The translations under genes and the position numbers were made by a program. Positions 1 through 64,000 of a stretch of 64,000 nt of DNA are shown here, one piece after another (the stretch's first letter is position 1; each line of letters starts with the position of its first letter). The notes beneath the pieces are model-generated. The model made no database searches. It saw only the letters and a program-made list of their open reading frames with translations, and was not told the origin of the DNA. Origin of the DNA: Algoriphagus lutimaris (lineage in GTDB: Bacteria > Bacteroidota > Bacteroidia > Cytophagales > Cyclobacteriaceae); NCBI RefSeq assembly GCF_017051705.1, contig NZ_JAFIDJ010000002.1:1309151-1373150 (forward strand). Direction: 5' to 3'.

Positions 1-356
1 ACTTTCATGTGGGAGCCGCTGCTATATTAAACTCGGGAAGGATTTTGAAGTCCAGTAATCAGGAGAATGTAAGTTTCCCTGTAGGAGTTTGTGCCGAACG
101 ATTGTTATTAGGATATGCAGGAGCTAATTTCCCTGGAGATCCAATTAAAAAACTTGCGATTGTTGCGAAAAGGAAAGGAGAAGAAGTATGGGCTTCTGTT
201 TCACCTTGTGGGTTATGCAGACAGACTATCAGTGAAACAGAGGTGAGGTTTAATCAAGCGATCACCTTACTGATATTAACTTCAGAAGGTCAAGTGTTGA
301 AGATTCCAGGAATTCAAGCTCTATTGCCATTTAAATTTGAGGATTTGAATGGGTAG
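1..356 (+). CDS. cdd: Cytidine deaminase, 5' end cut by window edge
   Basis: Deaminates cytidine and deoxycytidine to uridine and deoxyuridine in pyrimidine salvage, in the cytoplasm. The frame is open from base 3 (FHVGAAAIL, the substrate-binding stretch of the family). The zinc/catalytic signature CAE (VCAERLLLG) is followed about 40 residues later by PCGLCRQ, the two zinc cysteines. About 118 residues are visible; the missing N-terminal part lies outside the window. The GTG at base 9 is an internal valine, not the start. Its stop overlaps the ATG of the following hydrolase gene by 8 bases, so the two are probably cotranscribed. Confidence 0.93.
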   Translation, partial: FHVGAAAILNSGRILKSSNQENVSFPVGVCAERLLLGYAGANFPGDPIKKLAIVAKRKGEEVWASVSPCGLCRQTISETEVRFNQAITLLILTSEGQVLKIPGIQALLPFKFEDLNG

Positions 357-1005
357 TCAATTGAAGAAGCGTATCATGGTCAGTTATGAGGCAGAATACT
401 GTGTCTCTCATGAACCTAATTTTCAAGAGGAAGAAATTTGGATTCTGTTTCATGGATATGGACAATTAGCTGAATTTTTTATTCGTAGGTTTTTACCTTT
501 TGATGAAAAATACCGGCTTTTTATTGCACCTGAGGCAACGAATTATTCTTATTTGAAGGATTACTCTGGGCGGGTTGGCGCCAATTGGATGACTAGCCAT
601 GAACGGGAGCTAGCCATCGAAAATAATCATAGGTACCTGGATCAATTAGTGGATGGAATCCTGTCACAATTTGAAAATGCTCCGAAAGTTCATGTGTTTG
701 GTTTTTCCCAAGGAGTAGCCACTGCGACGCGTTGGGCAAGTCGATGGAAGGGGAATGTCAATAAGTTCGTGCTTTGGGCAGGGGGATTTGCACACGACTT
801 GCAATTAAACGTGAGTAAAGAAAAATTTGTCGACACAGAGTTTATTAGTGTTTTGGGTGATCAAGATGAATTTGTGAATTCTGAGAATCTCCAAAAACAA
901 GAGAAAATGGTTAGACTATTAGAAAAAAAGATGAAAAGAATTAATTTTTCGGGAGGGCATATTATTGATTCTGAGGTTTTAAAGGGGTTTTTTGGAAAAA
1001 AATGA
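349..1005 (+). CDS. Alpha/beta hydrolase, carboxylesterase/phospholipase-like
   Basis: A 218-residue serine hydrolase of the small carboxylesterase/phospholipase type, probably cytoplasmic because no signal peptide is seen. The oxyanion strand motif HGYGQ is at about 35-39, the nucleophile elbow GFSQG has Ser120, the acid is probably Asp171 or Asp173 (LGDQDEF) and the His is about 204 (SGGHII). The ATG at 349 overlaps the cdd stop; an in-frame ATG at 376 would also work and would remove the overlap. The substrate cannot be told from sequence. The family assignment rests on motif order and length. Confidence 0.8.
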   Translation: MGSQLKKRIMVSYEAEYCVSHEPNFQEEEIWILFHGYGQLAEFFIRRFLPFDEKYRLFIAPEATNYSYLKDYSGRVGANWMTSHERELAIENNHRYLDQLVDGILSQFENAPKVHVFGFSQGVATATRWASRWKGNVNKFVLWAGGFAHDLQLNVSKEKFVDTEFISVLGDQDEFVNSENLQKQEKMVRLLEKKMKRINFSGGHIIDSEVLKGFFGKK

Positions 1006-1097
1006 GAAATAAATTCATGATTTTTAATACAGGGTCTAAAAACAATTTGATGCAACTTTGACATTCACTATTTTTCGAAAAATTTTGTAATTCATTC

Positions 1098-1535
1098 ATG
1101 TTTTCGCTTACTGAAAAAGAGGTTGAATCAATATCAACCCAATTGCTGAAAGGCAATGTATGTTTCTATCAAATTGATAAAAAGAAGATTCATCATATGC
1201 CCGATGACGAAGATTATTTTAACTACGATCTCACCGAAGAGGAGGAGGATATTCTAGACGAAATAGAAGATAATCCAGACAATTTTGCTGAGTTCACTAA
1301 AATGGAACCTGCCCAAGAGCATCAAATGATGCAGGACTTTGTCGATAGAAAAATTAAAGAGAAAAACTTAGCTGAGGATTTGGTGAATGCCTTGAGTAAA
1401 CCTAAAGCTTCTACTGGTTTTAAGTTTCTTATTGATGATTCTAAATACAAGAATGAATGGTTGGAGTATAGACTTTCGAAATACCATGATTGGGTAAAAG
1501 AACAAGTTGATAGCTTCAATTATTCTGAAGATTAA
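1098..1535 (+). CDS. UPF0158-like acidic protein of unknown function
   Basis: A 145-residue soluble acidic protein. The opening (MFSLTEKEVESI...LLKGNVCFYQID) followed by a strongly acidic stretch at about residues 35-60, and a C-terminal WLEYRLSKYHDWVKEQ helix, resemble the UPF0158 family, for which no function is established. It has no signal peptide or membrane segment. It stands alone after a 92-base AT-rich gap and is closed by its own hairpin terminator at 1541. The family assignment is from memory of the family pattern and is only moderately sure. Confidence 0.6.
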   Translation: MFSLTEKEVESISTQLLKGNVCFYQIDKKKIHHMPDDEDYFNYDLTEEEEDILDEIEDNPDNFAEFTKMEPAQEHQMMQDFVDRKIKEKNLAEDLVNALSKPKASTGFKFLIDDSKYKNEWLEYRLSKYHDWVKEQVDSFNYSED

Positions 1536-1540
1536 AAGTA

Positions 1541-1566
1541 AACCGCCTTTCTGGCGGTTTTTTGTT
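1541..1566 (+). terminator. Rho-independent terminator
   Basis: A perfect 7-bp stem AACCGCC / GGCGGTT (1541-1547 and 1553-1559) with loop TTTCT runs into a T-rich tract. It lies 5 bases after the stop of the UPF0158-like gene. Confidence 0.85.
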
Positions 1567-1571
1567 TTAGT

Positions 1572-2072
1572 ATGATTACTGAAAAAAATAAACTTTCAAT
1601 TAGGAATTTTTTGAAGCCTGGGGATTTAGGACAGGTAGCTGCATTGCACGGGAAAATATATGGTGATGAACACGGTTTTCCCATCGGTTTTGAAATGTAT
1701 GTGATGGAGAGTTTGGCAGAGTTCTATAGACAGTTTGCCGAAGAAAGAGATCGTGTCTGGGTGGTGGAGTCCGATGGGAGGATGGTTGGCTTTTTGCTTT
1801 TGATGCATCGGGCTGAGAATAGTGCCCAGCTCCGTTATTTTATAATTGAGAAGCCTTTTAGAGGAATTGGTTTAGGAAAAGAGTTGATGAAAAAATGGAT
1901 GGAGTTTTTTAAGGAAAAAAAATACCAATCAGCCTATTTATACACTACCTCAGGACTGGACCCTGCCATCAGCCTTTACGAAAGATATGGCTTTGTGAGA
2001 ATTTCTGAGGAGCAAACAGAGAATTTTGGTTTTCCAATGTTGGAGATTTTATATCGGTTAGAAAAGGCTTGA
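1572..2072 (+). CDS. GNAT family N-acetyltransferase
   Basis: A 166-residue acetyl-CoA-dependent N-acyltransferase. The fold signature is visible: beta-strand VWVVESDGRMVGFLLL (about 58-73), then the acetyl-CoA pyrophosphate loop RGIGLGKELM (motif A, Q/R-x-x-G-x-G/A), then the C-terminal SLYERYGFVRI strand-helix element typical of motif B. The acceptor substrate cannot be predicted. It begins 6 bases after the terminator of the previous gene, so its promoter must lie within or before that gene. Confidence 0.85.
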   Translation: MITEKNKLSIRNFLKPGDLGQVAALHGKIYGDEHGFPIGFEMYVMESLAEFYRQFAEERDRVWVVESDGRMVGFLLLMHRAENSAQLRYFIIEKPFRGIGLGKELMKKWMEFFKEKKYQSAYLYTTSGLDPAISLYERYGFVRISEEQTENFGFPMLEILYRLEKA

Positions 2073-2126
2073 TAGTTAAGAGTTTGCTAAAGAAAAATGT
2101 ATTTTTAGTAAACAATCATATCAATC

Positions 2127-2723
2127 ATGACTTCACAACCTTTCAAAACCATCAAAAAAGCGCTGGATTACTGGTACTTGTTGACCTTAATTGGAGCAGT
2201 ATTTATTCTTTTAGGAATTTATGTGTTTAGTACTCCTCTCGCTTCCTATTTAGTGTTGGCGACACTTTTTAGCCTATCATTTTTAGTTTCTGGTTTGAGT
2301 GAGTTGACCTTTGCTTTTGGGAACAGAAAGCATTTGGATAATTGGGGCTGGTTTTTGGCATCAGGCCTGATTAGTACGGTAATTGGATTTTTATTACTGA
2401 CTAATCCTGCACTTTCCATGGTGACTTTACCCTTGTATGTAGGGTTTGGAGTTATGTTTAAGTCTATAGCAGGTATCAGTTTTGCTTTGAGTTTAAAAGA
2501 CCATGGAGACGAATATCAGTCTTTACTTTGGTTAAGTATTGGAGGGATGATTTTGTCCATCATCCTAATTTGGAACCCAGCAATCATTGGGATGACGCTA
2601 GTTACCGTCACAGCGATGGTTTTTATCCTTCTAGGTATTATTGCAGTTTTATTCTCTTTGAAGCTTAAGAAATTACATGACCTCCCAAATAAGTTGAAAA
2701 AGAAATTGGAAGAGGATTCTTGA
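2127..2723 (+). CDS. HdeD family (DUF308) integral membrane protein
   Basis: A 198-residue protein with six predicted membrane segments in three pairs, at about 17-37, 42-62, 74-94, 98-118, 133-150 and 154-176, followed by a basic tail (KLKKLHDLPNKLKKK). This layout and the GWFLASGLIS and WLSIGGMILS helices match the HdeD/DUF308 family. HdeD of E. coli is linked to acid resistance, but the molecular role in Bacteroidota is not established. The family is inferred from topology and helix sequence. Confidence 0.75.
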   Translation: MTSQPFKTIKKALDYWYLLTLIGAVFILLGIYVFSTPLASYLVLATLFSLSFLVSGLSELTFAFGNRKHLDNWGWFLASGLISTVIGFLLLTNPALSMVTLPLYVGFGVMFKSIAGISFALSLKDHGDEYQSLLWLSIGGMILSIILIWNPAIIGMTLVTVTAMVFILLGIIAVLFSLKLKKLHDLPNKLKKKLEEDS

Positions 2724-2830
2724 GAGGAAAGGCTTTTAATAGTACTTCACAAGGGAGAGTTTTGGCTTTGTTATGGAGTATGAGTTATAGGTGGGAGTGT
2801 ATTTTAAATCCTTCAGCCTATCTTTGCTTC

Positions 2831-4408
2831 ATGCGAAAATTCTTTTTCCCCCTTTTGATTCTTTTCATTTCCATCACATCTTCTTATTCTCAAAATTGGG
2901 ATTGGGGCGGTCCTATTGACCCCCTACAAGAGAAATTCAAAGTTTTGCATTATCAGTTAGAACTTGAAATTCTTCTGGATTCAAAATCCATTAGAGGGAA
3001 AAATAGGATCACATTTGATGCCTCTGAAAAACTCGATACCCTTCGACTAAATTTAATTGATGAATACGAGGTTTCCAGTGTTTTAATGAATGGAGAGGAA
3101 GTGAATTTTACCCATCAAAACGACATCTTGGATATCATTCCGATTGACTGCACCTGTAACTCGGTAGATGTATTTTATGAAGGGATAACACCCATTGCAA
3201 TCAACCCTCCCTGGACCGGAGGGTTCACCTGGGAACTAGACTTAATGGACCAGCATTGGATGGGACTTTCTTCTCAAGGAGAAGGGGCTAAGATTTTCAT
3301 GCCTGCCCTTGACCACCCCTCAAGTGAGCCAGAAAATGGAGTAGATTTATTTTTCACGGTTCAAAAACCCTATTTCGTGGCTTCTAATGGGAGGCTTATC
3401 GAACAAAAGGCAGCAGTAGACCACACCACATACCATTGGGCTACCGAGTACCCGATTAATAATTATGGAATAAACTTTACGGTGGGAGTTTTTCATGAAG
3501 CTAAAATGGATTTTGAATCCGTTTCAGGCCAGAAAATTCCCATGCACGTATACGTTTTGCAGGAAGATGAAGCAAAAGCTCAATCTTTATTAGAAGTCTT
3601 AAAAGTGAGCGTCGAAACGCAAGAGAAATATTTTGGAGCATTTCCCTTTCCAAAGGATAAAATAGCCGTGGTCGAAACTCCCTATTTAGGAATGGAGCAC
3701 CAAACCATCAATGCCTATGGGAATAATTTCCAGTTTGTTTCTATGGGTGAAGTATCCTATGATTGGTTACTGCATCATGAACTAGGGCATGAGTGGTTCG
3801 GAAATAAAATGTCGGTTGGAGACTGGGCTGATATGTGGATTCATGAAGGTTTTACAGCCTATGGAGATTGGTTGTTTTACGAAACACATGGCGGGTTTGA
3901 TGCTTATTTAAATCATGCTGCTTCTGTTTTAAAGACTATTCCCCATGCCAAAGCGGTAGTTTCTCCACCCAACAGTACGGAAGAGGAGGCATATCATGGG
4001 GAGATTTATAGTAAAGGAGCTGCAGTAGTCCACGGTTTGCGTGGAGTGGTGGGAGACGAAGTCTTTTTTCCTCTGTTGAAAGCATTTATTTCAGATGATC
4101 GCTTTACCTATTTGAATAAGGTAAATACCTCAGGCTTTATTGAGTTTGTCAATGCCTATACGTGTCAGGATTTAAGCGCATTCCTTAATTTTTATTTAAA
4201 GACCACCGCCTTGCCTGCACTGAAAGTAGGAAAGAAGGGGAAGAGTGGGTATCAAGTCAGCTTGAAAGGAATCGATTTTACAATTCCTGTTGAAATTGAA
4301 ACTTCCAATGGATTGATTAAAGAGGAGATAGGTCCCAAGCCCGTTTTTATTGAAAGTTCCACACAGATAAAAGTAGATCCAAAAGGATGGTTGATGCTAT
4401 CAAGATAA
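2831..4408 (+). CDS. M1 family metallopeptidase (aminopeptidase N-like), secreted
   Basis: A 525-residue zinc peptidase with a signal peptide (MRKFFFPLLILFISITSSYSQ), so it is probably periplasmic or outside the cell. The gluzincin site is complete: HELGH at 316-320 and Glu339 in IHEGFTAYGDW, exactly 18 residues after the second His. The upstream LGMEHQT replaces the usual GxMEN exopeptidase motif, a form often seen in Bacteroidota members. The frame is open from 2720, but the ATG at 2831 is chosen because it gives a clean signal peptide. It converges with the permease gene, leaving only 4 bases between the stops. Confidence 0.92.
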   Translation: MRKFFFPLLILFISITSSYSQNWDWGGPIDPLQEKFKVLHYQLELEILLDSKSIRGKNRITFDASEKLDTLRLNLIDEYEVSSVLMNGEEVNFTHQNDILDIIPIDCTCNSVDVFYEGITPIAINPPWTGGFTWELDLMDQHWMGLSSQGEGAKIFMPALDHPSSEPENGVDLFFTVQKPYFVASNGRLIEQKAAVDHTTYHWATEYPINNYGINFTVGVFHEAKMDFESVSGQKIPMHVYVLQEDEAKAQSLLEVLKVSVETQEKYFGAFPFPKDKIAVVETPYLGMEHQTINAYGNNFQFVSMGEVSYDWLLHHELGHEWFGNKMSVGDWADMWIHEGFTAYGDWLFYETHGGFDAYLNHAASVLKTIPHAKAVVSPPNSTEEEAYHGEIYSKGAAVVHGLRGVVGDEVFFPLLKAFISDDRFTYLNKVNTSGFIEFVNAYTCQDLSAFLNFYLKTTALPALKVGKKGKSGYQVSLKGIDFTIPVEIETSNGLIKEEIGPKPVFIESSTQIKVDPKGWLMLSR

Positions 4409-4412
4409 GCTT

Positions 4413-5633
4413 CTAGATGATAAAAAGCTGGACTGCTAATCCTCCCAAAAGCCAGATATAGCTGAGAAAGGCAATGTATTTAAGAATGGTTTCCATGTTT
4501 TTACTTTTTGGTGCCATTTCTTTCATGTAGTGCATATCCTTATATTTTTTAAAGCCTAGCCAAATCAAATAACCTGAACCAATCAGAAATGAGACGTTTA
4601 GGAAAAAGGTATAATTTATTTGGAAATAGGATTCATCTTGAATACTTACCTGTGAAGGGTCAGGTAATACTCCTAAGAAGTCAAAGGAGTAATGGAGAAA
4701 TATCGAAGTGACAACTAATGAAGAAAGCAGCAGGAATAAAATGTATAGTGCCATTTTCCAACCATAGTATTTAGCATTGATCCTCAACACCGGAAATACT
4801 ACTAGATCACTGAAAATAAAGGCCATCACTCCTGCAAAACTTACCCCTTTTCCAAAGAGTAAAGCTGCCAGAGGGATATTACCCATAGAGCCTATAAAGG
4901 TCAAAAAAGCGGCTATAGGCCCAATAATCACGTGTTCTAGGATTTCTAGAAAGGAATAATCTGTCTTCCCCAGATTGCTGTTTATAAAGAGTGTTTGAAA
5001 AAAGGAATCGGGAATCAATGCTGCCACTATTCCGGCAATAGTGAACCCGATGGTAACATCTTTCCAAACCATTTTCCATTCCATACCATATTGACGTCCT
5101 ACTTTTGCCCAGCTTTTTTCGGATTGAACATTATCTTCACCAGTAACTCCCATTTCTTGCATCCCCATCTCTCCTTCTGATAGGTTTTTTTTGGCGGCTT
5201 TGATAAGTTTTAAAGGTTTGGTAATCCGGATTATTATCCAGCTGATCAAAATCAGTAGGATTCCTCCCAAGTATTCGCCAACAACGAACTGCCAGCCTAA
5301 AAAGATGGAAATGATAATTCCCAATTCGATGACTAAATTGGTGGAGGCAAGTAGAAAAGCGATGGAGGAAATAAAGCTAGCTCCTTTTTTGAAAAGTGAT
5401 TTGGTGGTGGCTAAAGCGGAGAAGCTACAGGAACTGCTAATAAATCCAAAAATGGTTCCCAGGAGAACCCCTTTTCCCTCTTTGCCTCCCATGGTCTGCT
5501 TCATTTTTTCTTCAGTTGCGAAGATTTGAATCAAGCTACTAATAAGATAACCTAATCCAAAGGCCCAAAAGGCCATCCAAAAAAAACCAAAACTTGTATT
5601 GGCAGCTTCTGCCCATTTTTCTAGAAATTCCAT
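4413..5633 (-). CDS. Permease of the ArsP/DUF318 family
   Basis: A 406-residue integral membrane protein with about ten hydrophobic segments and a hydrophilic loop at about 145-185. The SSSCSFSALA motif near residue 70 and the second-half IGSMGNIPLAALLFGKG segment mark the ArsP_1/DUF318 permeases, which include the methylarsenite exporter ArsP. The motif cysteine is present. No arsenic-resistance regulator or other ars gene is adjacent, so the substrate is open. A GTG at 5636 also opens the frame; the ATG at 5633 is preferred. Confidence 0.8.
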   Translation of the reverse strand: MEFLEKWAEAANTSFGFFWMAFWAFGLGYLISSLIQIFATEEKMKQTMGGKEGKGVLLGTIFGFISSSCSFSALATTKSLFKKGASFISSIAFLLASTNLVIELGIIISIFLGWQFVVGEYLGGILLILISWIIIRITKPLKLIKAAKKNLSEGEMGMQEMGVTGEDNVQSEKSWAKVGRQYGMEWKMVWKDVTIGFTIAGIVAALIPDSFFQTLFINSNLGKTDYSFLEILEHVIIGPIAAFLTFIGSMGNIPLAALLFGKGVSFAGVMAFIFSDLVVFPVLRINAKYYGWKMALYILFLLLSSLVVTSIFLHYSFDFLGVLPDPSQVSIQDESYFQINYTFFLNVSFLIGSGYLIWLGFKKYKDMHYMKEMAPKSKNMETILKYIAFLSYIWLLGGLAVQLFII

Positions 5634-5789
5634 CACAAAAGTTTTCTTCCTTAGGTTATTGAGATTTCAAAGATCATGCAAAGCGGGGTTTCATACTTGA
5701 TTCTTTGTACTGGGCGATAGGAGGTAGCATTTAAGAGGATGTTTTTCCTAACCATTCCCATATTGGGGTGGATTTTGCACATGGTTAGG

Positions 5790-6233
5790 TTGGCTCTTAA
5801 AAAGGTACGATTTAGCCTTTCTCCACATAGTTTTTCAATCCTTGGAGAAGAATGGCCCAAAAAAGGAAGATCTCTTAAAATGATCATTGCATTAAGGCTA
5901 CCCGATATGCCAAAAATTCACTGTTGTTTTTCCCACATCCCGACTGAGATCAAATCCAAATGTAGTAGGACTCCAATCCTCATCTGAGTCCGTCATATTG
6001 ATATGAAATGATTGATTTTCTTGGTACAGGATCACTTTCCCCTACCAATCATAGTCGGGGGTAAAAAAGAAATTTTATGTTCCATTCAATTCGGATAATC
6101 CTTTACATGATTTTGGCTGCCAGTTAATAAGTTCGACAGGGGTAGATATTGCTTGGAAAAGCTCTTCAATTGGACGATCAATCCACAGATCATGGTAGTA
6201 GATTGCGAAGGACTACGCATCAGAGGTATTCAT
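5790..6233 (-). pseudogene. Decayed SRPBCC (AHSA1/polyketide-cyclase-like) gene
   Basis: Reading the minus strand from the ATG at 6233 gives one frame that still looks like a START/SRPBCC protein: IDRPIEELFQAISTPVELINW, NFFFTPDYDW, GKVILYQENQSFHINMTDS, DEDWSPTTFGFDL, VNFWHIG, CNDHFKRSSF. It is interrupted by about six in-frame stops (after MNTSDA, after LNGT, after PDYDW, on both sides of the P in HIG-P-CNDHF, and after FFSKD), and the end near GPFFSKD looks frameshifted. The start overlaps the nitrilase stop as ATGA, as in a working operon. The rest of the gap down to 5651 has a short open stretch I cannot identify. Confidence 0.75.
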
Positions 6234-7156
6234 TGAGATTCTTTGCTAATGGAAGGTTGTTCTTTGACTATTAATTCAAAGATGTCAGGTCGGCTATAAT
6301 GCCCAATTGGGTCAAAGTCCAGCTTGCTTTTAAGGATCTCCCCCAGATCAATTTCCGCACATACTTTACCGGCTTCTCCAAAAAGGGGGCCTGCCAAAAT
6401 CTCTCCCATAGGAGATACGATGACGGATCCCCCTGCGCAGATTGTTTCAGGATCATCCTTAAGTTCTTTTTGAAGAGATTCGGGATACATGGATTTGGTA
6501 AAATATTGGTTGCAACCTAGTACAAAGCATCTTCCTTCCAGTCCAATGTGCTTCATGGTGGAGGTCCAATTTTCCCGGGCATCAGCAGTAGGTGCGATAT
6601 AAATTTCTACTCCTTGATTATACATGGACATTCTGGCCATGGGCATGTAATTTTCCCAGCAGATCAATCCTCCCAATTTACCGATTTTGGTATCGAAGCT
6701 GACTAAGTACTTACCATCTGCTTCTGCCCAGACCAAGCGTTCTGTTCCTGTGGGTTTGATTTTTCTATGTACGCCAAGAAATCCTGCGGAGGGAGAAATA
6801 TAGATCATCGAACAAAACAAACTCCCGTGCAATTTTGACTTTTCAGTTACGCCAATTACCAGATAGGTGCCCAGTTTTTTACTGAGTTTCACAAGTCTTT
6901 GCAGATCTTCACTATCCAGATCAAAACTATGTTTGTGATATTCAGCATAGAGTGCTCTGCCTTCTTCTGAACGACTTCCTATTCTGGCCCCAAAGCCGAA
7001 ACCTCTGGGATATCCAGGAATAAAGGACTCTGGAAATACGATCAATTGATATCCCTCTTTGGCATTTTGTGTACAAAGTTTCTCCACCTTCTGTAGAGTT
7101 TTTTCTTTATCAAAAAAAATGGGGTGATCCTGAATTAGACAGACTTTCAGCTTCAT
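6230..7156 (-). CDS. Nitrilase family carbon-nitrogen hydrolase
   Basis: A 308-residue C-N hydrolase of the nitrilase superfamily with the full catalytic triad: Glu43 (VFPESFIPGYP), Lys about 132 (HRKIKPTGTERLVW) and Cys166 (GGLICWENYMP). The RKIKPTxxER and CWENYMP forms are those of true nitrilases/cyanide hydratase relatives rather than of amidases, so a nitrile-to-carboxylate reaction is likely. It is cytoplasmic. The gene is followed at ATGA overlap by the dead SRPBCC gene, so a former two-gene unit has probably lost its second member. Confidence 0.88.
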   Translation of the reverse strand: MKLKVCLIQDHPIFFDKEKTLQKVEKLCTQNAKEGYQLIVFPESFIPGYPRGFGFGARIGSRSEEGRALYAEYHKHSFDLDSEDLQRLVKLSKKLGTYLVIGVTEKSKLHGSLFCSMIYISPSAGFLGVHRKIKPTGTERLVWAEADGKYLVSFDTKIGKLGGLICWENYMPMARMSMYNQGVEIYIAPTADARENWTSTMKHIGLEGRCFVLGCNQYFTKSMYPESLQKELKDDPETICAGGSVIVSPMGEILAGPLFGEAGKVCAEIDLGEILKSKLDFDPIGHYSRPDIFELIVKEQPSISKESQ

Positions 7157-7284
7157 AAAATCGGTGTTTGCTAATCAATTTACGAACTCAATAGGAATCC
7201 CAAGTGAAGTTCTTTTAATTTTACGAACTCAAAGTAGGAAAAAAGCATTCATTCTTTTCCCATACTTAATACCTAAATTGCAGC

Positions 7285-8343
7285 ATGGAAGAGATTCAGA
7301 AACAAGACATTCGCAAATTAAGCCTCGCTGAACTGGAAGCGTTCTTTTTGTCCCACGGGGAAAAGAAATTCCGGGCCAAGCAGGTTTATGAATGGCTATG
7401 GAATAAGTCCTTAAAGAATTTTGATGACATGAGTAATATTTCTCTTAGTACGAGAGAATTGTTAAAATCTCATTTCACCATCAACCATATTCGAGTGGAT
7501 CTAATGCAGCATTCAGAAGATGGGACCATCAAGAATGCGGTTAAGTTATTTGATGACAAAATTGTTGAATCTGTCTTAATTCCGACTTCCAAAAGAATTA
7601 CGGCTTGTGTGTCTTCCCAAGTAGGCTGTAGTTTGGATTGTAATTTTTGTGCTACTGCCCGTTTAAAGCGGATGCGAAATCTCAATCCAGATGAAATCTA
7701 TGACCAGGTAGTGGCGATTAAAGACGAGGCGGAAACCTATTTTCAGCGTCCCTTAACCAATATCGTTTTTATGGGAATGGGTGAGCCTTTACTAAACTAT
7801 GCCAATGTGCTGGCCGCCATTGATAAAATTACCTCACCAGAAGGATTGGGTATGGCTGCAAGGAGAATCACCTTATCTACTGTTGGGGTGACAAAGATGA
7901 TTCGCAAAATGGCAGATGATGGCGTTAAATTTAATTTGGCGGTATCCCTTCACTCGGCCATCAACGAAACCCGTTCAAGACTTATGCCGATCAATGATTC
8001 CAATCCAATCGAAGAGTTGGGGGAGGCTTTAAAATACTGGTATCAAAAGACAGGTAGAAAAGTAACCTACGAATATGTGATTTGGGATGGGGTGAATGAT
8101 GATGAACGTCATGCGAAGGCATTGGCTAAATTTTGCAAAATCATTCCATCAAAAGTAAATATCATCCAATATAATCCGATTGACGAAGGAGAATTCAGAC
8201 AGGCAAAACAAGAGGCAGTAGATATGTATGTGAGGATATTGGAAAGTCAGGGAATTATTGCCAAGGTTCGTAAATCCAGAGGACAAGACATTGATGCTGC
8301 CTGTGGCCAGTTGGCAAATAAAAATGAAGTAGCTGAGATCTAA
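7285..8343 (+). CDS. rlmN: Dual-specificity RNA methyltransferase RlmN
   Basis: A 352-residue radical SAM enzyme that methylates C2 of A2503 in 23S rRNA and, in the family, A37 of some tRNAs. The radical-SAM cluster motif is CSLDCNFC (CxxxCxxC, about residues 115-122), preceded by ITACVSSQVG. GMGEPLLNY and RITLSTVGV follow as SAM-binding elements, and the C-terminal GQDIDAACGQL carries the methyl-carrying Cys. The N-terminal accessory helix domain (KFRAKQVYEWLWNK) is typical. Length and motif spacing are normal for the family. Confidence 0.97.
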   Translation: MEEIQKQDIRKLSLAELEAFFLSHGEKKFRAKQVYEWLWNKSLKNFDDMSNISLSTRELLKSHFTINHIRVDLMQHSEDGTIKNAVKLFDDKIVESVLIPTSKRITACVSSQVGCSLDCNFCATARLKRMRNLNPDEIYDQVVAIKDEAETYFQRPLTNIVFMGMGEPLLNYANVLAAIDKITSPEGLGMAARRITLSTVGVTKMIRKMADDGVKFNLAVSLHSAINETRSRLMPINDSNPIEELGEALKYWYQKTGRKVTYEYVIWDGVNDDERHAKALAKFCKIIPSKVNIIQYNPIDEGEFRQAKQEAVDMYVRILESQGIIAKVRKSRGQDIDAACGQLANKNEVAEI

Positions 8344-8394
8344 TGGTGTTGAATTTGTTTTTAGTACTATCCAATCAGTTTTGAATTAAGATCT

Positions 8395-8865
8395 ATGAAA
8401 AAATATATACTCCTCTTTTTTGCATGTTTTGTGATCAGTTTCATTGCTTCCGCTCAATCACAAGGCGACAGTAGAATCCATACTTTAGGCACCTATGGGT
8501 TGCGATACAAATACTTTGGAATAGGAGCGGGATGGGAGTTTTTTTTCGTGGATAATTTTTCCTTTATGCCTAGCTACACTAAGGTTTTTCCGAATGTTGG
8601 AAAAGCGAGTAATTTTAGTGCGGATCTCAGGTATTATATTTCTGTAGAGAGTTCCCAGTTATATTTTATGGCTGGATATAGTCAAAATTGGGAAAATACG
8701 AATCCTGATGGTGCTGGAACTAATAGAAATGTAAAGGGAGCAAATGTAGGAATAGGAGCCTATATTCCTTTGGTAGATTGGGTAGGGTTAAGCACCGAAT
8801 TTAAATTCCAAAGTCAATACCCTCGAGAGGCAGGTTTTCGATTTGGTCTTGCGTTTCCTTTATAA
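8395..8865 (+). CDS. Small outer-membrane beta-barrel-like protein
   Basis: A 156-residue protein with a clear signal peptide (MKKYILLFFACFVISFIASAQ). The mature part consists of alternating hydrophobic/polar strands rich in aromatic residues and glycine (YGLRYKYFGIGAGWEFFF, SSQLYFMAGYSQNW, GANVGIGAYIPL, EAGFRFGLAFPL), as in small outer-membrane barrels. I do not recognise a named family. It ends one base before the convergent rhomboid gene. Confidence 0.65.
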   Translation: MKKYILLFFACFVISFIASAQSQGDSRIHTLGTYGLRYKYFGIGAGWEFFFVDNFSFMPSYTKVFPNVGKASNFSADLRYYISVESSQLYFMAGYSQNWENTNPDGAGTNRNVKGANVGIGAYIPLVDWVGLSTEFKFQSQYPREAGFRFGLAFPL

Positions 8866-8866
8866 A

Positions 8867-9799
8867 TTATTTCTTACTGAATTCGAATAACTTTCTTTTT
8901 TCCTCTTTGGAAAGAGCTTCATATCCTTTCTCGGCGATTTTATCCAAAATAAGATCAATTTCTTCCTGAGAAGATTCGCTGGATTTTACAGTAGGCTTAG
9001 AACTTGGAGCCGCTTTCGAAAATGGCTTAAACGAACTAGATTTTTTAGGTCTTCGATAGGTGACATTGATTTTCTGCCTTTTGGAAAATAAGTTTTCGAA
9101 GAATATCCCGACTTTTTGAATAGGGATTCCCCAGTCTGTTCCTTTTCTTAACTGAACGATGTATAGATATCCCATTAAGGCACCTCCCAAGTGAGCCAAC
9201 TCTCCACCTGCATTCGCGCCAGCAGAATTTGCAAATGAGAGGATCACATAAAATATCGCGATGTATTTTATCTTAACAGGGCCGAGTAAGATTAAGAAAA
9301 AGGTGGTGTTTGGACTTAAAGTAGCCGCTCCAACCACGATCGCAAATACTCCAGCACTGGCTCCAAGCATCAAAGAAGAGTTGAGCGAATTTTGGAAATA
9401 AGGGGCAAGATTGTAAATCAAAACATAAAATAGAGCACCGGTCAATCCCCCTAATATGTATAGGTTGGCAAGCTTCCGACTTCCCAAGTATTGGTGGATC
9501 AATTGACCAAACCAATACAAGAACAACATATTGAAGAGAATATGGAATATCCCTTCATGCATGAACATATAGGAAAGCACAGCCCAAGGTTGGGTGGCTA
9601 AAGTGGTTAAAGAGGCAGGCATCATAAACTTCGCTATCCCCGCACTGTAGAGTTCCCCAAACCCAGTAATAGTTAGAAGTACTCTGGATACCAATAGCAC
9701 CAAGAATACCAGAATATTGATCGCAATCAGCTTAAAGAGGCTGTTGTTATCATGCCGGAAGGCGTTTCGAAGATTTTCCCAAAAATTTCCGTACATCAT
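8867..9799 (-). CDS. Rhomboid intramembrane serine protease (second of tandem pair)
   Basis: A 310-residue polytopic protease that cuts substrates within the membrane. The catalytic Ser148 lies in GASAG and His203 in ELAHLGG; HILFNM (about 86-91) matches the family HxxxN motif. About six helices end near residue 218, followed by a 90-residue cytosolic tail rich in Ser/Pro/Lys (about 240-280) and an acidic/basic C-terminal helix (KEEKRKLFEFSKK). Its ATG directly abuts the stop of the upstream rhomboid gene (TAAATG). A second ATG is 3 bases on. Confidence 0.9.
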   Translation of the reverse strand: MMYGNFWENLRNAFRHDNNSLFKLIAINILVFLVLLVSRVLLTITGFGELYSAGIAKFMMPASLTTLATQPWAVLSYMFMHEGIFHILFNMLFLYWFGQLIHQYLGSRKLANLYILGGLTGALFYVLIYNLAPYFQNSLNSSLMLGASAGVFAIVVGAATLSPNTTFFLILLGPVKIKYIAIFYVILSFANSAGANAGGELAHLGGALMGYLYIVQLRKGTDWGIPIQKVGIFFENLFSKRQKINVTYRRPKKSSSFKPFSKAAPSSKPTVKSSESSQEEIDLILDKIAEKGYEALSKEEKRKLFEFSKK

Positions 9800-10591
9800 T
9801 TAATAAAAGCTATTTCTATCCTTTTTCCAGAAGTAAACTAAAACTCCACCTATGATTAACCCTCCCAAATGGGCAAAGTGGGCGACATTATCCGAGGGAT
9901 TATTAATCAGTACGTTATATATCGTGTACAGTCCATAAAAAAGCACTAAATATTTTGCTTTTACTGGCATAGGAGGAAACAATAAGAATAATTGCGTATT
10001 AGGGAACAGCATGGCGAAAGCGATCAAAACTCCAAAAAGGGCTCCTGAGGCACCTACCATGGGGACATTTCCTTGAATCTCCAATATTGCATCCAAGGTT
10101 TGACTCGCTCGACTTATTTTTACCTGATCTGTAGGATTTCTGCTATAATCATCCACAAAATCAAAGATAGCACGATCGAAGAAGCCTCTGTTTTCCAATA
10201 CTATTTTGTTAAAGGTATCGGGATCAGGATTTACCTGGAAAGCAGCTACTTTATCTTGAAGGTTCGCCATTCTAAATGAAGTATATCCAGAATAAAGGAC
10301 ACCAGATCCAACTCCACAAGCCATCCATAATATGAGTAGTTTTTTAGGGCCTAAAAATTGCTCTAGCAAAGGACCAAATATTAAGAGACCAAACATGTTG
10401 CTGAAGAGATGCCAAAAATCTGCATGCATAAACATGTAGGTCAAAAACTGAAATGGTTGAAAGTAAGAACTGTGTATATAATACAATGCAAACAAACCAC
10501 TGATTTGAGGGAACAAAAATGCAGAGACTAAAAATATAACTACATTGATCAGCAGCAGGTTTTTTACTATAGGTGTGATATTTCTAAACAT
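9800..10591 (-). CDS. Rhomboid intramembrane serine protease (first of tandem pair)
   Basis: A 263-residue rhomboid with catalytic Ser182 (VGASGALFG) and His241 (HFAHLGGLIIGG), and HADFWHLFSNMFGL (about 56-69) carrying the HxxxN motif. Compared with its neighbour it has a roughly 70-residue polar insert at about 105-175 (LQDKVAAFQV...RASQTLDAIL) between membrane segments, just before the nucleophile helix. The stop of mutL is one base upstream and the second rhomboid follows without a gap, so all three are in one transcript. The two rhomboids have diverged strongly and are not a recent duplication. Confidence 0.9.
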   Translation of the reverse strand: MFRNITPIVKNLLLINVVIFLVSAFLFPQISGLFALYYIHSSYFQPFQFLTYMFMHADFWHLFSNMFGLLIFGPLLEQFLGPKKLLILWMACGVGSGVLYSGYTSFRMANLQDKVAAFQVNPDPDTFNKIVLENRGFFDRAIFDFVDDYSRNPTDQVKISRASQTLDAILEIQGNVPMVGASGALFGVLIAFAMLFPNTQLFLLFPPMPVKAKYLVLFYGLYTIYNVLINNPSDNVAHFAHLGGLIIGGVLVYFWKKDRNSFY

Positions 10592-10592
10592 A

Positions 10593-12437
10593 CTATTTTC
10601 CGAAGAAGGAGTGAATATTGGATAAATCCAATTTTATGAATGTTTTGTTCCCCGAAAGCCCATAATTTGGATTCTGGCAGGCAAATAATTGCCCTACGAT
10701 TGTCTCCATTTCTTGAGAATTCAGTTTTTGCCCTCTTTTTAAGGAGGATTTTCGAGCCAAGGACCGGGCTAAATTTTCACGATTGTCCAGCGAAAGCTCA
10801 CTTTTAAAGTTTTTGTATTGCTCAATTAGCCCTTCAAATAGCTCTTTTTCACTTTTCGATTGGATATCTGCTGGAACACCCTGGATCAAAATGGTGTCTT
10901 TCCCAAATTCAGAGACCATAAACCCTAGACTATGGAGTTCAGGAAGAATATCCATCACTAGGGTATAGTCAGATGGGCTCAATGGTATGGTTGGAGGGAA
11001 GAGGCATTGTTGGGAAGGGCCTTGAGCAGTGTTTAATTGCTTGATGTACCTTTCATATAGAATTCTTTCATGTGCCACTTGTTGGTCTACGATCAACATG
11101 CCAGTTGACATTTGGGCGATAATGTAGTTGAGTTCTACCTGAAAAGTAGTCCCAGTGGTTTCCTCTTCTTTCCTTAAAGGGATAAATTCTTTATTTTCTT
11201 CTTGACTTGCACGACTTGGGAAGGTCAATACTTCAGGTTCATCCTGGTTCACGGTTCGTTCCAAACTAGGTTGTTTTTGATTTCCCTCAAATAACTTCTC
11301 CCAACCTGAAGTGGAAGCTTTTTTGAATTCAGGAGTGTTATAACTCTTATAACTGTATTCCCGATCTACCTGCTCTTTTTTTTCGGTGTCCTTGCTCCAG
11401 TTTTCTGTAAAATTGACATCGAAGGAAAAGTCCAGAGACGGAACTACATGATGTGCTCCTAAAGCTTGTTTTACGGCTGACCTAACTACCGCATAGACGG
11501 TACGTTCGTCATCAAATTTAATCTCTGTTTTGGTCGGGTGAACGTTGATATCAATATGAGCCGGATCAATCTCCAAAAACAATACATAAAAGGGGTGCTG
11601 ATCCGGTTGAATCAGGCCTTCAAATGCATTGCTTACCGCATGATTCAAATAGCTGCTTTTAATGTACCGATTGTTTACAAAGAAAAACTGTTCTCCTCTG
11701 GTCTTTTTGGCATTTTCTGGCTTACCTATATAACCCTTTACATTGATATGAGGAGTCAATTCTTCACAAGGTACCAACTGACCCTGGTAATTTTTCCCAA
11801 ATAAGCCTACGATTCTTTGGCTGAGTTTTCCTGGACTTAAATTGAAGGTTTCCAGGTCTTGTTGATGCATGGTAAATGAAATTTCAGGGTAAGACAATGC
11901 TACCCTTTGAAATTCATCTACAATATGTCTCATTTCCACAGGATTCGATTTCAGGAAGTTTCTCCTGGCAGGCACATTGAAAAAGAGATTTTTCATCGCC
12001 ACCGAGGTTCCGTTTTGGGTGGCTACCGGTTCCTGCTTTTTTATTTCTGAACCTTCGATTTGGATCAGGGTGCCCAGATCTGAATCTGCTTGTTTGGTTT
12101 TTAGTTCTACTTGAGCTACTGCTGCGATGGAAGCCAAGGCCTCCCCTCGGAAACCAAATGTTCGAATGGAGAAAAGGTCGCTACTACTTCTAATTTTTGA
12201 GGTAGCATGTCTTTCAAAACTCATACGGGCATCTGTACTGGACATACCTTTCCCATTATCAATCACTTGAATGAGCTGTTTGCCAGCATCTTTAATAATC
12301 ACTTGGATATGAGTAGCTCCGGAATCAATCGAGTTCTCCAGTAGTTCTTTTAAAGCAGAGGAAGGTCTTTGTACTACCTCTCCAGCTGCAATTTGATTGG
12401 CAATGGCATCAGGCAGGAGCTGAATGATGTCACTCAT
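10593..12437 (-). CDS. mutL: DNA mismatch repair protein MutL
   Basis: A 614-residue mismatch-repair ATPase that links mismatch recognition by MutS to downstream processing. The GHKL ATPase motifs are complete: ELLENSIDSGAT, DNGKGMSS and GFRGEALASIAAV. VHPTKTEIKF marks the transducer domain. A poorly conserved linker (about 340-420) precedes the C-terminal dimerisation domain. There the endonuclease motif DQHAxxExxxxE reads DQQVAHERILYE: Asp and both Glu are kept but the His is Gln, and no C-terminal CPHGRP is present (NPNYGLSG instead). It overlaps the upstream small gene by 8 bases. Confidence 0.97.
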   Translation of the reverse strand: MSDIIQLLPDAIANQIAAGEVVQRPSSALKELLENSIDSGATHIQVIIKDAGKQLIQVIDNGKGMSSTDARMSFERHATSKIRSSSDLFSIRTFGFRGEALASIAAVAQVELKTKQADSDLGTLIQIEGSEIKKQEPVATQNGTSVAMKNLFFNVPARRNFLKSNPVEMRHIVDEFQRVALSYPEISFTMHQQDLETFNLSPGKLSQRIVGLFGKNYQGQLVPCEELTPHINVKGYIGKPENAKKTRGEQFFFVNNRYIKSSYLNHAVSNAFEGLIQPDQHPFYVLFLEIDPAHIDINVHPTKTEIKFDDERTVYAVVRSAVKQALGAHHVVPSLDFSFDVNFTENWSKDTEKKEQVDREYSYKSYNTPEFKKASTSGWEKLFEGNQKQPSLERTVNQDEPEVLTFPSRASQEENKEFIPLRKEEETTGTTFQVELNYIIAQMSTGMLIVDQQVAHERILYERYIKQLNTAQGPSQQCLFPPTIPLSPSDYTLVMDILPELHSLGFMVSEFGKDTILIQGVPADIQSKSEKELFEGLIEQYKNFKSELSLDNRENLARSLARKSSLKRGQKLNSQEMETIVGQLFACQNPNYGLSGNKTFIKLDLSNIHSFFGK

Positions 12438-12834
12438 TTTTTCTTTTGGGTTTTAGCCTGAAGAAAAAATATACAGCAGCAGCAATTGCGGTTACGTAAA
12501 GAAGATATTCAAAAATGATAGGACCTAGATAGATATAACCTCCTAGTCCTCCTAATAAAACGAAAAATATTAGTGAGCGTATCATTCCTGTAGAGGTAAG
12601 AGCACTAGAACTGCGCTCTTTGATGCCACGGTGTTGGGCAAAAGCCCCCCTGATTCCAGATTGGTAATTGAAGCCGGATTCATGCTGGTCTTTGGAGATG
12701 ACTCCTTCTGCTTCCAATTCCTTTTTGATACGGGAAGTTCTTTGATCTATTTCCTCCTTGACCGGGTCATAATATCTGGGTTTGATATCAAAACGCATGG
12801 GTGTGGCTGTACGAAATACGGATGGAAATTTCAT
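12430..12834 (-). CDS. Small membrane protein of unknown function, first gene of mutL operon
   Basis: A 134-residue protein with a soluble N-terminal half containing MRFDIKPRYYDPVKEEIDQRTSRIKKELE, a basic/acidic helix, then two membrane segments (about 87-105 and 108-126) and a short basic tail (RLKPKRKNE). I do not recognise a characterised family. It is the promoter-proximal gene of the operon with mutL and the two rhomboids, and its end overlaps the mutL start. Overlap and membrane topology suggest a role near the rhomboids, but that is only inference. Confidence 0.7.
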   Translation of the reverse strand: MKFPSVFRTATPMRFDIKPRYYDPVKEEIDQRTSRIKKELEAEGVISKDQHESGFNYQSGIRGAFAQHRGIKERSSSALTSTGMIRSLIFFVLLGGLGGYIYLGPIIFEYLLYVTAIAAAVYFFFRLKPKRKNE

Positions 12835-13113
12835 GGTAATATATGTTTTAAATGAAACTTCTCGTTAAGGAGAAGGTTCATGGTAAGACAAAGTTCTTGA
12901 TCATTCACCGGATATCAAATTTATGAGGGAATTAACCCAATAAATTGATCATTCTTGCTTGATCTTTTATATCTTCAAATATCCATAGTTCCTCTAATTT
13001 TAGACCAATGGCGGCTTTGGAACTAAGGGACGGAAATTTATGATACGATTTTTCCGGTGGGCCGTTTTCACAAATTTATTTTAAAAGTTAAGGATTAAAA
13101 ATTTTACACGGGA

Positions 13114-16074
13114 ATGAGCATGAAGCTTTGGAGGGTTTTGACTGTAGGATTTATTGCGATTTTATTCAGTTCAGGTAGAACAGATAATCTTGCTACTGTG
13201 GAAGATCCACTGGTTAGTAAAGACCCATTAAACCAAGTAAGTTGGGTGGATAGCGTTTTTAACTCCCTCAATTTTGAGGAGAGGTTGGGACAACTTTTTA
13301 TGGTTGCTGCTTATTCAAATAAAGACCAAAGGCATGTGGATGAAATTGCCAATTTGGTAAAAAGTGAAAACCTTGGAGGCCTGATATTTTTTCAGGGAGG
13401 CCCTGTAAGGCAGGCTAATTTGACAAATTATTATCAAGAACAAGCTAAAACCCCCTTATTCATTGCAATGGATGCAGAATGGGGAATCAGTATGCGCTTA
13501 GATTCTATTCCGGATTTCCCCAAAGCCATGACCTTGGGTGCCGTTCAGGATTCCGAATTGATTTATGATATGGGAACTGAAATGGCCAGACAGTTCAAAG
13601 AGTTGGGCATGCATATCAATTTTGCCCCCGTAGTAGATGTTAATTCCAATCCTGATAATCCTGTCATTGGGTATCGAGCTTTTGGAGAAAATAAAAAATT
13701 AGTGGCCCAACGTGCTGTTTCCTATATGAAAGGGCTTCAAGATCACGGGGTGATTGCCAACGCAAAACATTTTCCGGGACACGGGGATACAGAAGTGGAT
13801 AGCCATTATTCATTGCCGGTGATAAAGAATCCGGAACAACGAATCTGGGAGGTAGACCTTTATCCCTACCAGGAGCTTTTCAGGGAAAATTTAATGTCCG
13901 TGATGGTTGCCCACCTCAATATTCCCAGTTTAGACCCTGCTGCCAATATGGCAACCAGTTTGTCTAAAAAAGTGGTGACTGACCTCTTACAAAATCAAAT
14001 GAACTTTCAAGGACTGATCTTTACAGATGCTTTGAATATGAAAGGGGTGGCAAAAACCAATTCCCCAGGAGAGGTGGATTTAAAAGCTCTGATGGCAGGA
14101 AATGATATTCTCTTGTATTCACAGGATGTGCCAAAGGCAAAAGCCATGATCAAAAGAGCAGTGGAAGATGGAGTGATTGAGGAAGCGGAAGTGAATCGAA
14201 GAGTAAAGAAAATATTAAAGGCAAAATATTGGGCTGGTCTCAATAATTACAAACCGATTGAAACAGCAGGTTTAGTGGATCGATTGACCACTCCTGAAAC
14301 GAAAGTGATCACAGAAGAACTTTATGCGGATGCCATTACCATTGCTACCAATAAGGATAACTTGGTTCCTTTTAAGCAGTTGGATTTGAAAAGCTTTGCT
14401 TCTCTATCTATAGGAGATGAGGGAGAGGTATTTCAAAAATACTTGTCCAAGTATGCTCAATTCGAGCATTTTTCAATTCCGAAGGCAGCGGATCAAACTT
14501 CTCATTACAACACTATGAAAAAGCTGGAAGATTATGAGGTGGTAGTAGTTGGTCTAATGGGGATCACCAATAGTCCCAGAAGGAAGTTTGGTATTGCTCC
14601 GGCTGATGTTCAACTTTTAAAAGATTTAAGTAAACGGCAGAAAGTGGTGGTGGTATTGTTTGGAAATTCTTATGCTGCCCAATATTTGGAAGGATTGGAG
14701 AATGTCGTTTTTGCCTATGAGAATAATGACTTTACTCAAGAATTGGCTCCTCAAATATTATTTGGTGGTCGTCCTGCGCAAGGAATCCTACCTGTATCAG
14801 TCAGCGATCAATTTACCCAAGGAGTAGGGGGTTTTTTGCCAAGTAATCATCGATTGTCTTACGGTACTCCTGAAAGCGTAGGTCTGAATAGTGAGATTCT
14901 TAATAAAATTGATGAAGTTGCTGAAAGAGCTATCCGGATTCAAGCCACCCCTGGTGCTAATGTTTTGGTGGTCAAAAATGGAAAAGTGGTTTTTGAAAGA
15001 TCGTATGGTCAATTGGAGTATAGGTCCAGCCCCAAAGTCACCCCTGAAACGGTATATGATTTGGCTTCGATTACTAAAGTCTTAGCCACTACTCAAGCAG
15101 TCATGTTTCTTCAAAGTAGGGGAGAGTTGGATATGAATAAGACCCTAGGAGATTATTTGCCGGAATTAAAGGGTACCAACAAGGAGTATTTGGTTATCAA
15201 GGATGTACTCATGCATGAATCTGGGTTAGTGCCTTATATACCTCATTATGTAAAAACCGTTGAAAGTGGAAATTGGAGAGGAGATTACTACAAACCCCAT
15301 CTTGAAGATGGATTTAGTAGGCCTGTTTCCAATGATATGTATGGGCGAGATGATTTGAGAGACAGTATTTGGAATTGGACAGTAGAGTCAAAGCTTCTTC
15401 CAAAATCAGGAGGCAAGTATAAATACGTGTATTCTGACTTGACCATGTATTTTATGCAGGCAGTGGTAGAAAGAATCGTCAATCAACCATTGAATGATTT
15501 CATGGATCAGAATTTTTATGAGCCATTGGGCTTGTATACCATGACTTTTCTCCCTGCTGAAAAAATGCCACTTGATAACATCGCTCCCACAGAGGATGAC
15601 GTCGCTTTCCGGAAAAGACAAGTCAGAGGCTACGTTCATGACCCAGGCGCAGCCATGTATGGAGGAGTTGCCGGGCATGCGGGTCTGTTTGGAAAAGCAA
15701 ATGATTTGGCCGTCATGATGCAGATGATGTTAAACCGTGGATATTACGGGGATGTTTCGTTGATCAAACCTACGACTGTGGATATGTTTACGAGGTTACA
15801 GTCCAAACAAAGTCGAAGAGGCTGGGGGTGGGATAAGCCTGATCAAGAACCAGGGAAAGGTGGTTCTGCAGGGGAGCTAGCACCTAAAAGCACCTTTGGC
15901 CATACTGGATTCACAGGAACTTGTGTTTGGGCCGATCCTGAGAATCAATTGATTTATGTTTTTCTGTCCAATCGTGTATACCCAGATGCCAACAATACTA
16001 AATTACTCAAAGAAGGGATTCGGACAGAAATCCATGACTTAATTTATCAAGCCATGGGAAAAACCAGCGAGTAG
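13114..16074 (+). CDS. Fused GH3 beta-N-acetylglucosaminidase-like and beta-lactamase-family protein
   Basis: A 986-residue two-part enzyme, probably secreted: it opens with a hydrophobic signal-like segment (KLWRVLTVGFIAILFSS). Residues about 45-380 are a glycoside hydrolase family 3 domain of NagZ type with KHFPGHGDTEVDSH (about 217-230) and the nucleophile Asp305 in FTDALNMKG. A linker domain follows to about 580. Residues about 600-980 are a serine hydrolase of the beta-lactamase/PBP4-like family with SITK (Ser652, Lys655), a YSD in place of YxN, and HTG in place of KTG. Cell-wall turnover is the likely role. The start could also be the ATG at 13120. Confidence 0.9.
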   Translation: MSMKLWRVLTVGFIAILFSSGRTDNLATVEDPLVSKDPLNQVSWVDSVFNSLNFEERLGQLFMVAAYSNKDQRHVDEIANLVKSENLGGLIFFQGGPVRQANLTNYYQEQAKTPLFIAMDAEWGISMRLDSIPDFPKAMTLGAVQDSELIYDMGTEMARQFKELGMHINFAPVVDVNSNPDNPVIGYRAFGENKKLVAQRAVSYMKGLQDHGVIANAKHFPGHGDTEVDSHYSLPVIKNPEQRIWEVDLYPYQELFRENLMSVMVAHLNIPSLDPAANMATSLSKKVVTDLLQNQMNFQGLIFTDALNMKGVAKTNSPGEVDLKALMAGNDILLYSQDVPKAKAMIKRAVEDGVIEEAEVNRRVKKILKAKYWAGLNNYKPIETAGLVDRLTTPETKVITEELYADAITIATNKDNLVPFKQLDLKSFASLSIGDEGEVFQKYLSKYAQFEHFSIPKAADQTSHYNTMKKLEDYEVVVVGLMGITNSPRRKFGIAPADVQLLKDLSKRQKVVVVLFGNSYAAQYLEGLENVVFAYENNDFTQELAPQILFGGRPAQGILPVSVSDQFTQGVGGFLPSNHRLSYGTPESVGLNSEILNKIDEVAERAIRIQATPGANVLVVKNGKVVFERSYGQLEYRSSPKVTPETVYDLASITKVLATTQAVMFLQSRGELDMNKTLGDYLPELKGTNKEYLVIKDVLMHESGLVPYIPHYVKTVESGNWRGDYYKPHLEDGFSRPVSNDMYGRDDLRDSIWNWTVESKLLPKSGGKYKYVYSDLTMYFMQAVVERIVNQPLNDFMDQNFYEPLGLYTMTFLPAEKMPLDNIAPTEDDVAFRKRQVRGYVHDPGAAMYGGVAGHAGLFGKANDLAVMMQMMLNRGYYGDVSLIKPTTVDMFTRLQSKQSRRGWGWDKPDQEPGKGGSAGELAPKSTFGHTGFTGTCVWADPENQLIYVFLSNRVYPDANNTKLLKEGIRTEIHDLIYQAMGKTSE

Positions 16075-16477
16075 CCTATTTTTTCCTTGAATGATAAGCT
16101 TCGGGGTTTTTGTAAAATACTCTAAAATAAATAGGTCGATATCAAATGAAATGGCCTCTAATAACTTGGTTTTAGAATTGTTTTAGTTTGAATTCTGGGC
16201 CATATTATAGTAAAATGAGTGGATGTTTATAAATAAAAGTAGAACTGAGAAAACTGAAATATCATGTCTTATGTACTAGCTGAAACTTCAAGATATAGTG
16301 GTTTATATGGCTTTTTTGATTCGATTTAAGAGTTTAGGTTGATTCTTTTAAATAAATATTCAAGAAATAAAATGCTGTAAAAATCTGTTTTTCAACGAAT
16401 AAAGGCGGTTATTGCCTTGTGGGCTTAAATCATTTAATATTTATAATACTTAATTTGAACAAAAATAAACCCAAATC

Positions 16478-16501
16478 GTGTTTAAAATCAGGTTTAAACA
16501 C
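16478..16501. promoter_or_regulatory. Perfect 9-bp inverted repeat just upstream of bshA
   Basis: GTGTTTAAA (16478-16486) and TTTAAACAC (16493-16501) are separated by 6 bases and end 16 bases before the bshA ATG. No T-run follows, so a terminator is unlikely. A protein-binding operator or a 5' mRNA hairpin affecting bshA fits better. The rest of the 443-base gap from 16075 is AT-rich and I see no gene in it. Confidence 0.5.
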
Positions 16502-16517
16502 CGATACGATCTGAAAT

Positions 16518-17654
16518 ATGAAAATAGGCATTGTTTGCTATCCTACATTTGGGGGTAGTGGAGTAGTAGCGACCGAACTTGGAAAAGGTTTGGCGAAAAT
16601 TGGTCATGAAATACATTTCATTACCTACAGGCAACCAACGCGCTTAGATTTTTTTAGTGAGAACTTATTTTATCATGAAGTAGACATTAAGTCCTATCCA
16701 TTATTTGAACATGCACCTTACGAATTGGCACTGGCCAGTAAAATGGTTTACGTGGTCAAATATGAAGAGCTCGATTTATTGCATGTTCATTATGCAATAC
16801 CTCATGCTTCTGCGGCTTATATGGCAAAACAAATCCTGAAAGAGGAGGGAATCCATATTCCAGTAGTGACCACCTTGCATGGTACAGATATTACCTTGGT
16901 AGGGAAAGATCCTAGTTACGAACCTGTTGTGACCTTTAGTATTAATCAATCTGATGGGGTCACCGCTGTTTCAGAAGATCTGAAGAAAGAAACTCTGTCT
17001 CATTTTGAGATAAAAAGAGATATTCAAGTAATTCCGAACTTTATTGATTTAGATAGGTTCAAAAAGCAAAAGAAAGAACACTTCAAATTGGCAATTTGTC
17101 CGAATGGTGAAAAGCTTTTGGTTCATACATCCAATTTCAGAAAGGTTAAACGGGTAGAGGATGTCATTCGGGTGTTTTATGAAATCAGAAAAGAGATTCC
17201 AGCTAAACTTTTGTTGGTAGGTGATGGGCCTGAGCGTGATAAGATGGAGCGGCTTTGCAGAGAATTAGGTACCTGTGATGATACTCGTTTCTTAGGTAAA
17301 TTGGATGCCGTGGAGGAAGTGTTGTCTGTTGCAGACTTGTTTGTCATGCCTTCTGAGAAAGAAAGTTTTGGGCTGGCAGCATTAGAAGCCATGGCCTGTG
17401 AAGTTCCGATTCTATCTTCTAATGCAGGCGGAATTCCTGAATTAAATTTGGATGGAGTTACAGGCTTTGTTTGTGAAGTTGGTGATGTGGATGATATGAA
17501 AGAAAAAGGCTTGTTTATATTAAAAGATGAAAACTTGCCTACATTCAAGAAGAATGCTTTGGCAAGGGCTTTAGAGTTTGATATTTCTGCGATTTTACCA
17601 ATGTATGTAGATTATTATCAAAAGACGATAGAGTCTACTTTAGCACGCATTTAA
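16518..17654 (+). CDS. bshA: N-acetyl-alpha-D-glucosaminyl L-malate synthase BshA
   Basis: A 378-residue GT4 glycosyltransferase that joins UDP-GlcNAc and L-malate in the first step of bacillithiol synthesis. The start MKIGIVCYPTFGGSGVVATELG, the HVHYAIPHASAA segment and VTTLHGTDITLVG are characteristic of BshA rather than other GT4 enzymes. The C-terminal nucleotide-sugar site is VMPSEKESFGLAALEAMACEVP with the E-x7-E pattern. It is cytoplasmic. ypdA, encoding the putative bacillithiol disulfide reductase, is 33 kb away in the same window. An inverted repeat sits immediately upstream. Confidence 0.94.
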   Translation: MKIGIVCYPTFGGSGVVATELGKGLAKIGHEIHFITYRQPTRLDFFSENLFYHEVDIKSYPLFEHAPYELALASKMVYVVKYEELDLLHVHYAIPHASAAYMAKQILKEEGIHIPVVTTLHGTDITLVGKDPSYEPVVTFSINQSDGVTAVSEDLKKETLSHFEIKRDIQVIPNFIDLDRFKKQKKEHFKLAICPNGEKLLVHTSNFRKVKRVEDVIRVFYEIRKEIPAKLLLVGDGPERDKMERLCRELGTCDDTRFLGKLDAVEEVLSVADLFVMPSEKESFGLAALEAMACEVPILSSNAGGIPELNLDGVTGFVCEVGDVDDMKEKGLFILKDENLPTFKKNALARALEFDISAILPMYVDYYQKTIESTLARI

Positions 17655-17672
17655 TATTTTCTTATATTATAG

Positions 17673-17715
17673 TAACTCAATTGCCCATTTAAATAACTCA
17701 AATAGATTAACTTTG
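17673..17715 (+). promoter_or_regulatory. Candidate Bacteroidota promoter with direct repeats
   Basis: TAACTTTG at 17708-17715 matches the TAnnTTTG -7 element of Bacteroidota promoters and lies 54 bases before the ATG at 17770. No clear TTTG -33 box stands at the right distance. Instead TAACTCAA occurs twice, at 17673 and 17694, 21 bases (two helical turns) apart, and could be an activator site compensating for the weak -33 element. Confidence 0.5.
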
Positions 17716-17769
17716 TAATTCGAATCGAGGTTTTACCTCTTTGAACAAGTAAATTTGATTATAGCTCGT

Positions 17770-18393
17770 ATGAAAAAGATTGGAAGACTGGATAAACCGG
17801 ACAATTTTAATACTGCACGGATGTTTACCAACCCAATTTTGGAAAGGTTGACAAGAACAAATATCCTAGTACCGATTACAATGTTTATTGTTTTTGCAGG
17901 GATTTCATTTTACTATGCTTTTACCACTACTACAATTGGTTTGGCGATGGGGCTTGGAATTACTGTGGTGGGTTACATCGCTTTTACGTTTGTGGAGTAT
18001 ATGATGCATAAGCATTTCTTCCATATGGAGCCTAGCAATCCGATCAAAGATAAATTACAGTATACAGTTCACGGCGTTCACCATGACTATCCAAAAGATA
18101 AATACAGACTTGCAATGCCTCCATTCGTTTCTGCAGCATATGCAGCAATTTTCTATTTGGTATTTACCTTAATTATGGGGGATTATGCTTTGTATTTTCT
18201 TCCCGGCTTTTTATTCGGATACGCAAGTTATCTTGGCTTTCATTACTTGGTTCATGCGATTGCTCCACCAAAAAACTTCATGAAAGTACTTTGGGTAAAC
18301 CATGCAATTCACCATTATAAAGATCCAGACGTGGCATTTGGGGTGAGTACTCCACTTTGGGATATTCTCTTAGGTACCATGCCGAAAAAATAA
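17770..18393 (+). CDS. Fatty acid hydroxylase/sterol desaturase family membrane enzyme
   Basis: A 207-residue di-iron membrane enzyme. The histidine clusters of the family are in order: HKHFFH (about 79-84), HGVHHDYP (about 97-104), HYLVHA (about 156-161) and NHAIHH (about 175-180), between four hydrophobic segments. Members hydroxylate fatty acyl chains, sphingolipids or sterol-like lipids; hydroxylated sphingolipid or ornithine-lipid tails are plausible products here, but that is inference. A TTG at 17755 opens the frame; the ATG at 17770 is preferred. The gene is closed by a terminator hairpin. Confidence 0.87.
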   Translation: MKKIGRLDKPDNFNTARMFTNPILERLTRTNILVPITMFIVFAGISFYYAFTTTTIGLAMGLGITVVGYIAFTFVEYMMHKHFFHMEPSNPIKDKLQYTVHGVHHDYPKDKYRLAMPPFVSAAYAAIFYLVFTLIMGDYALYFLPGFLFGYASYLGFHYLVHAIAPPKNFMKVLWVNHAIHHYKDPDVAFGVSTPLWDILLGTMPKK

Positions 18394-18402
18394 ACAAACA
18401 TC

Positions 18403-18427
18403 AACCTCCTTCTTGGAGGTTTTTTTA
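18403..18427 (+). terminator. Rho-independent terminator
   Basis: Stem AACCTCC (18403-18409) pairs with GGAGGTT (18415-18421) across a 5-base loop, followed by a run of T. It lies 9 bases after the hydroxylase stop and only 9 bases before the next ATG. Confidence 0.85.
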
Positions 18428-18436
18428 TAAAAACAC

Positions 18437-19264
18437 ATGAAGACAGTAGGGATAATTGGCCTTGGATGGACTGGTTTGCCGTTAGCCCAATATTTAAAAA
18501 GTAAAAGTTGGGAGGTAATTGGCAGTACTACCACTGATCAAAAAAAACAAGAGCTTGAGCAAAAAGGGCTGAAGGTTGTAACCTTAAAAATGAATCCCCA
18601 TCCTGAAGGAAAAGGGTTTCAGAAATTATTTCAAAGTGAATACCTCGTGATCAATATCCCTCCAAGGTCCAGGGTTCAAAGTTCGGATTTCTATTTAGAG
18701 CAGTTGAAATACTTGAAAAGTATGATCAATCAAGCTGGATCAAAAAAAGTTTTATTCGTTTCCAGCACAGGGATTTATCCTTCTGCTCCAAGAGCGAAAG
18801 CCTATGATGAATCTTTCCTACTTACCAGAGAAAATACAGGTAATCCGACCCTTTGGGATGCCGAACAAATGATTACTAATTCAGCAGATTTTGATCTGAC
18901 CATTCTCCGTTTTGGCGGATTAATGGGAGAAGAAAGAGTACCAGGAAAATATTTTTCGGGCAAGGAGCAAGTAAAAGGGCATACACGGGTTAATTATATC
19001 CATCAAGATGATGCTGTAAGGATGATTGCCTGGATTTTGGAAAATGATTTATGGGACGAGATATATAATGGAGTAGCTCCTATTCATTCGGTTAAGAAAG
19101 AGATCTTTGAAAAAAATGCAAAAGACTTAAAAATGCCTCCCCCATTGAGTTATGAGCCTTCGCAGACTGGAGAGGATAGACTGATAGATTCAGAAAAAAT
19201 TATCAAAACAGGTTTTGTGTTCAAATACCCTGATCCCTTAGATTTTCCATATTCCTTGACTTAA
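18437..19264 (+). CDS. NAD(P)-binding Rossmann protein, YeeZ/SDR-like
   Basis: A 275-residue cytoplasmic protein with an N-terminal dinucleotide-binding motif GLGWTGLPLA (GxGxxG, about 8-17) and an atypical extended-SDR body: VLFVSSTGIYP (about 113-123), LTILRFGGLMGE (about 154-165) and VNYIHQDDAVRMI (about 178-190). This arrangement resembles the YeeZ-type NAD-dependent epimerase relatives. The classical YxxxK is not evident, so the catalytic activity is uncertain. It starts immediately after a terminator, so its promoter is probably very close or read-through supplies it. Confidence 0.75.
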   Translation: MKTVGIIGLGWTGLPLAQYLKSKSWEVIGSTTTDQKKQELEQKGLKVVTLKMNPHPEGKGFQKLFQSEYLVINIPPRSRVQSSDFYLEQLKYLKSMINQAGSKKVLFVSSTGIYPSAPRAKAYDESFLLTRENTGNPTLWDAEQMITNSADFDLTILRFGGLMGEERVPGKYFSGKEQVKGHTRVNYIHQDDAVRMIAWILENDLWDEIYNGVAPIHSVKKEIFEKNAKDLKMPPPLSYEPSQTGEDRLIDSEKIIKTGFVFKYPDPLDFPYSLT

Positions 19265-19354
19265 ACCAAAGATTGATTTCATCAGCAATTAAATTGCTTT
19301 GCAGGTGATGAAAAAAAGGCGATATTTTATTCCTTTAACATTAAACCCGCACTG

Positions 19355-21472
19355 ATGAAAATTTCTTACTTCTTGTTAGCCCTCTGTGTTTTTTCTTTGG
19401 TAGGATGTGAAGGAGCAAAAGAAGAAATTGATTATACCGATTGGTCTCATTATGGAGGTCCTGAAGATGGATCTCGCTATTCTTCTCTCCAACAAATCAA
19501 TAAACAAAATGTAGCCAAGCTTTCAGTCGCCTGGACGTATCAGACAGGGGATGCCACCGAAAGATCCCAGATTCAATGTCAGCCCATTGTCGTTGACGGG
19601 CTGCTTTATGGCACTACACCGAAATTAAATGTTTTTGCCCTAGATGCTGAGACTGGGAAAGAAGTTTGGAGATTTGATCCCTTTCAAGTCCTAGGAGGAG
19701 AAAATTCCTGGGCTGGGACCAACCGTGGTGTCAGTTATTGGGAAGAAGGAGAGGATAAAAGAATTCTTTTTGGAGCAGGGAATTGGTTGATGGCTGTCAA
19801 CGCGTTGACAGGACAGCCAATCCTTGAATTCGGAGATCAAGGAAAAGTGGATTTACGGAAAGGGTTGGATACAGAAAGGCAGGATTTTTTAATTGTTGCC
19901 AATGCCCCTGGAGTCATTTTTAAAGATAAAATTATTATAGGAATGAGGCTTTCCGAAGGCTTGGATGCGGCGCCAGGACATATCAGGGCCTATAATGTCA
20001 AAACAGGAGAACGGGAATGGATTTTCCATACCATTCCTCACGAAGGGGAAGAGGGCTACGAAACCTGGGATGCTGAACACATTCAAAAAATTGGTGGGGC
20101 GAACAATTGGGCGGGAATGGTTTTGGACCAGGAAAGGGAAATAGTTTTTGTGCCTACAGGTTCAGCTACCTATGATTTTTGGGGTGGATATAGGAAAGGA
20201 GATAATCTTTATGCCAATTCCTTGGTAGCCTTGAATGCTAATACTGGAGAACTGATCTGGCATTTTCAAGCTGTTCACCATGATGTTTGGGATCGCGACT
20301 TTCCTGCTAATCCAAATTTGATCCGAATTGAAAAAGATGGAAAATGGATTGATGCTGTCGCTCAAATTTCAAAACAAGGGATGACCTATGTTTTTGATCG
20401 GGAAACTGGTAAACCTATTTGGCCAATTGAAGAAATTCCCGTACCCCAATCTACTTTGCCTGGTGAAGAAACATCATCCACGCAGCCGATTCCTACTTTA
20501 CCTGAACCATTTATGAAGATGAGCTTTGAGCAGGAAGACATCCTAAGTTTGAAACCCGAGTGGGAACAGGATATTAGAAATCAACTTGAAAATGTTGAAT
20601 TTGGCGAAACATGGGCGCCTCCAAGTGCTGAACATGGAATTATACTTTTTCCTGGCATGGATGGGGGAGGAGAATGGGGAGGAGCATCATTTGATCCTAA
20701 CACACAAACCTTATATATCAATGCCAATCAAATTCCTTGGCTTATAGAAATGACTCCAAATGCTGAATTTGAGAATGTGGGCCAATCCATTTATACCACT
20801 TATTGCGGGAATTGCCATGGACTGGAAAGAAGAGGGAATCCTCCATCAATTCCATCATTATTGGGTGTTGAAGAGAAGTATTCAGCAGATTCATTACACC
20901 AACTGCTACTAAAAGGTAGAGGTGCTATGCCAGCTTTCAATCATATTTCTGAGGAAAACAGAAAGGTCCTTGTCAACTACCTGCTCAACCAAAAACAAGA
21001 GGAAGGGGAAAAAAAAGAGATGGAATCTAAGGATGCACCCTTGGCTCCTAGGTATTATATGAATGGTTATAAAAGATTGCTAACCAAAGAAGGTTTGTAC
21101 GGTTCCAATCCTCCTTGGGGATTGTTGACGGCCCTTGATATGAATACAGGTAAGAAAAAATGGCAGATCACCTTGGGAGAAATTGACTCTTTAAGCGCTC
21201 AAGGCTTTGCACCCACAGGAACCGAAAATTATGGAGGTCCAGTAGCTACAGCGGGAGGATTACTATTTATTGCAGCCACCAAAGACGAAAAAATCAGGGC
21301 TTTCGACAAAGATACTGGAAACCTACTTTGGGAGGCGAAATTACCTGCTTCTGGACATGCTACTCCGGCAGTTTACGAGCATGGAGGAAAGCAATTTTTA
21401 GTAATTGCATGCGGTGGAGGCAAGGGGACCAAAAGTGGCGATAGCTATGTGGCATTTTCCTTACCCGATTGA
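19355..21472 (+). CDS. PQQ-dependent dehydrogenase with internal cytochrome c segment, lipoprotein
   Basis: A 705-residue quinoprotein oxidising an alcohol or sugar. A lipoprotein signal ends at VGCEG (Cys18), so it is probably anchored facing the periplasm. Propeller repeats such as LDAETGKEVWRFD, YNVKTGEREWIF, LNANTGELIWHF, LDMNTGKKKWQI and FDKDTGNLLWEA mark the PQQ beta-propeller. A CGNCH haem-c motif (484-488) with a later methionine (GAMPAF) forms a cytochrome domain at about 470-555, between propeller blades rather than at an end. The substrate is unknown. Confidence 0.88.
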   Translation: MKISYFLLALCVFSLVGCEGAKEEIDYTDWSHYGGPEDGSRYSSLQQINKQNVAKLSVAWTYQTGDATERSQIQCQPIVVDGLLYGTTPKLNVFALDAETGKEVWRFDPFQVLGGENSWAGTNRGVSYWEEGEDKRILFGAGNWLMAVNALTGQPILEFGDQGKVDLRKGLDTERQDFLIVANAPGVIFKDKIIIGMRLSEGLDAAPGHIRAYNVKTGEREWIFHTIPHEGEEGYETWDAEHIQKIGGANNWAGMVLDQEREIVFVPTGSATYDFWGGYRKGDNLYANSLVALNANTGELIWHFQAVHHDVWDRDFPANPNLIRIEKDGKWIDAVAQISKQGMTYVFDRETGKPIWPIEEIPVPQSTLPGEETSSTQPIPTLPEPFMKMSFEQEDILSLKPEWEQDIRNQLENVEFGETWAPPSAEHGIILFPGMDGGGEWGGASFDPNTQTLYINANQIPWLIEMTPNAEFENVGQSIYTTYCGNCHGLERRGNPPSIPSLLGVEEKYSADSLHQLLLKGRGAMPAFNHISEENRKVLVNYLLNQKQEEGEKKEMESKDAPLAPRYYMNGYKRLLTKEGLYGSNPPWGLLTALDMNTGKKKWQITLGEIDSLSAQGFAPTGTENYGGPVATAGGLLFIAATKDEKIRAFDKDTGNLLWEAKLPASGHATPAVYEHGGKQFLVIACGGGKGTKSGDSYVAFSLPD

Positions 21473-21566
21473 TTTATTGAGACTTTCATTGGGGATAATG
21501 CGCTGAAAAATCCTTAGATTGAATAGGCTTTTTAATTTATTAAACCCATTCAAACCCAAAATAATC

Positions 21567-23108
21567 ATGATGAATCTTGCAGTATTGCTAGAGGAAAGCG
21601 CAAGGAAGTATCCGAATAAAGACGCATTTATTTTTATGGATAAGCACCTCACTTTTGCGCAGATTGATGGTGCTGCAAATCAAATTGCCAATGGACTGAA
21701 TACGCTTGGTATTCATAAAGGAGATCGAGTTGCTTTAAGTTGTCTCAATTTACCTTATTTTCCCATGATCTATTTTGGGATTTTGAAAGCCGGAGCCATT
21801 GTGGTCCCGTTATCGGTCCTATTGAAGCATGATGAAATAGAATACCATCTGCAAAATTCGGGAGCAAAGGCCTATTTCTGCTTTGAAGGGAAAAAGGAAT
21901 TGCCGATGGCAAAGGAAGGTCTGGAAGGATTTAAAAATGTAAGTAACTGCGAACATTTTTTTGTAATCACACCCCAAATGACAGACCCCTCACCTTTTGA
22001 GGGAATTAAGACATTAGGAATGCTTATGTCTAATAGATCTTCGGTTTATTCTACCATGGTCACAGGAGCGGACGATACTGCCGTGATTATTTATACCTCT
22101 GGAACCACAGGTAAGCCCAAAGGGGCAGAGCTTTCACATTCTAATTTGGCTTTGAATGCCATGCTTTCGAAGGATATTCTTTCCTTGGAAAAAGGCGATC
22201 AGTTATTAATCGTATTGCCCCTATTTCACATTTTTGCCATGACGGTACTTATGAATGCGGGACTTTATGTAGGAGCAACCAGCGTTTTACTACCAAGGTT
22301 TGATGGGGTTCAGGTGCTGGGGCTAATGGAGAAACATAAGATTAGTATTTTCGCTGGAGTTCCTACCATGTATTGGGGATTGTTGAACAGCGACGAAACC
22401 CAGTTTGATATTGCCTCAATCGCCAAAAATTTAAAAACATGTATTTCTGGAGGGGCTGCATTACCTGTAAACGTGCTTGAAAATTTCGAGAAGAAATTTA
22501 ACGTTCCTATTTACGAGGGGTATGGAATGTCCGAAGGATCTCCTGTTGTTACTTTCAATCAAAAAGAATTCGGAAAAAAACCGGGCTCTGTTGGCGTACC
22601 GATTTGGGGCGTTGAAGTCAAGGTGGTGGATGAAAAAGGAAAAGAGCTACCGGCAGGAGAAAAAGGTGAATTAATTTATAGAGGACACAATGTGATGAAG
22701 GGATATTATAACAACCCAAAAGCCACCGCAGAAACCTTAAAAGATGGCTGGCTTTATTCAGGAGATGTCGCCATAAAAGATGAGGATGGGTTCTTTTTCA
22801 TCGTGGATAGAACCAAGGAGATGATTATCCGAAAAGGTCTGAATGTCTACCCGAGAGAGATTGAGGAAGTGATGATGAAGCATGATGCAGTGTCTATGGT
22901 GGCTGTGATTGGTGTTCCAAGTGAAGAATCCGGTGAAGAAATCAAGGCTTGTGTGGTTTTGAATCAGGGCTTTGAGCTGAATGAAGATGCTTTGATCGCC
23001 TGGACCAAGGATCATATAGCTTCTTATAAATACCCAAGGATTATCCAGTTTATGGAGGCGCTTCCAATGTCTGCCACCGGAAAGATCTTGAAGAAAGAAC
23101 TCAGTTAA
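21567..23108 (+). CDS. AMP-dependent acyl-CoA synthetase/ligase
   Basis: A 513-residue ANL-superfamily enzyme activating a carboxylic acid, probably a fatty acid, with ATP and CoA. The P-loop is YTSGTTGKPKGAELSHSN (about residues 175-192), the A5 motif YEGYGMSEGSPV, the A7 motif LYSGDVAIKDEDGFFFIVDR and the invariant Lys in SATGKILKKEL near the C-terminus. The frame is open from a TTG at 21519, but MMNLAVLLEESARKYP from the ATG at 21567 matches the usual family start. A bidirectional hairpin terminator follows. Confidence 0.9.
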   Translation: MMNLAVLLEESARKYPNKDAFIFMDKHLTFAQIDGAANQIANGLNTLGIHKGDRVALSCLNLPYFPMIYFGILKAGAIVVPLSVLLKHDEIEYHLQNSGAKAYFCFEGKKELPMAKEGLEGFKNVSNCEHFFVITPQMTDPSPFEGIKTLGMLMSNRSSVYSTMVTGADDTAVIIYTSGTTGKPKGAELSHSNLALNAMLSKDILSLEKGDQLLIVLPLFHIFAMTVLMNAGLYVGATSVLLPRFDGVQVLGLMEKHKISIFAGVPTMYWGLLNSDETQFDIASIAKNLKTCISGGAALPVNVLENFEKKFNVPIYEGYGMSEGSPVVTFNQKEFGKKPGSVGVPIWGVEVKVVDEKGKELPAGEKGELIYRGHNVMKGYYNNPKATAETLKDGWLYSGDVAIKDEDGFFFIVDRTKEMIIRKGLNVYPREIEEVMMKHDAVSMVAVIGVPSEESGEEIKACVVLNQGFELNEDALIAWTKDHIASYKYPRIIQFMEALPMSATGKILKKELS

Positions 23109-23130
23109 GAATCAATTTCTTGGCTTATAA

Positions 23131-23165
23131 AAGGGATGATAGTAATTTTCTAACATCCCTTTTTT
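23131..23165. terminator. Bidirectional terminator between convergent genes
   Basis: AAGGGATG (23131-23138) pairs with CATCCCTT (23154-23161) and is followed by Ts on the plus strand; the minus strand also gives a short T-rich tail. It separates the acyl-CoA ligase from the TonB receptor. Confidence 0.8.
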
Positions 23166-23167
23166 GA

Positions 23168-25516
23168 TTAAAACTCAACACGATAGCTCAGTATAGGGAT
23201 TAATGGAGCTTGATAGGAGGTTTTAATCTCATTGTCCATAGGTTCGAAATAGCTTCCATAGATGTTTTTTCTATTGGTGGCATTTTGGATATCCAAGGCC
23301 CAAGTACGAGTAGATTTTGCCTTATTTCTTTTTAGGCTTATCCTAAAATCAGTCCTGAAGTAAGCGGGATTTTGAGTTTCAAATGCCTTTGCGTCATCCA
23401 AAACGGTTTCTCCTTTTTCGATGGAGTGATCTAGCAAAATAGGAGTGGTTCTTAACCCTCCTCCGTAAATACCTCTAATGTTCACCCCTAAGGTTCTGTT
23501 TTTTTGAAGAGGGAATTCTTTGCCTCCTGTAAAAGTGACATTGAGATTTCCATTATACCTCGTATTCCTCCACACATTTTCCTGAGTTTTATATTGTGAA
23601 TTATACAAAGAAGTAGATAGCAGGAAATAAAGATTGTTGTTGGTAAACTGTTCCAAAGTCAATTCAACACCATAATTTTTTACTAGCCCTTCATTAATTA
23701 ATGCGTCTGTTGCAAAAGACCATTGTTGATTGATGATTGAATAAGTTTCATTCTCCCCTTCTTTGATTGGAATTTGGAATAGATGCTGGTAGTAAGCTTC
23801 GATCTTCATTCTCAACAATGGGTTTAAGGATCGATCGTATCCGAATACAAAGTGATGGGATTTACTCAAATCCAAGTCCTTATTGGGTAGGATAATTTCT
23901 CCTTCCAACTCTTTTTCCGCGAAGTAAGTCCCAAGAGGTTGGACCTGACTATGCAGTCCATATCCAAAACTCAATCGTTGCTTTTCATCTAATTCATATG
24001 CGAGGCTAAATCGTGGCTCTAAAGAGTTTGAATTATTCAGGAGAAGTTGGAGGTAATGAAGCCCTAGGTTAAAAGTCACCCGCTCGCTGGCTTTATAATT
24101 CCATTGCGAAAATGCCTGGATACTTTGAGTATTCCCTTTTGAATTGGCATTAGTGATTATCTGATCCTGCTCCTCATCATAGCTGTTTAGGCGAATGTTA
24201 TAAAACAGTTGATTTAAATACACCCCACTTCGTAGACTGGATCTTGCGGATAGCTTTGAATTTAAAACCGAACTTAACGTGATTTTGGAGCTATTGAAGT
24301 GATCATCATACCTATTTTCATCCACGTATTCATTATCAAGTCTTGAACCTTTGTCTCCCAAAGTATTTCCAGATACCAATAGGGTAGTTTGAAGAAAATT
24401 AGAAGGATTGAGAGTTTGAGAATGTTTGATTCCAGCTGCACCAGTATTGGAAAGGAATTTTGAACTATAGCGATCACCTTCACTTTCCCAGGTAAGAGAG
24501 TCTTGCTCCGCATTGCTTTTTTGATTGCTCAATCCTCCAAAACCAAATAAGGTGATACTGCTGTTTTTACTTGTTGGGAGAAATATGTTAAATGATAAAT
24601 CTTGAAAATTGGTTACAAAATCTCCTAATGGAAGTCCTAGTTTGGAAAGTAAGGAAAGGGTGGAGTACCTATAGTTGATTAGGTAGGACCCTCGATACCC
24701 TGCTGCAATTGGACCTTCTGCAGCTAGATCCAAACCAAGGAATCCAGCTTGGATGGTAAATTCCTGATTTTCGTTATTCCCTTTTCTTAGGTTTAGATCA
24801 AATACACCGGAAAGTGCATTTCCGTATTCGGCAGTAAATGCCCCCGTTAGGAAATCGGAATTAGAAAGAAGCTGGCTACTTAAGATAGAAACTCCTCCTC
24901 CCGAAGTGCCGGGGTTTACAAAGTGGTTAGGGTTAGGAATTTCTATGCCCTCCATTCGCCACAATAATCCGTTTGGACTATTGCCACGAATAGAGATGTT
25001 GTTGTTTCCATCATCCGTGCTCACTACCCCAGAAAAAGAAGCTGCCATTCGTGCTGGATCATTGACTGCTGCAGCAAACTTTCTTGTCTCCTCTACAGAA
25101 AAAGTCCTACCGCTCACCACTATCATATCGTTGATTGTTCGATCCTTATCGCTGGCATTAACTACAAATTCCTGGATTTGTGTGATGTCTTCTTCCAGAG
25201 AAATTTGAAGTACCACTTCTTTGCCCGAATTCACTTGAATGTTTGGAAGGATCAGGTCTTTGTAGCCGACAAAACTTACTCTTAGTGTGTATTGGCCAAT
25301 AGGAACGTTTTTCATTCTAAACTCTCCATACTCATCGGTAATTTCACCAACCAGTGGATCTGTATTTAGAATCATAATGGTAGCTCCAGGCATGGTCACC
25401 TGACTGATTTGATCGACCACTTTTCCTCTAATTGTCTGACTTAATTCCTGTGAAAATCCAGGAAAACTGAAAAATGCTAGAAGCAAGGTTAAATAGAATA
25501 GGAATAGATATTTCAT
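23168..25516 (-). CDS. TonB-dependent receptor with carboxypeptidase-regulatory-like N-terminus
   Basis: A 782-residue outer-membrane transporter with a signal peptide (MKYLFLFYLTLLLAFFSFPGFSQ). A CarboxypepD_reg-like beta domain is at about 28-115 (IRGKVVD...GYKDLIL), then a plug (about 130-240; SIRGNSPNGLLWRMEGIEIPNPNHF, AEYGNALSGVFDL) and a beta-barrel to the C-terminal RVEF, which ends in the aromatic residue expected for barrel assembly. No STN domain is present. The start is the ATG at 25516; a TTG at 25537 is less likely. It is the last gene of the sigma/FecR locus. The ligand is unknown. Confidence 0.9.
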   Translation of the reverse strand: MKYLFLFYLTLLLAFFSFPGFSQELSQTIRGKVVDQISQVTMPGATIMILNTDPLVGEITDEYGEFRMKNVPIGQYTLRVSFVGYKDLILPNIQVNSGKEVVLQISLEEDITQIQEFVVNASDKDRTINDMIVVSGRTFSVEETRKFAAAVNDPARMAASFSGVVSTDDGNNNISIRGNSPNGLLWRMEGIEIPNPNHFVNPGTSGGGVSILSSQLLSNSDFLTGAFTAEYGNALSGVFDLNLRKGNNENQEFTIQAGFLGLDLAAEGPIAAGYRGSYLINYRYSTLSLLSKLGLPLGDFVTNFQDLSFNIFLPTSKNSSITLFGFGGLSNQKSNAEQDSLTWESEGDRYSSKFLSNTGAAGIKHSQTLNPSNFLQTTLLVSGNTLGDKGSRLDNEYVDENRYDDHFNSSKITLSSVLNSKLSARSSLRSGVYLNQLFYNIRLNSYDEEQDQIITNANSKGNTQSIQAFSQWNYKASERVTFNLGLHYLQLLLNNSNSLEPRFSLAYELDEKQRLSFGYGLHSQVQPLGTYFAEKELEGEIILPNKDLDLSKSHHFVFGYDRSLNPLLRMKIEAYYQHLFQIPIKEGENETYSIINQQWSFATDALINEGLVKNYGVELTLEQFTNNNLYFLLSTSLYNSQYKTQENVWRNTRYNGNLNVTFTGGKEFPLQKNRTLGVNIRGIYGGGLRTTPILLDHSIEKGETVLDDAKAFETQNPAYFRTDFRISLKRNKAKSTRTWALDIQNATNRKNIYGSYFEPMDNEIKTSYQAPLIPILSYRVEF

Positions 25517-25592
25517 GGGATTCGTATTTTTTGGCAAAGAAATTCCAGTCTGATCCTAAATCAGGGATGGATTTGTATGGTTTAAAAAGGGA

Positions 25593-26789
25593 TTAGAAGA
25601 ATCGGATTCCGGCTCTGAAGCCAAACCAGAATTGGCCACTTAGATCAGAGTTATATCGGTAGGTTTTTTCAGATATCAGCTTAAAATTGTTGTATAAAAA
25701 CAGGTCTGGATGCTGATCGTAGGAGTTTTCATACAATCTGTAATTGATTGTAGGACCCACAAAAACCCCGAATTTATTTGCCGCTTGAAAGTCAAATCCA
25801 ATATAGAATCGATTGATCAAATTTAAAGCTTCCACATTACCACGATTGAGTTGCTCGGAGGTAAGCTCAACGTTCAAAAAAGTTTTTCTACCAAGTCTGG
25901 GAGAAGATCCGATTCCATAACCAAAAGACCAAGTGGTGAATTCAGTGTTTTCTGGACGGATTCCGGCAAAAAGAATATTATAGAAACTTCTCATTCCTGT
26001 TCTGAAGGCCAGATTAAGAGGTAGGATCTCATTGGTGCTGATCTCAAAGGTATGATAACCGTTTTTGATGATGCTTAGCAAACCAATCGGCACGCCTGTA
26101 ATGCTATCTGAATAATTGATCAATCCGATCTGCGTGCCTTCCACATTTTTTGCAAAGTTCAGGATACCTGCAATCTGGGCTCCTTGGATATCTTTAGAAG
26201 TAAAATTTATCAGGCCTGCTAGTTGCGTACCTTTAACCTCACCTCTTGCAAAGTTTACCAAACCGGCAGCTTGTACGCCCTCTAGACTATTTCCTGCATA
26301 ATTCACGATCCCAGCCCCTTGGAATCCTCGGATACTTTGACCGGTGAAATTTATCAGACCTGCAAGTTGTGCCCCTTCCAAAGATGCAGCAGTAAAATTG
26401 ACAAGACCTGCTCCCTGAACAGCTTTGACTGAGTCTAAAGCCGTGTTTACCAAGCCGGCAAATTGAACTCCGGTTACCTTTCCGCCAACCTGATTAAACA
26501 GCCCCGCCATTTGGACGGACTGCATATCAAATCGATTGATATTGAATAATCCTGCAAGTTCAAGTTTCGAAGTACCCGCGGAATATCCGCCGAGCAGGTT
26601 GAAAGAAAAACCATTGATATAATTTCCTGAATTAGTGCCATTGGTTCCAACATATGGTAAAATCGAAATTTGTAATTCCGTATGGCGAATTTCATTGGAA
26701 GATGAATTTTCCTCGGTTTGTGTGATTCCTGAAAGTGGGTTCAGGGCAAAGAAAATCAATGCCCCGAACAATTTGTTAAATGTTTTCAT
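25593..26789 (-). CDS. Secreted 16-residue-repeat protein (GxQxAGLxN), LA_2272-like
   Basis: A 398-residue exported protein (signal peptide ending near SGITQ). From about residue 75 to 245 it is built of 16-residue units: KLELAGLFNINRFDMQ, SVQMAGLFNQVGGKVT, GVQFAGLVNTALDSVK, then six more and degenerate ends. A C-terminal region of amphipathic strands ending GFRAGIRFF looks like an outer-membrane barrel. The repeat recalls the surface-repeat family named after Leptospira LA_2272; function unknown. It is a paralogue of the upstream gene but lacks its STN domain and has two more repeats. Confidence 0.75.
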   Translation of the reverse strand: MKTFNKLFGALIFFALNPLSGITQTEENSSSNEIRHTELQISILPYVGTNGTNSGNYINGFSFNLLGGYSAGTSKLELAGLFNINRFDMQSVQMAGLFNQVGGKVTGVQFAGLVNTALDSVKAVQGAGLVNFTAASLEGAQLAGLINFTGQSIRGFQGAGIVNYAGNSLEGVQAAGLVNFARGEVKGTQLAGLINFTSKDIQGAQIAGILNFAKNVEGTQIGLINYSDSITGVPIGLLSIIKNGYHTFEISTNEILPLNLAFRTGMRSFYNILFAGIRPENTEFTTWSFGYGIGSSPRLGRKTFLNVELTSEQLNRGNVEALNLINRFYIGFDFQAANKFGVFVGPTINYRLYENSYDQHPDLFLYNNFKLISEKTYRYNSDLSGQFWFGFRAGIRFF

Positions 26790-26833
26790 AGTGTTGGTTT
26801 AGATTTCGTATCTAAGACAATCAAAATCTTTTT

Positions 26834-26843
26834 TACCCCTATG
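26834..26843 (-). promoter_or_regulatory. CATAGGGGTA element upstream of repeat-protein gene
   Basis: The minus-strand 10-mer CATAGGGGTA lies 44 bases before the ATG of the STN-less repeat gene. The same 10-mer is found upstream of the sigma-factor gene of this locus (30184-30193). It may be a shared ECF promoter element or operator; this is inference from two copies. Confidence 0.4.
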
Positions 26844-26869
26844 AAGCATGAGTATTTTTAGAAAAAAAA

Positions 26870-28549
26870 TTAAAAAAAGCGGATTCCAGCCCGGAAACCC
26901 CACCAAAGCTGTGATTTAATATCATCTTGGGAGTCTTGTTCAGAGATAATTTTTGGAGAAGTATAGGTAAATAATTCTGGGTGATCTGAATACGAACTAT
27001 CGTAAACTCTCCAATTAATACTGGGGCCTGCGAAGATTCCAACCTTATTGGCGAACTGGTAATCCAATCCCAAATAGCCTCGGTTGATCAAGTTTAAGGC
27101 TTCCAAATTTCCCTTCAAGAGCTGCTGGGAACTCAATTCGATATTGAGAAACAACTTATTTCCCAATTTGGGGGAGCTTCCTACTCCGTACCCAAAAGTC
27201 CAAGTGACTGAATCCGCCTTTTCAGGTCTCATCCCGGCAAAAATCATATTGTAAAACCCTCTGGCACCTGTTCTCAATGAGATATTCAAAGGCAACATTT
27301 CATCGGCTCCAATTTCCACTTTATGGTATCCTTTTCTGACAAAACTGATCAGGCCAATAGGGGTCCCAGAAGTACTGTCTGAATAGTTGAATAAGCCCAA
27401 TTGAAAACCCTTGACATTTTTGGCAATATTGAGGACAGCAGAGATTTGGCCGCCTTCGACATCATGATGGGTGTAGTTGGTGACTCCTGCTAATTGTACT
27501 CCCCTAAGATCTGAGGTGACGATATTCAATACGCCCGCTGTTTGAACTCCTGAAACAGGACCTGAGGAAAAGTTGCCTATTCCTGCACCTTGAAAACCTG
27601 TCACCGCATCCAGATTGATATTGGTTAATCCTGCTACTTGGAATCCCTTTACCGTTCCGCCCACTTGATTAAAAAGACCTGCAGCTTGAAAATATTGTAC
27701 ATTTCTGCGGTTGATGTTAAAAAGCCCTCCAATTTCAGCTTTGTTGGTTCCTCCTGAGAAACCTCCTAAAATATTGAGAGAGAAATCATTGACCACAGAT
27801 CCACTTATTTTTCGGTTCGTTCCTATAAAGGGTACAAAAGATGCCTGAAATCCACGGGATAAGGTATCTTGAATATTTTCCAGGTTGGTAAAGCCTACCG
27901 AATTGGAAGTCCAAGCCCAGAAATTTTTCATCGGTTCAGTCAGGCTTCGAACTATCGGAGAGGCATTTTCACCCGCTGCCTTCAAAAAGATTTTTCGAAA
28001 CCTGGAGTTTCTACTTTCAATAAGTAAGGTGTCAGCATAATCTTTTTTGTTGACGATCAACTGGAAATTCTCCTCCGCAGGGTTTTTTACTTGAAATTGG
28101 AAAAAGCCAAATTCATCAGTAGTAGATGATTGTAGAGTGATGGGGTTATAAACAGTAGCATTTTTTATACGCTCTCCGGATTGCTCGTCCACCACATATC
28201 CACTGATGGTAATTTCTTTTTCAGCGGGAGGTGCTGGAGTCAATATCAGATAAACCCCTTTTTGTTTATAATTGACCGCGCCATTAAAAACTTCTTCCAA
28301 TACTTCCCTACAGGATTGATCTGAGAAGTTACCGCTTATGTTTCTGTTTACATCCAGAGCGGAGGGACTGTAGGAAAATACTCCTCCTACTTCTTTAGAA
28401 AGCCTGTTTAAAAAACCGTCTAATGGTTCTTCCTGAGCTTCGATGGTAACCCTTTTTTCCAATAAGGATGTCTGTTGAGCATCAACGGAATGGTAGCTGC
28501 CAAGCAATAATAGGACGGCTATTATAGGCCTGTAAAAGGTATGTTCCAT
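26870..28549 (-). CDS. STN-domain protein with 16-residue GxQxAGLxN repeats and barrel-like C-terminus
   Basis: A 559-residue exported protein (signal peptide ending near SVDAQ). Domains in order: STN at about 30-105 (VTIEAQEEPLDGFLNRLSKE, ISGNFSDQSCREVLEEVF), a carboxypeptidase-regulatory-like beta domain at about 112-195 (ISGYVVDEQSGERIKNATVY), a linker, seven 16-residue repeats plus degenerate ends at about 255-400, and a strand-rich C-terminus ending GFRAGIRFF. STN domains carry signals to FecR proteins; here FecR is encoded 9 bases upstream. Such a combination of STN with surface repeats on a non-TonB protein is unusual. Confidence 0.8.
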   Translation of the reverse strand: MEHTFYRPIIAVLLLLGSYHSVDAQQTSLLEKRVTIEAQEEPLDGFLNRLSKEVGGVFSYSPSALDVNRNISGNFSDQSCREVLEEVFNGAVNYKQKGVYLILTPAPPAEKEITISGYVVDEQSGERIKNATVYNPITLQSSTTDEFGFFQFQVKNPAEENFQLIVNKKDYADTLLIESRNSRFRKIFLKAAGENASPIVRSLTEPMKNFWAWTSNSVGFTNLENIQDTLSRGFQASFVPFIGTNRKISGSVVNDFSLNILGGFSGGTNKAEIGGLFNINRRNVQYFQAAGLFNQVGGTVKGFQVAGLTNINLDAVTGFQGAGIGNFSSGPVSGVQTAGVLNIVTSDLRGVQLAGVTNYTHHDVEGGQISAVLNIAKNVKGFQLGLFNYSDSTSGTPIGLISFVRKGYHKVEIGADEMLPLNISLRTGARGFYNMIFAGMRPEKADSVTWTFGYGVGSSPKLGNKLFLNIELSSQQLLKGNLEALNLINRGYLGLDYQFANKVGIFAGPSINWRVYDSSYSDHPELFTYTSPKIISEQDSQDDIKSQLWWGFRAGIRFF

Positions 28550-28558
28550 TCGAAAAAA

Positions 28559-29536
28559 TTAATTGCAGGCTGCTCCTGAAAGTACGATATCACTTCCGTT
28601 TCTTTTAATATCTAAATTAAGCGTTTCAGAAATAATAGACAAAATGGTGTCCAGATCTTCATGTTCAAAATCTACTGTCAATCGGCAATTTCCAATATTT
28701 CCTTCCAAAATAATCTCAGTTTGATAGACTTGACTCAATTGGGCTACTACAAAAGCCAATTCTTGGTTGAGATAGGAAAAGGATTTAGTACTGTATGAAT
28801 CCACATTGGCATCAGCTTCTTCTTTCGAGAAATTACCTGTGTTTTTGTTAAATGTCCCCTTTTCTCCCGCTAGAAGTTGAATTCCCTTGGTTGATTGTAA
28901 ATACATTCTTACTTCCCCTTCCAAAACAGATACTTCTACCAATGGACTAGTTGGATAAGCTTTCACATTAAAGACTGTACCGATATCCTCAATAAACAAT
29001 TCATTGACTTGGACCTGCCATTTAACTTTTTTGTCCTCAGGAATTGAAATCAAGGATTCTCCGCTTAGTTTGATCAGCCCTGTTTTTTTACGTTCATTGT
29101 ATTCTACACTAACCTCTGAATCCCTATTTAAAGAGAGTTGGGTTTGATCTGGAAGTATTCGCGTCTCCACTTGATTCTCGCTCAAATACGTAAATTCTTC
29201 AGGAGCGGAAAGCTGTTGATAGATCAAGAAAGATACTGCGCAGATGAGGATGAAACTGGCAGCAATCCTCCATGGAGTAAAGAAAATTTGTTTTCCTTTT
29301 TTAGGGGGATGGATTTGTGGTTGGATTTTACTCCAGGCAAGGTCTGCATCAAACTGCTGGTCGGAACCTAGATTTGCTTTTTGAAAAATCAATAATTCAT
29401 CATCCAGCACTTTTTGATTCTCCTCCGATAGGGCACACCATTCCTTCAGTTCTTTTTCTTCTGAAGGACTGATTTCACCAACTATGTATTTGGCGATAAG
29501 GCTGTCAATATAGAATTCTTCCTGCTCGCTCATCAT
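28559..29536 (-). CDS. FecR family anti-sigma factor
   Basis: A 325-residue inner-membrane signal transducer. The cytoplasmic N-terminus (about 1-85) contains a conserved WC near 33 and an LAWSKIQPQI stretch, followed by one membrane segment (about 90-108). The periplasmic FecR domain is at about 118-215 (TRILPDQTQLSLNRDSEVSVEY, TVFNVKAYP), and the C-terminal DUF4974-like domain at about 250-322 (LAFVVAQLSQVYQTEIILEG). It should hold or activate the sigma factor encoded just upstream, whose stop its start overlaps. The STN protein just downstream is the natural periplasmic partner. Confidence 0.92.
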   Translation of the reverse strand: MMSEQEEFYIDSLIAKYIVGEISPSEEKELKEWCALSEENQKVLDDELLIFQKANLGSDQQFDADLAWSKIQPQIHPPKKGKQIFFTPWRIAASFILICAVSFLIYQQLSAPEEFTYLSENQVETRILPDQTQLSLNRDSEVSVEYNERKKTGLIKLSGESLISIPEDKKVKWQVQVNELFIEDIGTVFNVKAYPTSPLVEVSVLEGEVRMYLQSTKGIQLLAGEKGTFNKNTGNFSKEEADANVDSYSTKSFSYLNQELAFVVAQLSQVYQTEIILEGNIGNCRLTVDFEHEDLDTILSIISETLNLDIKRNGSDIVLSGAACN

Positions 29537-30111
29537 TCTAATATGATATGAAGTAGTAGGGCAATCAATGGAAGGTATTCCTGCAACTGGGTCCGCATCA
29601 GTTTCAGGGCTTTTCCCATTTGATTTTCTACTGTTTTAATCGATAAATTTAATTGATCAGCAATCTCTTGGTATTTCAACTCCTCAAATCTACTCATGGT
29701 GAATATTAACCGACATTGTTGAGGTAAGGATTGAAGTGCAAGGGCAATTTTTTCCTCCAATTCTCCTTTCAGGGTGCTTTGATCAGAAGCTTCACTATGC
29801 TGTTCTCCCTGTTGGGTTATCATATCTCCATAATTCTTCTTGACCTTTTGATGCTTGATCTCATTTAGACAGGCATTTCGGATGATCTGATAGAGATAGG
29901 ATTTGACCGAACTTTGGATGGAAATGTTTTCTCTTTTCTCCCAAAGCTTGATAAAGCAGGATTGTACTACTTCTTCGGCATCAGCAGGATCTTCCAGATA
30001 GGAATTCGCATAGCGACATAAGGGCTGATAATATTCTTTAAACAACATCTCCAGTGCTTTTTCATCACCTGACTTGATCGACTGAAAAATCATTTGATCG
30101 CTTGTTTGCAT
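29533..30111 (-). CDS. ECF RNA polymerase sigma factor (FecI-like, Bacteroidota type)
   Basis: A 192-residue sigma-70 family factor. Region 2 is LFKEYYQPLCRYANSYLEDPADAEEVVQSCFIKLWEKR (given here as a landmark: LFKEYYQPLCRY then AEEVVQSCFIKLWE), and region 4 is LPQQCRLIFTMSRFEELKYQEIA (landmarks LPQQCRLIF, ELKYQEIA, SIKTVENQMGKAL). A TTG at 30135 opens the frame; the ATG at 30111 is chosen. It overlaps the FecR gene by 4 bases. It probably directs transcription of this locus in response to the STN/FecR signal. Confidence 0.93.
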   Translation of the reverse strand: MQTSDQMIFQSIKSGDEKALEMLFKEYYQPLCRYANSYLEDPADAEEVVQSCFIKLWEKRENISIQSSVKSYLYQIIRNACLNEIKHQKVKKNYGDMITQQGEQHSEASDQSTLKGELEEKIALALQSLPQQCRLIFTMSRFEELKYQEIADQLNLSIKTVENQMGKALKLMRTQLQEYLPLIALLLHIILE

Positions 30112-30183
30112 GGAGGCATTTTGCTGTTCATGCAAGATAAGGTTTTGAATTGTTTTTATAAATAGGACAACTCAGAAGGAGCA

Positions 30184-30193
30184 TACCCCTATG
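30184..30193 (-). promoter_or_regulatory. CATAGGGGTA element upstream of sigma-factor gene
   Basis: The minus-strand sequence GCATAGGGGTATGC contains the same 10-mer CATAGGGGTA seen before the STN-less repeat gene, here embedded in a 5-bp inverted repeat around GGGG. It lies 72 bases before the chosen ATG (48 before the TTG). It is a candidate autoregulated promoter element. Confidence 0.4.
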
Positions 30194-30227
30194 CCGAATT
30201 CAAAAAAATAAATTAAAAACAGGTAGC

Positions 30228-30920
30228 TTACTCAAAAATTGCCACTGCTCGTACGGGAGAACCTGTGCCACCTTTGATTTTTAAAGGGAAAGCGATAAAG
30301 CGAAACCTTCCTCTTCCGATCAATTGATCTAAATTGACCATGTTTTCATAATGGGTAAAGCCCATTTTTCCACAGATGTGATGGACTTCTTTATTGGTGA
30401 TTTTAGGAATACCTGGGGACATGGTTTCCACTCCAAATGCAGCAATTTTTTGTTCGCCTAACCATCGGGTAGCCTCAGTTGTTAATCCTGGCCCCTTCCC
30501 CCAATTCTCTGTTTGGTAGTATTTCCGGTAATGATCGGTATAAAGTAAAACAGTATCACCTTTCTTGATCTGAAGATCGCTTTTTCCCAAAGCAGCTATT
30601 AAATCTTGGGTACTGATTAATTCTTGAAGGCCTTTGCGGGAAAGGTCCAAGCAGATCCCCTCCGTGTAAAACATGGATAAGGGCATCGTGTCAATGGAAC
30701 CACTCGAAAATTCTTTACCCATATGGTTGAGCGCATCTACATGCGTTCCGGTATGTTCACTCATTTCCAGATTTAATACACTGGGTGTTTGGGTGCTAGG
30801 ATTCTCAATTTTATCCCATTGCTCATGAGTGGAATAGGTAGATATAGTTACAGGGGGTAGGGAATGATATGTTGGCATTCCCGAATAGATTTCCTGCGAT
30901 AAGTCAATAATTTCAGCCAT
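30228..30920 (-). CDS. Cyclase family protein (kynurenine formamidase-like)
   Basis: A 230-residue metal-dependent hydrolase of the cyclase/KynB family. It opens MAEIIDLSQEIYSGMPTY and carries the metal-binding signature HTGTHVDALNHMG (about 75-87) and the later conserved VETMSPG and HHICGKMGFTHYENM segments. Arylformamidase activity is known in the family, but many members act on other substrates, and no tryptophan-catabolism genes are nearby. The frame starts upstream at a TTG (30935); the ATG at 30920 matches the family start. It follows the lyase gene by 66 bases and may be cotranscribed with it. Confidence 0.85.
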   Translation of the reverse strand: MAEIIDLSQEIYSGMPTYHSLPPVTISTYSTHEQWDKIENPSTQTPSVLNLEMSEHTGTHVDALNHMGKEFSSGSIDTMPLSMFYTEGICLDLSRKGLQELISTQDLIAALGKSDLQIKKGDTVLLYTDHYRKYYQTENWGKGPGLTTEATRWLGEQKIAAFGVETMSPGIPKITNKEVHHICGKMGFTHYENMVNLDQLIGRGRFRFIAFPLKIKGGTGSPVRAVAIFE

Positions 30921-30986
30921 AAAAATAGTTTTCAATAAAAAAGATTTACCACAGTAATGGTTTCTGGAATTCTATATTAATTAGCA

Positions 30987-32780
30987 TTAGTTCATTGGGA
31001 TTAACCGTACTTCTAGCTTTTGCTTTTGATCAGGGGAAAGGGTGGTTTCAAATCCTATTAAAATCATTCCCTCATTCGTTTCTTCCCCTTTTGCAGTGGG
31101 ATTGACAGGGTACAATTGAAGTTGGGCATTTTTGGGATAAATCACTTCCAATTTTAATTTTTCTTCTCCTTTCGATATGATCGCCTGGTTCTTCCCATTG
31201 AAACTTATTGCATCATACGTCATCATCCCCCAGCGTACATTGGAAGAATCGCTATTATTTTGAAGCTGATCTACAATTCTTACTTCTTTCCCTTTTTTGA
31301 TGAGGGTGGTCCTTTCAATGCTTTTTAATTGATTTTCATACACTTTGGAAAGATCCAAAGAAGTGGATTTCAGGCTCTTTTTATCTTTTACTTTGAGTAT
31401 TTCAGCCTTTCCATGAATGTTTTGAAGGGCGCTGTCCACTACCAAGGTATTATGGGAATAATTGGTATACCGGAATACAGACCAGCGCTCACCATCCTGC
31501 TCACCATCCCAAATATTGACTCCCTGAGATTCCAATGCGTTGTAATCATTCATACCTAGGTCTATTGCCCATCTTACTCCCTTGGCATCCATGACAAAAC
31601 TCCCGATATCCATATGACCGTGACTTACTTCGGGTGAACCGGCCTTAGTACCTAGATAAATGGCATCTTTGGTCCAGCCGCTTCTTTGGAAACTGACTGG
31701 GTTTTCACCATTTCCTGTCCAAGTCAATTGGTCTGGAGTAGAGATAACTGTGGTATCCAATTCTGAAAGCCAGATCATTAAGAATGCGAAAAAACGGTTC
31801 GAAGTATTCACTGAATCCAGAGTTCTCTTTTGATCCAAAAACTCTTGAAGCAATGGCATTTGTTTAAACAGTAAACTAGGCTGCTGGGATTTGGAAGCAA
31901 ACCAATACATAGCTGCTGACATCACCTCACTTTGTCTGGAATCAGAATAGTTGAAGCTACCCGTAGGCCCATGAGCATGTAGAAAATAATTCCCGGTTTT
32001 CAAAAAACCTTCAGAAACGGGCAATACCAATTCAGGATGTTTTTTCTGAAATGCATCAAGGTAAAGCACATGAAAGGTGGTACCATATTCCCAATAGGAA
32101 GTGCCTTCAGGATAAGCTCCATCCGGATTGTATTGGGCCTCTGGAATATGAATTTTTTCTTCCGATCTAGCCAGAATTTGGGTGGCCAATTCAGGATAAT
32201 AATCGGCCACAGCCCAGGCTCCTATTGCTAGGGATGCATGACAAACCTGATTCCAGTTATTCGTGGTGTTGATCCACCAATAATCTTCAACCAAAGATGG
32301 TTTTAGGCCTTTCTCGGCGATCGCTTCTCTTATTTTTTGTGCAGATTTCTTAGATAAGTCTTCATGAACCCAGTCGTAACCAATCCCCATGGCCATGGTC
32401 ATTTCAGCTACATCCAAAAAATGAGAAGGATTCCAATCCTGAAAATCAGCTGCTGCCAATAGATTTTTTTCTACTGCCATTAAGTATTTTTCATCACCAG
32501 TAAGCTGAAAAGCATAGCCTAGATAAGTGATCCGCTTCAAATATGCCCGACTTACACTTAATAACCTCCTTCCGGTCAATTCACGGGGTAAAGGAGGTAA
32601 GACAGCAACTTCATCCGCCACTTTCAAAAATTCAGTCTGAACTGCTTGAAGAAGTGGGGTGTTGTTTTTTGTATTTTTTGAAATGAACAGAGAAGGGCTT
32701 GTCTTTTGAGCTATTGCGGGAATAGTAGAAATCAAAAAAAGAGAGAATATAAGAAATCTACTAGTATGGGATAGAGACAT
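30987..32780 (-). CDS. Heparinase II/III-family polysaccharide lyase, secreted
   Basis: A 597-residue protein with a signal peptide ending near PAIAQ. The N-terminal alpha/alpha toroid (about 40-350) contains TNNWNQVCHASLAIGAWA and YPEGTSYWEYGTTFH, which hold the catalytic Asn/Tyr region of the family. The C-terminal beta-sandwich heparinase II/III domain starts about 375 with VSHGHMDIGSFVMDAKGVRW (conserved His). The role is beta-elimination of a uronic-acid polymer, probably in the periplasm. The exact PL family is not clear from motifs. Divergent to a GH127-like gene, suggesting plant- or algal-polysaccharide use. Confidence 0.8.
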   Translation of the reverse strand: MSLSHTSRFLIFSLFLISTIPAIAQKTSPSLFISKNTKNNTPLLQAVQTEFLKVADEVAVLPPLPRELTGRRLLSVSRAYLKRITYLGYAFQLTGDEKYLMAVEKNLLAAADFQDWNPSHFLDVAEMTMAMGIGYDWVHEDLSKKSAQKIREAIAEKGLKPSLVEDYWWINTTNNWNQVCHASLAIGAWAVADYYPELATQILARSEEKIHIPEAQYNPDGAYPEGTSYWEYGTTFHVLYLDAFQKKHPELVLPVSEGFLKTGNYFLHAHGPTGSFNYSDSRQSEVMSAAMYWFASKSQQPSLLFKQMPLLQEFLDQKRTLDSVNTSNRFFAFLMIWLSELDTTVISTPDQLTWTGNGENPVSFQRSGWTKDAIYLGTKAGSPEVSHGHMDIGSFVMDAKGVRWAIDLGMNDYNALESQGVNIWDGEQDGERWSVFRYTNYSHNTLVVDSALQNIHGKAEILKVKDKKSLKSTSLDLSKVYENQLKSIERTTLIKKGKEVRIVDQLQNNSDSSNVRWGMMTYDAISFNGKNQAIISKGEEKLKLEVIYPKNAQLQLYPVNPTAKGEETNEGMILIGFETTLSPDQKQKLEVRLIPMN

Positions 32781-32949
32781 GGCGATCTAAGTTAGAGGAG
32801 TACCCAAATTATCTTATGTTTTACATCTCTACAAACAAGGGGTGCAAGATTTAGAGGTGATTTACGAAATGGATTTCTTTGAATGGTAAGAGGATGGTCT
32901 CGGAGAAATGTATATTTATCTTAGAATGAAACCAACCTTTCAAAGTTCA

Positions 32950-35058
32950 ATGATAAAAGACTTTTACTTCAGATGGTCAATTTTTCTTTTAATCAGCCTA
33001 GGATTACTCTCTTGTAGGTCTAAAAATTCCCAGGAGTCGACCACCTTACAGACCCATTATTTGAGCAATCGTGCTCCTTTGAAACCAAATCCCTATTTGG
33101 AACTTCCTCTGGGAAGTATTAAACCCAATGGTTGGTTAAAGGAGCAATTGGAAAGAATGGCGAGTGGTATGACTGGGAATCTGGATACCGTGTATCCCGA
33201 AGTAGTTGGCGAACGAAATGGCTGGTTAGGAGGAGATGGTGACGGTTGGGAGCGGGGGCCTTATTGGATTGATGGCTTGCTGCCTTTGGCATTTATTTTA
33301 GAAAATGAGGAATTGAAGGAAAAGGCCATGAAATGGGTGAATTGGACCTTGACTCATCAAGCTGAAAGTGGGTATATAGGCCCCATTCCTTTTGAAGAGG
33401 AACCAGAGGTAGAGGCAGGGATTCAAAAAGGTCCAAGAAAGGATTGGTGGCCGAAAATGGTGATATTAAAAGTCTTACAGCAATATTATCAGGCAACTGA
33501 GGATCAGCGGGTTGTTGAAGCTTTGACTAAATATTTTCATTATCAACTGGAGGAATTGCCGACTCACCCGTTAGATGAGCTTTCTTTTTGGGCCAATCGA
33601 AGAGCTGGGGATAATCTGGCAGTTGTCTATTGGCTTTACAACATTACAGGGGATCCTAAACTCATAGAATTGGGTGAGTTGATTCAGACACAAACCTTCC
33701 CTTGGGAAGAGGTTTTTTCTAATGCGCCGAATGATCAAGAATTTACAGATACTTGGCATTACAACAAAGGGAAAAGATATCCTTTTGACCATAATGAGAT
33801 TTCTAGTTTGAACCTAGCACAAGTTCCGGGGCTACATACAGTCAATGTGGCCCAAGGCCTAAAACAGCCAGTAGTTTATTATCAAAAATCGGGGGATCCT
33901 AGTGCGGTAAATTCAGTTAAGAATGCTTTGGCTATGCTTAAGGAATATCATGGCCAGCCTCAAGGCATGTATGGTGGAGATGAGCCTTTGCATGGGAAGA
34001 GTCCGGTTCAAGGAATTGAATTTTGCTCGATTTCTGAGGAAATGTTTTCGTTGGAGACTATCCTGAAAATTACGGGAGATGCCAGTTTTGCAGATTTGTT
34101 GGAAAAAATCACCTACAATGCCTTGCCTACCCAAGCGTCTGATGATTTTACCAGTAGACAATATTTTCAGGCTGCCAATCAAGTGAGATTATCCGATGAC
34201 TTGGATTATTCCTACGAAACCAAAAATCACGGGGGGACAGATTTTGTTTTTGGGGAGCTGACTGGATATCCTTGCTGCACGACGAATATGCATCAATCTT
34301 GGCCTAAGTTTGTCCAGAATCTATTTTATGCTACTCCTGATGCGGGGGTTGCCGCTTTGTTGTACGCACCAAGTTCTGTAGAACTATTGGTAGGAAACGG
34401 AGAGAGATTACAAATAAAAGAAACAACCGGTTTTCCTTTTCGAGAATCTATTCAATTTGAGTTGAACCTTTCTGCTACCTCCGATTTTCCATTTCATTTA
34501 AGAATTCCAAGCTGGGCGGTAAATCCGACTATACTTATTAATGGGGAGTCGGTCGCGTTTGAAAATAAAAATGGAATCGCAATCATTCAGAGAACATGGC
34601 AGGATGGAGACCAAGTGGAGCTTAATTTGCCTATGCAATTAAAATCTTCGACTTGGTATGAAGGAATGGTGGCAATAGAACGTGGTCCACTGGTCTACAG
34701 CTTGAAAATAGAGGGAGAAACGAAAACAAAAGATAGAAATGATAGATTTCGGGCCTTTCAGGAGGTTTATCCTTTAGATCCCTGGAATTATGGATTGAAT
34801 GAGTCCACTTTGAATGATTTGGAAGGTTCTGTAAAAGTGCAAGAAAATCCCTGGGATGGAAGCTACCCTTGGAACCTTGAAAATTCCCCAATTCAATTGA
34901 AGTTGCCAGCAAACCAAATTCCTTCTTGGAAGTTGATCAATCAAGTCCCAACTGGCTTAAAACTTGAAAATCTTGGTAGGGATCAAGAGGTGGTTTTAGT
35001 GCCTTATGGGACCACTACACTTCGAATTACGGAGTTCCCTTTGATAAAATCAGAATGA
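32950..35058 (+). CDS. GH127-like beta-L-arabinofuranosidase (DUF1680), lipoprotein
   Basis: A 702-residue (alpha/alpha)6-barrel glycosidase with a lipoprotein signal (SLGLLSC, Cys22). The residues that in family GH127 bind zinc and form the Cys nucleophile are present: Glu357 and Cys359 in IEFCSISEE, and Cys442-Cys443 in YPCCTTNMHQSWPKF. Two C-terminal beta domains follow (FHLRIPSWAVNPTILING). It should release L-arabinofuranose or a related sugar from glycans. In-frame ATGs also exist at 32908 and 32926; 32950 gives the most normal signal length. Confidence 0.85.
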   Translation: MIKDFYFRWSIFLLISLGLLSCRSKNSQESTTLQTHYLSNRAPLKPNPYLELPLGSIKPNGWLKEQLERMASGMTGNLDTVYPEVVGERNGWLGGDGDGWERGPYWIDGLLPLAFILENEELKEKAMKWVNWTLTHQAESGYIGPIPFEEEPEVEAGIQKGPRKDWWPKMVILKVLQQYYQATEDQRVVEALTKYFHYQLEELPTHPLDELSFWANRRAGDNLAVVYWLYNITGDPKLIELGELIQTQTFPWEEVFSNAPNDQEFTDTWHYNKGKRYPFDHNEISSLNLAQVPGLHTVNVAQGLKQPVVYYQKSGDPSAVNSVKNALAMLKEYHGQPQGMYGGDEPLHGKSPVQGIEFCSISEEMFSLETILKITGDASFADLLEKITYNALPTQASDDFTSRQYFQAANQVRLSDDLDYSYETKNHGGTDFVFGELTGYPCCTTNMHQSWPKFVQNLFYATPDAGVAALLYAPSSVELLVGNGERLQIKETTGFPFRESIQFELNLSATSDFPFHLRIPSWAVNPTILINGESVAFENKNGIAIIQRTWQDGDQVELNLPMQLKSSTWYEGMVAIERGPLVYSLKIEGETKTKDRNDRFRAFQEVYPLDPWNYGLNESTLNDLEGSVKVQENPWDGSYPWNLENSPIQLKLPANQIPSWKLINQVPTGLKLENLGRDQEVVLVPYGTTTLRITEFPLIKSE

Positions 35059-35154
35059 ATTGGGAAAGAGTAATCTGGAATCATGGCCATTCCTATAATT
35101 GCCTTGTTTTTTAAGCCGATTTCCCAGTATATTTTGTCTTTAACTGAAATTGCA

Positions 35155-38100
35155 ATGCTAAAAAAGCTACTTACCACCGCCTTTTTGTTACCGATGAGTA
35201 TTTGGGCCTTTTCCCAAGATCTCACTCCTTTATTGAATTCATATAAATTTCGAAATGTGGGGCCTTTACGTGGAGGTCGAGTGACTGCTGTAGCCGGGGT
35301 TGCCTCAAAACCTTCTTTGTTTTATATGGGAGCAACTGGAGGTGGCGTATGGAAAACAGAAGATTATGGGATCACTTGGGAGAATATCTCCGATGGGTAT
35401 TTCCCAACTCCTTCCATCGGGGCCATTTCCGTTTATCAAAAACAGCCTGAAATTATTTATGTGGGCACGGGTTCAGATGGACTTCGCTCCAATGTTATTA
35501 CCGGCAAAGGGGTATATAAATCCACGGATGAAGGTAAAACCTGGGATTTCATTGGTTTAAAAGATGCGGGACAGATCGGGTCGGTAGAAATACATCCGGA
35601 AAATCCTGACATCGTGTATGTAGCTGCGATTGGTCTGGCATTTGAAAAAAATGAAGAAAGAGGGGTCTTTAAAACTATGGATGGAGGAAAAACCTGGGAC
35701 AAGGTTTTCTATCATTCCGATAGTGTCGGTGTTTCCGATTTGGAATTGGCTCCTGATGATCCAAATACCATTTATGCAGGTGCTTGGAGAGGGGAGCGAA
35801 AGCCTTGGACGATTACTTCAGGTTCCTCTGAGGGTGGAGTTTACAAGTCTACTGATGGTGGTAAAACATGGGATAAACTCAGCAATGGACTACCCACTGG
35901 ATTAACCGGGAAAATCGATTTTGCAGTTTCACCCGCAGATCCGGATGTGGTATATGCAAATATTGAGGCTTCGGATAATCAAGGCGGTTTATATCGATCA
36001 TTGGATCGGGGAGCTAGCTGGGAGTTTGTTTCCGATAATGATAATTTGACCAACAGGCCTTTTTATTACACCAATATTTACGCGAATCCAAAAGATGCCA
36101 ATACAGTTTATAATAATTCGCTGCGCTTTTTAAGATCCTTTGATGGAGGAAAGACTTGGAAATCCATTTCCACTCCACATGGAGATAATCATGATATTTG
36201 GATCAATCCGAATGATACTACCATTTGGATTCAGGCAAATGATGGAGGAGCAAATATCACATTGAACTCTGGTAAAAGTTGGTCTACCCAGTTCAACCAA
36301 CCTACAGCTGAACTGTACACGGTAGAGGTAGATGATCAATATCCTTATTGGTTATATGCTGGTCAGCAAGACAACTACAGTGCGATTGCGGTGCCAAGCA
36401 TGCCTCCCTCCAGTGTGCAGGCAGGGCCTAATTCTTTTATTATTAATGTGGGAGGTTGTGAAACAGGACCGGCAGTTCCAAAGCCTGGAAACCCAAATAT
36501 TGTCTACTCTAATTGTAAAGGCCGTTTTGGAGTTTATGATAAAACCTCCGGACAGGAAATGCAATATTATGTGGGGGCTACCAATATTTATGGGCATAAT
36601 CCAAAAGACTTGAAGTTCAGATTTCAGCGAGTTGCGCCGATTCATGTGTCTCCTCATAATCCAGATGTAGTCTATCATACTTCTCAGTATGTTCATAAAA
36701 CTACTGATGATGGGAAAACTTGGGAGATTATTTCACCGGATCTAACAGCATTTGATCCGGATACTCAGGTGGTGCCGGGATCACCTATCACTCGAGATGT
36801 AACTGGAGAAGAGTATTACAGTACCATATATGCGATAAGAGAATCTCCTATTCAGGAAGGGTTGATTTGGGTAGGTGCAAATGACGGCCCTGTACACGTG
36901 ACCAAAGATGGAGGTAAGACTTGGGAAAATGTGACTCCAAATATGCCTAAAGGAGGAAGAGTAGATGCGGTAGAGCCATCACCTCATGACCCTGCAAAAG
37001 CCTATGTATCTGTTTTGCGTTATCTGTTAGGAGATGACAAGCCTTATATTTATAAGACCGAAGATTATGGCCAAACCTGGACCTTATTGACTACAGGTTC
37101 TAATGGAATTCCAGAGGATTATCCCACGTTGGTGATGAGAGAGGATCCTGTAAAAGAAGGGATTCTGTATGCAGGTACTCAATTTGGCTTATTTATTTCT
37201 ATGAATGATGGAGAAACTTGGACAGCTTTTGAAAGTAATCTTCCTGTAACTCCTATTACGGATATTAAGATTCATCAAGATGATTTGGTGATGTCTACTA
37301 TGGGTAGAGGTTTCTGGGTTTTGGATAATCTGATAAGCTTAAGAGGGATCAACAGTATCGGAACCCAAGGGGTTGTGTTTTTTCAGCCCAAAACTGCCAT
37401 AAGAAATTACCTTTCTGCAAGAAGTGAGACGAATGGACCGGAATATCCAAGAGCTGCCGCAAATCTGGATTATTATTTAGAAGATGAGGCCGCAAATCTT
37501 CGCTTGGAAATAATCAACGAAAAAGGGGAAGTGGTTCATGCCTATCAAGCCGATGGTCCTGAGGAACCGGAAGTTGATACCACTAGAAATATGTCTACTG
37601 AGTTTACTGAAGCTCCTGCTTCCAAAGGCCTTCCCAATAAAGCTGGAATGAATCATTTCAACTGGAATATGAGGCATCAAGGCGGATGGGATAAAGATCC
37701 GGAAAAAGCCTACCTAGGAAATGGACCTATGGTGTCCACAGGAACTTATACAGCAAGGTTGATTGCAGATGATCAGGTTCTGGAAGAGAAGTTTGATGTG
37801 ATTTTGGATCCAAGAGTGACACTTGTTTCGGATGAAGATGTGGCAGAACAAGAGCAGCTATCTCTTCAAATTCAATCGTTCAGAGATGAGGTTGAAAAGC
37901 TGATCGCTGCCATTGAAAAGGAGCAAGAAGCCCTCAAAATGGTGCTGGAGAATGAAAATCCAGCTAAGAATGTAGAAAATAAGAAGAAGCAGCTGGATGA
38001 AATTTATTATGAATTGGTAACTCCTGAAGGGACTTACATGCAACCAATGCTTCAGGATCAAGCCAGGTACTTAGGTTCTATGCTTGGAAGGGCAGATCAA

Positions 38101-38187
38101 AAACCAGGAAAAGATGCGTATGAGAGATTAGAGGAATTGCAACAGAAATTCAATGAGGTAAAATCAATTTATGAGAGGATGAAATAA
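35155..38187 (+). CDS. Large secreted Asp-box (BNR/VPS10-like) beta-propeller protein
   Basis: A 1010-residue exported protein (signal peptide MLKKLLTTAFLLPMSIWAFSQ). The first 700 residues carry about ten Asp-box turns of form S/T-x-D-x-G-x-T-W (DEGKTWDF, DGGKTWDK twice, DRGASWEF, DGGKTWKS, DDGKTWEI, DGGKTWEN, DYGQTWTL, NDGETWTA), as in sialidase and sortilin/VPS10 ten-blade propellers. A beta domain (about 790-920) and a Lys/Glu-rich coiled segment follow. No glycosidase catalytic residues stand out, so binding or hydrolase activity is undecided. The frame is open from 35083; the ATG at 35155 gives the signal peptide. Confidence 0.8.
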   Translation: MLKKLLTTAFLLPMSIWAFSQDLTPLLNSYKFRNVGPLRGGRVTAVAGVASKPSLFYMGATGGGVWKTEDYGITWENISDGYFPTPSIGAISVYQKQPEIIYVGTGSDGLRSNVITGKGVYKSTDEGKTWDFIGLKDAGQIGSVEIHPENPDIVYVAAIGLAFEKNEERGVFKTMDGGKTWDKVFYHSDSVGVSDLELAPDDPNTIYAGAWRGERKPWTITSGSSEGGVYKSTDGGKTWDKLSNGLPTGLTGKIDFAVSPADPDVVYANIEASDNQGGLYRSLDRGASWEFVSDNDNLTNRPFYYTNIYANPKDANTVYNNSLRFLRSFDGGKTWKSISTPHGDNHDIWINPNDTTIWIQANDGGANITLNSGKSWSTQFNQPTAELYTVEVDDQYPYWLYAGQQDNYSAIAVPSMPPSSVQAGPNSFIINVGGCETGPAVPKPGNPNIVYSNCKGRFGVYDKTSGQEMQYYVGATNIYGHNPKDLKFRFQRVAPIHVSPHNPDVVYHTSQYVHKTTDDGKTWEIISPDLTAFDPDTQVVPGSPITRDVTGEEYYSTIYAIRESPIQEGLIWVGANDGPVHVTKDGGKTWENVTPNMPKGGRVDAVEPSPHDPAKAYVSVLRYLLGDDKPYIYKTEDYGQTWTLLTTGSNGIPEDYPTLVMREDPVKEGILYAGTQFGLFISMNDGETWTAFESNLPVTPITDIKIHQDDLVMSTMGRGFWVLDNLISLRGINSIGTQGVVFFQPKTAIRNYLSARSETNGPEYPRAAANLDYYLEDEAANLRLEIINEKGEVVHAYQADGPEEPEVDTTRNMSTEFTEAPASKGLPNKAGMNHFNWNMRHQGGWDKDPEKAYLGNGPMVSTGTYTARLIADDQVLEEKFDVILDPRVTLVSDEDVAEQEQLSLQIQSFRDEVEKLIAAIEKEQEALKMVLENENPAKNVENKKKQLDEIYYELVTPEGTYMQPMLQDQARYLGSMLGRADQKPGKDAYERLEELQQKFNEVKSIYERMK

Positions 38188-38196
38188 CATCCTCTC
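38173..38196. terminator. Inverted repeat at convergent gene ends with stop codon in loop
   Basis: GAGAGGATG (38173-38181) and CATCCTCTC (38188-38196) form a perfect 9-bp stem whose 6-base loop holds the TAA stop of the propeller gene. The second arm touches the stop of the minus-strand hydrolase. The following T tracts are short, so it may act as a weak bidirectional terminator or an mRNA-end stabiliser. Confidence 0.6.
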
Positions 38197-39587
38197 TATT
38201 TAATTTGCTCATTGATCCAGTGAAGAATTTCCTCCATGGCAATAGGTGAAAATGTTTGTTCAATGGAGGCATATTCGCTCGGCATTCCTGTGGTGCTTTC
38301 TTGGAATAAATGATTGAGTTCAGGGATTTCTACAATGGTAACTTGATTATTCCCCCCTCTTTCAAGGGCTGATTTGATGGCTCCCAGATTTTCCTTTGGA
38401 GCAACTTGTAGGTCTTTCGACCCATTGATTGCCAATACAGGGCACGTAACTTTTTCTAAGGTTGGAGCAGGATCATATTGGATGAAATATTGCATCCATG
38501 GGTTAGTCATTTGGTTGATCTGGGCATTGACAAAATCGGCCTCAGTCATTCCGCTTGGAATTTGATTTTTGGGAATGTTTCTAAAAGTTTCACTCATTAA
38601 GTCAGATAAATCTCTTTCCAAATTGTTAGAGTTTTTGACTAGGTCAAAAGCTTTTTTACTGATGATGTCATTTTCTATTAATTGATTTTCTGTCATCCCG
38701 GAAGCTTTCCCAAGCATTCTTTGTTGGAGCAAGAGCAATTCATCCCCAGGAATTCCTGTTCCAGCCATTAAGATTAAAAAGGCCACATCCTCATTGGAAA
38801 TCGCTACTTTTGGAGCGATAATCCCGCCTTCACTATGTCCTGCCAAACCAATTTTTGTGGGATCAATTTCCTCTCTGGTTTTTAAATATTCCAATGCAGC
38901 TTCCGCGTCATTTGCAAAATCAGCACTCGTAGCCTGACCATGTTCCCCAGTGGATTTTCCGGTTCCCCGATCATCGAAGCGAAGTACTGCGATTCCATTT
39001 CGAGTCAAATAATCGGATAAAACCAAAAAGGGCTTGTGGCCCATTAATTCTTCATCTCTATTCTGGGGCCCACTTCCACTGATTAAAATAACTGCAGGGA
39101 ACTTATTTCCAGTTTTAGGGATGGTGAGGGTTCCAGCTAGCGTGATTCCATCTTTTGAATTTTCGAATGTCAGATCCTCTGATAAATAAGGATAGGGTTT
39201 TTTAGGTTCCTGTGGTCTTTTGGATTCTTCCTTCGTTATCTCTCCTTTAATCAGGTTCAAAGGGAATGGCTGACCCGCCTGGGTGAAAACACCAATAATG
39301 ATTTGGTCTTTATCCAAAGTCCCTTCGTATTCAATTCTTGCATTGGAAATTGTGATTTTCAAAGTCCCATCTTGGAAAGTCGTAGAATTCACAGGAATTC
39401 CAAAAGCTGCTTGGTCAGGACTGTCCATGGTGGATTTGTAGCCAGAATCGGTTTTCTCAATATTAAAAACCAACCTCAATTGAACACCTTGAACTTTCAA
39501 AACCCCGTTCCATTGACCCTCAATGTCTTGTGCAAAAGCTGATAGAGAAAGTAATAGGCTGGTAAGTAGGAATAAAAAGGATTTCAT
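38196..39587 (-). CDS. Secreted alpha/beta hydrolase with N-terminal beta domain
   Basis: A 463-residue exported esterase/peptidase-like protein (signal peptide ending SAFAQ). Residues about 21-125 form a beta domain found before such hydrolases in Bacteroidota (DIEGQWNGVLKVQGVQLRLVFNI). The alpha/beta hydrolase fold follows: ILISGSGPQNRDEE (oxyanion region, about 168-181), nucleophile elbow GHSEGG (about 249-254), acid in LAINGSKDLQV and catalytic His in ELNHLFQ. The substrate is unknown; family relatives hydrolyse short acyl esters. Confidence 0.85.
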   Translation of the reverse strand: MKSFLFLLTSLLLSLSAFAQDIEGQWNGVLKVQGVQLRLVFNIEKTDSGYKSTMDSPDQAAFGIPVNSTTFQDGTLKITISNARIEYEGTLDKDQIIIGVFTQAGQPFPLNLIKGEITKEESKRPQEPKKPYPYLSEDLTFENSKDGITLAGTLTIPKTGNKFPAVILISGSGPQNRDEELMGHKPFLVLSDYLTRNGIAVLRFDDRGTGKSTGEHGQATSADFANDAEAALEYLKTREEIDPTKIGLAGHSEGGIIAPKVAISNEDVAFLILMAGTGIPGDELLLLQQRMLGKASGMTENQLIENDIISKKAFDLVKNSNNLERDLSDLMSETFRNIPKNQIPSGMTEADFVNAQINQMTNPWMQYFIQYDPAPTLEKVTCPVLAINGSKDLQVAPKENLGAIKSALERGGNNQVTIVEIPELNHLFQESTTGMPSEYASIEQTFSPIAMEEILHWINEQIK

Positions 39588-39638
39588 AAAAGAGTTATTG
39601 AGGTGTGTTGGTTAGTTTTTAGAAGATTAAAATGGCCA

Positions 39639-40015
39639 TTACTTGACAAGTTTTTTGAGTTCTTTTTCGCTGAGGGCTTGTTCGAACGCAGCAAGTCCGC
39701 CAATTTGACCCCTAAAGAAATTATCCATTCAATTTTTTAACAGAACTACTCCTACTGTAAAATCAGATCCATTAATGCCCATTCCATCTGGATAATAATA
39801 TGGATGCTTACGTTAGATAAGTCCGTTAGGATATCCTTCATAGCCCTTCGTATGTTGGATCAGTTCAGGTTTACGAGATTCAAATTTTCCATTTATATAG
39901 GATTTAACGTATTCTCCATCATAGGTGAAGGCAGTGCAGGCCAATTCATTTTTTTGCTAGCAGAATAATCAATGGAATATAGAATTAGGGCTTCCTCCTT
40001 GGGTTTTTTAGGTGA
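39639..40015 (-). pseudogene. Decayed LamG/concanavalin-like domain gene remnant
   Basis: The minus strand reads as a LamG-type lectin domain end: ACTAFTYDGEYVKSYINGKFESR, FTVGVVLLKN, FFRGQIGGLAAFEQALSEKELKKLVK and then a stop. It has in-frame stops after NGLI and after VLLKN, and a frameshift just before ACTAFTYDG: the preceding residues (ALILYSIDYSASKKMNW) are in another frame. No complete gene remains. The remaining sequence up to 40376 is AT-rich, and I see no gene in it. Confidence 0.7.
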
Positions 40016-40376
40016 AACATGTTACATGGAAAGCTAGATAAATTAGGAGAAAAGGTCAAAAGACGATTTAAGTGAAGCTTTCTATTGAATCACTTTTAAA
40101 CCATAGGTTTGTGTAAATTAAGTGATGCGTTCCTTCCGGTAAGCGATTGGCCTTTAGTGAAATAAATTAATTTTTTTGATAGAATTAGAAGGAAATTAAA
40201 ACTTGAGTTTCCGAAGTTAGGGATTAAAAATGGGTAGAAGAAGAAGAAAATGCGAAGTGAATCATTGGTTTTATTGGGATATACAGAAGGTTTTTGAAAA
40301 TATCGCGGTTTGGGGAATCCAAACTTATTATGAATCTTAGGGTTAAATCAATAAATAGACCCAAATAACTACCTAT

Positions 40377-41516
40377 ATGAATTTTAGAGAAAGTGAAAAC
40401 CAGCGAATGATCGCGGAAATGATCCGGGATTTTGGTTCTAAAGAAATTACGCCTTTTCGAAAAGATTGGGATGATCGACAATTTTTCCCCAAGGAACTTT
40501 TTAAAAAACTGGGGGAGCTCGGACTGATGGGAGTGTTAGTGCCTACTGAATTTGGAGGAGCTGGCTTTGGTTATGAAGAATATGTAACTGCTATTGTTGA
40601 ACTTTCAAAGCTAGATCCTTCCGTAGGTTTGTCCATGGCAGCCCATAATTCTTTGTGTACTGGGCATATCATGCTTTTTGGAAATGAGGAGCAAAAAAAT
40701 ACCTATTTACCGAAACTTGCTACCTGTGAATGGTTGGGAGCCTGGGGTCTGACGGAGCCAAATACAGGTTCGGATGCCGGGAACATGCGTACAGTTGCTG
40801 AAAAGGATGGTGAATATTGGGTAATCAATGGCGCCAAAAACTTTATTACGCATGGAGTATCCGGAGATGTGGCAGTGGTTATTGCCAGAACCGGAGAAGT
40901 AGGAGATAGTCATGGGATGACTGCATTTATAGTAGAAAGAGGAACCAAAGGATTTGAAGGAGGAAGAAAAGAGGATAAGTTGGGCATGCGGGCGTCAGAA
41001 ACTGCGGAGATGATTTTTACTGATTGTAGAATTCATGAATCACAAGTTTTGGGAAATGTAGGAGAAGGCTTTATCCAATCGATGAAAGTTTTGGATGGGG
41101 GTAGGATTTCCATTGCGGCTTTGTCATTGGGGATAGCGGAAGGTGCCTTAGAGGCCTCTATTCAATATTCAAAGGAAAGAGAGCAGTTTGGTAAACCAAT
41201 CAGTAAGTTCCAAGGAATTTCCTTTAAATTGGCTGATATGGCTACCCAGGTAGAAGCTGCAAAACTGTTGATCATGAAAGCAGCAGACCTGAAGAACAGA
41301 GGAGAGAAAGTGACCTTAGCTTCTGCAAAAGCAAAATATTTTGCTTCAGAGGTGTGTGTTTCAGTATCCAATGATGCGGTACAGATATTTGGAGGCTATG
41401 GATTTACCAAAGACTATCCAGTAGAAAAGTATTACCGTGACTCTAAATTGTGTACGATAGGAGAAGGGACCTCGGAAATTCAAAAAATGGTGATTGCCAG
41501 AGAGGTTTTGAAGTAA
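40377..41516 (+). CDS. Acyl-CoA dehydrogenase
   Basis: A 379-residue FAD flavoenzyme oxidising acyl-CoA to enoyl-CoA. The N-terminal helical domain is followed by the FAD/substrate signature [13 protein letters not shown] (about 123-135) and FITHGVSGD. The C-terminal domain has [23 protein letters not shown] and [15 protein letters not shown], where the Glu in GEGT is the catalytic base position of short/branched-chain members. Length is standard. It could act in fatty-acid or branched-chain amino-acid degradation; neighbours do not decide between them. Confidence 0.95.
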
Positions 41517-41575
41517 ATTCTTAAAAAAGGGCTATCTAAAGGGTATTGAAAACTTTAAATAAAGGAAATTCTAAG

Positions 41576-42982
41576 TTAGCGGGTAGATTCATATCTATAT
41601 AATAAATACCTTTTTTGTCCTGTAATTATACTTTGGAACTGAGGTATATCCTTTAAACTTAATAAGGTATTAAGTTCATTAGTAGGATATACAATTGGAC
41701 TCAATAAAACCTTGTCTAACAAGACAAATTCTATTTTTTGATCTTCTAAGTTTTGAATGAATTCTTGGGGAGAATTCAGACTTAAATTTGGATTGTCTTT
41801 GTAAAAACTTGGAACAAGTTTCATCCAGCCTCCATTTACCTTTGGAGTTTTCGGAAGTTGATTTTTTAAATAGAAGTCATGTGAATTTGTAAACACATTT
41901 TGGATAGACCAATCTGGTTCAACGGTTTTTAAATCAGAATCGATTTGTTCAAAAAGTAGATAGCGATCTTTTATTTCTTTTTTCTGTGAATAATTTTTCA
42001 TTACAACCGGAACTATTGCAAAGCAAAGGAATACCCTTGCTATAATTTTTAGTCTGGGTTTTAGAGATTCAACAAAACACGCAAAGAATAAAAAAGCAAA
42101 TGGGATAATTAGAAAAATGCCTCTTGGGGAAGGGTGGAGTTTAATCAAGAAAAAATATAAGAGAAGTACTACTATAACTTGCCTAAAGTCTTTTAGGATA
42201 AAATATGAAATAAGAAGGATCAAAAAATAATACCAATGGTAAGATAGGTTAGTTAAATAGAAATGAATAAACTCAATTATGGGATATGTTCTAAAATCAT
42301 AATTAGGTTCGATTTTAAGCCAATTTGGTTCTTCGTACAGTAAATGATGTGGACTAGTAAAAAACTGCCCTGTGCTTACATATGCGACAATTGAATAGAT
42401 TAAAATTGATCCAATTAAGGCTAATATAGATTTTAACTTCATTTGCCAATTGCTTTTCAAAATAACCGAACTGATCAAAATTGATCCGATTAAAGCAAAC
42501 CCTTCGTAACGAATCCAAGTAGATAAAATCAAAAAAAATATTGCGAGGTTTGATTCCAGCATTTTGTCACTGGATATATAAATCAATCCAAAAGAGGCAA
42601 AAAATAGGAACATTGGATATGATCCAGGGTCAAGAAGAGAAGTAATAAAAATTTGACTAGATGCTAACGTCAATATTAGGAAAAAAATATAAGATCCAAG
42701 ACTTAGCTTCTTTTTGAAAAAGATAAACGTGATTAACGAGAAGCCTAATATAATAGCCCAATTGAAAGCTTTCAGTCCGATTAATAAATCAATACCTGAT
42801 TTTAAAATAAATAAAATCCATAAAAAATATCCAGGAGGATAAACCCCGATGTGTAATGATTTGTAGTCTAAATGATTTGCTACTGAAACTATTCCGAGAA
42901 AATCATTGGAATAGACCAAATTTCCAAAGAATAGGTCTACTCCAAACAAAAAGGCAGGAATAATTAGCAGCCTATATTCCAT
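41576..42982 (-). CDS. Polytopic membrane protein, possible GT-C type glycosyltransferase
   Basis: A 468-residue protein with about ten to twelve membrane segments in the first 340 residues and a soluble C-terminal domain (about 345-468). An early Asp (FLFGVDLFFGN, about 16) in the first loop and PPGYFLW after the second loop recall lipid-linked-sugar GT-C enzymes, but no family could be fixed. Base composition is visibly more AT-rich than in glpF, with long A/T runs and many AAA/ATT codons. Its ATG directly follows the glpF stop (TGAATG), so it is translated as the tail of the glp operon. Confidence 0.65.
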   Translation of the reverse strand: MEYRLLIIPAFLFGVDLFFGNLVYSNDFLGIVSVANHLDYKSLHIGVYPPGYFLWILFILKSGIDLLIGLKAFNWAIILGFSLITFIFFKKKLSLGSYIFFLILTLASSQIFITSLLDPGSYPMFLFFASFGLIYISSDKMLESNLAIFFLILSTWIRYEGFALIGSILISSVILKSNWQMKLKSILALIGSILIYSIVAYVSTGQFFTSPHHLLYEEPNWLKIEPNYDFRTYPIIEFIHFYLTNLSYHWYYFLILLISYFILKDFRQVIVVLLLYFFLIKLHPSPRGIFLIIPFAFLFFACFVESLKPRLKIIARVFLCFAIVPVVMKNYSQKKEIKDRYLLFEQIDSDLKTVEPDWSIQNVFTNSHDFYLKNQLPKTPKVNGGWMKLVPSFYKDNPNLSLNSPQEFIQNLEDQKIEFVLLDKVLLSPIVYPTNELNTLLSLKDIPQFQSIITGQKRYLLYRYESTR

Positions 42983-43717
42983 TCAATAACCAACCAATAA
43001 ATATAGTCCTGCCGCTAATGCTGCTCCTGCTATAGGACCTAAAACAGGAACCCAGGCATATCCCCAATCGGAGCTTCCTTTGCCTTTAATTGGCAATATA
43101 GAGTGCATTAATCTTGGGCCAAAATCACGGGCAGGATTGATTGCATAGCCAGTGGTTCCTCCCAAAGCTAACCCAATTACCCAAACCAGGAAGGCAACAG
43201 GGATTGCCCCAAGTGAACCCATTCCAATGGGAGTTTCAGTTGCATCCTCTATTTTGGCTCCCGTGTTATATAATATGACCAGAATTAGTACAAACGTACC
43301 GATGAGCTCTGAAAAGAAATTAAGAGGGAGATTTCTAATGGCAGGGGAGGTGCCAAATGGGGCTGCTTTGAGGCCAGGATCATCTGTAGCTTCATAATGA
43401 TCCTTATAAAAAAACCAGGCAATCCCAACGCCGATCATCGCTCCTAATGTTTCTGCAGCAATGTATCCGGGTACCATGGCCCATTCAAATTTTCCTACAA
43501 TGGCTAAGCCTACGGTTACCGCTGGATTTAAGTGTGCCCCACTGTAAGGACCAGCCACGACTACTCCTACAAAAACTGCCAATGCCCAGGCAGTACTTAT
43601 TTCCATAATTCCTCCACCATTTCCTTTGGTTTTTGGGAGAAGCATATTGGCTACTACTCCTGAGCCTAGTAAAAGGAGTAGCCCTGTTCCGATTATTTCT
43701 GCAATGTATGGGTTCAT
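42983..43717 (-). CDS. glpF: Glycerol uptake facilitator (MIP/aquaporin family)
   Basis: A 244-residue inner-membrane channel of the major intrinsic protein family. Both pore motifs are present: HLNPAVTVG (about 62-70) and the second as INPARDFGPRL (about 192-202). The Asp after the second NPAR is the glycerol-facilitator signature that distinguishes GlpF from water channels. It overlaps the glpK stop by one base (TAATG), placing uptake and phosphorylation in one translationally coupled unit. Confidence 0.95.
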   Translation of the reverse strand: MNPYIAEIIGTGLLLLLGSGVVANMLLPKTKGNGGGIMEISTAWALAVFVGVVVAGPYSGAHLNPAVTVGLAIVGKFEWAMVPGYIAAETLGAMIGVGIAWFFYKDHYEATDDPGLKAAPFGTSPAIRNLPLNFFSELIGTFVLILVILYNTGAKIEDATETPIGMGSLGAIPVAFLVWVIGLALGGTTGYAINPARDFGPRLMHSILPIKGKGSSDWGYAWVPVLGPIAGAALAAGLYLLVGY

Positions 43718-45216
43718 TATTCTATCCAGTCTTTTGATCGTTCAACAGCCTTATGCCAAAAATGTAGCAGTTTTTCTCTTTTATTCTCATCCATCTGAGG
43801 AGTAAAGCTTTTATCTGCTGTCCACAATGATTGCAGTTCTTCTCTGTTTTTCCAAAATCCTAAAGCCAAGCCTGCCAAGAAAGCGGCACCAATAGCGGTG
43901 GTTTCAATGATTTCCGGTCTTTTAATTTCGCAATCCAACAAATCTGCCTGAAACTGCATCATGAAGTTATTGGCTGTTGCACCACCATCTACTCTTAGTT
44001 CCTGGGTAGGCTTTCCAGAGTCTTTTTCCATTGCTTTCAATACATCATAAACTTGATAAGCGATTGCTTCCAAAGCTGCTCGGGTCATATGGGCACTGGT
44101 GGTGCCTCTAGTAATCCCAAAAAATGCACCCCGGGCATTTTGGTCCCAATGAGGTGCTCCAAGACCTGTCAATGCAGGCACGAAATAAACTCCGTCATTA
44201 TCATCTAAGCTCATGGCAAGCTTTTCAGAATCTTTGGCATTTGGGAATAACTCGATCCCATCTCGAAGCCATTGAATAGCTGCACCACCTATGAACACGG
44301 ATCCTTCCAAGGCATAGTTGATTTCATCACCAATTTTCCAGGCAACGGTGGTCAGTAATTGATTCTCCGATTTTACAGCCTCATTACCAGTATTCATTAC
44401 CAAAAAGCAACCTGTTCCATAAGTAGTTTTGGCCATCCCAGGTTCAGTGCAGAGCTGCCCGAAAAGTGCAGCTTGTTGATCTCCAGCAATTCCAGCAATG
44501 GGGATTTTGACGCTCAATACATCCCCGGCCGTTTCACAGTATATTTCACTGCAGGATTTCACTTCTGGTAATAAAGATTCAGGGATGTCAAAAAGTTGTA
44601 AGAGTTCCTTATCCCATTCTTGAGTGTGTATGTTGTAGATCATGGTTCTACTGGCATTGGTAATGTCAGTTATATGGGTTTTTCCCGCAGTAAGATTCCA
44701 AATCAGCCAGGAATCTACGGTTCCAAATGCTAGTTCACCCGCTTCTGCCTTTGCTCTTGCCCCTTCTACATTTTCTAAAATCCACCGGATTTTAGTGGCT
44801 GAAAAATAGGCGTCAATGATCAATCCCGTCTTAGATGCCACCAAGTCAGCATGGCCTTTTTCTTTTAATGAATTGCAATAGGAGGCAGTCCTGCGATCTT
44901 GCCAAACGATGGCATTGTAGATTGCCTTACCTGTTTTTCGGTCCCAGATTAAAGTGGTTTCCCGTTGGTTGGTAATGCCGATTCCAGCGATTTGATCTGC
45001 TCGAATCCCTTGGTTAATGAGGGATTCAACCATGACGCTGGATTGACTTGTCCAGATTTCGTTTGGGTCATGTTCTACCCATCCGGAGTCTGGAAAATAT
45101 TGTTTAAAGTCTTTTTGGGCAACGGAAACAATTTGCCCCTTTTTGTCAAAAATGATTGCTCTGGAACTGGTGGTGCCCTGATCCAGTGCCATCAGGTAGG
45201 GTTTTTCTTGGGTCAT
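43717..45216 (-). CDS. glpK: Glycerol kinase
   Basis: A 499-residue FGGY kinase producing sn-glycerol 3-phosphate from glycerol and ATP in the cytoplasm. Family landmarks: [13 protein letters not shown] at the start, [12 protein letters not shown], the substrate region [24 protein letters not shown], and [17 protein letters not shown] near 405. Length and order are standard. It sits between glpD and glpF. The 69-base gap to glpD contains a 13-base palindrome-like sequence, ATTGGCTGCCAAT, at 45228-45240. Confidence 0.97.
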
Positions 45217-45285
45217 TCTAATTTAAAATTGGCTGCCAATAATTTTCAAGACAGCTGATGGTTAACAAAATCTCATTCGGTGATG

Positions 45286-46851
45286 CTACTTTCTAATTAA
45301 ATACTTTTCTGCCACTTTATTGAAATCCTGAATTTCTTGAGAAATCCAGTCCTGGTCTTTATCAAGTTCAATAGCCATCAAGTGAGCTACTTTTTCTGCT
45401 GTATCGATGGCTGCTTGAGCATCAAGGATCAAAATACGAATTCTTCTTGATAGGATGTCCTCAACTTTGACAGCCATTTCATTTCTTACTGCCCAAATTA
45501 CTTCAGCGGCAATATTTGGAAAGTCAGGATGGAGTTTCTCGGCAAGTTTGGGTTCCTCTATTGCTAATGCTTGAATAGCGGTTGCATCTGATCCGTATAG
45601 TTGCCAGTGGCCTTCTTGTAGCTTTTCAGAGTATCCATGGATTTTCATATCCAGAGACGTGCTAGCTCCAGGCTTCGCTCCAGTCACTTCTTGGAAATGA
45701 TCCACCGTGTCTTCTCCCATTTTTCGAAAAGTAGTCCATTTACCTCCAGTCAAGGTTACCAGCCCACTTTCTGAAACAATCACTTTATGGGATCTGGAGA
45801 TTTCTTTGGTTTTGGTACTGCCCTCCTGGGGTCTGGCTAGAGGTCTCAATCCTGCAAAAACAGCTTTTATGTCTGCTCTGGTTGGTTTTCTTGTCAAATA
45901 ACCTCCGGCCGTTTCCAATACAAAGTCAATTTCTTTTTGTAAGGCTTCTGGCTCTAATTTTGGTTTTTCACGAAGTGTATCTGTGGTTCCTACAACGAGT
46001 TTTCCATGCCATGGAACCGCAAATAATACCCTTCCATCTCTGGTTTTAGGGATCATTAATGCGTCAGAACCTCCTAAAAAATCCAAGTCCATAACCAAGT
46101 GAATCCCTTGACTTGGTTGGATCATCTTTGGAGCTTTAGGATTATCCATTTGTAGGATTTTATCAGCGAAAACTCCTGTGGCATTCACCACCATTTTAGC
46201 TTGAAGGGTATACTTTTTCTTCGTTAGAAGATCTTGAATTTTCAACCCGGTAATTTTTCCAGATTGATCTTTTTCTAAGTTATTGACTTTGGTATAATTC
46301 AAAATGCAGGCTCCGGCCTCGTCTGCGGTTTGCGCAATATCCAGGGCCAGACGGGCATCGTCAAATTGACCATCGTGATAAACAACTCCCCCCATTAATC
46401 CTTTTTGAAGGACTGCAGGCAATCTTTTTATAGTTTCTTTTTTAGAGATGAAAGTGGATTTCCCAAGACTCAACCGGCCTGACATCCAATCATAAAGTTT
46501 TAAACCTACGCTGTATTGAATACGGTCAAACCAAGTGTAAATAGGGATAATAAAGGGCTGGTCATGCGCAAGGTGAGGGGCATTTTTAAGCAACTTTCCT
46601 CTTTCTTTCAATGCTTCCAATACCAGCATTACATCACCTTGCGCTAAATAGCGAACGCCGCCATGAACCAGTTTGGTGCTTCGGCTGGATGTGCCTTTGG
46701 CAAAATCAGCTTTCTCCAGTAATACGACAGACATCCCTCTGGATATGGCATCCAATGCAACTCCCAATCCTGAGGACCCTCCACCAATCACGGCAATATC
46801 CCAGACTTTTGAAGAGTCTTGGACTTGCTTTATGTTTTCTTCTCTATTCAT
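45286..46851 (-). CDS. glpD: Aerobic glycerol-3-phosphate dehydrogenase
   Basis: A 521-residue membrane-associated FAD enzyme oxidising sn-glycerol 3-phosphate to dihydroxyacetone phosphate and passing electrons to quinone. The FAD-binding start is IGGGSSGLGVALDAISRG, followed by the GlpD signature GTSSRSTKLVHGGVRYL. PWHGKLVVGTTDT and LTGGKWTTFRKMGED are further family motifs. First gene of the glp operon, transcribed away from the DeoR-type regulator; three 10-bp repeats lie 29 bases before its ATG. Confidence 0.96.
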   Translation of the reverse strand: MNREENIKQVQDSSKVWDIAVIGGGSSGLGVALDAISRGMSVVLLEKADFAKGTSSRSTKLVHGGVRYLAQGDVMLVLEALKERGKLLKNAPHLAHDQPFIIPIYTWFDRIQYSVGLKLYDWMSGRLSLGKSTFISKKETIKRLPAVLQKGLMGGVVYHDGQFDDARLALDIAQTADEAGACILNYTKVNNLEKDQSGKITGLKIQDLLTKKKYTLQAKMVVNATGVFADKILQMDNPKAPKMIQPSQGIHLVMDLDFLGGSDALMIPKTRDGRVLFAVPWHGKLVVGTTDTLREKPKLEPEALQKEIDFVLETAGGYLTRKPTRADIKAVFAGLRPLARPQEGSTKTKEISRSHKVIVSESGLVTLTGGKWTTFRKMGEDTVDHFQEVTGAKPGASTSLDMKIHGYSEKLQEGHWQLYGSDATAIQALAIEEPKLAEKLHPDFPNIAAEVIWAVRNEMAVKVEDILSRRIRILILDAQAAIDTAEKVAHLMAIELDKDQDWISQEIQDFNKVAEKYLIRK

Positions 46852-46880
46852 TTCTTACTAAATCGATTTAAAAGTAAGAA

Positions 46881-46910
46881 AAAAGAAACAAAAAGAAATA
46901 AAAAGAAAGT
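46881..46910. promoter_or_regulatory. Candidate operator: three 10-bp AAAAGAAA direct repeats between glpD and glpR
   Basis: AAAAGAAACA, AAAAGAAATA and AAAAGAAAGT follow each other at exact 10-base steps (46881, 46891, 46901). On the glpD strand this is TTTCTTTTT repeated once per helical turn. DeoR-family repressors commonly bind tandem repeats of this TTTC type. The site lies 29 bases from glpD and 66 from the regulator start, so it could control both. Confidence 0.55.
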
Positions 46911-46976
46911 AATAATTTAATGAAATGCTATTCTTTCCTATTGTTTTCATTAATTTTAAGTCATAAAAGAAAGTCA

Positions 46977-47738
46977 ATGACCATCGCAGAGCGACATAAG
47001 TACATTTTAGATGAATTGAACAGGGCAGGTTTTGTGTCTGTTTCGGAGTTATCCAAAAGCATGGAGGTAACCATGGTAACGATCCGGAAGGATCTCAAAG
47101 TCTTGGAAGATAAAGGCTTACTATACAGGTCCCACGGTAGTGCGACTCCTGTTTCCCCCTATGTTTCAGATCGATCTGTCAACGTGAAAAAGCTGGAACA
47201 AGTAGAGGAGAAGAATAGGATTGCTGAAAAAGCCTTAGATTATTTAGTGGAGAATGAAGCGATTTTGATTGGGTCTGGAACTACGGTGGTTGCATTTGCT
47301 CAAGCAATTCCCAAAAATCTTCCTTTAACCGTCCTTACTGCGGCGATGAATGTCACCTTGGCATTGATAGATTCTCCGGAAGTGGAGTTGGTGCAATTGG
47401 GAGGGGTGGTAAGAAAAAGTAGTAGTTCTGCGGTGGGGCACTATGCAGAAGAAATGCTTCAGAATTTTGCCTGCAGTAAATTATTTCTCAGTGTGGATGG
47501 AGTGAGTTTGGAGCATGGGTTGACGACCTCCAATATGATGGAAGCGCACTTAAATGCTCAAATGATCAGGAATGTGCAAAAAACCATCGTTTTGGCAGAC
47601 TCCAAGAAGTTTGGGAAAAAGGGATTTGGGAAGATTTGCGAACTAGAAGACGTGGATGTAATTATCACCGATGCGGGAATTCCTGATTTATTCCAAAAGA
47701 AGTTGGAGGAAAAAGGAATAGAAGTCGTGATTGTTTAA
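46977..47738 (+). CDS. glpR: DeoR/GlpR family transcriptional regulator
   Basis: A 253-residue repressor. The N-terminal winged helix starts MTIAERHKYILDELNRAGFVSVSELSKSM, with the DeoR recognition pattern VTMVTIRKDLKVLEDKGLLYRSHG. The C-terminal sugar-phosphate sensor has IGSGTTVVAFAQ and VLADSKKFGKKGF. Divergent placement to glpD-glpK-glpF strongly suggests control of glycerol use with glycerol 3-phosphate as inducer. The frame is open from 46920; the ATG at 46977 matches the family start. Its stop overlaps the convergent phosphatase gene. Confidence 0.9.
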   Translation: MTIAERHKYILDELNRAGFVSVSELSKSMEVTMVTIRKDLKVLEDKGLLYRSHGSATPVSPYVSDRSVNVKKLEQVEEKNRIAEKALDYLVENEAILIGSGTTVVAFAQAIPKNLPLTVLTAAMNVTLALIDSPEVELVQLGGVVRKSSSSAVGHYAEEMLQNFACSKLFLSVDGVSLEHGLTTSNMMEAHLNAQMIRNVQKTIVLADSKKFGKKGFGKICELEDVDVIITDAGIPDLFQKKLEEKGIEVVIV

Positions 47739-48232
47739 TAGTCTTTATAGGTTTTTCTTTCCACGGAAGAGCCATTAGCATTCAAAGTAACTACATAGAT
47801 AAAATCATACTCTATGTCCTCTAAATCCTTATATTTTTCAGCGTCTCCTACAAAGTAATTAGCGATCTGTCCTACCGTGTTGCTATGTCCTACCACTAAG
47901 ATATTCCCTTCGTCCGCCTTCAACTTTTCTACTAACTCATCATGGTTTCTAGGATCATATACCTGTATTTCTAATTCTTGTTGATCTGCTGTAGGTTTTG
48001 CCGTGCTTTTAGTTCGGATGTAATTGGTGCTATAGATATGTTCTATATTCTTGTCGGAAAGAATTTGGGCGAGTTTTTGTGCTCTGATTTGTCCTACCTG
48101 TGCCAATTCAGGATCATCTCCTTCTAATTGCTTTTCAGCATGTCGGACGATATAAATTGTTTTTGGCTTTGGAGAAGGGGAGCAAGAAGCCAAAAATAGA
48201 AGCACTAAGGATAGTAGGACTAGATTTTTCAT
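47735..48232 (-). CDS. Histidine phosphatase (phosphoglycerate mutase-like) lipoprotein
   Basis: A 165-residue lipoprotein (MKNLVLLSLVLLFLASCSPSP, lipobox Cys near 17). The catalytic phosphohistidine motif is IYIVRHAEKQ, with the second Arg in STNYIRTKSTAKPTA and the second His in VVGHSNTVGQI. This is the SixA-like small histidine-phosphatase branch, but the lipid anchor puts it in the periplasm or outer membrane. The chosen ATG at 48232 gives the clean lipoprotein signal; the frame is open further upstream. It converges with glpR with overlapping stops. Confidence 0.87.
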   Translation of the reverse strand: MKNLVLLSLVLLFLASCSPSPKPKTIYIVRHAEKQLEGDDPELAQVGQIRAQKLAQILSDKNIEHIYSTNYIRTKSTAKPTADQQELEIQVYDPRNHDELVEKLKADEGNILVVGHSNTVGQIANYFVGDAEKYKDLEDIEYDFIYVVTLNANGSSVERKTYKDY

Positions 48233-48276
48233 GAAATAAAGATAGTTTCGACGGAACAAAAAAAATGGAAATCCTT

Positions 48277-48323
48277 AAAAAAAGATAACCTTAAACGAGC
48301 AGATTCTGAAGTTTAAGGTTATC
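48277..48323 (-). terminator. Rho-independent terminator of the pseudouridine synthase gene
   Basis: A perfect 13-bp stem, GATAACCTTAAAC (48284-48296) with GTTTAAGGTTATC (48311-48323) and a 14-base loop, is followed on the minus strand by seven Ts (48277-48283). Confidence 0.85.
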
Positions 48324-48347
48324 AATAAAAGGTTGAGCTGTGGGAGT

Positions 48348-49082
48348 TTAACCCGAAAACGTATTGTCCAGGTGTTGGTCCTTCGTCTTTACCGTTTCAA
48401 ATTCCAGGAATTGCTCCCAGAATTCTTCCTCAGGTACAGCTGCTCTCAGATAAAGCTTCTCCTTTTTGACTGGATGGACAAATACCAGATTGAATGCATG
48501 TAGGTTGATACTGGCATCCGGATTAGGTTTTGCAAAACCATATTTAACATCTCCTCTGATAGGACATCCCATGGAAGCTAGCTGAACCCTGATTTGATGT
48601 GGTCTTCCTGAAACCGGACGAACTTCCAAGAGCCAATGGTCATTCATAAAGCCCAAAGTTTTGTAGTTGAGCTCTGCTTTTTGTGATCCGGGAACTTCCC
48701 GGTCATGGGCAGTTACGAAATTTTTCTGTTCGTCTTTTACTAACCAGTGGGTCAGTTTTCCTTGTTCTTCACGAGGCTTTCTTTTGACTATTGCCCAATA
48801 GACTTTGTGGATATCACGCTTTCGGAACAACTCCATCATTCGTTCCAATCCTTTGGATGTTCTGGCAAATGCTACCAAGCCACTGACAGGGCGGTCCAAT
48901 CTATGGATCGGGTGAAGAAAGACAGCTCCCGGTTTATTATATTTTTTGGCAATGTAATCTTTGAGGTAGTCCGTCAACGTCTTATCGCCCGTCTTATCTC
49001 CTTGCACCAAAATGCCTGCAGCTTTATTGACGATCAATAGGTGGTTGTCTTCATAGACAACTGTAAATGGTTTCTTTTTCAT
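48348..49082 (-). CDS. RluA family pseudouridine synthase
   Basis: A 244-residue enzyme isomerising uridine to pseudouridine in rRNA or tRNA. The catalytic motif is HRLDRPVSGLVAFARTSK (Asp about 63), and the C-terminal substrate region is VRPVSGRPHQIRVQLASMGCPIRGDVKYG. No S4 RNA-binding domain precedes the catalytic domain, so it belongs to the short RluA/TruC-like subgroup. The target position is not predictable. A strong terminator follows. Confidence 0.9.
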   Translation of the reverse strand: MKKKPFTVVYEDNHLLIVNKAAGILVQGDKTGDKTLTDYLKDYIAKKYNKPGAVFLHPIHRLDRPVSGLVAFARTSKGLERMMELFRKRDIHKVYWAIVKRKPREEQGKLTHWLVKDEQKNFVTAHDREVPGSQKAELNYKTLGFMNDHWLLEVRPVSGRPHQIRVQLASMGCPIRGDVKYGFAKPNPDASINLHAFNLVFVHPVKKEKLYLRAAVPEEEFWEQFLEFETVKTKDQHLDNTFSG

Positions 49083-49131
49083 AGAAATGCAAAGTTAGCC
49101 ATTTTCTGTTGAGAGATAGAAATTTATATTC

Positions 49132-49161
49132 TTTGAGGCGTTGCAGAAGTTCTTAGTTTTG
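49132..49161 (+). promoter_or_regulatory. Bacteroidota-type promoter
   Basis: TTTG (49132-49135), an 18-base spacer and TAGTTTTG (49154-49161), matching TTTG/TAnnTTTG, lie 32 bases before the ATG of the propeller lipoprotein gene. Confidence 0.6.
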
Positions 49162-49193
49162 ATAATCTTGTTAAGGAAACACCAATTTTATAA

Positions 49194-50378
49194 ATGATGA
49201 AAAAGTATTTCCTCTACTTTTTATTAATCATAGCTTATTCTTGCCAAACTCCCAGTAACGAAAAATCAGATCCTGACCAACCAAAAGAAATCTCTATCGA
49301 GGTTGAAGATTCAGTAACTGTCAATGGTGTTTTGGCCCAACTTTTTTTATTTCAAACAGCAGATCAATACCATGTGATTTTTAAGGACTTTTTAAATTCC
49401 AAGGTTTATGTGGTGAACAAGGATAATGGAAAAATAGACTACGAATGGAGTAAATCCGGAGATGTGCCAGGTGCTTTTGGTTCTATGACCAAGCCATTGA
49501 GTATTTCTAAAGAAGGAAATATTGTGGTAGTAGATTATATGGCTGGCCAACGTGTATTCCAAAAAAATGGAGATGTGACCATGGTTGGAAAACCAGTAAA
49601 GAACCAGGTAAGTTTTGGAGGTCCTGTAAGCCTTCTTTCCGATAGCGAGGTAGTGTCAATTGATGGAGAAGAATATGTGTTGTATTCTCTTGATTTACTA
49701 GAGCAAGCGGAGGACTACAATTCTGAATTTCTTCAAAAGAGAAGAAATCTGATTTTGTCCAACTTAAAAACAGATGAGACTCGTTTAATTGTTCCTTTCC
49801 CAGAAGGGTCCAAGTTTTTGTCAGGAAAGGTTTTTCCTTTCGAAGATTTTCGCCCTCGATTTGTAGTCAATGAAGAGGAAGATCGATTGTATTTAATATT
49901 TCAAAACGAACCTGTTTTGTATACTTACCAATGGAATGATGGAAATCCTGTTTTTAGTTCAAGCCTTGCTATTTCATTGCCGGGATTTGAGGAAAATGAA
50001 GGAGTTGAAATCGGAGCAATTGGATTAGGTCAAGTAAGCGATCCAGAAAATGAACCTTTCCCTGCTCGAATTCAAGGGATAGCTCAAGCCGGAAATGGTT
50101 TTTTAATCACCTATAGCACTAAACCCAGCGAAAGATTATATAGTCTTTATAAGACTAAAGAAATATCAAAGGAACAACGAGATCAATTATTCAAAGAGAT
50201 ATCCAGGAAAACAGTATTTATGGATGATTCAGGAAACGTTTTTCCAGTGAATTTTCCAGAGATGTATTATGAATCCTTTGTCATGGTCGATGGCAAGATC
50301 CATTGGATGAAAAAAACAGATCCCAATACAGAAGCAGAAGATTTTACGGTGTATTGGGGGAAATTAAAGATTGAGTAG
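49194..50378 (+). CDS. 6-bladed beta-propeller lipoprotein (BF3164/TolB-like)
   Basis: A 394-residue lipoprotein (signal to AYSCQ). The mature protein has repeating strand motifs with aromatic residues and polar turns (YHVIFKDFLNSKVYVVNKDNGKI, GNIVVVDYMAGQRVFQKNG, RLYLIFQNEPVLYTYQWN, FPARIQGIAQAGNGFLITY), the pattern of the TolB-like 6-bladed propellers abundant in Bacteroidota. Function unknown. It has its own promoter and stands apart from its convergent neighbour ypdA. Confidence 0.65.
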   Translation: MMKKYFLYFLLIIAYSCQTPSNEKSDPDQPKEISIEVEDSVTVNGVLAQLFLFQTADQYHVIFKDFLNSKVYVVNKDNGKIDYEWSKSGDVPGAFGSMTKPLSISKEGNIVVVDYMAGQRVFQKNGDVTMVGKPVKNQVSFGGPVSLLSDSEVVSIDGEEYVLYSLDLLEQAEDYNSEFLQKRRNLILSNLKTDETRLIVPFPEGSKFLSGKVFPFEDFRPRFVVNEEEDRLYLIFQNEPVLYTYQWNDGNPVFSSSLAISLPGFEENEGVEIGAIGLGQVSDPENEPFPARIQGIAQAGNGFLITYSTKPSERLYSLYKTKEISKEQRDQLFKEISRKTVFMDDSGNVFPVNFPEMYYESFVMVDGKIHWMKKTDPNTEAEDFTVYWGKLKIE

Positions 50379-50386
50379 CTTTCAAA

Positions 50387-51361
50387 TCACTCCAATTTCT
50401 CCTTGATATCCTTCATGATAGTCTCTGCATGGACCACACTGTTTTCTATAAAGAATTCCCGGGTGTTTAAGCCACCACATACCACTCCAGCTAAGTAAAC
50501 TCCTGGTACGTTGGATTCCTGATTGGCTTGATCATAGCATGGTTGACGTTTTTCGTCCAAGCTTAATTCCACTCCTAATTGATCCAATAAAGCGAAATTG
50601 GGCTTGTACCCCGTCATTGCCAGTACAAAGTCATTTTCAATGGTAACCTCTCCTTCTGGTGTCGTGATGATTACTTCATGTTCTGTAATTTCTTTGACCC
50701 TTGATTTGGTGAAAGCTCGAATGGAGCCTTCTTTGATTCGGTTCATGATATCCGGACGAACCCAGTATTTCACATTTTGATCCACTTCATCTTCCAATAG
50801 TACCATACTCACTTCCGCTCCTTTTCTCCAGGTTTCCAAAGCTGCATCGACAGCGGAATTGGCTCCACCAACGACGAGGACTTTTCTTCCGATATAGGGC
50901 CAGGGCTCTTTATAATAGTGTTGAACTTTTGGGAGATCTTCTCCTGGCACATTCATCAAATTAGGAAGATCATAAAATCCGGTTGCCAGTACTATCTTTT
51001 TGGTGTAGTAAGTAGTTTTTGAGCTCGTAACTTCAAAAATATCTCCTTTCTTCGCTAGGGTTTGAACACCTTCGTACAAATTAACATTCAGTTTGAAATG
51101 AAAGAAGATCCTTCGGTAATACTCTAATGCTTCGGTTCTGGTAGGCTTATTTCCTACCGACATAAAAGGTACTCCTGCCATTTCCAATCGGTCAGAAGTA
51201 GAGAAAAAAGTCATATTGATTGGATAATTAAAAATGGAGTTGGTTAATGCACCTTTTTCAAGTATCACATAGTCCAAATTGGCTTTTTGGGCTTCCACTC
51301 CACAGGCAAGACCAATCGGACCCCCTCCCACAATCAATACATCATGAATTTTTGTTGTCAT
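50387..51361 (-). CDS. ypdA: YpdA family putative bacillithiol disulfide reductase
   Basis: A 324-residue FAD/NADPH flavoenzyme that reduces oxidised bacillithiol. The FAD motif is VGGGPIGLACGVEAQ (about 11-25), YPINMTFFSTSDRLEMAGVPF is characteristic of YpdA, and the NADPH motif is VVGGANSAVDAALETWRKGAE. There is no CxxC redox pair, as expected for YpdA and unlike thioredoxin reductase. The frame opens at a TTG (51364); the ATG at 51361 is chosen. The presence of bshA in the same window supports a working bacillithiol pathway. Confidence 0.92.
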   Translation of the reverse strand: MTTKIHDVLIVGGGPIGLACGVEAQKANLDYVILEKGALTNSIFNYPINMTFFSTSDRLEMAGVPFMSVGNKPTRTEALEYYRRIFFHFKLNVNLYEGVQTLAKKGDIFEVTSSKTTYYTKKIVLATGFYDLPNLMNVPGEDLPKVQHYYKEPWPYIGRKVLVVGGANSAVDAALETWRKGAEVSMVLLEDEVDQNVKYWVRPDIMNRIKEGSIRAFTKSRVKEITEHEVIITTPEGEVTIENDFVLAMTGYKPNFALLDQLGVELSLDEKRQPCYDQANQESNVPGVYLAGVVCGGLNTREFFIENSVVHAETIMKDIKEKLE

Positions 51362-51367
51362 CAATTT

Positions 51368-52129
51368 TTAGGTTTGAGCTTTGAAACGATAGGTTTCATC
51401 GGTGAATTTACGGTAATCCCATTCAAAACTTCTCTCTTTGAAGGTTACATTTCCTGTTTTTTCTAAAACCAATGCAGAGCAGGAAACAGTTCCATAGTTA
51501 TCATTTAATCGGATGAATTGGGCAGAAAGTCCTTCCTCCATTTTAGGAGGTACTCCAGTATCCGGTAACTTTTCCAGAGGAAAGGTCTCTTTTGAGTTCA
51601 GGATATTTAATAAGGCATTTGCACTGATAGTGGATTCAAACTGCTCTATGAGCTGACTTTTTGCCAATTGCACTTTAGGCCAGGGATCATTCAATAAACC
51701 ATTGCTTAATCCATGAATTCCAGGTTCCACCTCCACAATATCTTCTCCATAATTGCTGTAGTAAAGCAAGTGGTTTCCATCCGATACGAGTAAGTTGAAT
51801 CCGTCGTATTTTTCTTGATTGGTTTGGACTTCTTTTAAATAATCTAGGGGTGAGGAACTACTTTCTAGAAAATTTTGAACCAGCTTTCCTCTACTGATGA
51901 GCGCTTTTTTTGGGTGATGAAAATCCCGATAATTAGTCAATAGGGACCATCTTCCATTAGGGTGAAATCCCATCCAGGTGCCTTCACTTTTCAAATCTTT
52001 CCCTGCATAAAATCCAGATTCCCAAAGATGGGTCTTTTTGCTTGGTCTAATGAAAAATTCATCTCGATTGGCTCGGATAACTAAGGGGTAATCGGGATGA
52101 TTTTTCCAGGAAAATACAACTAAGCACAT
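51368..52129 (-). CDS. NRDE/TANGO2 family protein
   Basis: A 253-residue cytoplasmic protein whose start MCLVVFSWKNHPDYPLVIRANRDEFF carries the NRDE signature after an N-terminal Cys, as in the TANGO2 (transport and Golgi organisation 2) family. GTWMGFHPNGRWSLLTNYR and HGLSNGLLNDPWPKV are further conserved blocks. A role in haem handling has been proposed for the eukaryotic relatives; the bacterial role is unknown. It lies 6 bases upstream of ypdA, so the two are probably cotranscribed. Confidence 0.88.
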   Translation of the reverse strand: MCLVVFSWKNHPDYPLVIRANRDEFFIRPSKKTHLWESGFYAGKDLKSEGTWMGFHPNGRWSLLTNYRDFHHPKKALISRGKLVQNFLESSSSPLDYLKEVQTNQEKYDGFNLLVSDGNHLLYYSNYGEDIVEVEPGIHGLSNGLLNDPWPKVQLAKSQLIEQFESTISANALLNILNSKETFPLEKLPDTGVPPKMEEGLSAQFIRLNDNYGTVSCSALVLEKTGNVTFKERSFEWDYRKFTDETYRFKAQT

Positions 52130-52140
52130 ATTTAAATGTA

Positions 52141-52166
52141 AAAAAAAGGCCGGAAATTCCGGCCTC
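52141..52166 (-). terminator. Rho-independent terminator after the Old Yellow Enzyme gene
   Basis: GGCCGGAAATTCCGGCC (52148-52164) is a perfect GC-rich inverted repeat, followed on the minus strand by seven Ts (52141-52147). It separates the flavoenzyme from the NRDE-ypdA pair. Confidence 0.9.
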
Positions 52167-52174
52167 GGTGGTGA

Positions 52175-53284
52175 TTATCCAACATTCGATTCTTCTAGCA
52201 AAGGATAGTCTGTATATCCTTTTTCCCCTGGAGTATAGAAGGTGTCATGATCCCAATCTTCCAATGGGGCATTGGTTTCAAAACGTACTGGGAGATCTGG
52301 GTTTGAGATGAATAGTTTTCCAAATGCAACGGCATCAGCCAATCCTTCTTCTATGATTTTATTGCCTTTTTCCTGATCAAAAGAATTGTTGATCACCAAA
52401 GTACCCTTGTACAATGGTCGATATCTTTTTGCAATGTTTGGTTCCAAATAAGGAATCCCTGAAACATCTGTAAATGGTTCCGATAGGTGTAAATAAGCCA
52501 GATCGTAGTCGTTTAATTTTTTGATGATATAATCAAAAGTAGGAATGGTTTTTTCGTCAGCTTTCATTCCGAAAACGCCATTTAAAGAAGGGTTTAAACG
52601 AACTCCAATCTTATTTTCCGGCATTACTTCTTTAATCGCTTCAATGATTTCAAAAAGGATTTTTGCTCGGTTTTCAATACTTCCTCCATATTCATCCGTT
52701 CTTTCATTGCTGGTAGCATTGAAGAATTGATGCAATAAATATCCATTGGAAGAGTGAATTTCAACTCCGTCAAATCCTGCTTCTATGGCATTTTTGGCCC
52801 CGTTTTTAAAGTCCTCAATTGTCTGTTTGATTTCCTCCAAGCTCATTGCTTTAGGAGTTACTGTTTCCTTAAAGCCTTCTGGGGTATAAGATTTTTCATT
52901 GGGATTAATAGCAGAGGGGGCAAGAGGTAACTCACCGCCATGGAAATCAGGATGTGATATTCTCCCCACATGCCATAATTGGATGAAGATGTGTCCATTT
53001 TCTTCATGAACAGCTTTGGTAACTTCTTTCCAGCCTTCTATTTGCTCCTGAGAATAAATTCCTGGAGTATTGATGTAACCGACTGCCCTTTTAGAAATCT
53101 GGGATCCTTCAGTAATAATCAATCCAGCGGAAGCCCTTTGCCTATAGTATTTTGCGTGAATTTCGAAAGGTTTGTTTTCGGGATTAGCTGCTCTGGAACG
53201 CGTCATGGGTGCCATCCATACCCGATTGGACAAATTTAAATCGCCCACTTGTATAGGTTGTAATAATGCTTGGCTCTTACTCAT
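52175..53284 (-). CDS. Old Yellow Enzyme family alkene reductase
   Basis: A 369-residue FMN-dependent NAD(P)H oxidoreductase that reduces activated C=C bonds (enones, nitro compounds, maleimides). Landmarks: VWMAPMTRSRA (about 22-32), GLIITEGSQIS, QLWHVGRISHPDFH with the substrate-binding His pair region, GFDGVEIHSSNGYLLHQFFNATSNERTD (given as landmarks GVEIHSSNGYLLHQF and NERTDEYGG) and LADAVAFGKLFISNPDLP. Length and motif order are standard for the NemA-like branch. A terminator follows. Confidence 0.94.
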   Translation of the reverse strand: MSKSQALLQPIQVGDLNLSNRVWMAPMTRSRAANPENKPFEIHAKYYRQRASAGLIITEGSQISKRAVGYINTPGIYSQEQIEGWKEVTKAVHEENGHIFIQLWHVGRISHPDFHGGELPLAPSAINPNEKSYTPEGFKETVTPKAMSLEEIKQTIEDFKNGAKNAIEAGFDGVEIHSSNGYLLHQFFNATSNERTDEYGGSIENRAKILFEIIEAIKEVMPENKIGVRLNPSLNGVFGMKADEKTIPTFDYIIKKLNDYDLAYLHLSEPFTDVSGIPYLEPNIAKRYRPLYKGTLVINNSFDQEKGNKIIEEGLADAVAFGKLFISNPDLPVRFETNAPLEDWDHDTFYTPGEKGYTDYPLLEESNVG

Positions 53285-53435
53285 GATAATAGTTGGTTTT
53301 TAGTTAAAAATTCAATGTCTATACAACTAATGTTTGGGCAAGAAAGTTCCTTCCTATGGGAAGTAAAAATTTTCCATATTAAATCGGAGATGTAAGTTGG
53401 AAATCAGTTCTTTAACACATTTTAATACTTTTTAA

Positions 53436-53505
53436 TACGATTATTTTCGTAGAATTTTTGAAATTACGATTCTCTTCGTATAACTTTGGTACGAAAGATA
53501 TCGTA
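53436..53505 (+). promoter_or_regulatory. Promoter with three TACGA-N6-TCGTA operators (BlaI-type repressor target)
   Basis: Promoter: TTTG (53457-53460), 20 bases, TAACTTTG (53481-53488), an exact Bacteroidota consensus. Three copies of the 16-bp dyad TACGA-N6-TCGTA lie at 53436-53451 (just upstream of -33), 53465-53480 (spacer, touching -7) and 53490-53505 (over the expected transcription start). The repressor gene starts at 53516. Dimeric binding by the BlaI-like protein would block polymerase, so autorepression is very likely. Confidence 0.8.
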
Positions 53506-53515
53506 TAAGATAACC

Positions 53516-53887
53516 ATGAGTAAACCTACAGAAGCCGAATTAGAGATTTTATCCCTGCTTTGGGAAAAGAAAGAAGCCAGTGTGAGACAGATTCACGAGG
53601 AGATTTCTAAGACCAAGGAGACGGGATATACTACTACTTTGAAAATCATGCAGATCATGCATGCCAAAGGGATGCTGACCAGAAATGAGCAAAGCAGAAC
53701 GCATATTTATAAACCTGCTACCAATCAAGGGGAAACCCAAAAATCCCTCTTGAAAAACCTAATGACAACTGCCTTTGGTGGTTCCGCGAAAAAACTGGTC
53801 ATGCAGGCACTTGGGCAAGAAAACCCTTCCAAGGAGGAGTTGAATGAAATAAGAGAATTTTTAGACCAACTAGAACAAAAATCCTGA
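53516..53887 (+). CDS. BlaI/MecI/CopY family transcriptional repressor
   Basis: A 123-residue winged-helix repressor. MSKPTEAELEILSLLWEKKEASVRQIHEEI and GYTTTLKIMQIMHAKGMLTRNE are the family helices and wing; the C-terminal part (LKNLMTTAFGGSAKKLVMQAL) dimerises and in BlaI holds the cleavage site. It is expected to bind the three dyads upstream and to be inactivated by the M56 peptidase encoded next. The ATG at 53516 matches the family start; the frame is open from 53486. The stop overlaps the next ATG (TGATG). Confidence 0.93.
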   Translation: MSKPTEAELEILSLLWEKKEASVRQIHEEISKTKETGYTTTLKIMQIMHAKGMLTRNEQSRTHIYKPATNQGETQKSLLKNLMTTAFGGSAKKLVMQALGQENPSKEELNEIREFLDQLEQKS

Positions 53888-55986
53888 TGACAATTTTAAA
53901 CGATTTGATACCGGATAACTTGCTTTATGCCTTGGGATGGACTTTGGTTCATTCGATTTGGCAGCTTGTATTAATAGGAGGAGCACTATGGTTGCTTCTT
54001 AAGTTGTTTGCTCGTCGAAGTCCCACTTTTAAGTACATTCTGGCCATGGGCAGTCTTGGGTTTACCTTACTCTTGGCTCTTGGGACATTTTTCTACCAGC
54101 TAACTATTCAAGCTCCGGATTCCCTTTTTGATAAGGTGACTTTGGATGCCATGGTAATAAGCCAAATGAATGAGGTATCTACGCTTAGTACAGAAAGTTT
54201 GGTTCCCAGAATAATTCACTGGATCGAGATTCAACTTCCTTTATTAGTGAATTTCTGGTTTTTGGGAGCTTTATTATTCTTGTTCAGATTGGTGAATAGC
54301 CTTTCTGAAATTAGAGTGCTTAGAAAATCTTCTACTCTAAATGAGGATGTGAACTTAAATGAAGTCTTAAAAAGACTTTCGAGTAGCCTAGGAGTCAGTA
54401 AAAAAGTACAGCTTCGAATCACAGAATTAGGCCAGTCTCCTATCACTTTTGGGTTTTTGAAGCCAGTGATCCTAATCCCCGCAGGATTGTTATTTCAACT
54501 ATCACCTTCCCAGTTGGAAGCTATCCTTGCCCATGAATTGGCGCATGTAAAGAGAAATGATTATTTGGCAAATCTGATTCAATCCTCACTGGAAGTTGTG
54601 TTTTTCTACCATCCATGTTTTTGGTGGATGAGCCAAACAGTAAAAGAACTTCGTGAAAACGCTTCTGACGATTTGGCTGTTTCCGCTGGTATTTCCGCCA
54701 AAGAATTGGCGTTTGGCTTAGCCGAAGTGTTGAATTTTGCGAAGCAAAATCCCCCTGAATTAGCACTTGCAGCAGGGAAAAAACGAAACCCTACCCTTCA
54801 AAGAATTAAAAGAATCATGGGCTATCCAGCTCAGACCTATCCGCAAAACCCTATAATTTCTATCCCTATGTTAATCACATTAATACTTAGTGCCGGTTTA
54901 ATTGCCAGTGCACAGCAGGATGTACCTGCCAAAACAGATATAGTTGAGCCCATCGCTCAAGTTGTTGTTAATAATGCCAATAAAAAGTTGGTGCCTAAGG
55001 TTGTGGAAGCAACCAAAGATCCCCTTGATAAAAAAGTCGAAAAGGTAATAATCACCGATGGGGTTCCAGTTTGGGTGAATGAAGAAAATGAAGTGATTGA
55101 CCCAAAGGATAAAAAAGTATATCGTATCCAGGTCCAAGGAGATACTATTATCCATAAGGGGAAACCGATGGTTTGGAAGACCGATAAAAAAGGGACTTTT
55201 GTCTACAAATACAATGGAGAAGAGGTAGTTATTGAAAATATGCCTGAGCTAGAATTGGCTCCAATGCCTGAATTTCCAAAAGAAGCCATGGCACCTATGA
55301 TGGATTTTGAAATTGCAGTTGCTCCTCAAATGGATTTTGAAATGGCACCAGTACCCGACTTTGAATTCGAAATGGCACCGGTTCCTGATTTTGAGATGGC
55401 CCCTTTGCCGCCATTGGAATTTGGAGAGGGATTTGCTCCAATGGTCTTTGGATTTAAAAATGGTCAGGATTGGGCTTTTTCTACTAAAGATACCATAGGA
55501 ATGACCCAAGCTGAAAAAGAGAAATGGCAAAAAGATATGGAGCTTCGAGCTAAAGAAATGGCAAAAAGAGCGGAAGAATGGGCTGCTAAATGGGAAGAAA
55601 ACGGCGCCGAATATGAGCTCAAAATGAAAGAATGGGAAAAGAGTATGGCTCCAAAAATGAAGGAGTTTGAAAAAAGAATGGAAGAATGGCAAAAAGCCTA
55701 TGAACCAAAATTATTAGAGTTTGAAAGGAGGATGGAGGAATGGCAAAAAGCCAATGAGCCCAAAATGCAAGAGTTCGAAACGAAGATGAAAGCTTGGCAG
55801 GAAGAGAATGAGCCTTTGCTAAAGGGCTATGAGGAAAAGATGAAGGCTTGGGAGAAAGAAATGCAGCCGAAAATGGAAGAATATCAGCGTAAGATGGAAG
55901 AATGGCAAAAAGAAAATGCCGCTAAAATCGAAGAATTCCAGAAAAAACTACAAGAAGAGCTTAAAAAGAAAGACGATAACGAATAA
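53887..55986 (+). CDS. M56 family (BlaR1-like) membrane metallopeptidase with 18-residue repeat tail
   Basis: A 699-residue integral membrane protease. Several N-terminal membrane segments surround the zinc site HELAH (216-220), with a further acidic residue in KELRENASDD; another membrane segment is at about 317-337. Then come a beta-like region (about 380-455), an MAPxPDFE-rich segment (about 458-513), and six 18-residue units from 590 to 697 (KMKEFEKRMEEWQKAYEP and variants), predicted long helix. No penicillin-binding sensor domain is present, so the signal is unlikely to be a beta-lactam. Forms an operon with the repressor it should control. Confidence 0.88.
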   Translation: MTILNDLIPDNLLYALGWTLVHSIWQLVLIGGALWLLLKLFARRSPTFKYILAMGSLGFTLLLALGTFFYQLTIQAPDSLFDKVTLDAMVISQMNEVSTLSTESLVPRIIHWIEIQLPLLVNFWFLGALLFLFRLVNSLSEIRVLRKSSTLNEDVNLNEVLKRLSSSLGVSKKVQLRITELGQSPITFGFLKPVILIPAGLLFQLSPSQLEAILAHELAHVKRNDYLANLIQSSLEVVFFYHPCFWWMSQTVKELRENASDDLAVSAGISAKELAFGLAEVLNFAKQNPPELALAAGKKRNPTLQRIKRIMGYPAQTYPQNPIISIPMLITLILSAGLIASAQQDVPAKTDIVEPIAQVVVNNANKKLVPKVVEATKDPLDKKVEKVIITDGVPVWVNEENEVIDPKDKKVYRIQVQGDTIIHKGKPMVWKTDKKGTFVYKYNGEEVVIENMPELELAPMPEFPKEAMAPMMDFEIAVAPQMDFEMAPVPDFEFEMAPVPDFEMAPLPPLEFGEGFAPMVFGFKNGQDWAFSTKDTIGMTQAEKEKWQKDMELRAKEMAKRAEEWAAKWEENGAEYELKMKEWEKSMAPKMKEFEKRMEEWQKAYEPKLLEFERRMEEWQKANEPKMQEFETKMKAWQEENEPLLKGYEEKMKAWEKEMQPKMEEYQRKMEEWQKENAAKIEEFQKKLQEELKKKDDNE
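55654..55977 (+). repeat. Six in-frame 54-bp repeats (18 residues) in the M56 peptidase
   Basis: Units begin at 55654 and recur every 54 bases. Consensus KM-EF--KMEEWQKENEP, with Trp/Leu, Glu-Phe and Pro at fixed places. Unit sequences differ at the DNA level, so the repeat is old rather than a recent expansion. Confidence 0.85.
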
Positions 55987-56037
55987 TTATACGTTAGAAG
56001 AAAATGACCTGAAAAGGTAATTGTGTGTTGATGCTTC

Positions 56038-56070
56038 AAAAAAGACCTGTTTCCTGAACAGGTCTTTTTT
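56038..56070. terminator. Bidirectional terminator between M56 peptidase and thioredoxin lipoprotein
   Basis: GACCTGTT (56044-56051) and AACAGGTC (56057-56064) with loop TCCTG are flanked by six As before and six Ts after, so the hairpin works on both strands. The stop of the minus-strand gene overlaps its T run. Confidence 0.9.
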
Positions 56071-57292
56071 ATTCAGATAATAACTTGTCTATCAAAATTT
56101 TATGGCTTTCAATCCATTGGGCGTAATAATCCCCTGTGCCGGGTCCACTAAACCCAGTATGGATCTTTCTAACCTTGTGATTTTTGTCAAGATAGATCAG
56201 GGTAGGAAAGGCAATAACTTCTTTCAAAGCAGGTAGGGATTTGGCCGCTTCTTCTTTTTTTGAGACACCTGCGATCAGTTGAGGATAAGGAACCCTAAAC
56301 CTTTCTGCATGTTTTTTTAACCTTCCTGACGCATATTCAAAGTCAGGTTTGCTTTCAAAAGCCAGGGCAACTACTTCAATTCCTTTTGATTTGTTTTCCA
56401 AGTACCAAGGAGCCAGAAAATTGGTTTCATCCATGCAATTGGCACACCAGGTTCCAAACAGCTGGACCAGCACGATTTTGTCTTTAAAAGTGGAATCGCT
56501 GAGAGAAACGATCTCTCCATTTGCATTAGGAAAACTGAAGTCGAGGGTTTCATACCCATCTTTCAATTGGGTTAAATGGTCATTTTCAGGTAGTTCAAAA
56601 GACTCATTTCTTGTTGCTTCAAAGGTTTGGAAATAAATGGGGCCAGACCTGAACCTTCCTGTAACTTTTCCATAATTGTTTGCCTTGCCTGTAAAGAAAA
56701 AGGCATGTCCTCCATCGAAAGCGCTTAGGTAAAAAGTATCTCCACTTACATTGCCTTCCAGAAAACGATAATCTCCTACATTGGTCAGAAAAGTTCCGGT
56801 GATTTTATTTCCGTTTTGTTCGAAAATGCCCAGTGCCTGATAGGTGCTGCTATCTGATCTTATAAATTCAAATTCCCATTTTCCAGAAAAGTCTGTTTTG
56901 GGAGGTTCCGATACAGGAAATCTTGTATCGATGTTACGTTCAGCCACAAATCCAGAATGGTAGTTCTTTTGGTAATTTCTTTGATATTTTCCTTGGATGC
57001 TGCCATCCTCCATCATTTTGGCATGTACCTCAGAATCAAATGCATTCATGATGATATGGATGCTATCTTCTTTAATTTCTACATCAGGAACAGCCAGGTT
57101 CTCACTGTCATTTTTTAAGTAAGCGGTCCAATTATCTCCGGATTTTTCTAAGCTGAACCAAAATGGCAAGTGGTCTTCGCCTAAGTCCAGATAACCATGC
57201 CAATTTCCCTCAAAATTTATGTTTTTTTCGGGGCTTTTCTGACAGCTAAATAGCAGACAAAACAGGAGGAAATGTAGGATTGTTTTTTTCAT
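56069..57292 (-). CDS. TlpA-like thioredoxin-domain lipoprotein
   Basis: A 407-residue lipoprotein (MKKTILHFLLFCLLFSCQKSP). The first 250 residues are two related beta-rich segments (FEGNWHGYLDLGEDHLPFWFSLEK; FSGKWEFEFIRSDSSTYQALG). The C-terminal thioredoxin/AhpC-TSA domain (about 255-400) carries the redox motif GTWCANCMDE (WCANC) and the cis-Pro region AFPTLIYLDKNHKVRKI. It probably acts as a periplasmic disulfide reductase or thiol-redox sensor. The ATG at 57292 is chosen for the lipoprotein signal; the frame is open from 57313. Confidence 0.88.
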   Translation of the reverse strand: MKKTILHFLLFCLLFSCQKSPEKNINFEGNWHGYLDLGEDHLPFWFSLEKSGDNWTAYLKNDSENLAVPDVEIKEDSIHIIMNAFDSEVHAKMMEDGSIQGKYQRNYQKNYHSGFVAERNIDTRFPVSEPPKTDFSGKWEFEFIRSDSSTYQALGIFEQNGNKITGTFLTNVGDYRFLEGNVSGDTFYLSAFDGGHAFFFTGKANNYGKVTGRFRSGPIYFQTFEATRNESFELPENDHLTQLKDGYETLDFSFPNANGEIVSLSDSTFKDKIVLVQLFGTWCANCMDETNFLAPWYLENKSKGIEVVALAFESKPDFEYASGRLKKHAERFRVPYPQLIAGVSKKEEAAKSLPALKEVIAFPTLIYLDKNHKVRKIHTGFSGPGTGDYYAQWIESHKILIDKLLSE

Positions 57293-57620
57293 AGGTAAGA
57301 AGTGCGACCACAAATCTATCAGGATAATTCAATTTAGTCTACATGGATAGTAGGGTAATTAAAAATCAGTGATGGGATTTTCTTCCACTTTTCCGAAGAG
57401 AGTTGAATTTTTATGGGAAATTGCCCCACTTTTAAAATTCCTGCCACAGGATGTTTCAAGTAAATTGGACTATTTTGTAGTAAAAGGCCTCAATACTGTC
57501 TGAAAAGGTAGTTTTTTGAATTTTATAAAGGGCTGTTAATCATTTGAATACCTTCAAAAAAATAAGCGAAATATTTTGTTAAATATTGGCTTGGATCAAA
57601 CTTTTGGCTACTTTTAAGAT

Positions 57621-57677
57621 AAAGTGGGAAAAAGTGGGGCAAAGTGGTAGAATGTGTATATCATTTTATTACTTTTG
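57621..57677 (+). promoter_or_regulatory. MraZ boxes and promoter of the mra/dcw operon
   Basis: AAAGTGGG at 57621 and 57631 and AAAGTGGT at 57641 give GTGGG-type repeats at exact 10-base steps, with a weaker GTGTA at 57654. Tandem TGGG repeats with 5-base spacers are the known MraZ operator. TACTTTTG (57670-57677), a -7 element match, follows, so bound MraZ would cover the -33 region. The rest of the gap from 57314 is AT-rich without a gene. Confidence 0.75.
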
Positions 57678-57710
57678 TCTTTACTACATACTCAAGAAAA
57701 AAAGAGCGAA

Positions 57711-58145
57711 ATGTTCAATAGTCAATATGATTGCAAGCTAGATCCCAAAGGGCGTCTGGTATTGCCTGCCAAAATCAAGGCGGCGATACCTGAGGCGAAC
57801 GGGTCTGCGCTAATGCTTCGTATGGCGGAGGATAAATGTTTAGCTCTTTATCCCATGAATGAGTATAAAAAACTGGAAAGCCAGGTAAGATCCCTTTCGA
57901 TCAACAATGCTGAACAAAGAAAGCTACAGCGTTCATTTTTCATTACCAGCGTAGAAGTAGAGTTGGATAGCTCAGGGCGTCTGTTGATTCCGAAGATATA
58001 CCAGAGTTATGGTGAGTTGGGGAAAGAAGTGGTAGTCGTCGGAATGGGGAGTAGAATCGAGATTTGGAATCCGGACAAATACTTGCAGAACATCATTTCT
58101 GATCCTGCAGACTTGTCTCAATTAATGGAAAAATACCTCTCCTGA
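57711..58145 (+). CDS. mraZ: Transcriptional regulator MraZ
   Basis: A 144-residue protein of two AbrB-like half-domains: YDCKLDPKGRLVLPAKIK near the start and VEVELDSSGRLLIPKIYQ in the second half. The DPKGR and DSSGR turns are the family DxxGR motifs that contact DNA. It is the regulator at the head of division/cell-wall clusters and probably controls its own operon through the repeats at 57621. The frame is open from 57654; MFNSQYDCKLD at 57711 matches the family start. Six bases separate it from rsmH. Confidence 0.96.
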   Translation: MFNSQYDCKLDPKGRLVLPAKIKAAIPEANGSALMLRMAEDKCLALYPMNEYKKLESQVRSLSINNAEQRKLQRSFFITSVEVELDSSGRLLIPKIYQSYGELGKEVVVVGMGSRIEIWNPDKYLQNIISDPADLSQLMEKYLS

Positions 58146-58150
58146 TAATT

Positions 58151-59062
58151 ATGACAGAGTCTGTTTACCATATCCCAGTGATGCTAGCCCAATGCACTGA
58201 AGGCTTGGCTATTAATCCCAATGGAATTTATGTTGACGTTACGTTTGGTGGAGGGGGGCATTCGCGTGAAATCCTAAAATATTTGGACCAAGGTCATCTA
58301 TATGGATTCGATCAAGATATAGATGCGAAGGCAAATATTCCTGAAAATGAGCGATTCACCTTTGTGGAAGCAAATTTCCGAGACCTAAAACGTTATTTGA
58401 GGTTGCATGGCGTTAAGAAGGTGGATGGGATTCTCGCTGATTTGGGAATCAGTTCTCATCAAATTGACGAACCAAGTCGGGGATTTTCTACCCGATTCAG
58501 TGGGAGTTTGGATATGAGAATGAATCAATCCGCTGATTTATCAGCCAAAGAGGTATTGAATACTTATGAGGAATCTAAGCTTCATAAGATTTTTGGCATT
58601 TATGGAGAAGTGAAAAATGCCAAGACCTTGGCGCAAGCGATTGTTTCTGAGAGAGCTGCTCAGCCATTTGAAACGACAGAAGGCTTTACGGCTTTCTTGA
58701 AAAAATATGCTCCAAGGGGTAAGGATTTTAAATACTATGCTCAGGTTTTTCAAGCCTTGCGGATAGAAGTAAATGATGAAATGGGTGCATTGGAAGAGAT
58801 GTTGCTTGATGCGGTAGATCTTTTGAACCCAGAAGGTAGGCTGGTAGTGATGAGCTATCATAGCCTTGAGGACCGATTGGTCAAGAACCTGATCCAGAAA
58901 GGGAAATTTCAGGGTGAAGTAGAAAAAGATTTTTATGGCAATCTTCTCAGGCCATTGGACCCAGTAAGTAGGGGGGCGATCGTGGCAGATGAGGAAGAGA
59001 TTGCTAGAAATCCCAGAGCAAGAAGTGCAAAACTGAGAGTTGCTAAAAAGAGAGGGAAATGA
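58151..59062 (+). CDS. rsmH: 16S rRNA (cytosine1402-N4)-methyltransferase RsmH
   Basis: A 303-residue SAM-dependent methyltransferase (formerly MraW) acting on C1402 of 16S rRNA. Landmarks: HIPVMLAQCTEGL at the start, the SAM motif VDVTFGGGGHSREIL, GILADLGISSHQID, GFSTRFSGSLDMRM, and VVMSYHSLEDRLVKN near the end, with a basic C-terminus (NPRARSAKLRVAKKRGK). Its stop overlaps the ftsL start by 4 bases (ATGA). Confidence 0.97.
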   Translation: MTESVYHIPVMLAQCTEGLAINPNGIYVDVTFGGGGHSREILKYLDQGHLYGFDQDIDAKANIPENERFTFVEANFRDLKRYLRLHGVKKVDGILADLGISSHQIDEPSRGFSTRFSGSLDMRMNQSADLSAKEVLNTYEESKLHKIFGIYGEVKNAKTLAQAIVSERAAQPFETTEGFTAFLKKYAPRGKDFKYYAQVFQALRIEVNDEMGALEEMLLDAVDLLNPEGRLVVMSYHSLEDRLVKNLIQKGKFQGEVEKDFYGNLLRPLDPVSRGAIVADEEEIARNPRARSAKLRVAKKRGK

Positions 59063-59448
59063 GTCAGAACACATTTAAAAAGAAACTCAAAAAAGGGAAT
59101 ACTCCGAAAAGAGGCAATGGTCCTAGAAAAACCATTTTCACTTGGATAGAGGAGAAGTTGAATGTTACCGGCTTGCTCGGGGAAGGAGTCCCTGTTCAAC
59201 TGGTGCCTCCTGTTGGGTTTGTGGTGTTGTTGGCTTTGATCTATATCTGGAGTAATCACCGTGCTGAAAATATGGTGAGAAAAATAGAGAGAGTGCAGCA
59301 GGAAGTAGAAGACCTTCGAGCTGATGTGACTACACTGGAGGCAGAGTACATGTTGAGTAGCATGCAGTCGGAGGTAGCCAAACGTGTGTCAGAAAAAGGA
59401 ATAGAAGAATTAAATCAACCACCGATTAAAATCGAGGTAGATAAGTGA
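59059..59448 (+). CDS. ftsL: Cell-division protein FtsL-like
   Basis: A 129-residue bitopic membrane protein: a basic cytoplasmic N-terminus (KKKLKKGNTPKRGNGPRK), one membrane segment (about 53-68, VGFVVLLALIYIW) and a periplasmic coiled coil (RKIERVQQEVEDLRADVTTLEAEY, about 74-97). Position between rsmH and ftsI and this layout identify it as the FtsL of Bacteroidota, part of the divisome. It is longer at the N-terminus than E. coli FtsL. Both ends overlap their neighbours. Confidence 0.88.
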   Translation: MSQNTFKKKLKKGNTPKRGNGPRKTIFTWIEEKLNVTGLLGEGVPVQLVPPVGFVVLLALIYIWSNHRAENMVRKIERVQQEVEDLRADVTTLEAEYMLSSMQSEVAKRVSEKGIEELNQPPIKIEVDK

Positions 59449-61553
59449 ATATAAAACGATCCATATTACTCAGAGTGAGGGTGGTTTTCATCCTTGTTGC
59501 GCTGGTTGCAGCTGCAATACCTTACCGTATTGCCAAACTGCAATTGGAGGAGGGAGATAAATGGAGAGAAAAAGCAGAAACCATCAATTTCAAGTACCGG
59601 GAAGTTCCTGCGACACGTGGTAATATTTATGCCGGTGATGGCAGCTTGATGGCGACTAGTTTACCTTTTTATAGAGTAGCAATTGATCCTACCATTGTGA
59701 AAGAGGATCGCTATAAGGCAAAAATTGACTCTTTGTCACAAAAACTCTCAGCTTTTTATAAAGACAAATCTGCAACTGCCTACAAGAGAATGATTACGGA
59801 TGCCAGAAAGGACAATAAAAGGTATTTGGTATTGAATAGACGTCAAATTGGCTATCAGGACATGCAGATGATGTCCACTTGGCCAATCTTCAGAGGCGGT
59901 CGTCTTGGAGGAGGTGTGCTATTTGAGAAAGTTGAAAAAAGATACCGGCCATTTAATTCTCTTGCCAGTAGAACAGTGGGTTTTCTGAATGAAGATGAAT
60001 ATGGAGCAGGAATTGAATACTCCTTTAATGAGTATTTGAAGGGGAAAGATGGAAAGGCTTTATTCCAAAGGTTAGCAGGTGGAAGTTGGAAGCCTGTATT
60101 TGATGCGGAAGATGTCAAGCCTGAAAATGGGTTTGATGTGATCACTACCTTGGATGTGAATATTCAAGATGTAGCTGAAACTGCTTTAAGAAGACAATTG
60201 GAAGATCGGGATGCAGAATTCGGGTCAGTCATTGTGATTGAAGTAAAGACCGGCCAAATCAAAGCCATTGCCAATCTTCAGAAGAATAAAAAAGGAGTAG
60301 GCTATGGTGAAAACTACAATTTCGCGGTAGGGGACCAAGGAAATACAGAACCAGGCTCTACTTTCAAATTACTTTCCATGTTGGCTTTATTGGAAGAAAA
60401 TAAAATCAGCTTAAATGATAAAGTAGAGACTGGAAATGGAGCGCATAAGTTCTACGACCGCACCATGCGGGATGCGAAGTATGGAGGTTATGGAACCTTG
60501 ACCATTCGGGAAGCATTTGAAAAATCTTCTAATGTGGCCATTTCAAAATTGGTGGATGAAAACTTTGGCTCTAGTCCTTCCAAGTTCATGGCCTATGTAG
60601 AAAAGGCAGGTTTAAAGGATCCGGTAGGATTCCAACTAGTAGGGGAAGGAAGGCCCTATTTCAAAAATCCTGGAGATAAAAATTGGTATGGAACTTCTTT
60701 GCCTTGGATTTCCATAGGCTATGAAATCAAATTAAATCCGCTACATACCCTCTCTTTATATAATGCAGTGGCTAATGGAGGGAAAATGGTGAAACCTTTT
60801 ATTGTGAAGGCTATCGCCAAAGGAAATACGATTCATGAGGAGTTTGAAACTGAAGTTATTCGGGATCAAATCGCTTCGGAGAAGACTATTAAGCTTTTGC
60901 AAGAGCTCTTAGAAGGGGTGGTTGTAAGAGGAACTGCCCGAAATATTGCCAATGCTGATTACAAAATTGCTGGAAAAACCGGTACAGCTCAAAAGCTGAT
61001 TGATGGCAGATATACTCAAAAGTATTACACCAGTTTTGCGGGGTATTTTCCAGCGGACAACCCAAAATATTCGATGATCGTGGTGATTGACAGTCCAAAA
61101 GGTTTTGCTGCCTACGGAGGTGACGTTTCTGCTCCAGTGTTTAAAGAAATTGCCGATCGAATCTATGCCTTGGATTTAGAACTCAACCCCTCTAATCAAA
61201 ATCAGATTTATCAAGCTGAAAATTCTGATTCAAAGACTCCATTTATTCGAGCAGGTAGAGGGGGCGAATTGAACGAGATTTTTGAAGAATTAGGAGTTCA
61301 GGCTGCTCTTGCTAATGCAGAAGAATGGGTAAGGTCGGTTTCTAACAATGAGAAAATCCAATGGGAAAACAATGAGACAGAAATGCCTCAGGTTCCTGAT
61401 GTGTCAGGATTACCATTAAGAGATGCACTTTTTATCCTGGAGAATAAAGGGTTAAAAGTCAATTATTCAGGGAAAGGAGTAGTGAAGCGACAATCTATTT
61501 CTCCTGGTTCGGAATTAATTAAAAATGCCACGATAAATCTTGTATTAGGCTAA
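59445..61553 (+). CDS. ftsI: Penicillin-binding protein, FtsI/SpoVD-like with PASTA domain
   Basis: A 702-residue class B transpeptidase for septal peptidoglycan. N-terminal membrane anchor (about 8-24), dimerisation domain, then the active-site motifs S305-T-F-K308, S361-S-N363 and K511-T-G513. A C-terminal PASTA domain (PDVSGLPLRDALFILENKGL, from about 645) ends the protein. The start is the GTG at 59445, whose GTGA overlaps the ftsL stop; no ATG is nearby in frame with a signal anchor. murE follows immediately (TAAATG). Confidence 0.95.
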   Translation: MNIKRSILLRVRVVFILVALVAAAIPYRIAKLQLEEGDKWREKAETINFKYREVPATRGNIYAGDGSLMATSLPFYRVAIDPTIVKEDRYKAKIDSLSQKLSAFYKDKSATAYKRMITDARKDNKRYLVLNRRQIGYQDMQMMSTWPIFRGGRLGGGVLFEKVEKRYRPFNSLASRTVGFLNEDEYGAGIEYSFNEYLKGKDGKALFQRLAGGSWKPVFDAEDVKPENGFDVITTLDVNIQDVAETALRRQLEDRDAEFGSVIVIEVKTGQIKAIANLQKNKKGVGYGENYNFAVGDQGNTEPGSTFKLLSMLALLEENKISLNDKVETGNGAHKFYDRTMRDAKYGGYGTLTIREAFEKSSNVAISKLVDENFGSSPSKFMAYVEKAGLKDPVGFQLVGEGRPYFKNPGDKNWYGTSLPWISIGYEIKLNPLHTLSLYNAVANGGKMVKPFIVKAIAKGNTIHEEFETEVIRDQIASEKTIKLLQELLEGVVVRGTARNIANADYKIAGKTGTAQKLIDGRYTQKYYTSFAGYFPADNPKYSMIVVIDSPKGFAAYGGDVSAPVFKEIADRIYALDLELNPSNQNQIYQAENSDSKTPFIRAGRGGELNEIFEELGVQAALANAEEWVRSVSNNEKIQWENNETEMPQVPDVSGLPLRDALFILENKGLKVNYSGKGVVKRQSISPGSELIKNATINLVLG

Positions 61554-63017
61554 ATGAAAGTATTGAAGGACATATTGTATAAAGTTTCTCTGATCAGCAC
61601 TACCGGTGATATGGAAATGCGGATTCAGAACATTGTCTTTGATAGCCGGAAAGTGGTAGAAAGGTCAGTTTTCGTAGCAGTACCAGGGACCCAAGTGGAT
61701 GGTCATGACTTCATCGAAGTTGCCATTGAAAAAGGAGCCACTGTCATCATTTGCGAAAAGCTCCCAGAGCAATTAAAAGATAGGATAGCCTACATCCAAG
61801 TAGTGAGTTCTGCCAAAGCAATGGGGATCATGGCAGCAAATTATTTTGATAATCCTTCCGAAAAAATGAAGGTAGTAGCAGTGACTGGTACTAATGGGAA
61901 AACCACCACGGTGACTTTACTGCATCAGCTTTTTATGGAAATGGGATATAGTGTAGGATTACTTTCTACAGTAGAAAACAAGATCAACTCGGAAGTTATT
62001 CCCGCTACTCATACTACGCCAGATTCGGTGAGTGTTCAAGCATTGCTTCGACAAATGTTGGATGCAGGATGTACCCATTGTTTTATGGAGGCAAGTTCCC
62101 ATGCGATCGTTCAGGAAAGAATTGCCGGTTTAAAAATGGCAGGAGCGGTATTTACCAATATCTCACACGACCATCTGGATTATCATAAAACTTTTGATGA
62201 ATACATCAAAGCAAAGAAGAAGCTCTTTGATGAGCTTCCAAAAGATGCTTTTGCCTTGGTCAATGCGGATGATAAAAGAGGGATGGTTATGCTTCAAAAC
62301 TGCAAGGGCGCTCATCAAACCTTTGGTTTAAAAACTCCGGCAGATTTCAAAGCCAAAATCATATCCAATACCCTGGAAGGTCTGGAGCTTGAGATCAATA
62401 ATAAATTGATCTGGTTTCGAATGATCGGTGCTTTCAATGCTTATAATCTCTTGGGTGTCATGGGAACAGCAGTGTTGTTAGGAGAGGATGAAGAAGAAGT
62501 ACTTCGTGAATTGTCTGGTATTAAAGGAGCGAAAGGAAGGTTTGACAGAATTTCAATAGGTGGGATTACAGCCATTGTAGATTATGCGCATACACCGGAT
62601 GCTTTAGATAATGTGTTGAAAACCATTAATGGGGTTCGCACAGGTAACGAGCAATTGATTACGGTAGTTGGCTGTGGAGGAAATCGTGACAAAACGAAGC
62701 GGCCTATCATGGCCAAGATTGCAGTTCAGGAAAGTGATAAAGCCATTTTGACTTCAGATAATCCAAGGTTTGAAAAGCCAATGGACATTTTAAAAGACAT
62801 GTTGGAGGGCGTTAGTCCCACGGAACTACGGAAGACATTGACCATTGAGGACCGCAAAGAAGCAATTAAAACGGCGTGCATGCTTTCTAATAAGGGAGAT
62901 ATCATTCTAGTCGCAGGAAAAGGACATGAAGATTATCAAGAAATAGAAGGTGTGAAGCATCACTTTGACGATGCGGAAGTAGTGAAAGAATTATTAACTC
63001 AATTTACCCAGAGCTGA
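61554..63017 (+). CDS. murE: UDP-N-acetylmuramoyl-L-alanyl-D-glutamate--2,6-diaminopimelate ligase MurE
   Basis: A 487-residue Mur ligase adding the third residue of the peptidoglycan stem peptide. The ATP loop is [10 protein letters not shown] (about 113-122), [10 protein letters not shown] and [10 protein letters not shown] follow, with [14 protein letters not shown] for metal binding and [13 protein letters not shown]. The specificity motif DNPRFEKP contains DNPR, which selects meso-diaminopimelate rather than lysine. Standard length. Its stop is one base before the mraY ATG. Confidence 0.97.
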
Positions 63018-63018
63018 G

Positions 63019-64000
63019 ATGTTGTATCCCATATTTGAATATTTAGATCAAGTCTTGGACATTCCGGGTACAGGTGTGTTTCGGTACATTTCATTTCGAG
63101 CGGGGATGGCAGCACTCTTTTCTTTGATCATCACCATCACTTTTGGACAAAACATCATCAACTGGATCAGAAGGAAGCAAATTGGAGAGACAGTTCGGGA
63201 TTTAGGGTTGGAAGGACAAAATCAGAAAAAAGGTACTCCTACGATGGGAGGACTGATGATTATTGCAGCTATTCTGATTCCTACATTATTATTCGGTGAT
63301 CTCAATAACATTTACATTATCCTTCTATTGATTACGACCATTTGGTTGGGAGGAATTGGCTTTTTGGATGATTACATCAAAGTCTTTAAAAAGAACAAAG
63401 AGGGACTTGCAGGAAAGTTTAAAATAGTAGGACAAATCGGAATTGGGATTATTGTAGGAACCACACTTTACTTCAATGAAGATGTGGTTATTCGGGAATT
63501 TCAAACCCCTGTTTCCATAGAGGAAGGAGTCGTAGAAACGCCGGCATTCAGGGATGTGAAGGTTGCAAAAACTACCATTCCTTTTGTCAAAAACAATGAG
63601 TTGAATTATGAGACGTTATTAGGCTTCCTCGGAGAAGCAATGACTCCTATTTTATACATTTTTGTAGTGACTTTTATCATTACAGCGGTATCCAACGGGG
63701 CAAATATTACAGATGGAATAGATGGCCTGGCTGCAGGGACCTCTGCAATAATAGGCCTGACCATAGCCATTTTTGCCTATATCTCAGGAAATGCCATTTT
63801 CTCGCAATACCTCAATATCATGTACATCCCTAACTCCGGTGAGTTGGTGATTTTTGCATCTGCATTTATAGGAGCCTGCATTGGATTCCTTTGGTACAAT
63901 GCCTATCCAGCCCAGGTTTTTATGGGAGACACGGGAAGTCTGATGCTTGGAGGAGTGATTGCCGTTTTGGCCCTGACTTTAAGAAAAGAATTATTGATTC
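63019..64000 (+). CDS. mraY: Phospho-N-acetylmuramoyl-pentapeptide-transferase MraY, 3' end cut by window edge
   Basis: Transfers phospho-MurNAc-pentapeptide to undecaprenyl phosphate, making lipid I at the inner membrane. The frame is open from the ATG at 63019 to the window edge (327 codons). Conserved blocks: [11 protein letters not shown], the catalytic [33 protein letters not shown], and [19 protein letters not shown] Bacteroidota-type extra loop (about 155-205, rich in Glu/Val/Thr) lies between helices. Last gene of the mra unit in this window. Confidence 0.96.

Follow-up and report, generated by a model that had tools for sequence, protein, structure and literature searches.

Our analysis of a 64,000-nucleotide stretch of the Algoriphagus lutimaris genome (the window) identifies a locus in which the STN domain of a FecR-type regulatory system is carried by a repeat-rich protein and not by the TonB-dependent receptor encoded beside it, in a gene set that appears, from sequence comparison, to be kept across many Bacteroidota. 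We consider it likely that the locus encodes trans-envelope signalling of the FecI-FecR type with a non-TonB, repeat-rich barrel as its outer-membrane transducer. Such a system would overturn the view of FecR-type signalling as a property of TonB-dependent transporters, would tie the FecR and Dma designs together by way of a single barrel family, and would place LA_2272 repeats and some Toastrack lipoproteins in a functional setting. It also offers a concrete regulon and promoter, open to testing, in environmental bacteria.

The genes follow one another on the minus strand in the order ECF sigma factor, FecR, a protein combining STN, CarbopepD and LA_2272-type repeats, an STN-less repeat paralogue and an STN-less TonB receptor (Table 1). 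All five open reading frames were found at the coordinates given by the initial annotation, and their positions together with Pfam matches confirm the gene order that it described, the coupling of the sigma and FecR genes, which overlap by 4 bases (29533-29536), and the gap of 9 bases between the FecR gene and the STN-repeat gene. The receptor gene begins 55 bases beyond the end of the repeat paralogue. Because several orthologous sigma reading frames (e.g. in loci L035 and L038-L040) start at what is residue 9 in the frame listed here, translation of the sigma factor may begin at the ATG at 30111 instead of the TTG at 30135.

Table 1. Features of the sigma/FecR/STN-repeat locus, in window coordinates.
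Feature	Position	Strand	Basis
ECF sigma factor, TIGR02985 type	29533..30135	-	Pfam sigma r2/r4; NCBIfam
FecR-type anti-sigma factor	28559..29536	-	Pfam FecR and FecR_C, both above cut-off
STN-repeat protein, 559 aa: STN, CarbopepD_reg_2, 16-residue GxQxAGxxN repeats, OMP-like C-terminal end (terminal F)	26870..28549	-	
STN domain, about residues 26-103	28241..28474	-	Boundaries set from alignment A1
CarbopepD_reg_2-like domain, residues 115-173	28031..28207	-	Pfam
Repeat-barrel domain (putative barrel), residues 234-559	26873..27850	-	Profile A2
STN-less repeat-barrel paralogue, 398 aa; probable sigma target	25593..26789	-	Sequence, NCBIfam, promoter
TonB-dependent receptor: CarbopepD_reg_2 and Plug, without STN	23168..25537	-	Pfam
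Probable sigma promoter before the sigma gene	30163..30194	-	TAGGGGTA-N13-TTGTC, 36.1 bits
Probable sigma promoter before the repeat paralogue	26813..26844	-	30.3 bits

In the product of 26870-28549 the STN and CarbopepD_reg_2 matches both fell under their Pfam cut-offs (21.5 against 28.4 bits and 28.3 against 32.2 bits, respectively). The STN call is nevertheless secured by the homologues, since 19 of the 26 that were aligned matched PF07660 at E <=0.01, the best at 4.5e-19; the profile search found no STN in the receptor, and the placement of this domain on the repeat protein, as originally proposed, thus stands. The NCBIfam model of LA_2272 surface repeats matched the paralogue above its cut-off and the STN-repeat protein just under it, and a Pfam scan of the paralogue matched no family. 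The C-terminus of the STN-repeat protein is formed by the repeat domain, with no TonB_C among the Pfam matches, and the Secretin domain is likewise absent by Pfam, locus L167 serving as positive control. Sequence searches of the PDB gave no useful solved relative (four matches, all with E 0.38 or worse), and a PHROGs search gave no match. Among 113 STN-repeat proteins 78 end in F, which is consistent with an outer-membrane barrel, and we infer this location and fold for the protein encoded in the window.

The neighbourhood of such proteins was surveyed in 131 loci, chosen mostly through barrel matches and not through sigma/FecR, which contained the 113 STN-repeat proteins in 42 families. FecR lay directly upstream in 105 cases and was missing from that position in eight, and sigma and FecR genes together preceded 96 of the 113 (33 of 42 families), which goes against one of the outcomes that the initial annotation had named as refuting, a lack of conservation of the repeat genes next to sigma/FecR genes in relatives. 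According to Pfam, the anti-sigma factor adjoining the ECF sigma factor carries FecR_C, the STN-partner domain. None of the profile-recognised TonB receptors in loci with an STN-repeat protein bore an STN domain, while the STN profile did detect the domain in two receptors at other loci. The A. lutimaris genome has a single PF04773 match at E 0.001, namely the FecR of this locus. It encodes another STN protein, a 912-aa TonB receptor beside a DUF4249 gene with no FecR in the surrounding 16 kb, and this receptor could also reach FecR. The idea that all short STN proteins are repeat barrels was rejected: among 20 further loci, 16 had a secretin-like layout and four a sigma-FecR-STN arrangement with a different barrel. 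One of these 16, L178, is truncated where its contig stops, and five were missed by our own STN profile.

At three loci a Dma-like single chain bearing the same barrel follows the sigma gene and replaces FecR and STN. This layout is clear by eye in L056 and L154 and unsure in L150, which makes two relatives, probably three, with this barrel on a Dma-like chain. Their barrels fall among the STN-barrels in sequence comparison. In the window, FecR and the STN-barrel are separate proteins, not one chain of anti-sigma factor, transmembrane helix and barrel.

A candidate promoter, TAGGGGTA-N13-TTGTC, precedes both the sigma gene and the repeat paralogue, and the third of its three exact matches in the genome precedes an unlinked gene for a Toastrack (DUF4097) lipoprotein. 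Scored with the matrix at a threshold of 12 bits or more, the promoter stood upstream of 58 of the 96 sigma genes, of 35 of the 50 repeat paralogues and of 22 of the 43 receptors with 50 or more bases upstream; for the other genes in the surveyed loci the count was 11 of 450, and for shuffled controls 0 of 146. It was not found at the remaining 38 sigma upstreams, which include all those of 17 of the 33 families, and in these families either the specificity differs or the site was missed. Across 58 genomes there were 50 exact occurrences of the pattern against 47 of its reversed control, so that many off-locus matches are due to chance; among 20 of 30 off-locus sites that were examined, nine lay within reading frames and six before a Toastrack gene. 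Within the window, the pattern allowing two mismatches gave four matches against 4.53 expected, and a scan for ordinary sigma-70 promoters counted 24 sites, compared with 18.0 on average in shuffled sequence (sd 3.8). We infer that the sigma factor recognises this promoter and that its operon is probably autoregulated. Whereas the initial annotation listed the repeat paralogue and the receptor as members of the locus and no more, the shared promoter sequence makes it probable that both are also outputs of the sigma factor.

The Toastrack genes, which were not in the training set of the promoter matrix, follow the same pattern. Within the genus, the relevant Toastrack subtype was present in 12 of 15 genomes with the STN-repeat protein and in none of 21 without it (one match was borderline), and the promoter preceded 11 of its 12 copies and none of the 18 examined loci of the other subtype. 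Four members of the genus have TAAGGGT in the sigma promoter, and three of the four Toastrack promoters of these genomes carry the same change. The lipoprotein, too, is thus probably an output of the sigma factor.

In the mechanism that we propose, the periplasmic STN of the repeat barrel would dock on the C-terminal domain of the inner-membrane FecR, and the state of the barrel would decide whether the ECF sigma factor is held or released, the signal passing from the outer membrane to the gene switch. Free sigma factor would transcribe its own operon and, through the same promoter type, the STN-less barrel paralogue, the STN-less TonB receptor and the unlinked Toastrack lipoprotein. The computed part of this model comprises the domains, the gene order, conservation, the shared promoter sequence and phyletic co-occurrence. 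That a repeat protein, and not a transporter plug, is the STN partner of FecR appears well supported at the sequence level by FecR adjacency, the single FecR match in the genome and the Dma-like relatives. Surface-sensing, the accompanying claim, is no more than one possibility, and the signal could equally lie in the state of the outer membrane or envelope.

This last point leads to a possible reading, to which we give appreciable though minority weight, in which outer-membrane or OMP-assembly stress is sensed and not an external ligand: the STN-barrel would report on its own folding or membrane state, and repair or remodelling of the envelope would fall to the Toastrack lipoprotein, the paralogue and the receptor. 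It is compatible with the favoured mechanism and differs in the signal only. The Dma-like single-chain versions of the barrel point in this direction, as do the Toastrack outputs, a domain that the available text of PMC11237479 associates with envelope-stress systems; that text also argues that Toastrack is intracellular, yet the copies found here resemble lipoproteins by eye.

We think it unlikely that sensing lies with the TonB receptor as part of a split transducer, in which substrate binding or import by the receptor would alter the repeat barrel, whose STN would then signal to FecR. A receptor of the same type does lie within four genes downstream on the same strand for 49 of the 113 STN-repeat proteins (46 of the 96 canonical sigma/FecR loci, in 22 families), but for 54 of the 113 none was recognised in the examined stretch, some stretches stopping at contig ends, and the receptor looks like an output because its gene is often preceded by a separate copy of the sigma promoter. 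Least probable of all, and in our view improbable, is a structural STN that serves oligomerisation, as in secretins, and is unrelated to FecR, adjacency reflecting co-regulation only. Secretins carry STN, the secretin-like layout mentioned above is that of L167, and the STN protein of L167 has a Secretin domain (L167 being the only one of the 16 whose protein was scanned); against this stand the frequency with which FecR directly adjoins the STN-repeat genes, the lack of a secretin domain in the protein of the window, and the single chains that occupy the place of FecR and STN in relatives.

If the favoured mechanism is extended, the locus might represent a Bacteroidota-wide class in which interchangeable non-transporter barrels are tied to sigma factors through STN-FecR contacts or covalently, as in Dma-like chains. 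The repeat-barrel branch, with its paralogous barrel, TonB receptor and Toastrack regulon under TAGGGGTA-N13-TTGTC, would then monitor outer-membrane status in a role comparable to that of sigma-E, a proposal that we put forward tentatively, at slightly under even chances.

In textbook FecR-type signalling the outer-membrane signal carrier is a nutrient transporter. The present locus resembles FecI-FecR-FecA and FoxI-FoxR-FoxA in its ECF sigma factor, its FecR-type anti-sigma factor with a C-terminal STN-partner domain, its STN-bearing protein of putative outer-membrane location and its probable autoregulation; in contrast to FecI-FecR-FecA, the STN resides on a repeat protein, and the adjacent receptor is STN-less and an apparent target. 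For the Fox system, the accessible part of PMC11637429 describes binding of the FoxA signalling domain to FoxR, which protects FoxR in the absence of signal. The repeat sequence itself is akin to the LA_2272 surface repeat and VC2662 families (NCBIfam NF047436, NF047437), the VC2662 match being far under cut-off; compared by name only, these models indicate no function, STN or sigma/FecR link, and a literature search on LA_2272 found nothing relevant. A literature search of partial coverage found no STN-bearing barrel other than TonB receptors, VreA being the nearest case. As in the PUMA3 system VreA-VreI-VreR of Pseudomonas aeruginosa, the STN is borne by something other than a TonB receptor, but VreA, as described in the text available from PMC2729926, is a barrel-less 23 kDa protein with a TolA/TonB-like C-terminus, whereas the STN of the present locus is attached to a repeat barrel. 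With the Dma dual membrane-spanning anti-sigma factors the locus would share control of a sigma factor by a non-transporter barrel; there, one chain runs from the cytoplasm to the outer membrane (PMC13088901, in the part available), whereas here the work would be divided between FecR and the STN-barrel.

The gene for the sigma factor overlaps that for FecR by 4 bases, and a gap of 9 bases separates FecR from the gene for the 559-aa protein (see table), whose C-terminal domain (residues 234-559) contains 16-residue GxQxAGxxN repeats and is predicted to fold as a barrel. The STN domain of this protein scored 21.5 bits, under the Pfam cut-off of 28.4; STN was matched by 19 of 26 aligned homologues, with a top E-value of 4.5e-19. 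The Pfam scan returned no STN in the TonB receptor of the locus. Genome-wide, at an E-value of 0.001, there was one FecR match and there were two STN matches: the window protein and, some 156 kb distant, a TonB receptor of 912 aa, which adjoins a DUF4249 gene and has no adjacent FecR or anti-sigma partner.

Coordinates of the features discussed (window positions, except where a handle of the form L056 denotes a fetched gene neighbourhood)
Feature	Position	Strand	Remark
Five consecutive genes	30135 to 23168	minus	ECF sigma, FecR, 559-aa, 398-aa and 789-aa products
559-aa protein	third gene	minus	STN + CarbopepD_reg_2 + LA_2272-type repeats
398-aa protein	fourth gene	minus	repeat paralogue
789-aa TonB-dependent receptor	fifth gene	minus	CarbopepD_reg_2 + Plug
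Strong promoter site	30194		before sigma gene
Strong promoter site	26844		before paralogue
201-220 aa gene	L038:9713-10318
201-220 aa gene	L039:9592-10197
201-220 aa gene	L040:6669-7331
201-220 aa gene	L127:8885-9538
Dma-like single chain with repeat barrel	L056:7241-9190		directly after sigma gene, without FecR or STN
Dma-like single chain with repeat barrel	L154:382-2115		directly after sigma gene, without FecR or STN
Repeat barrel, start unsure	L150:6076-7818		directly after sigma gene, without FecR or STN
Two STN-repeat genes	L132:5320-7038, 7851-9578
912-aa STN-bearing TonB receptor	L061:7123-9861

A search with the 559-aa protein gave matches in 25 of 58 relatives, a count that includes the window's own genome, and with a repeat-barrel profile (A2), at a limit of E 1e-8, there were hits in 125 of the order's 291 genomes and in 99 of the 395 of the class. 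Neighbourhoods were fetched for 60 of the class's 99, 40 of the order's 125 and the relatives from the 559-aa search, mostly by taking the top listed match per genome and going down the lists, a non-random choice; the 131 loci include two database records that possibly duplicate other genomes in the set. Repeat barrels were present in 128 loci, the other three (L061-L063) having been included on other grounds, and amounted to 173 ORFs, 113 with STN (STN-repeat proteins). FecR lay directly upstream on the same strand in 105 of the 113, and sigma factor plus FecR in 96, representing 95 genomes and 33 families among the 125 genomes and 42 families examined. A TonB receptor of the window type was encoded at most four genes downstream on the same strand in 49 of the 113 cases, and somewhere in the fetched stretch in 59; since all profiles used here (for sigma, FecR, the receptor and the domains) had been built from window homologues, not taken from Pfam, receptors dissimilar to the window's were possibly overlooked. 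None of the recognised receptors near the 113 STN-repeat proteins carried STN by our own profile, which did detect it in the receptors of L062 and L063. In one locus (L132) two neighbouring STN-repeat genes stand behind a single sigma-FecR pair.

Twenty further short-frame STN loci, drawn from those listed, were examined. Sixteen have a secretin-like layout in common, with a Secretin domain in the one that was scanned. The other four (L179-L182; two genomes, one family) show the order sigma-FecR-STN with a different barrel: their STN proteins measure 434-483 aa (two of them match PF13568, with scores under the cut-off), SprB-repeat proteins come next in three, two of these bearing T9SS tails, and none of the four has the ATAGGGGTA-N13-TTGTC promoter.

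This probable promoter emerged upstream of three genes of the system. Word-pair counts revealed one dyad before 49 of 95 sigma genes (best shuffle 12), 28 of 50 paralogues and 21 of 43 receptors (best shuffle 6 for each), where for paralogues and receptors at least 50 upstream bases were required (leaving 50 of 60 paralogues and 43 of 69 receptors, the latter also restricted to 701-849 aa). The two-part matrix reached at least 12 bits before 58 of the 96 sigma genes (in 16 of 33 families), before 35 of the 50 paralogues and before 22 of the 43 receptors, counts in which training and test sets overlap. It did so before 11 of 450 other genes of the same loci, several of which adjoin the system, before none of three sigma genes of Dma-like loci and in none of 146 shuffles. 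A weak third match in the window, at 51954, is without TTGTC. The 201-220 aa gene found between paralogue and receptor also has the sigma promoter, at 27-33 bits; the one copy scanned (L038) matched OMP_b-brl, and the gene is likely a further regulon member.

In the 4.7-Mb genome the exact pattern occurred 3 times versus 1 for the reversed control and, with one mismatch, 16 versus 39 times; with two mismatches the window held 4 matches versus 4.53 expected. Accordingly, only exact or high-scoring sites are informative. All 11 genomes that have a close orthologue of the STN-repeat protein contained exact matches (32 versus 14 in the control), as did two of four with the distant type; the 21 genus genomes without an STN-repeat protein had none (0 versus 18). 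This co-occurrence is partly trivial because the locus itself contributes sites; over all 58 genomes, pattern (50) and control (47) were about equal. Six of the 20 off-locus sites inspected, out of 30, lie ahead of a Toastrack gene and nine within ORFs. In genomes G022 and G030 the exact sites are within ORFs remote from the locus.

The third exact site of the window's genome stands 263 bases ahead of a gene for a 315-aa DUF4097 protein, the start of which looks lipoprotein-like by eye; Toastrack includes both DUF4097 and DUF2807, according to PMC11237479. Near the system, 24 genes resembling DUF2807 lipoproteins occur in 23 loci (three were scanned, all confirmed), ten with a promoter site. 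Of the 36 genomes in the genus, 15 encode an STN-repeat protein. The Toastrack subtype to which the 315-aa protein belongs, delimited afterwards at E below 1e-60, is found in 12 of these and in none of the other 21, giving Fisher values, to be taken as guides only because same-genus genomes are non-independent, of 3.6e-7, or 4.2e-6 when one of the 21 (G032) with an intermediate 35% match is counted, and of 1.1e-4 or 9.8e-4 when 11 small genomes without the protein (2.2-2.8 Mb, 67-91% complete) are set aside and the other 10 used. A promoter of at least 15 bits preceded 11 of 12 genes of this subtype and none in 18 loci of the other subtype, one with just 93 upstream bases; these genes were outside the matrix training set. 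The sigma promoter of G009, G017, G019 and G021 reads TAAGGGT, a change also seen in the Toastrack promoter of the last three and absent in that of G009; the paralogues of all four have no promoter site.

By eye, the L056 and L154 chains open with a brief polar stretch that includes a DW..M..L motif, followed by a hydrophobic helix, not flagged at the hydropathy cut-off, and a long linker; a Pfam scan of the two chains found no family. PMC13088901 describes the same layout for Dma anti-sigma factors. In a barrel-domain tree (168 rows, quick method, long branch for L056), L056, L150 and L154 join two STN-barrels with SH-aLRT 91 within a 22-row fork (96), their grouping together having a support of only 71. 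Because at least nine label changes on well-supported branches are required, STN-less paralogues appear to have originated, or STN to have vanished, more than once. In Algoriphagus and its kin, 15 STN-barrels are sister to 14 paralogues.

The FoxA signalling domain binds FoxR before any signal and shields it from proteolysis, as stated in PMC11637429, and by analogy the mode of action here is probably similar. Sigma factor, FecR and STN-barrel would be produced together, the STN domain would hold FecR, and once the barrel changed, FecR would become exposed and the sigma factor be released; the outputs would be the STN-less barrel, the receptor and the Toastrack lipoprotein, with sensor and effector barrels as distinct paralogues. 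Envelope state is the signal suggested by the Toastrack outputs and by the Dma-like swap; binding of a ligand to the repeat surface is just as possible.

In the literature found, mostly without subscription papers, there was no precedent for a non-transporter repeat barrel that carries STN and is the partner of FecR, nor for the promoter and regulon. STN without a TonB receptor is already known in VreA and barrel control of sigma factors in Dma. Because the defining STN-bearing receptor is absent, we file the system as a variant of cell-surface signalling that is not of the FecA type.
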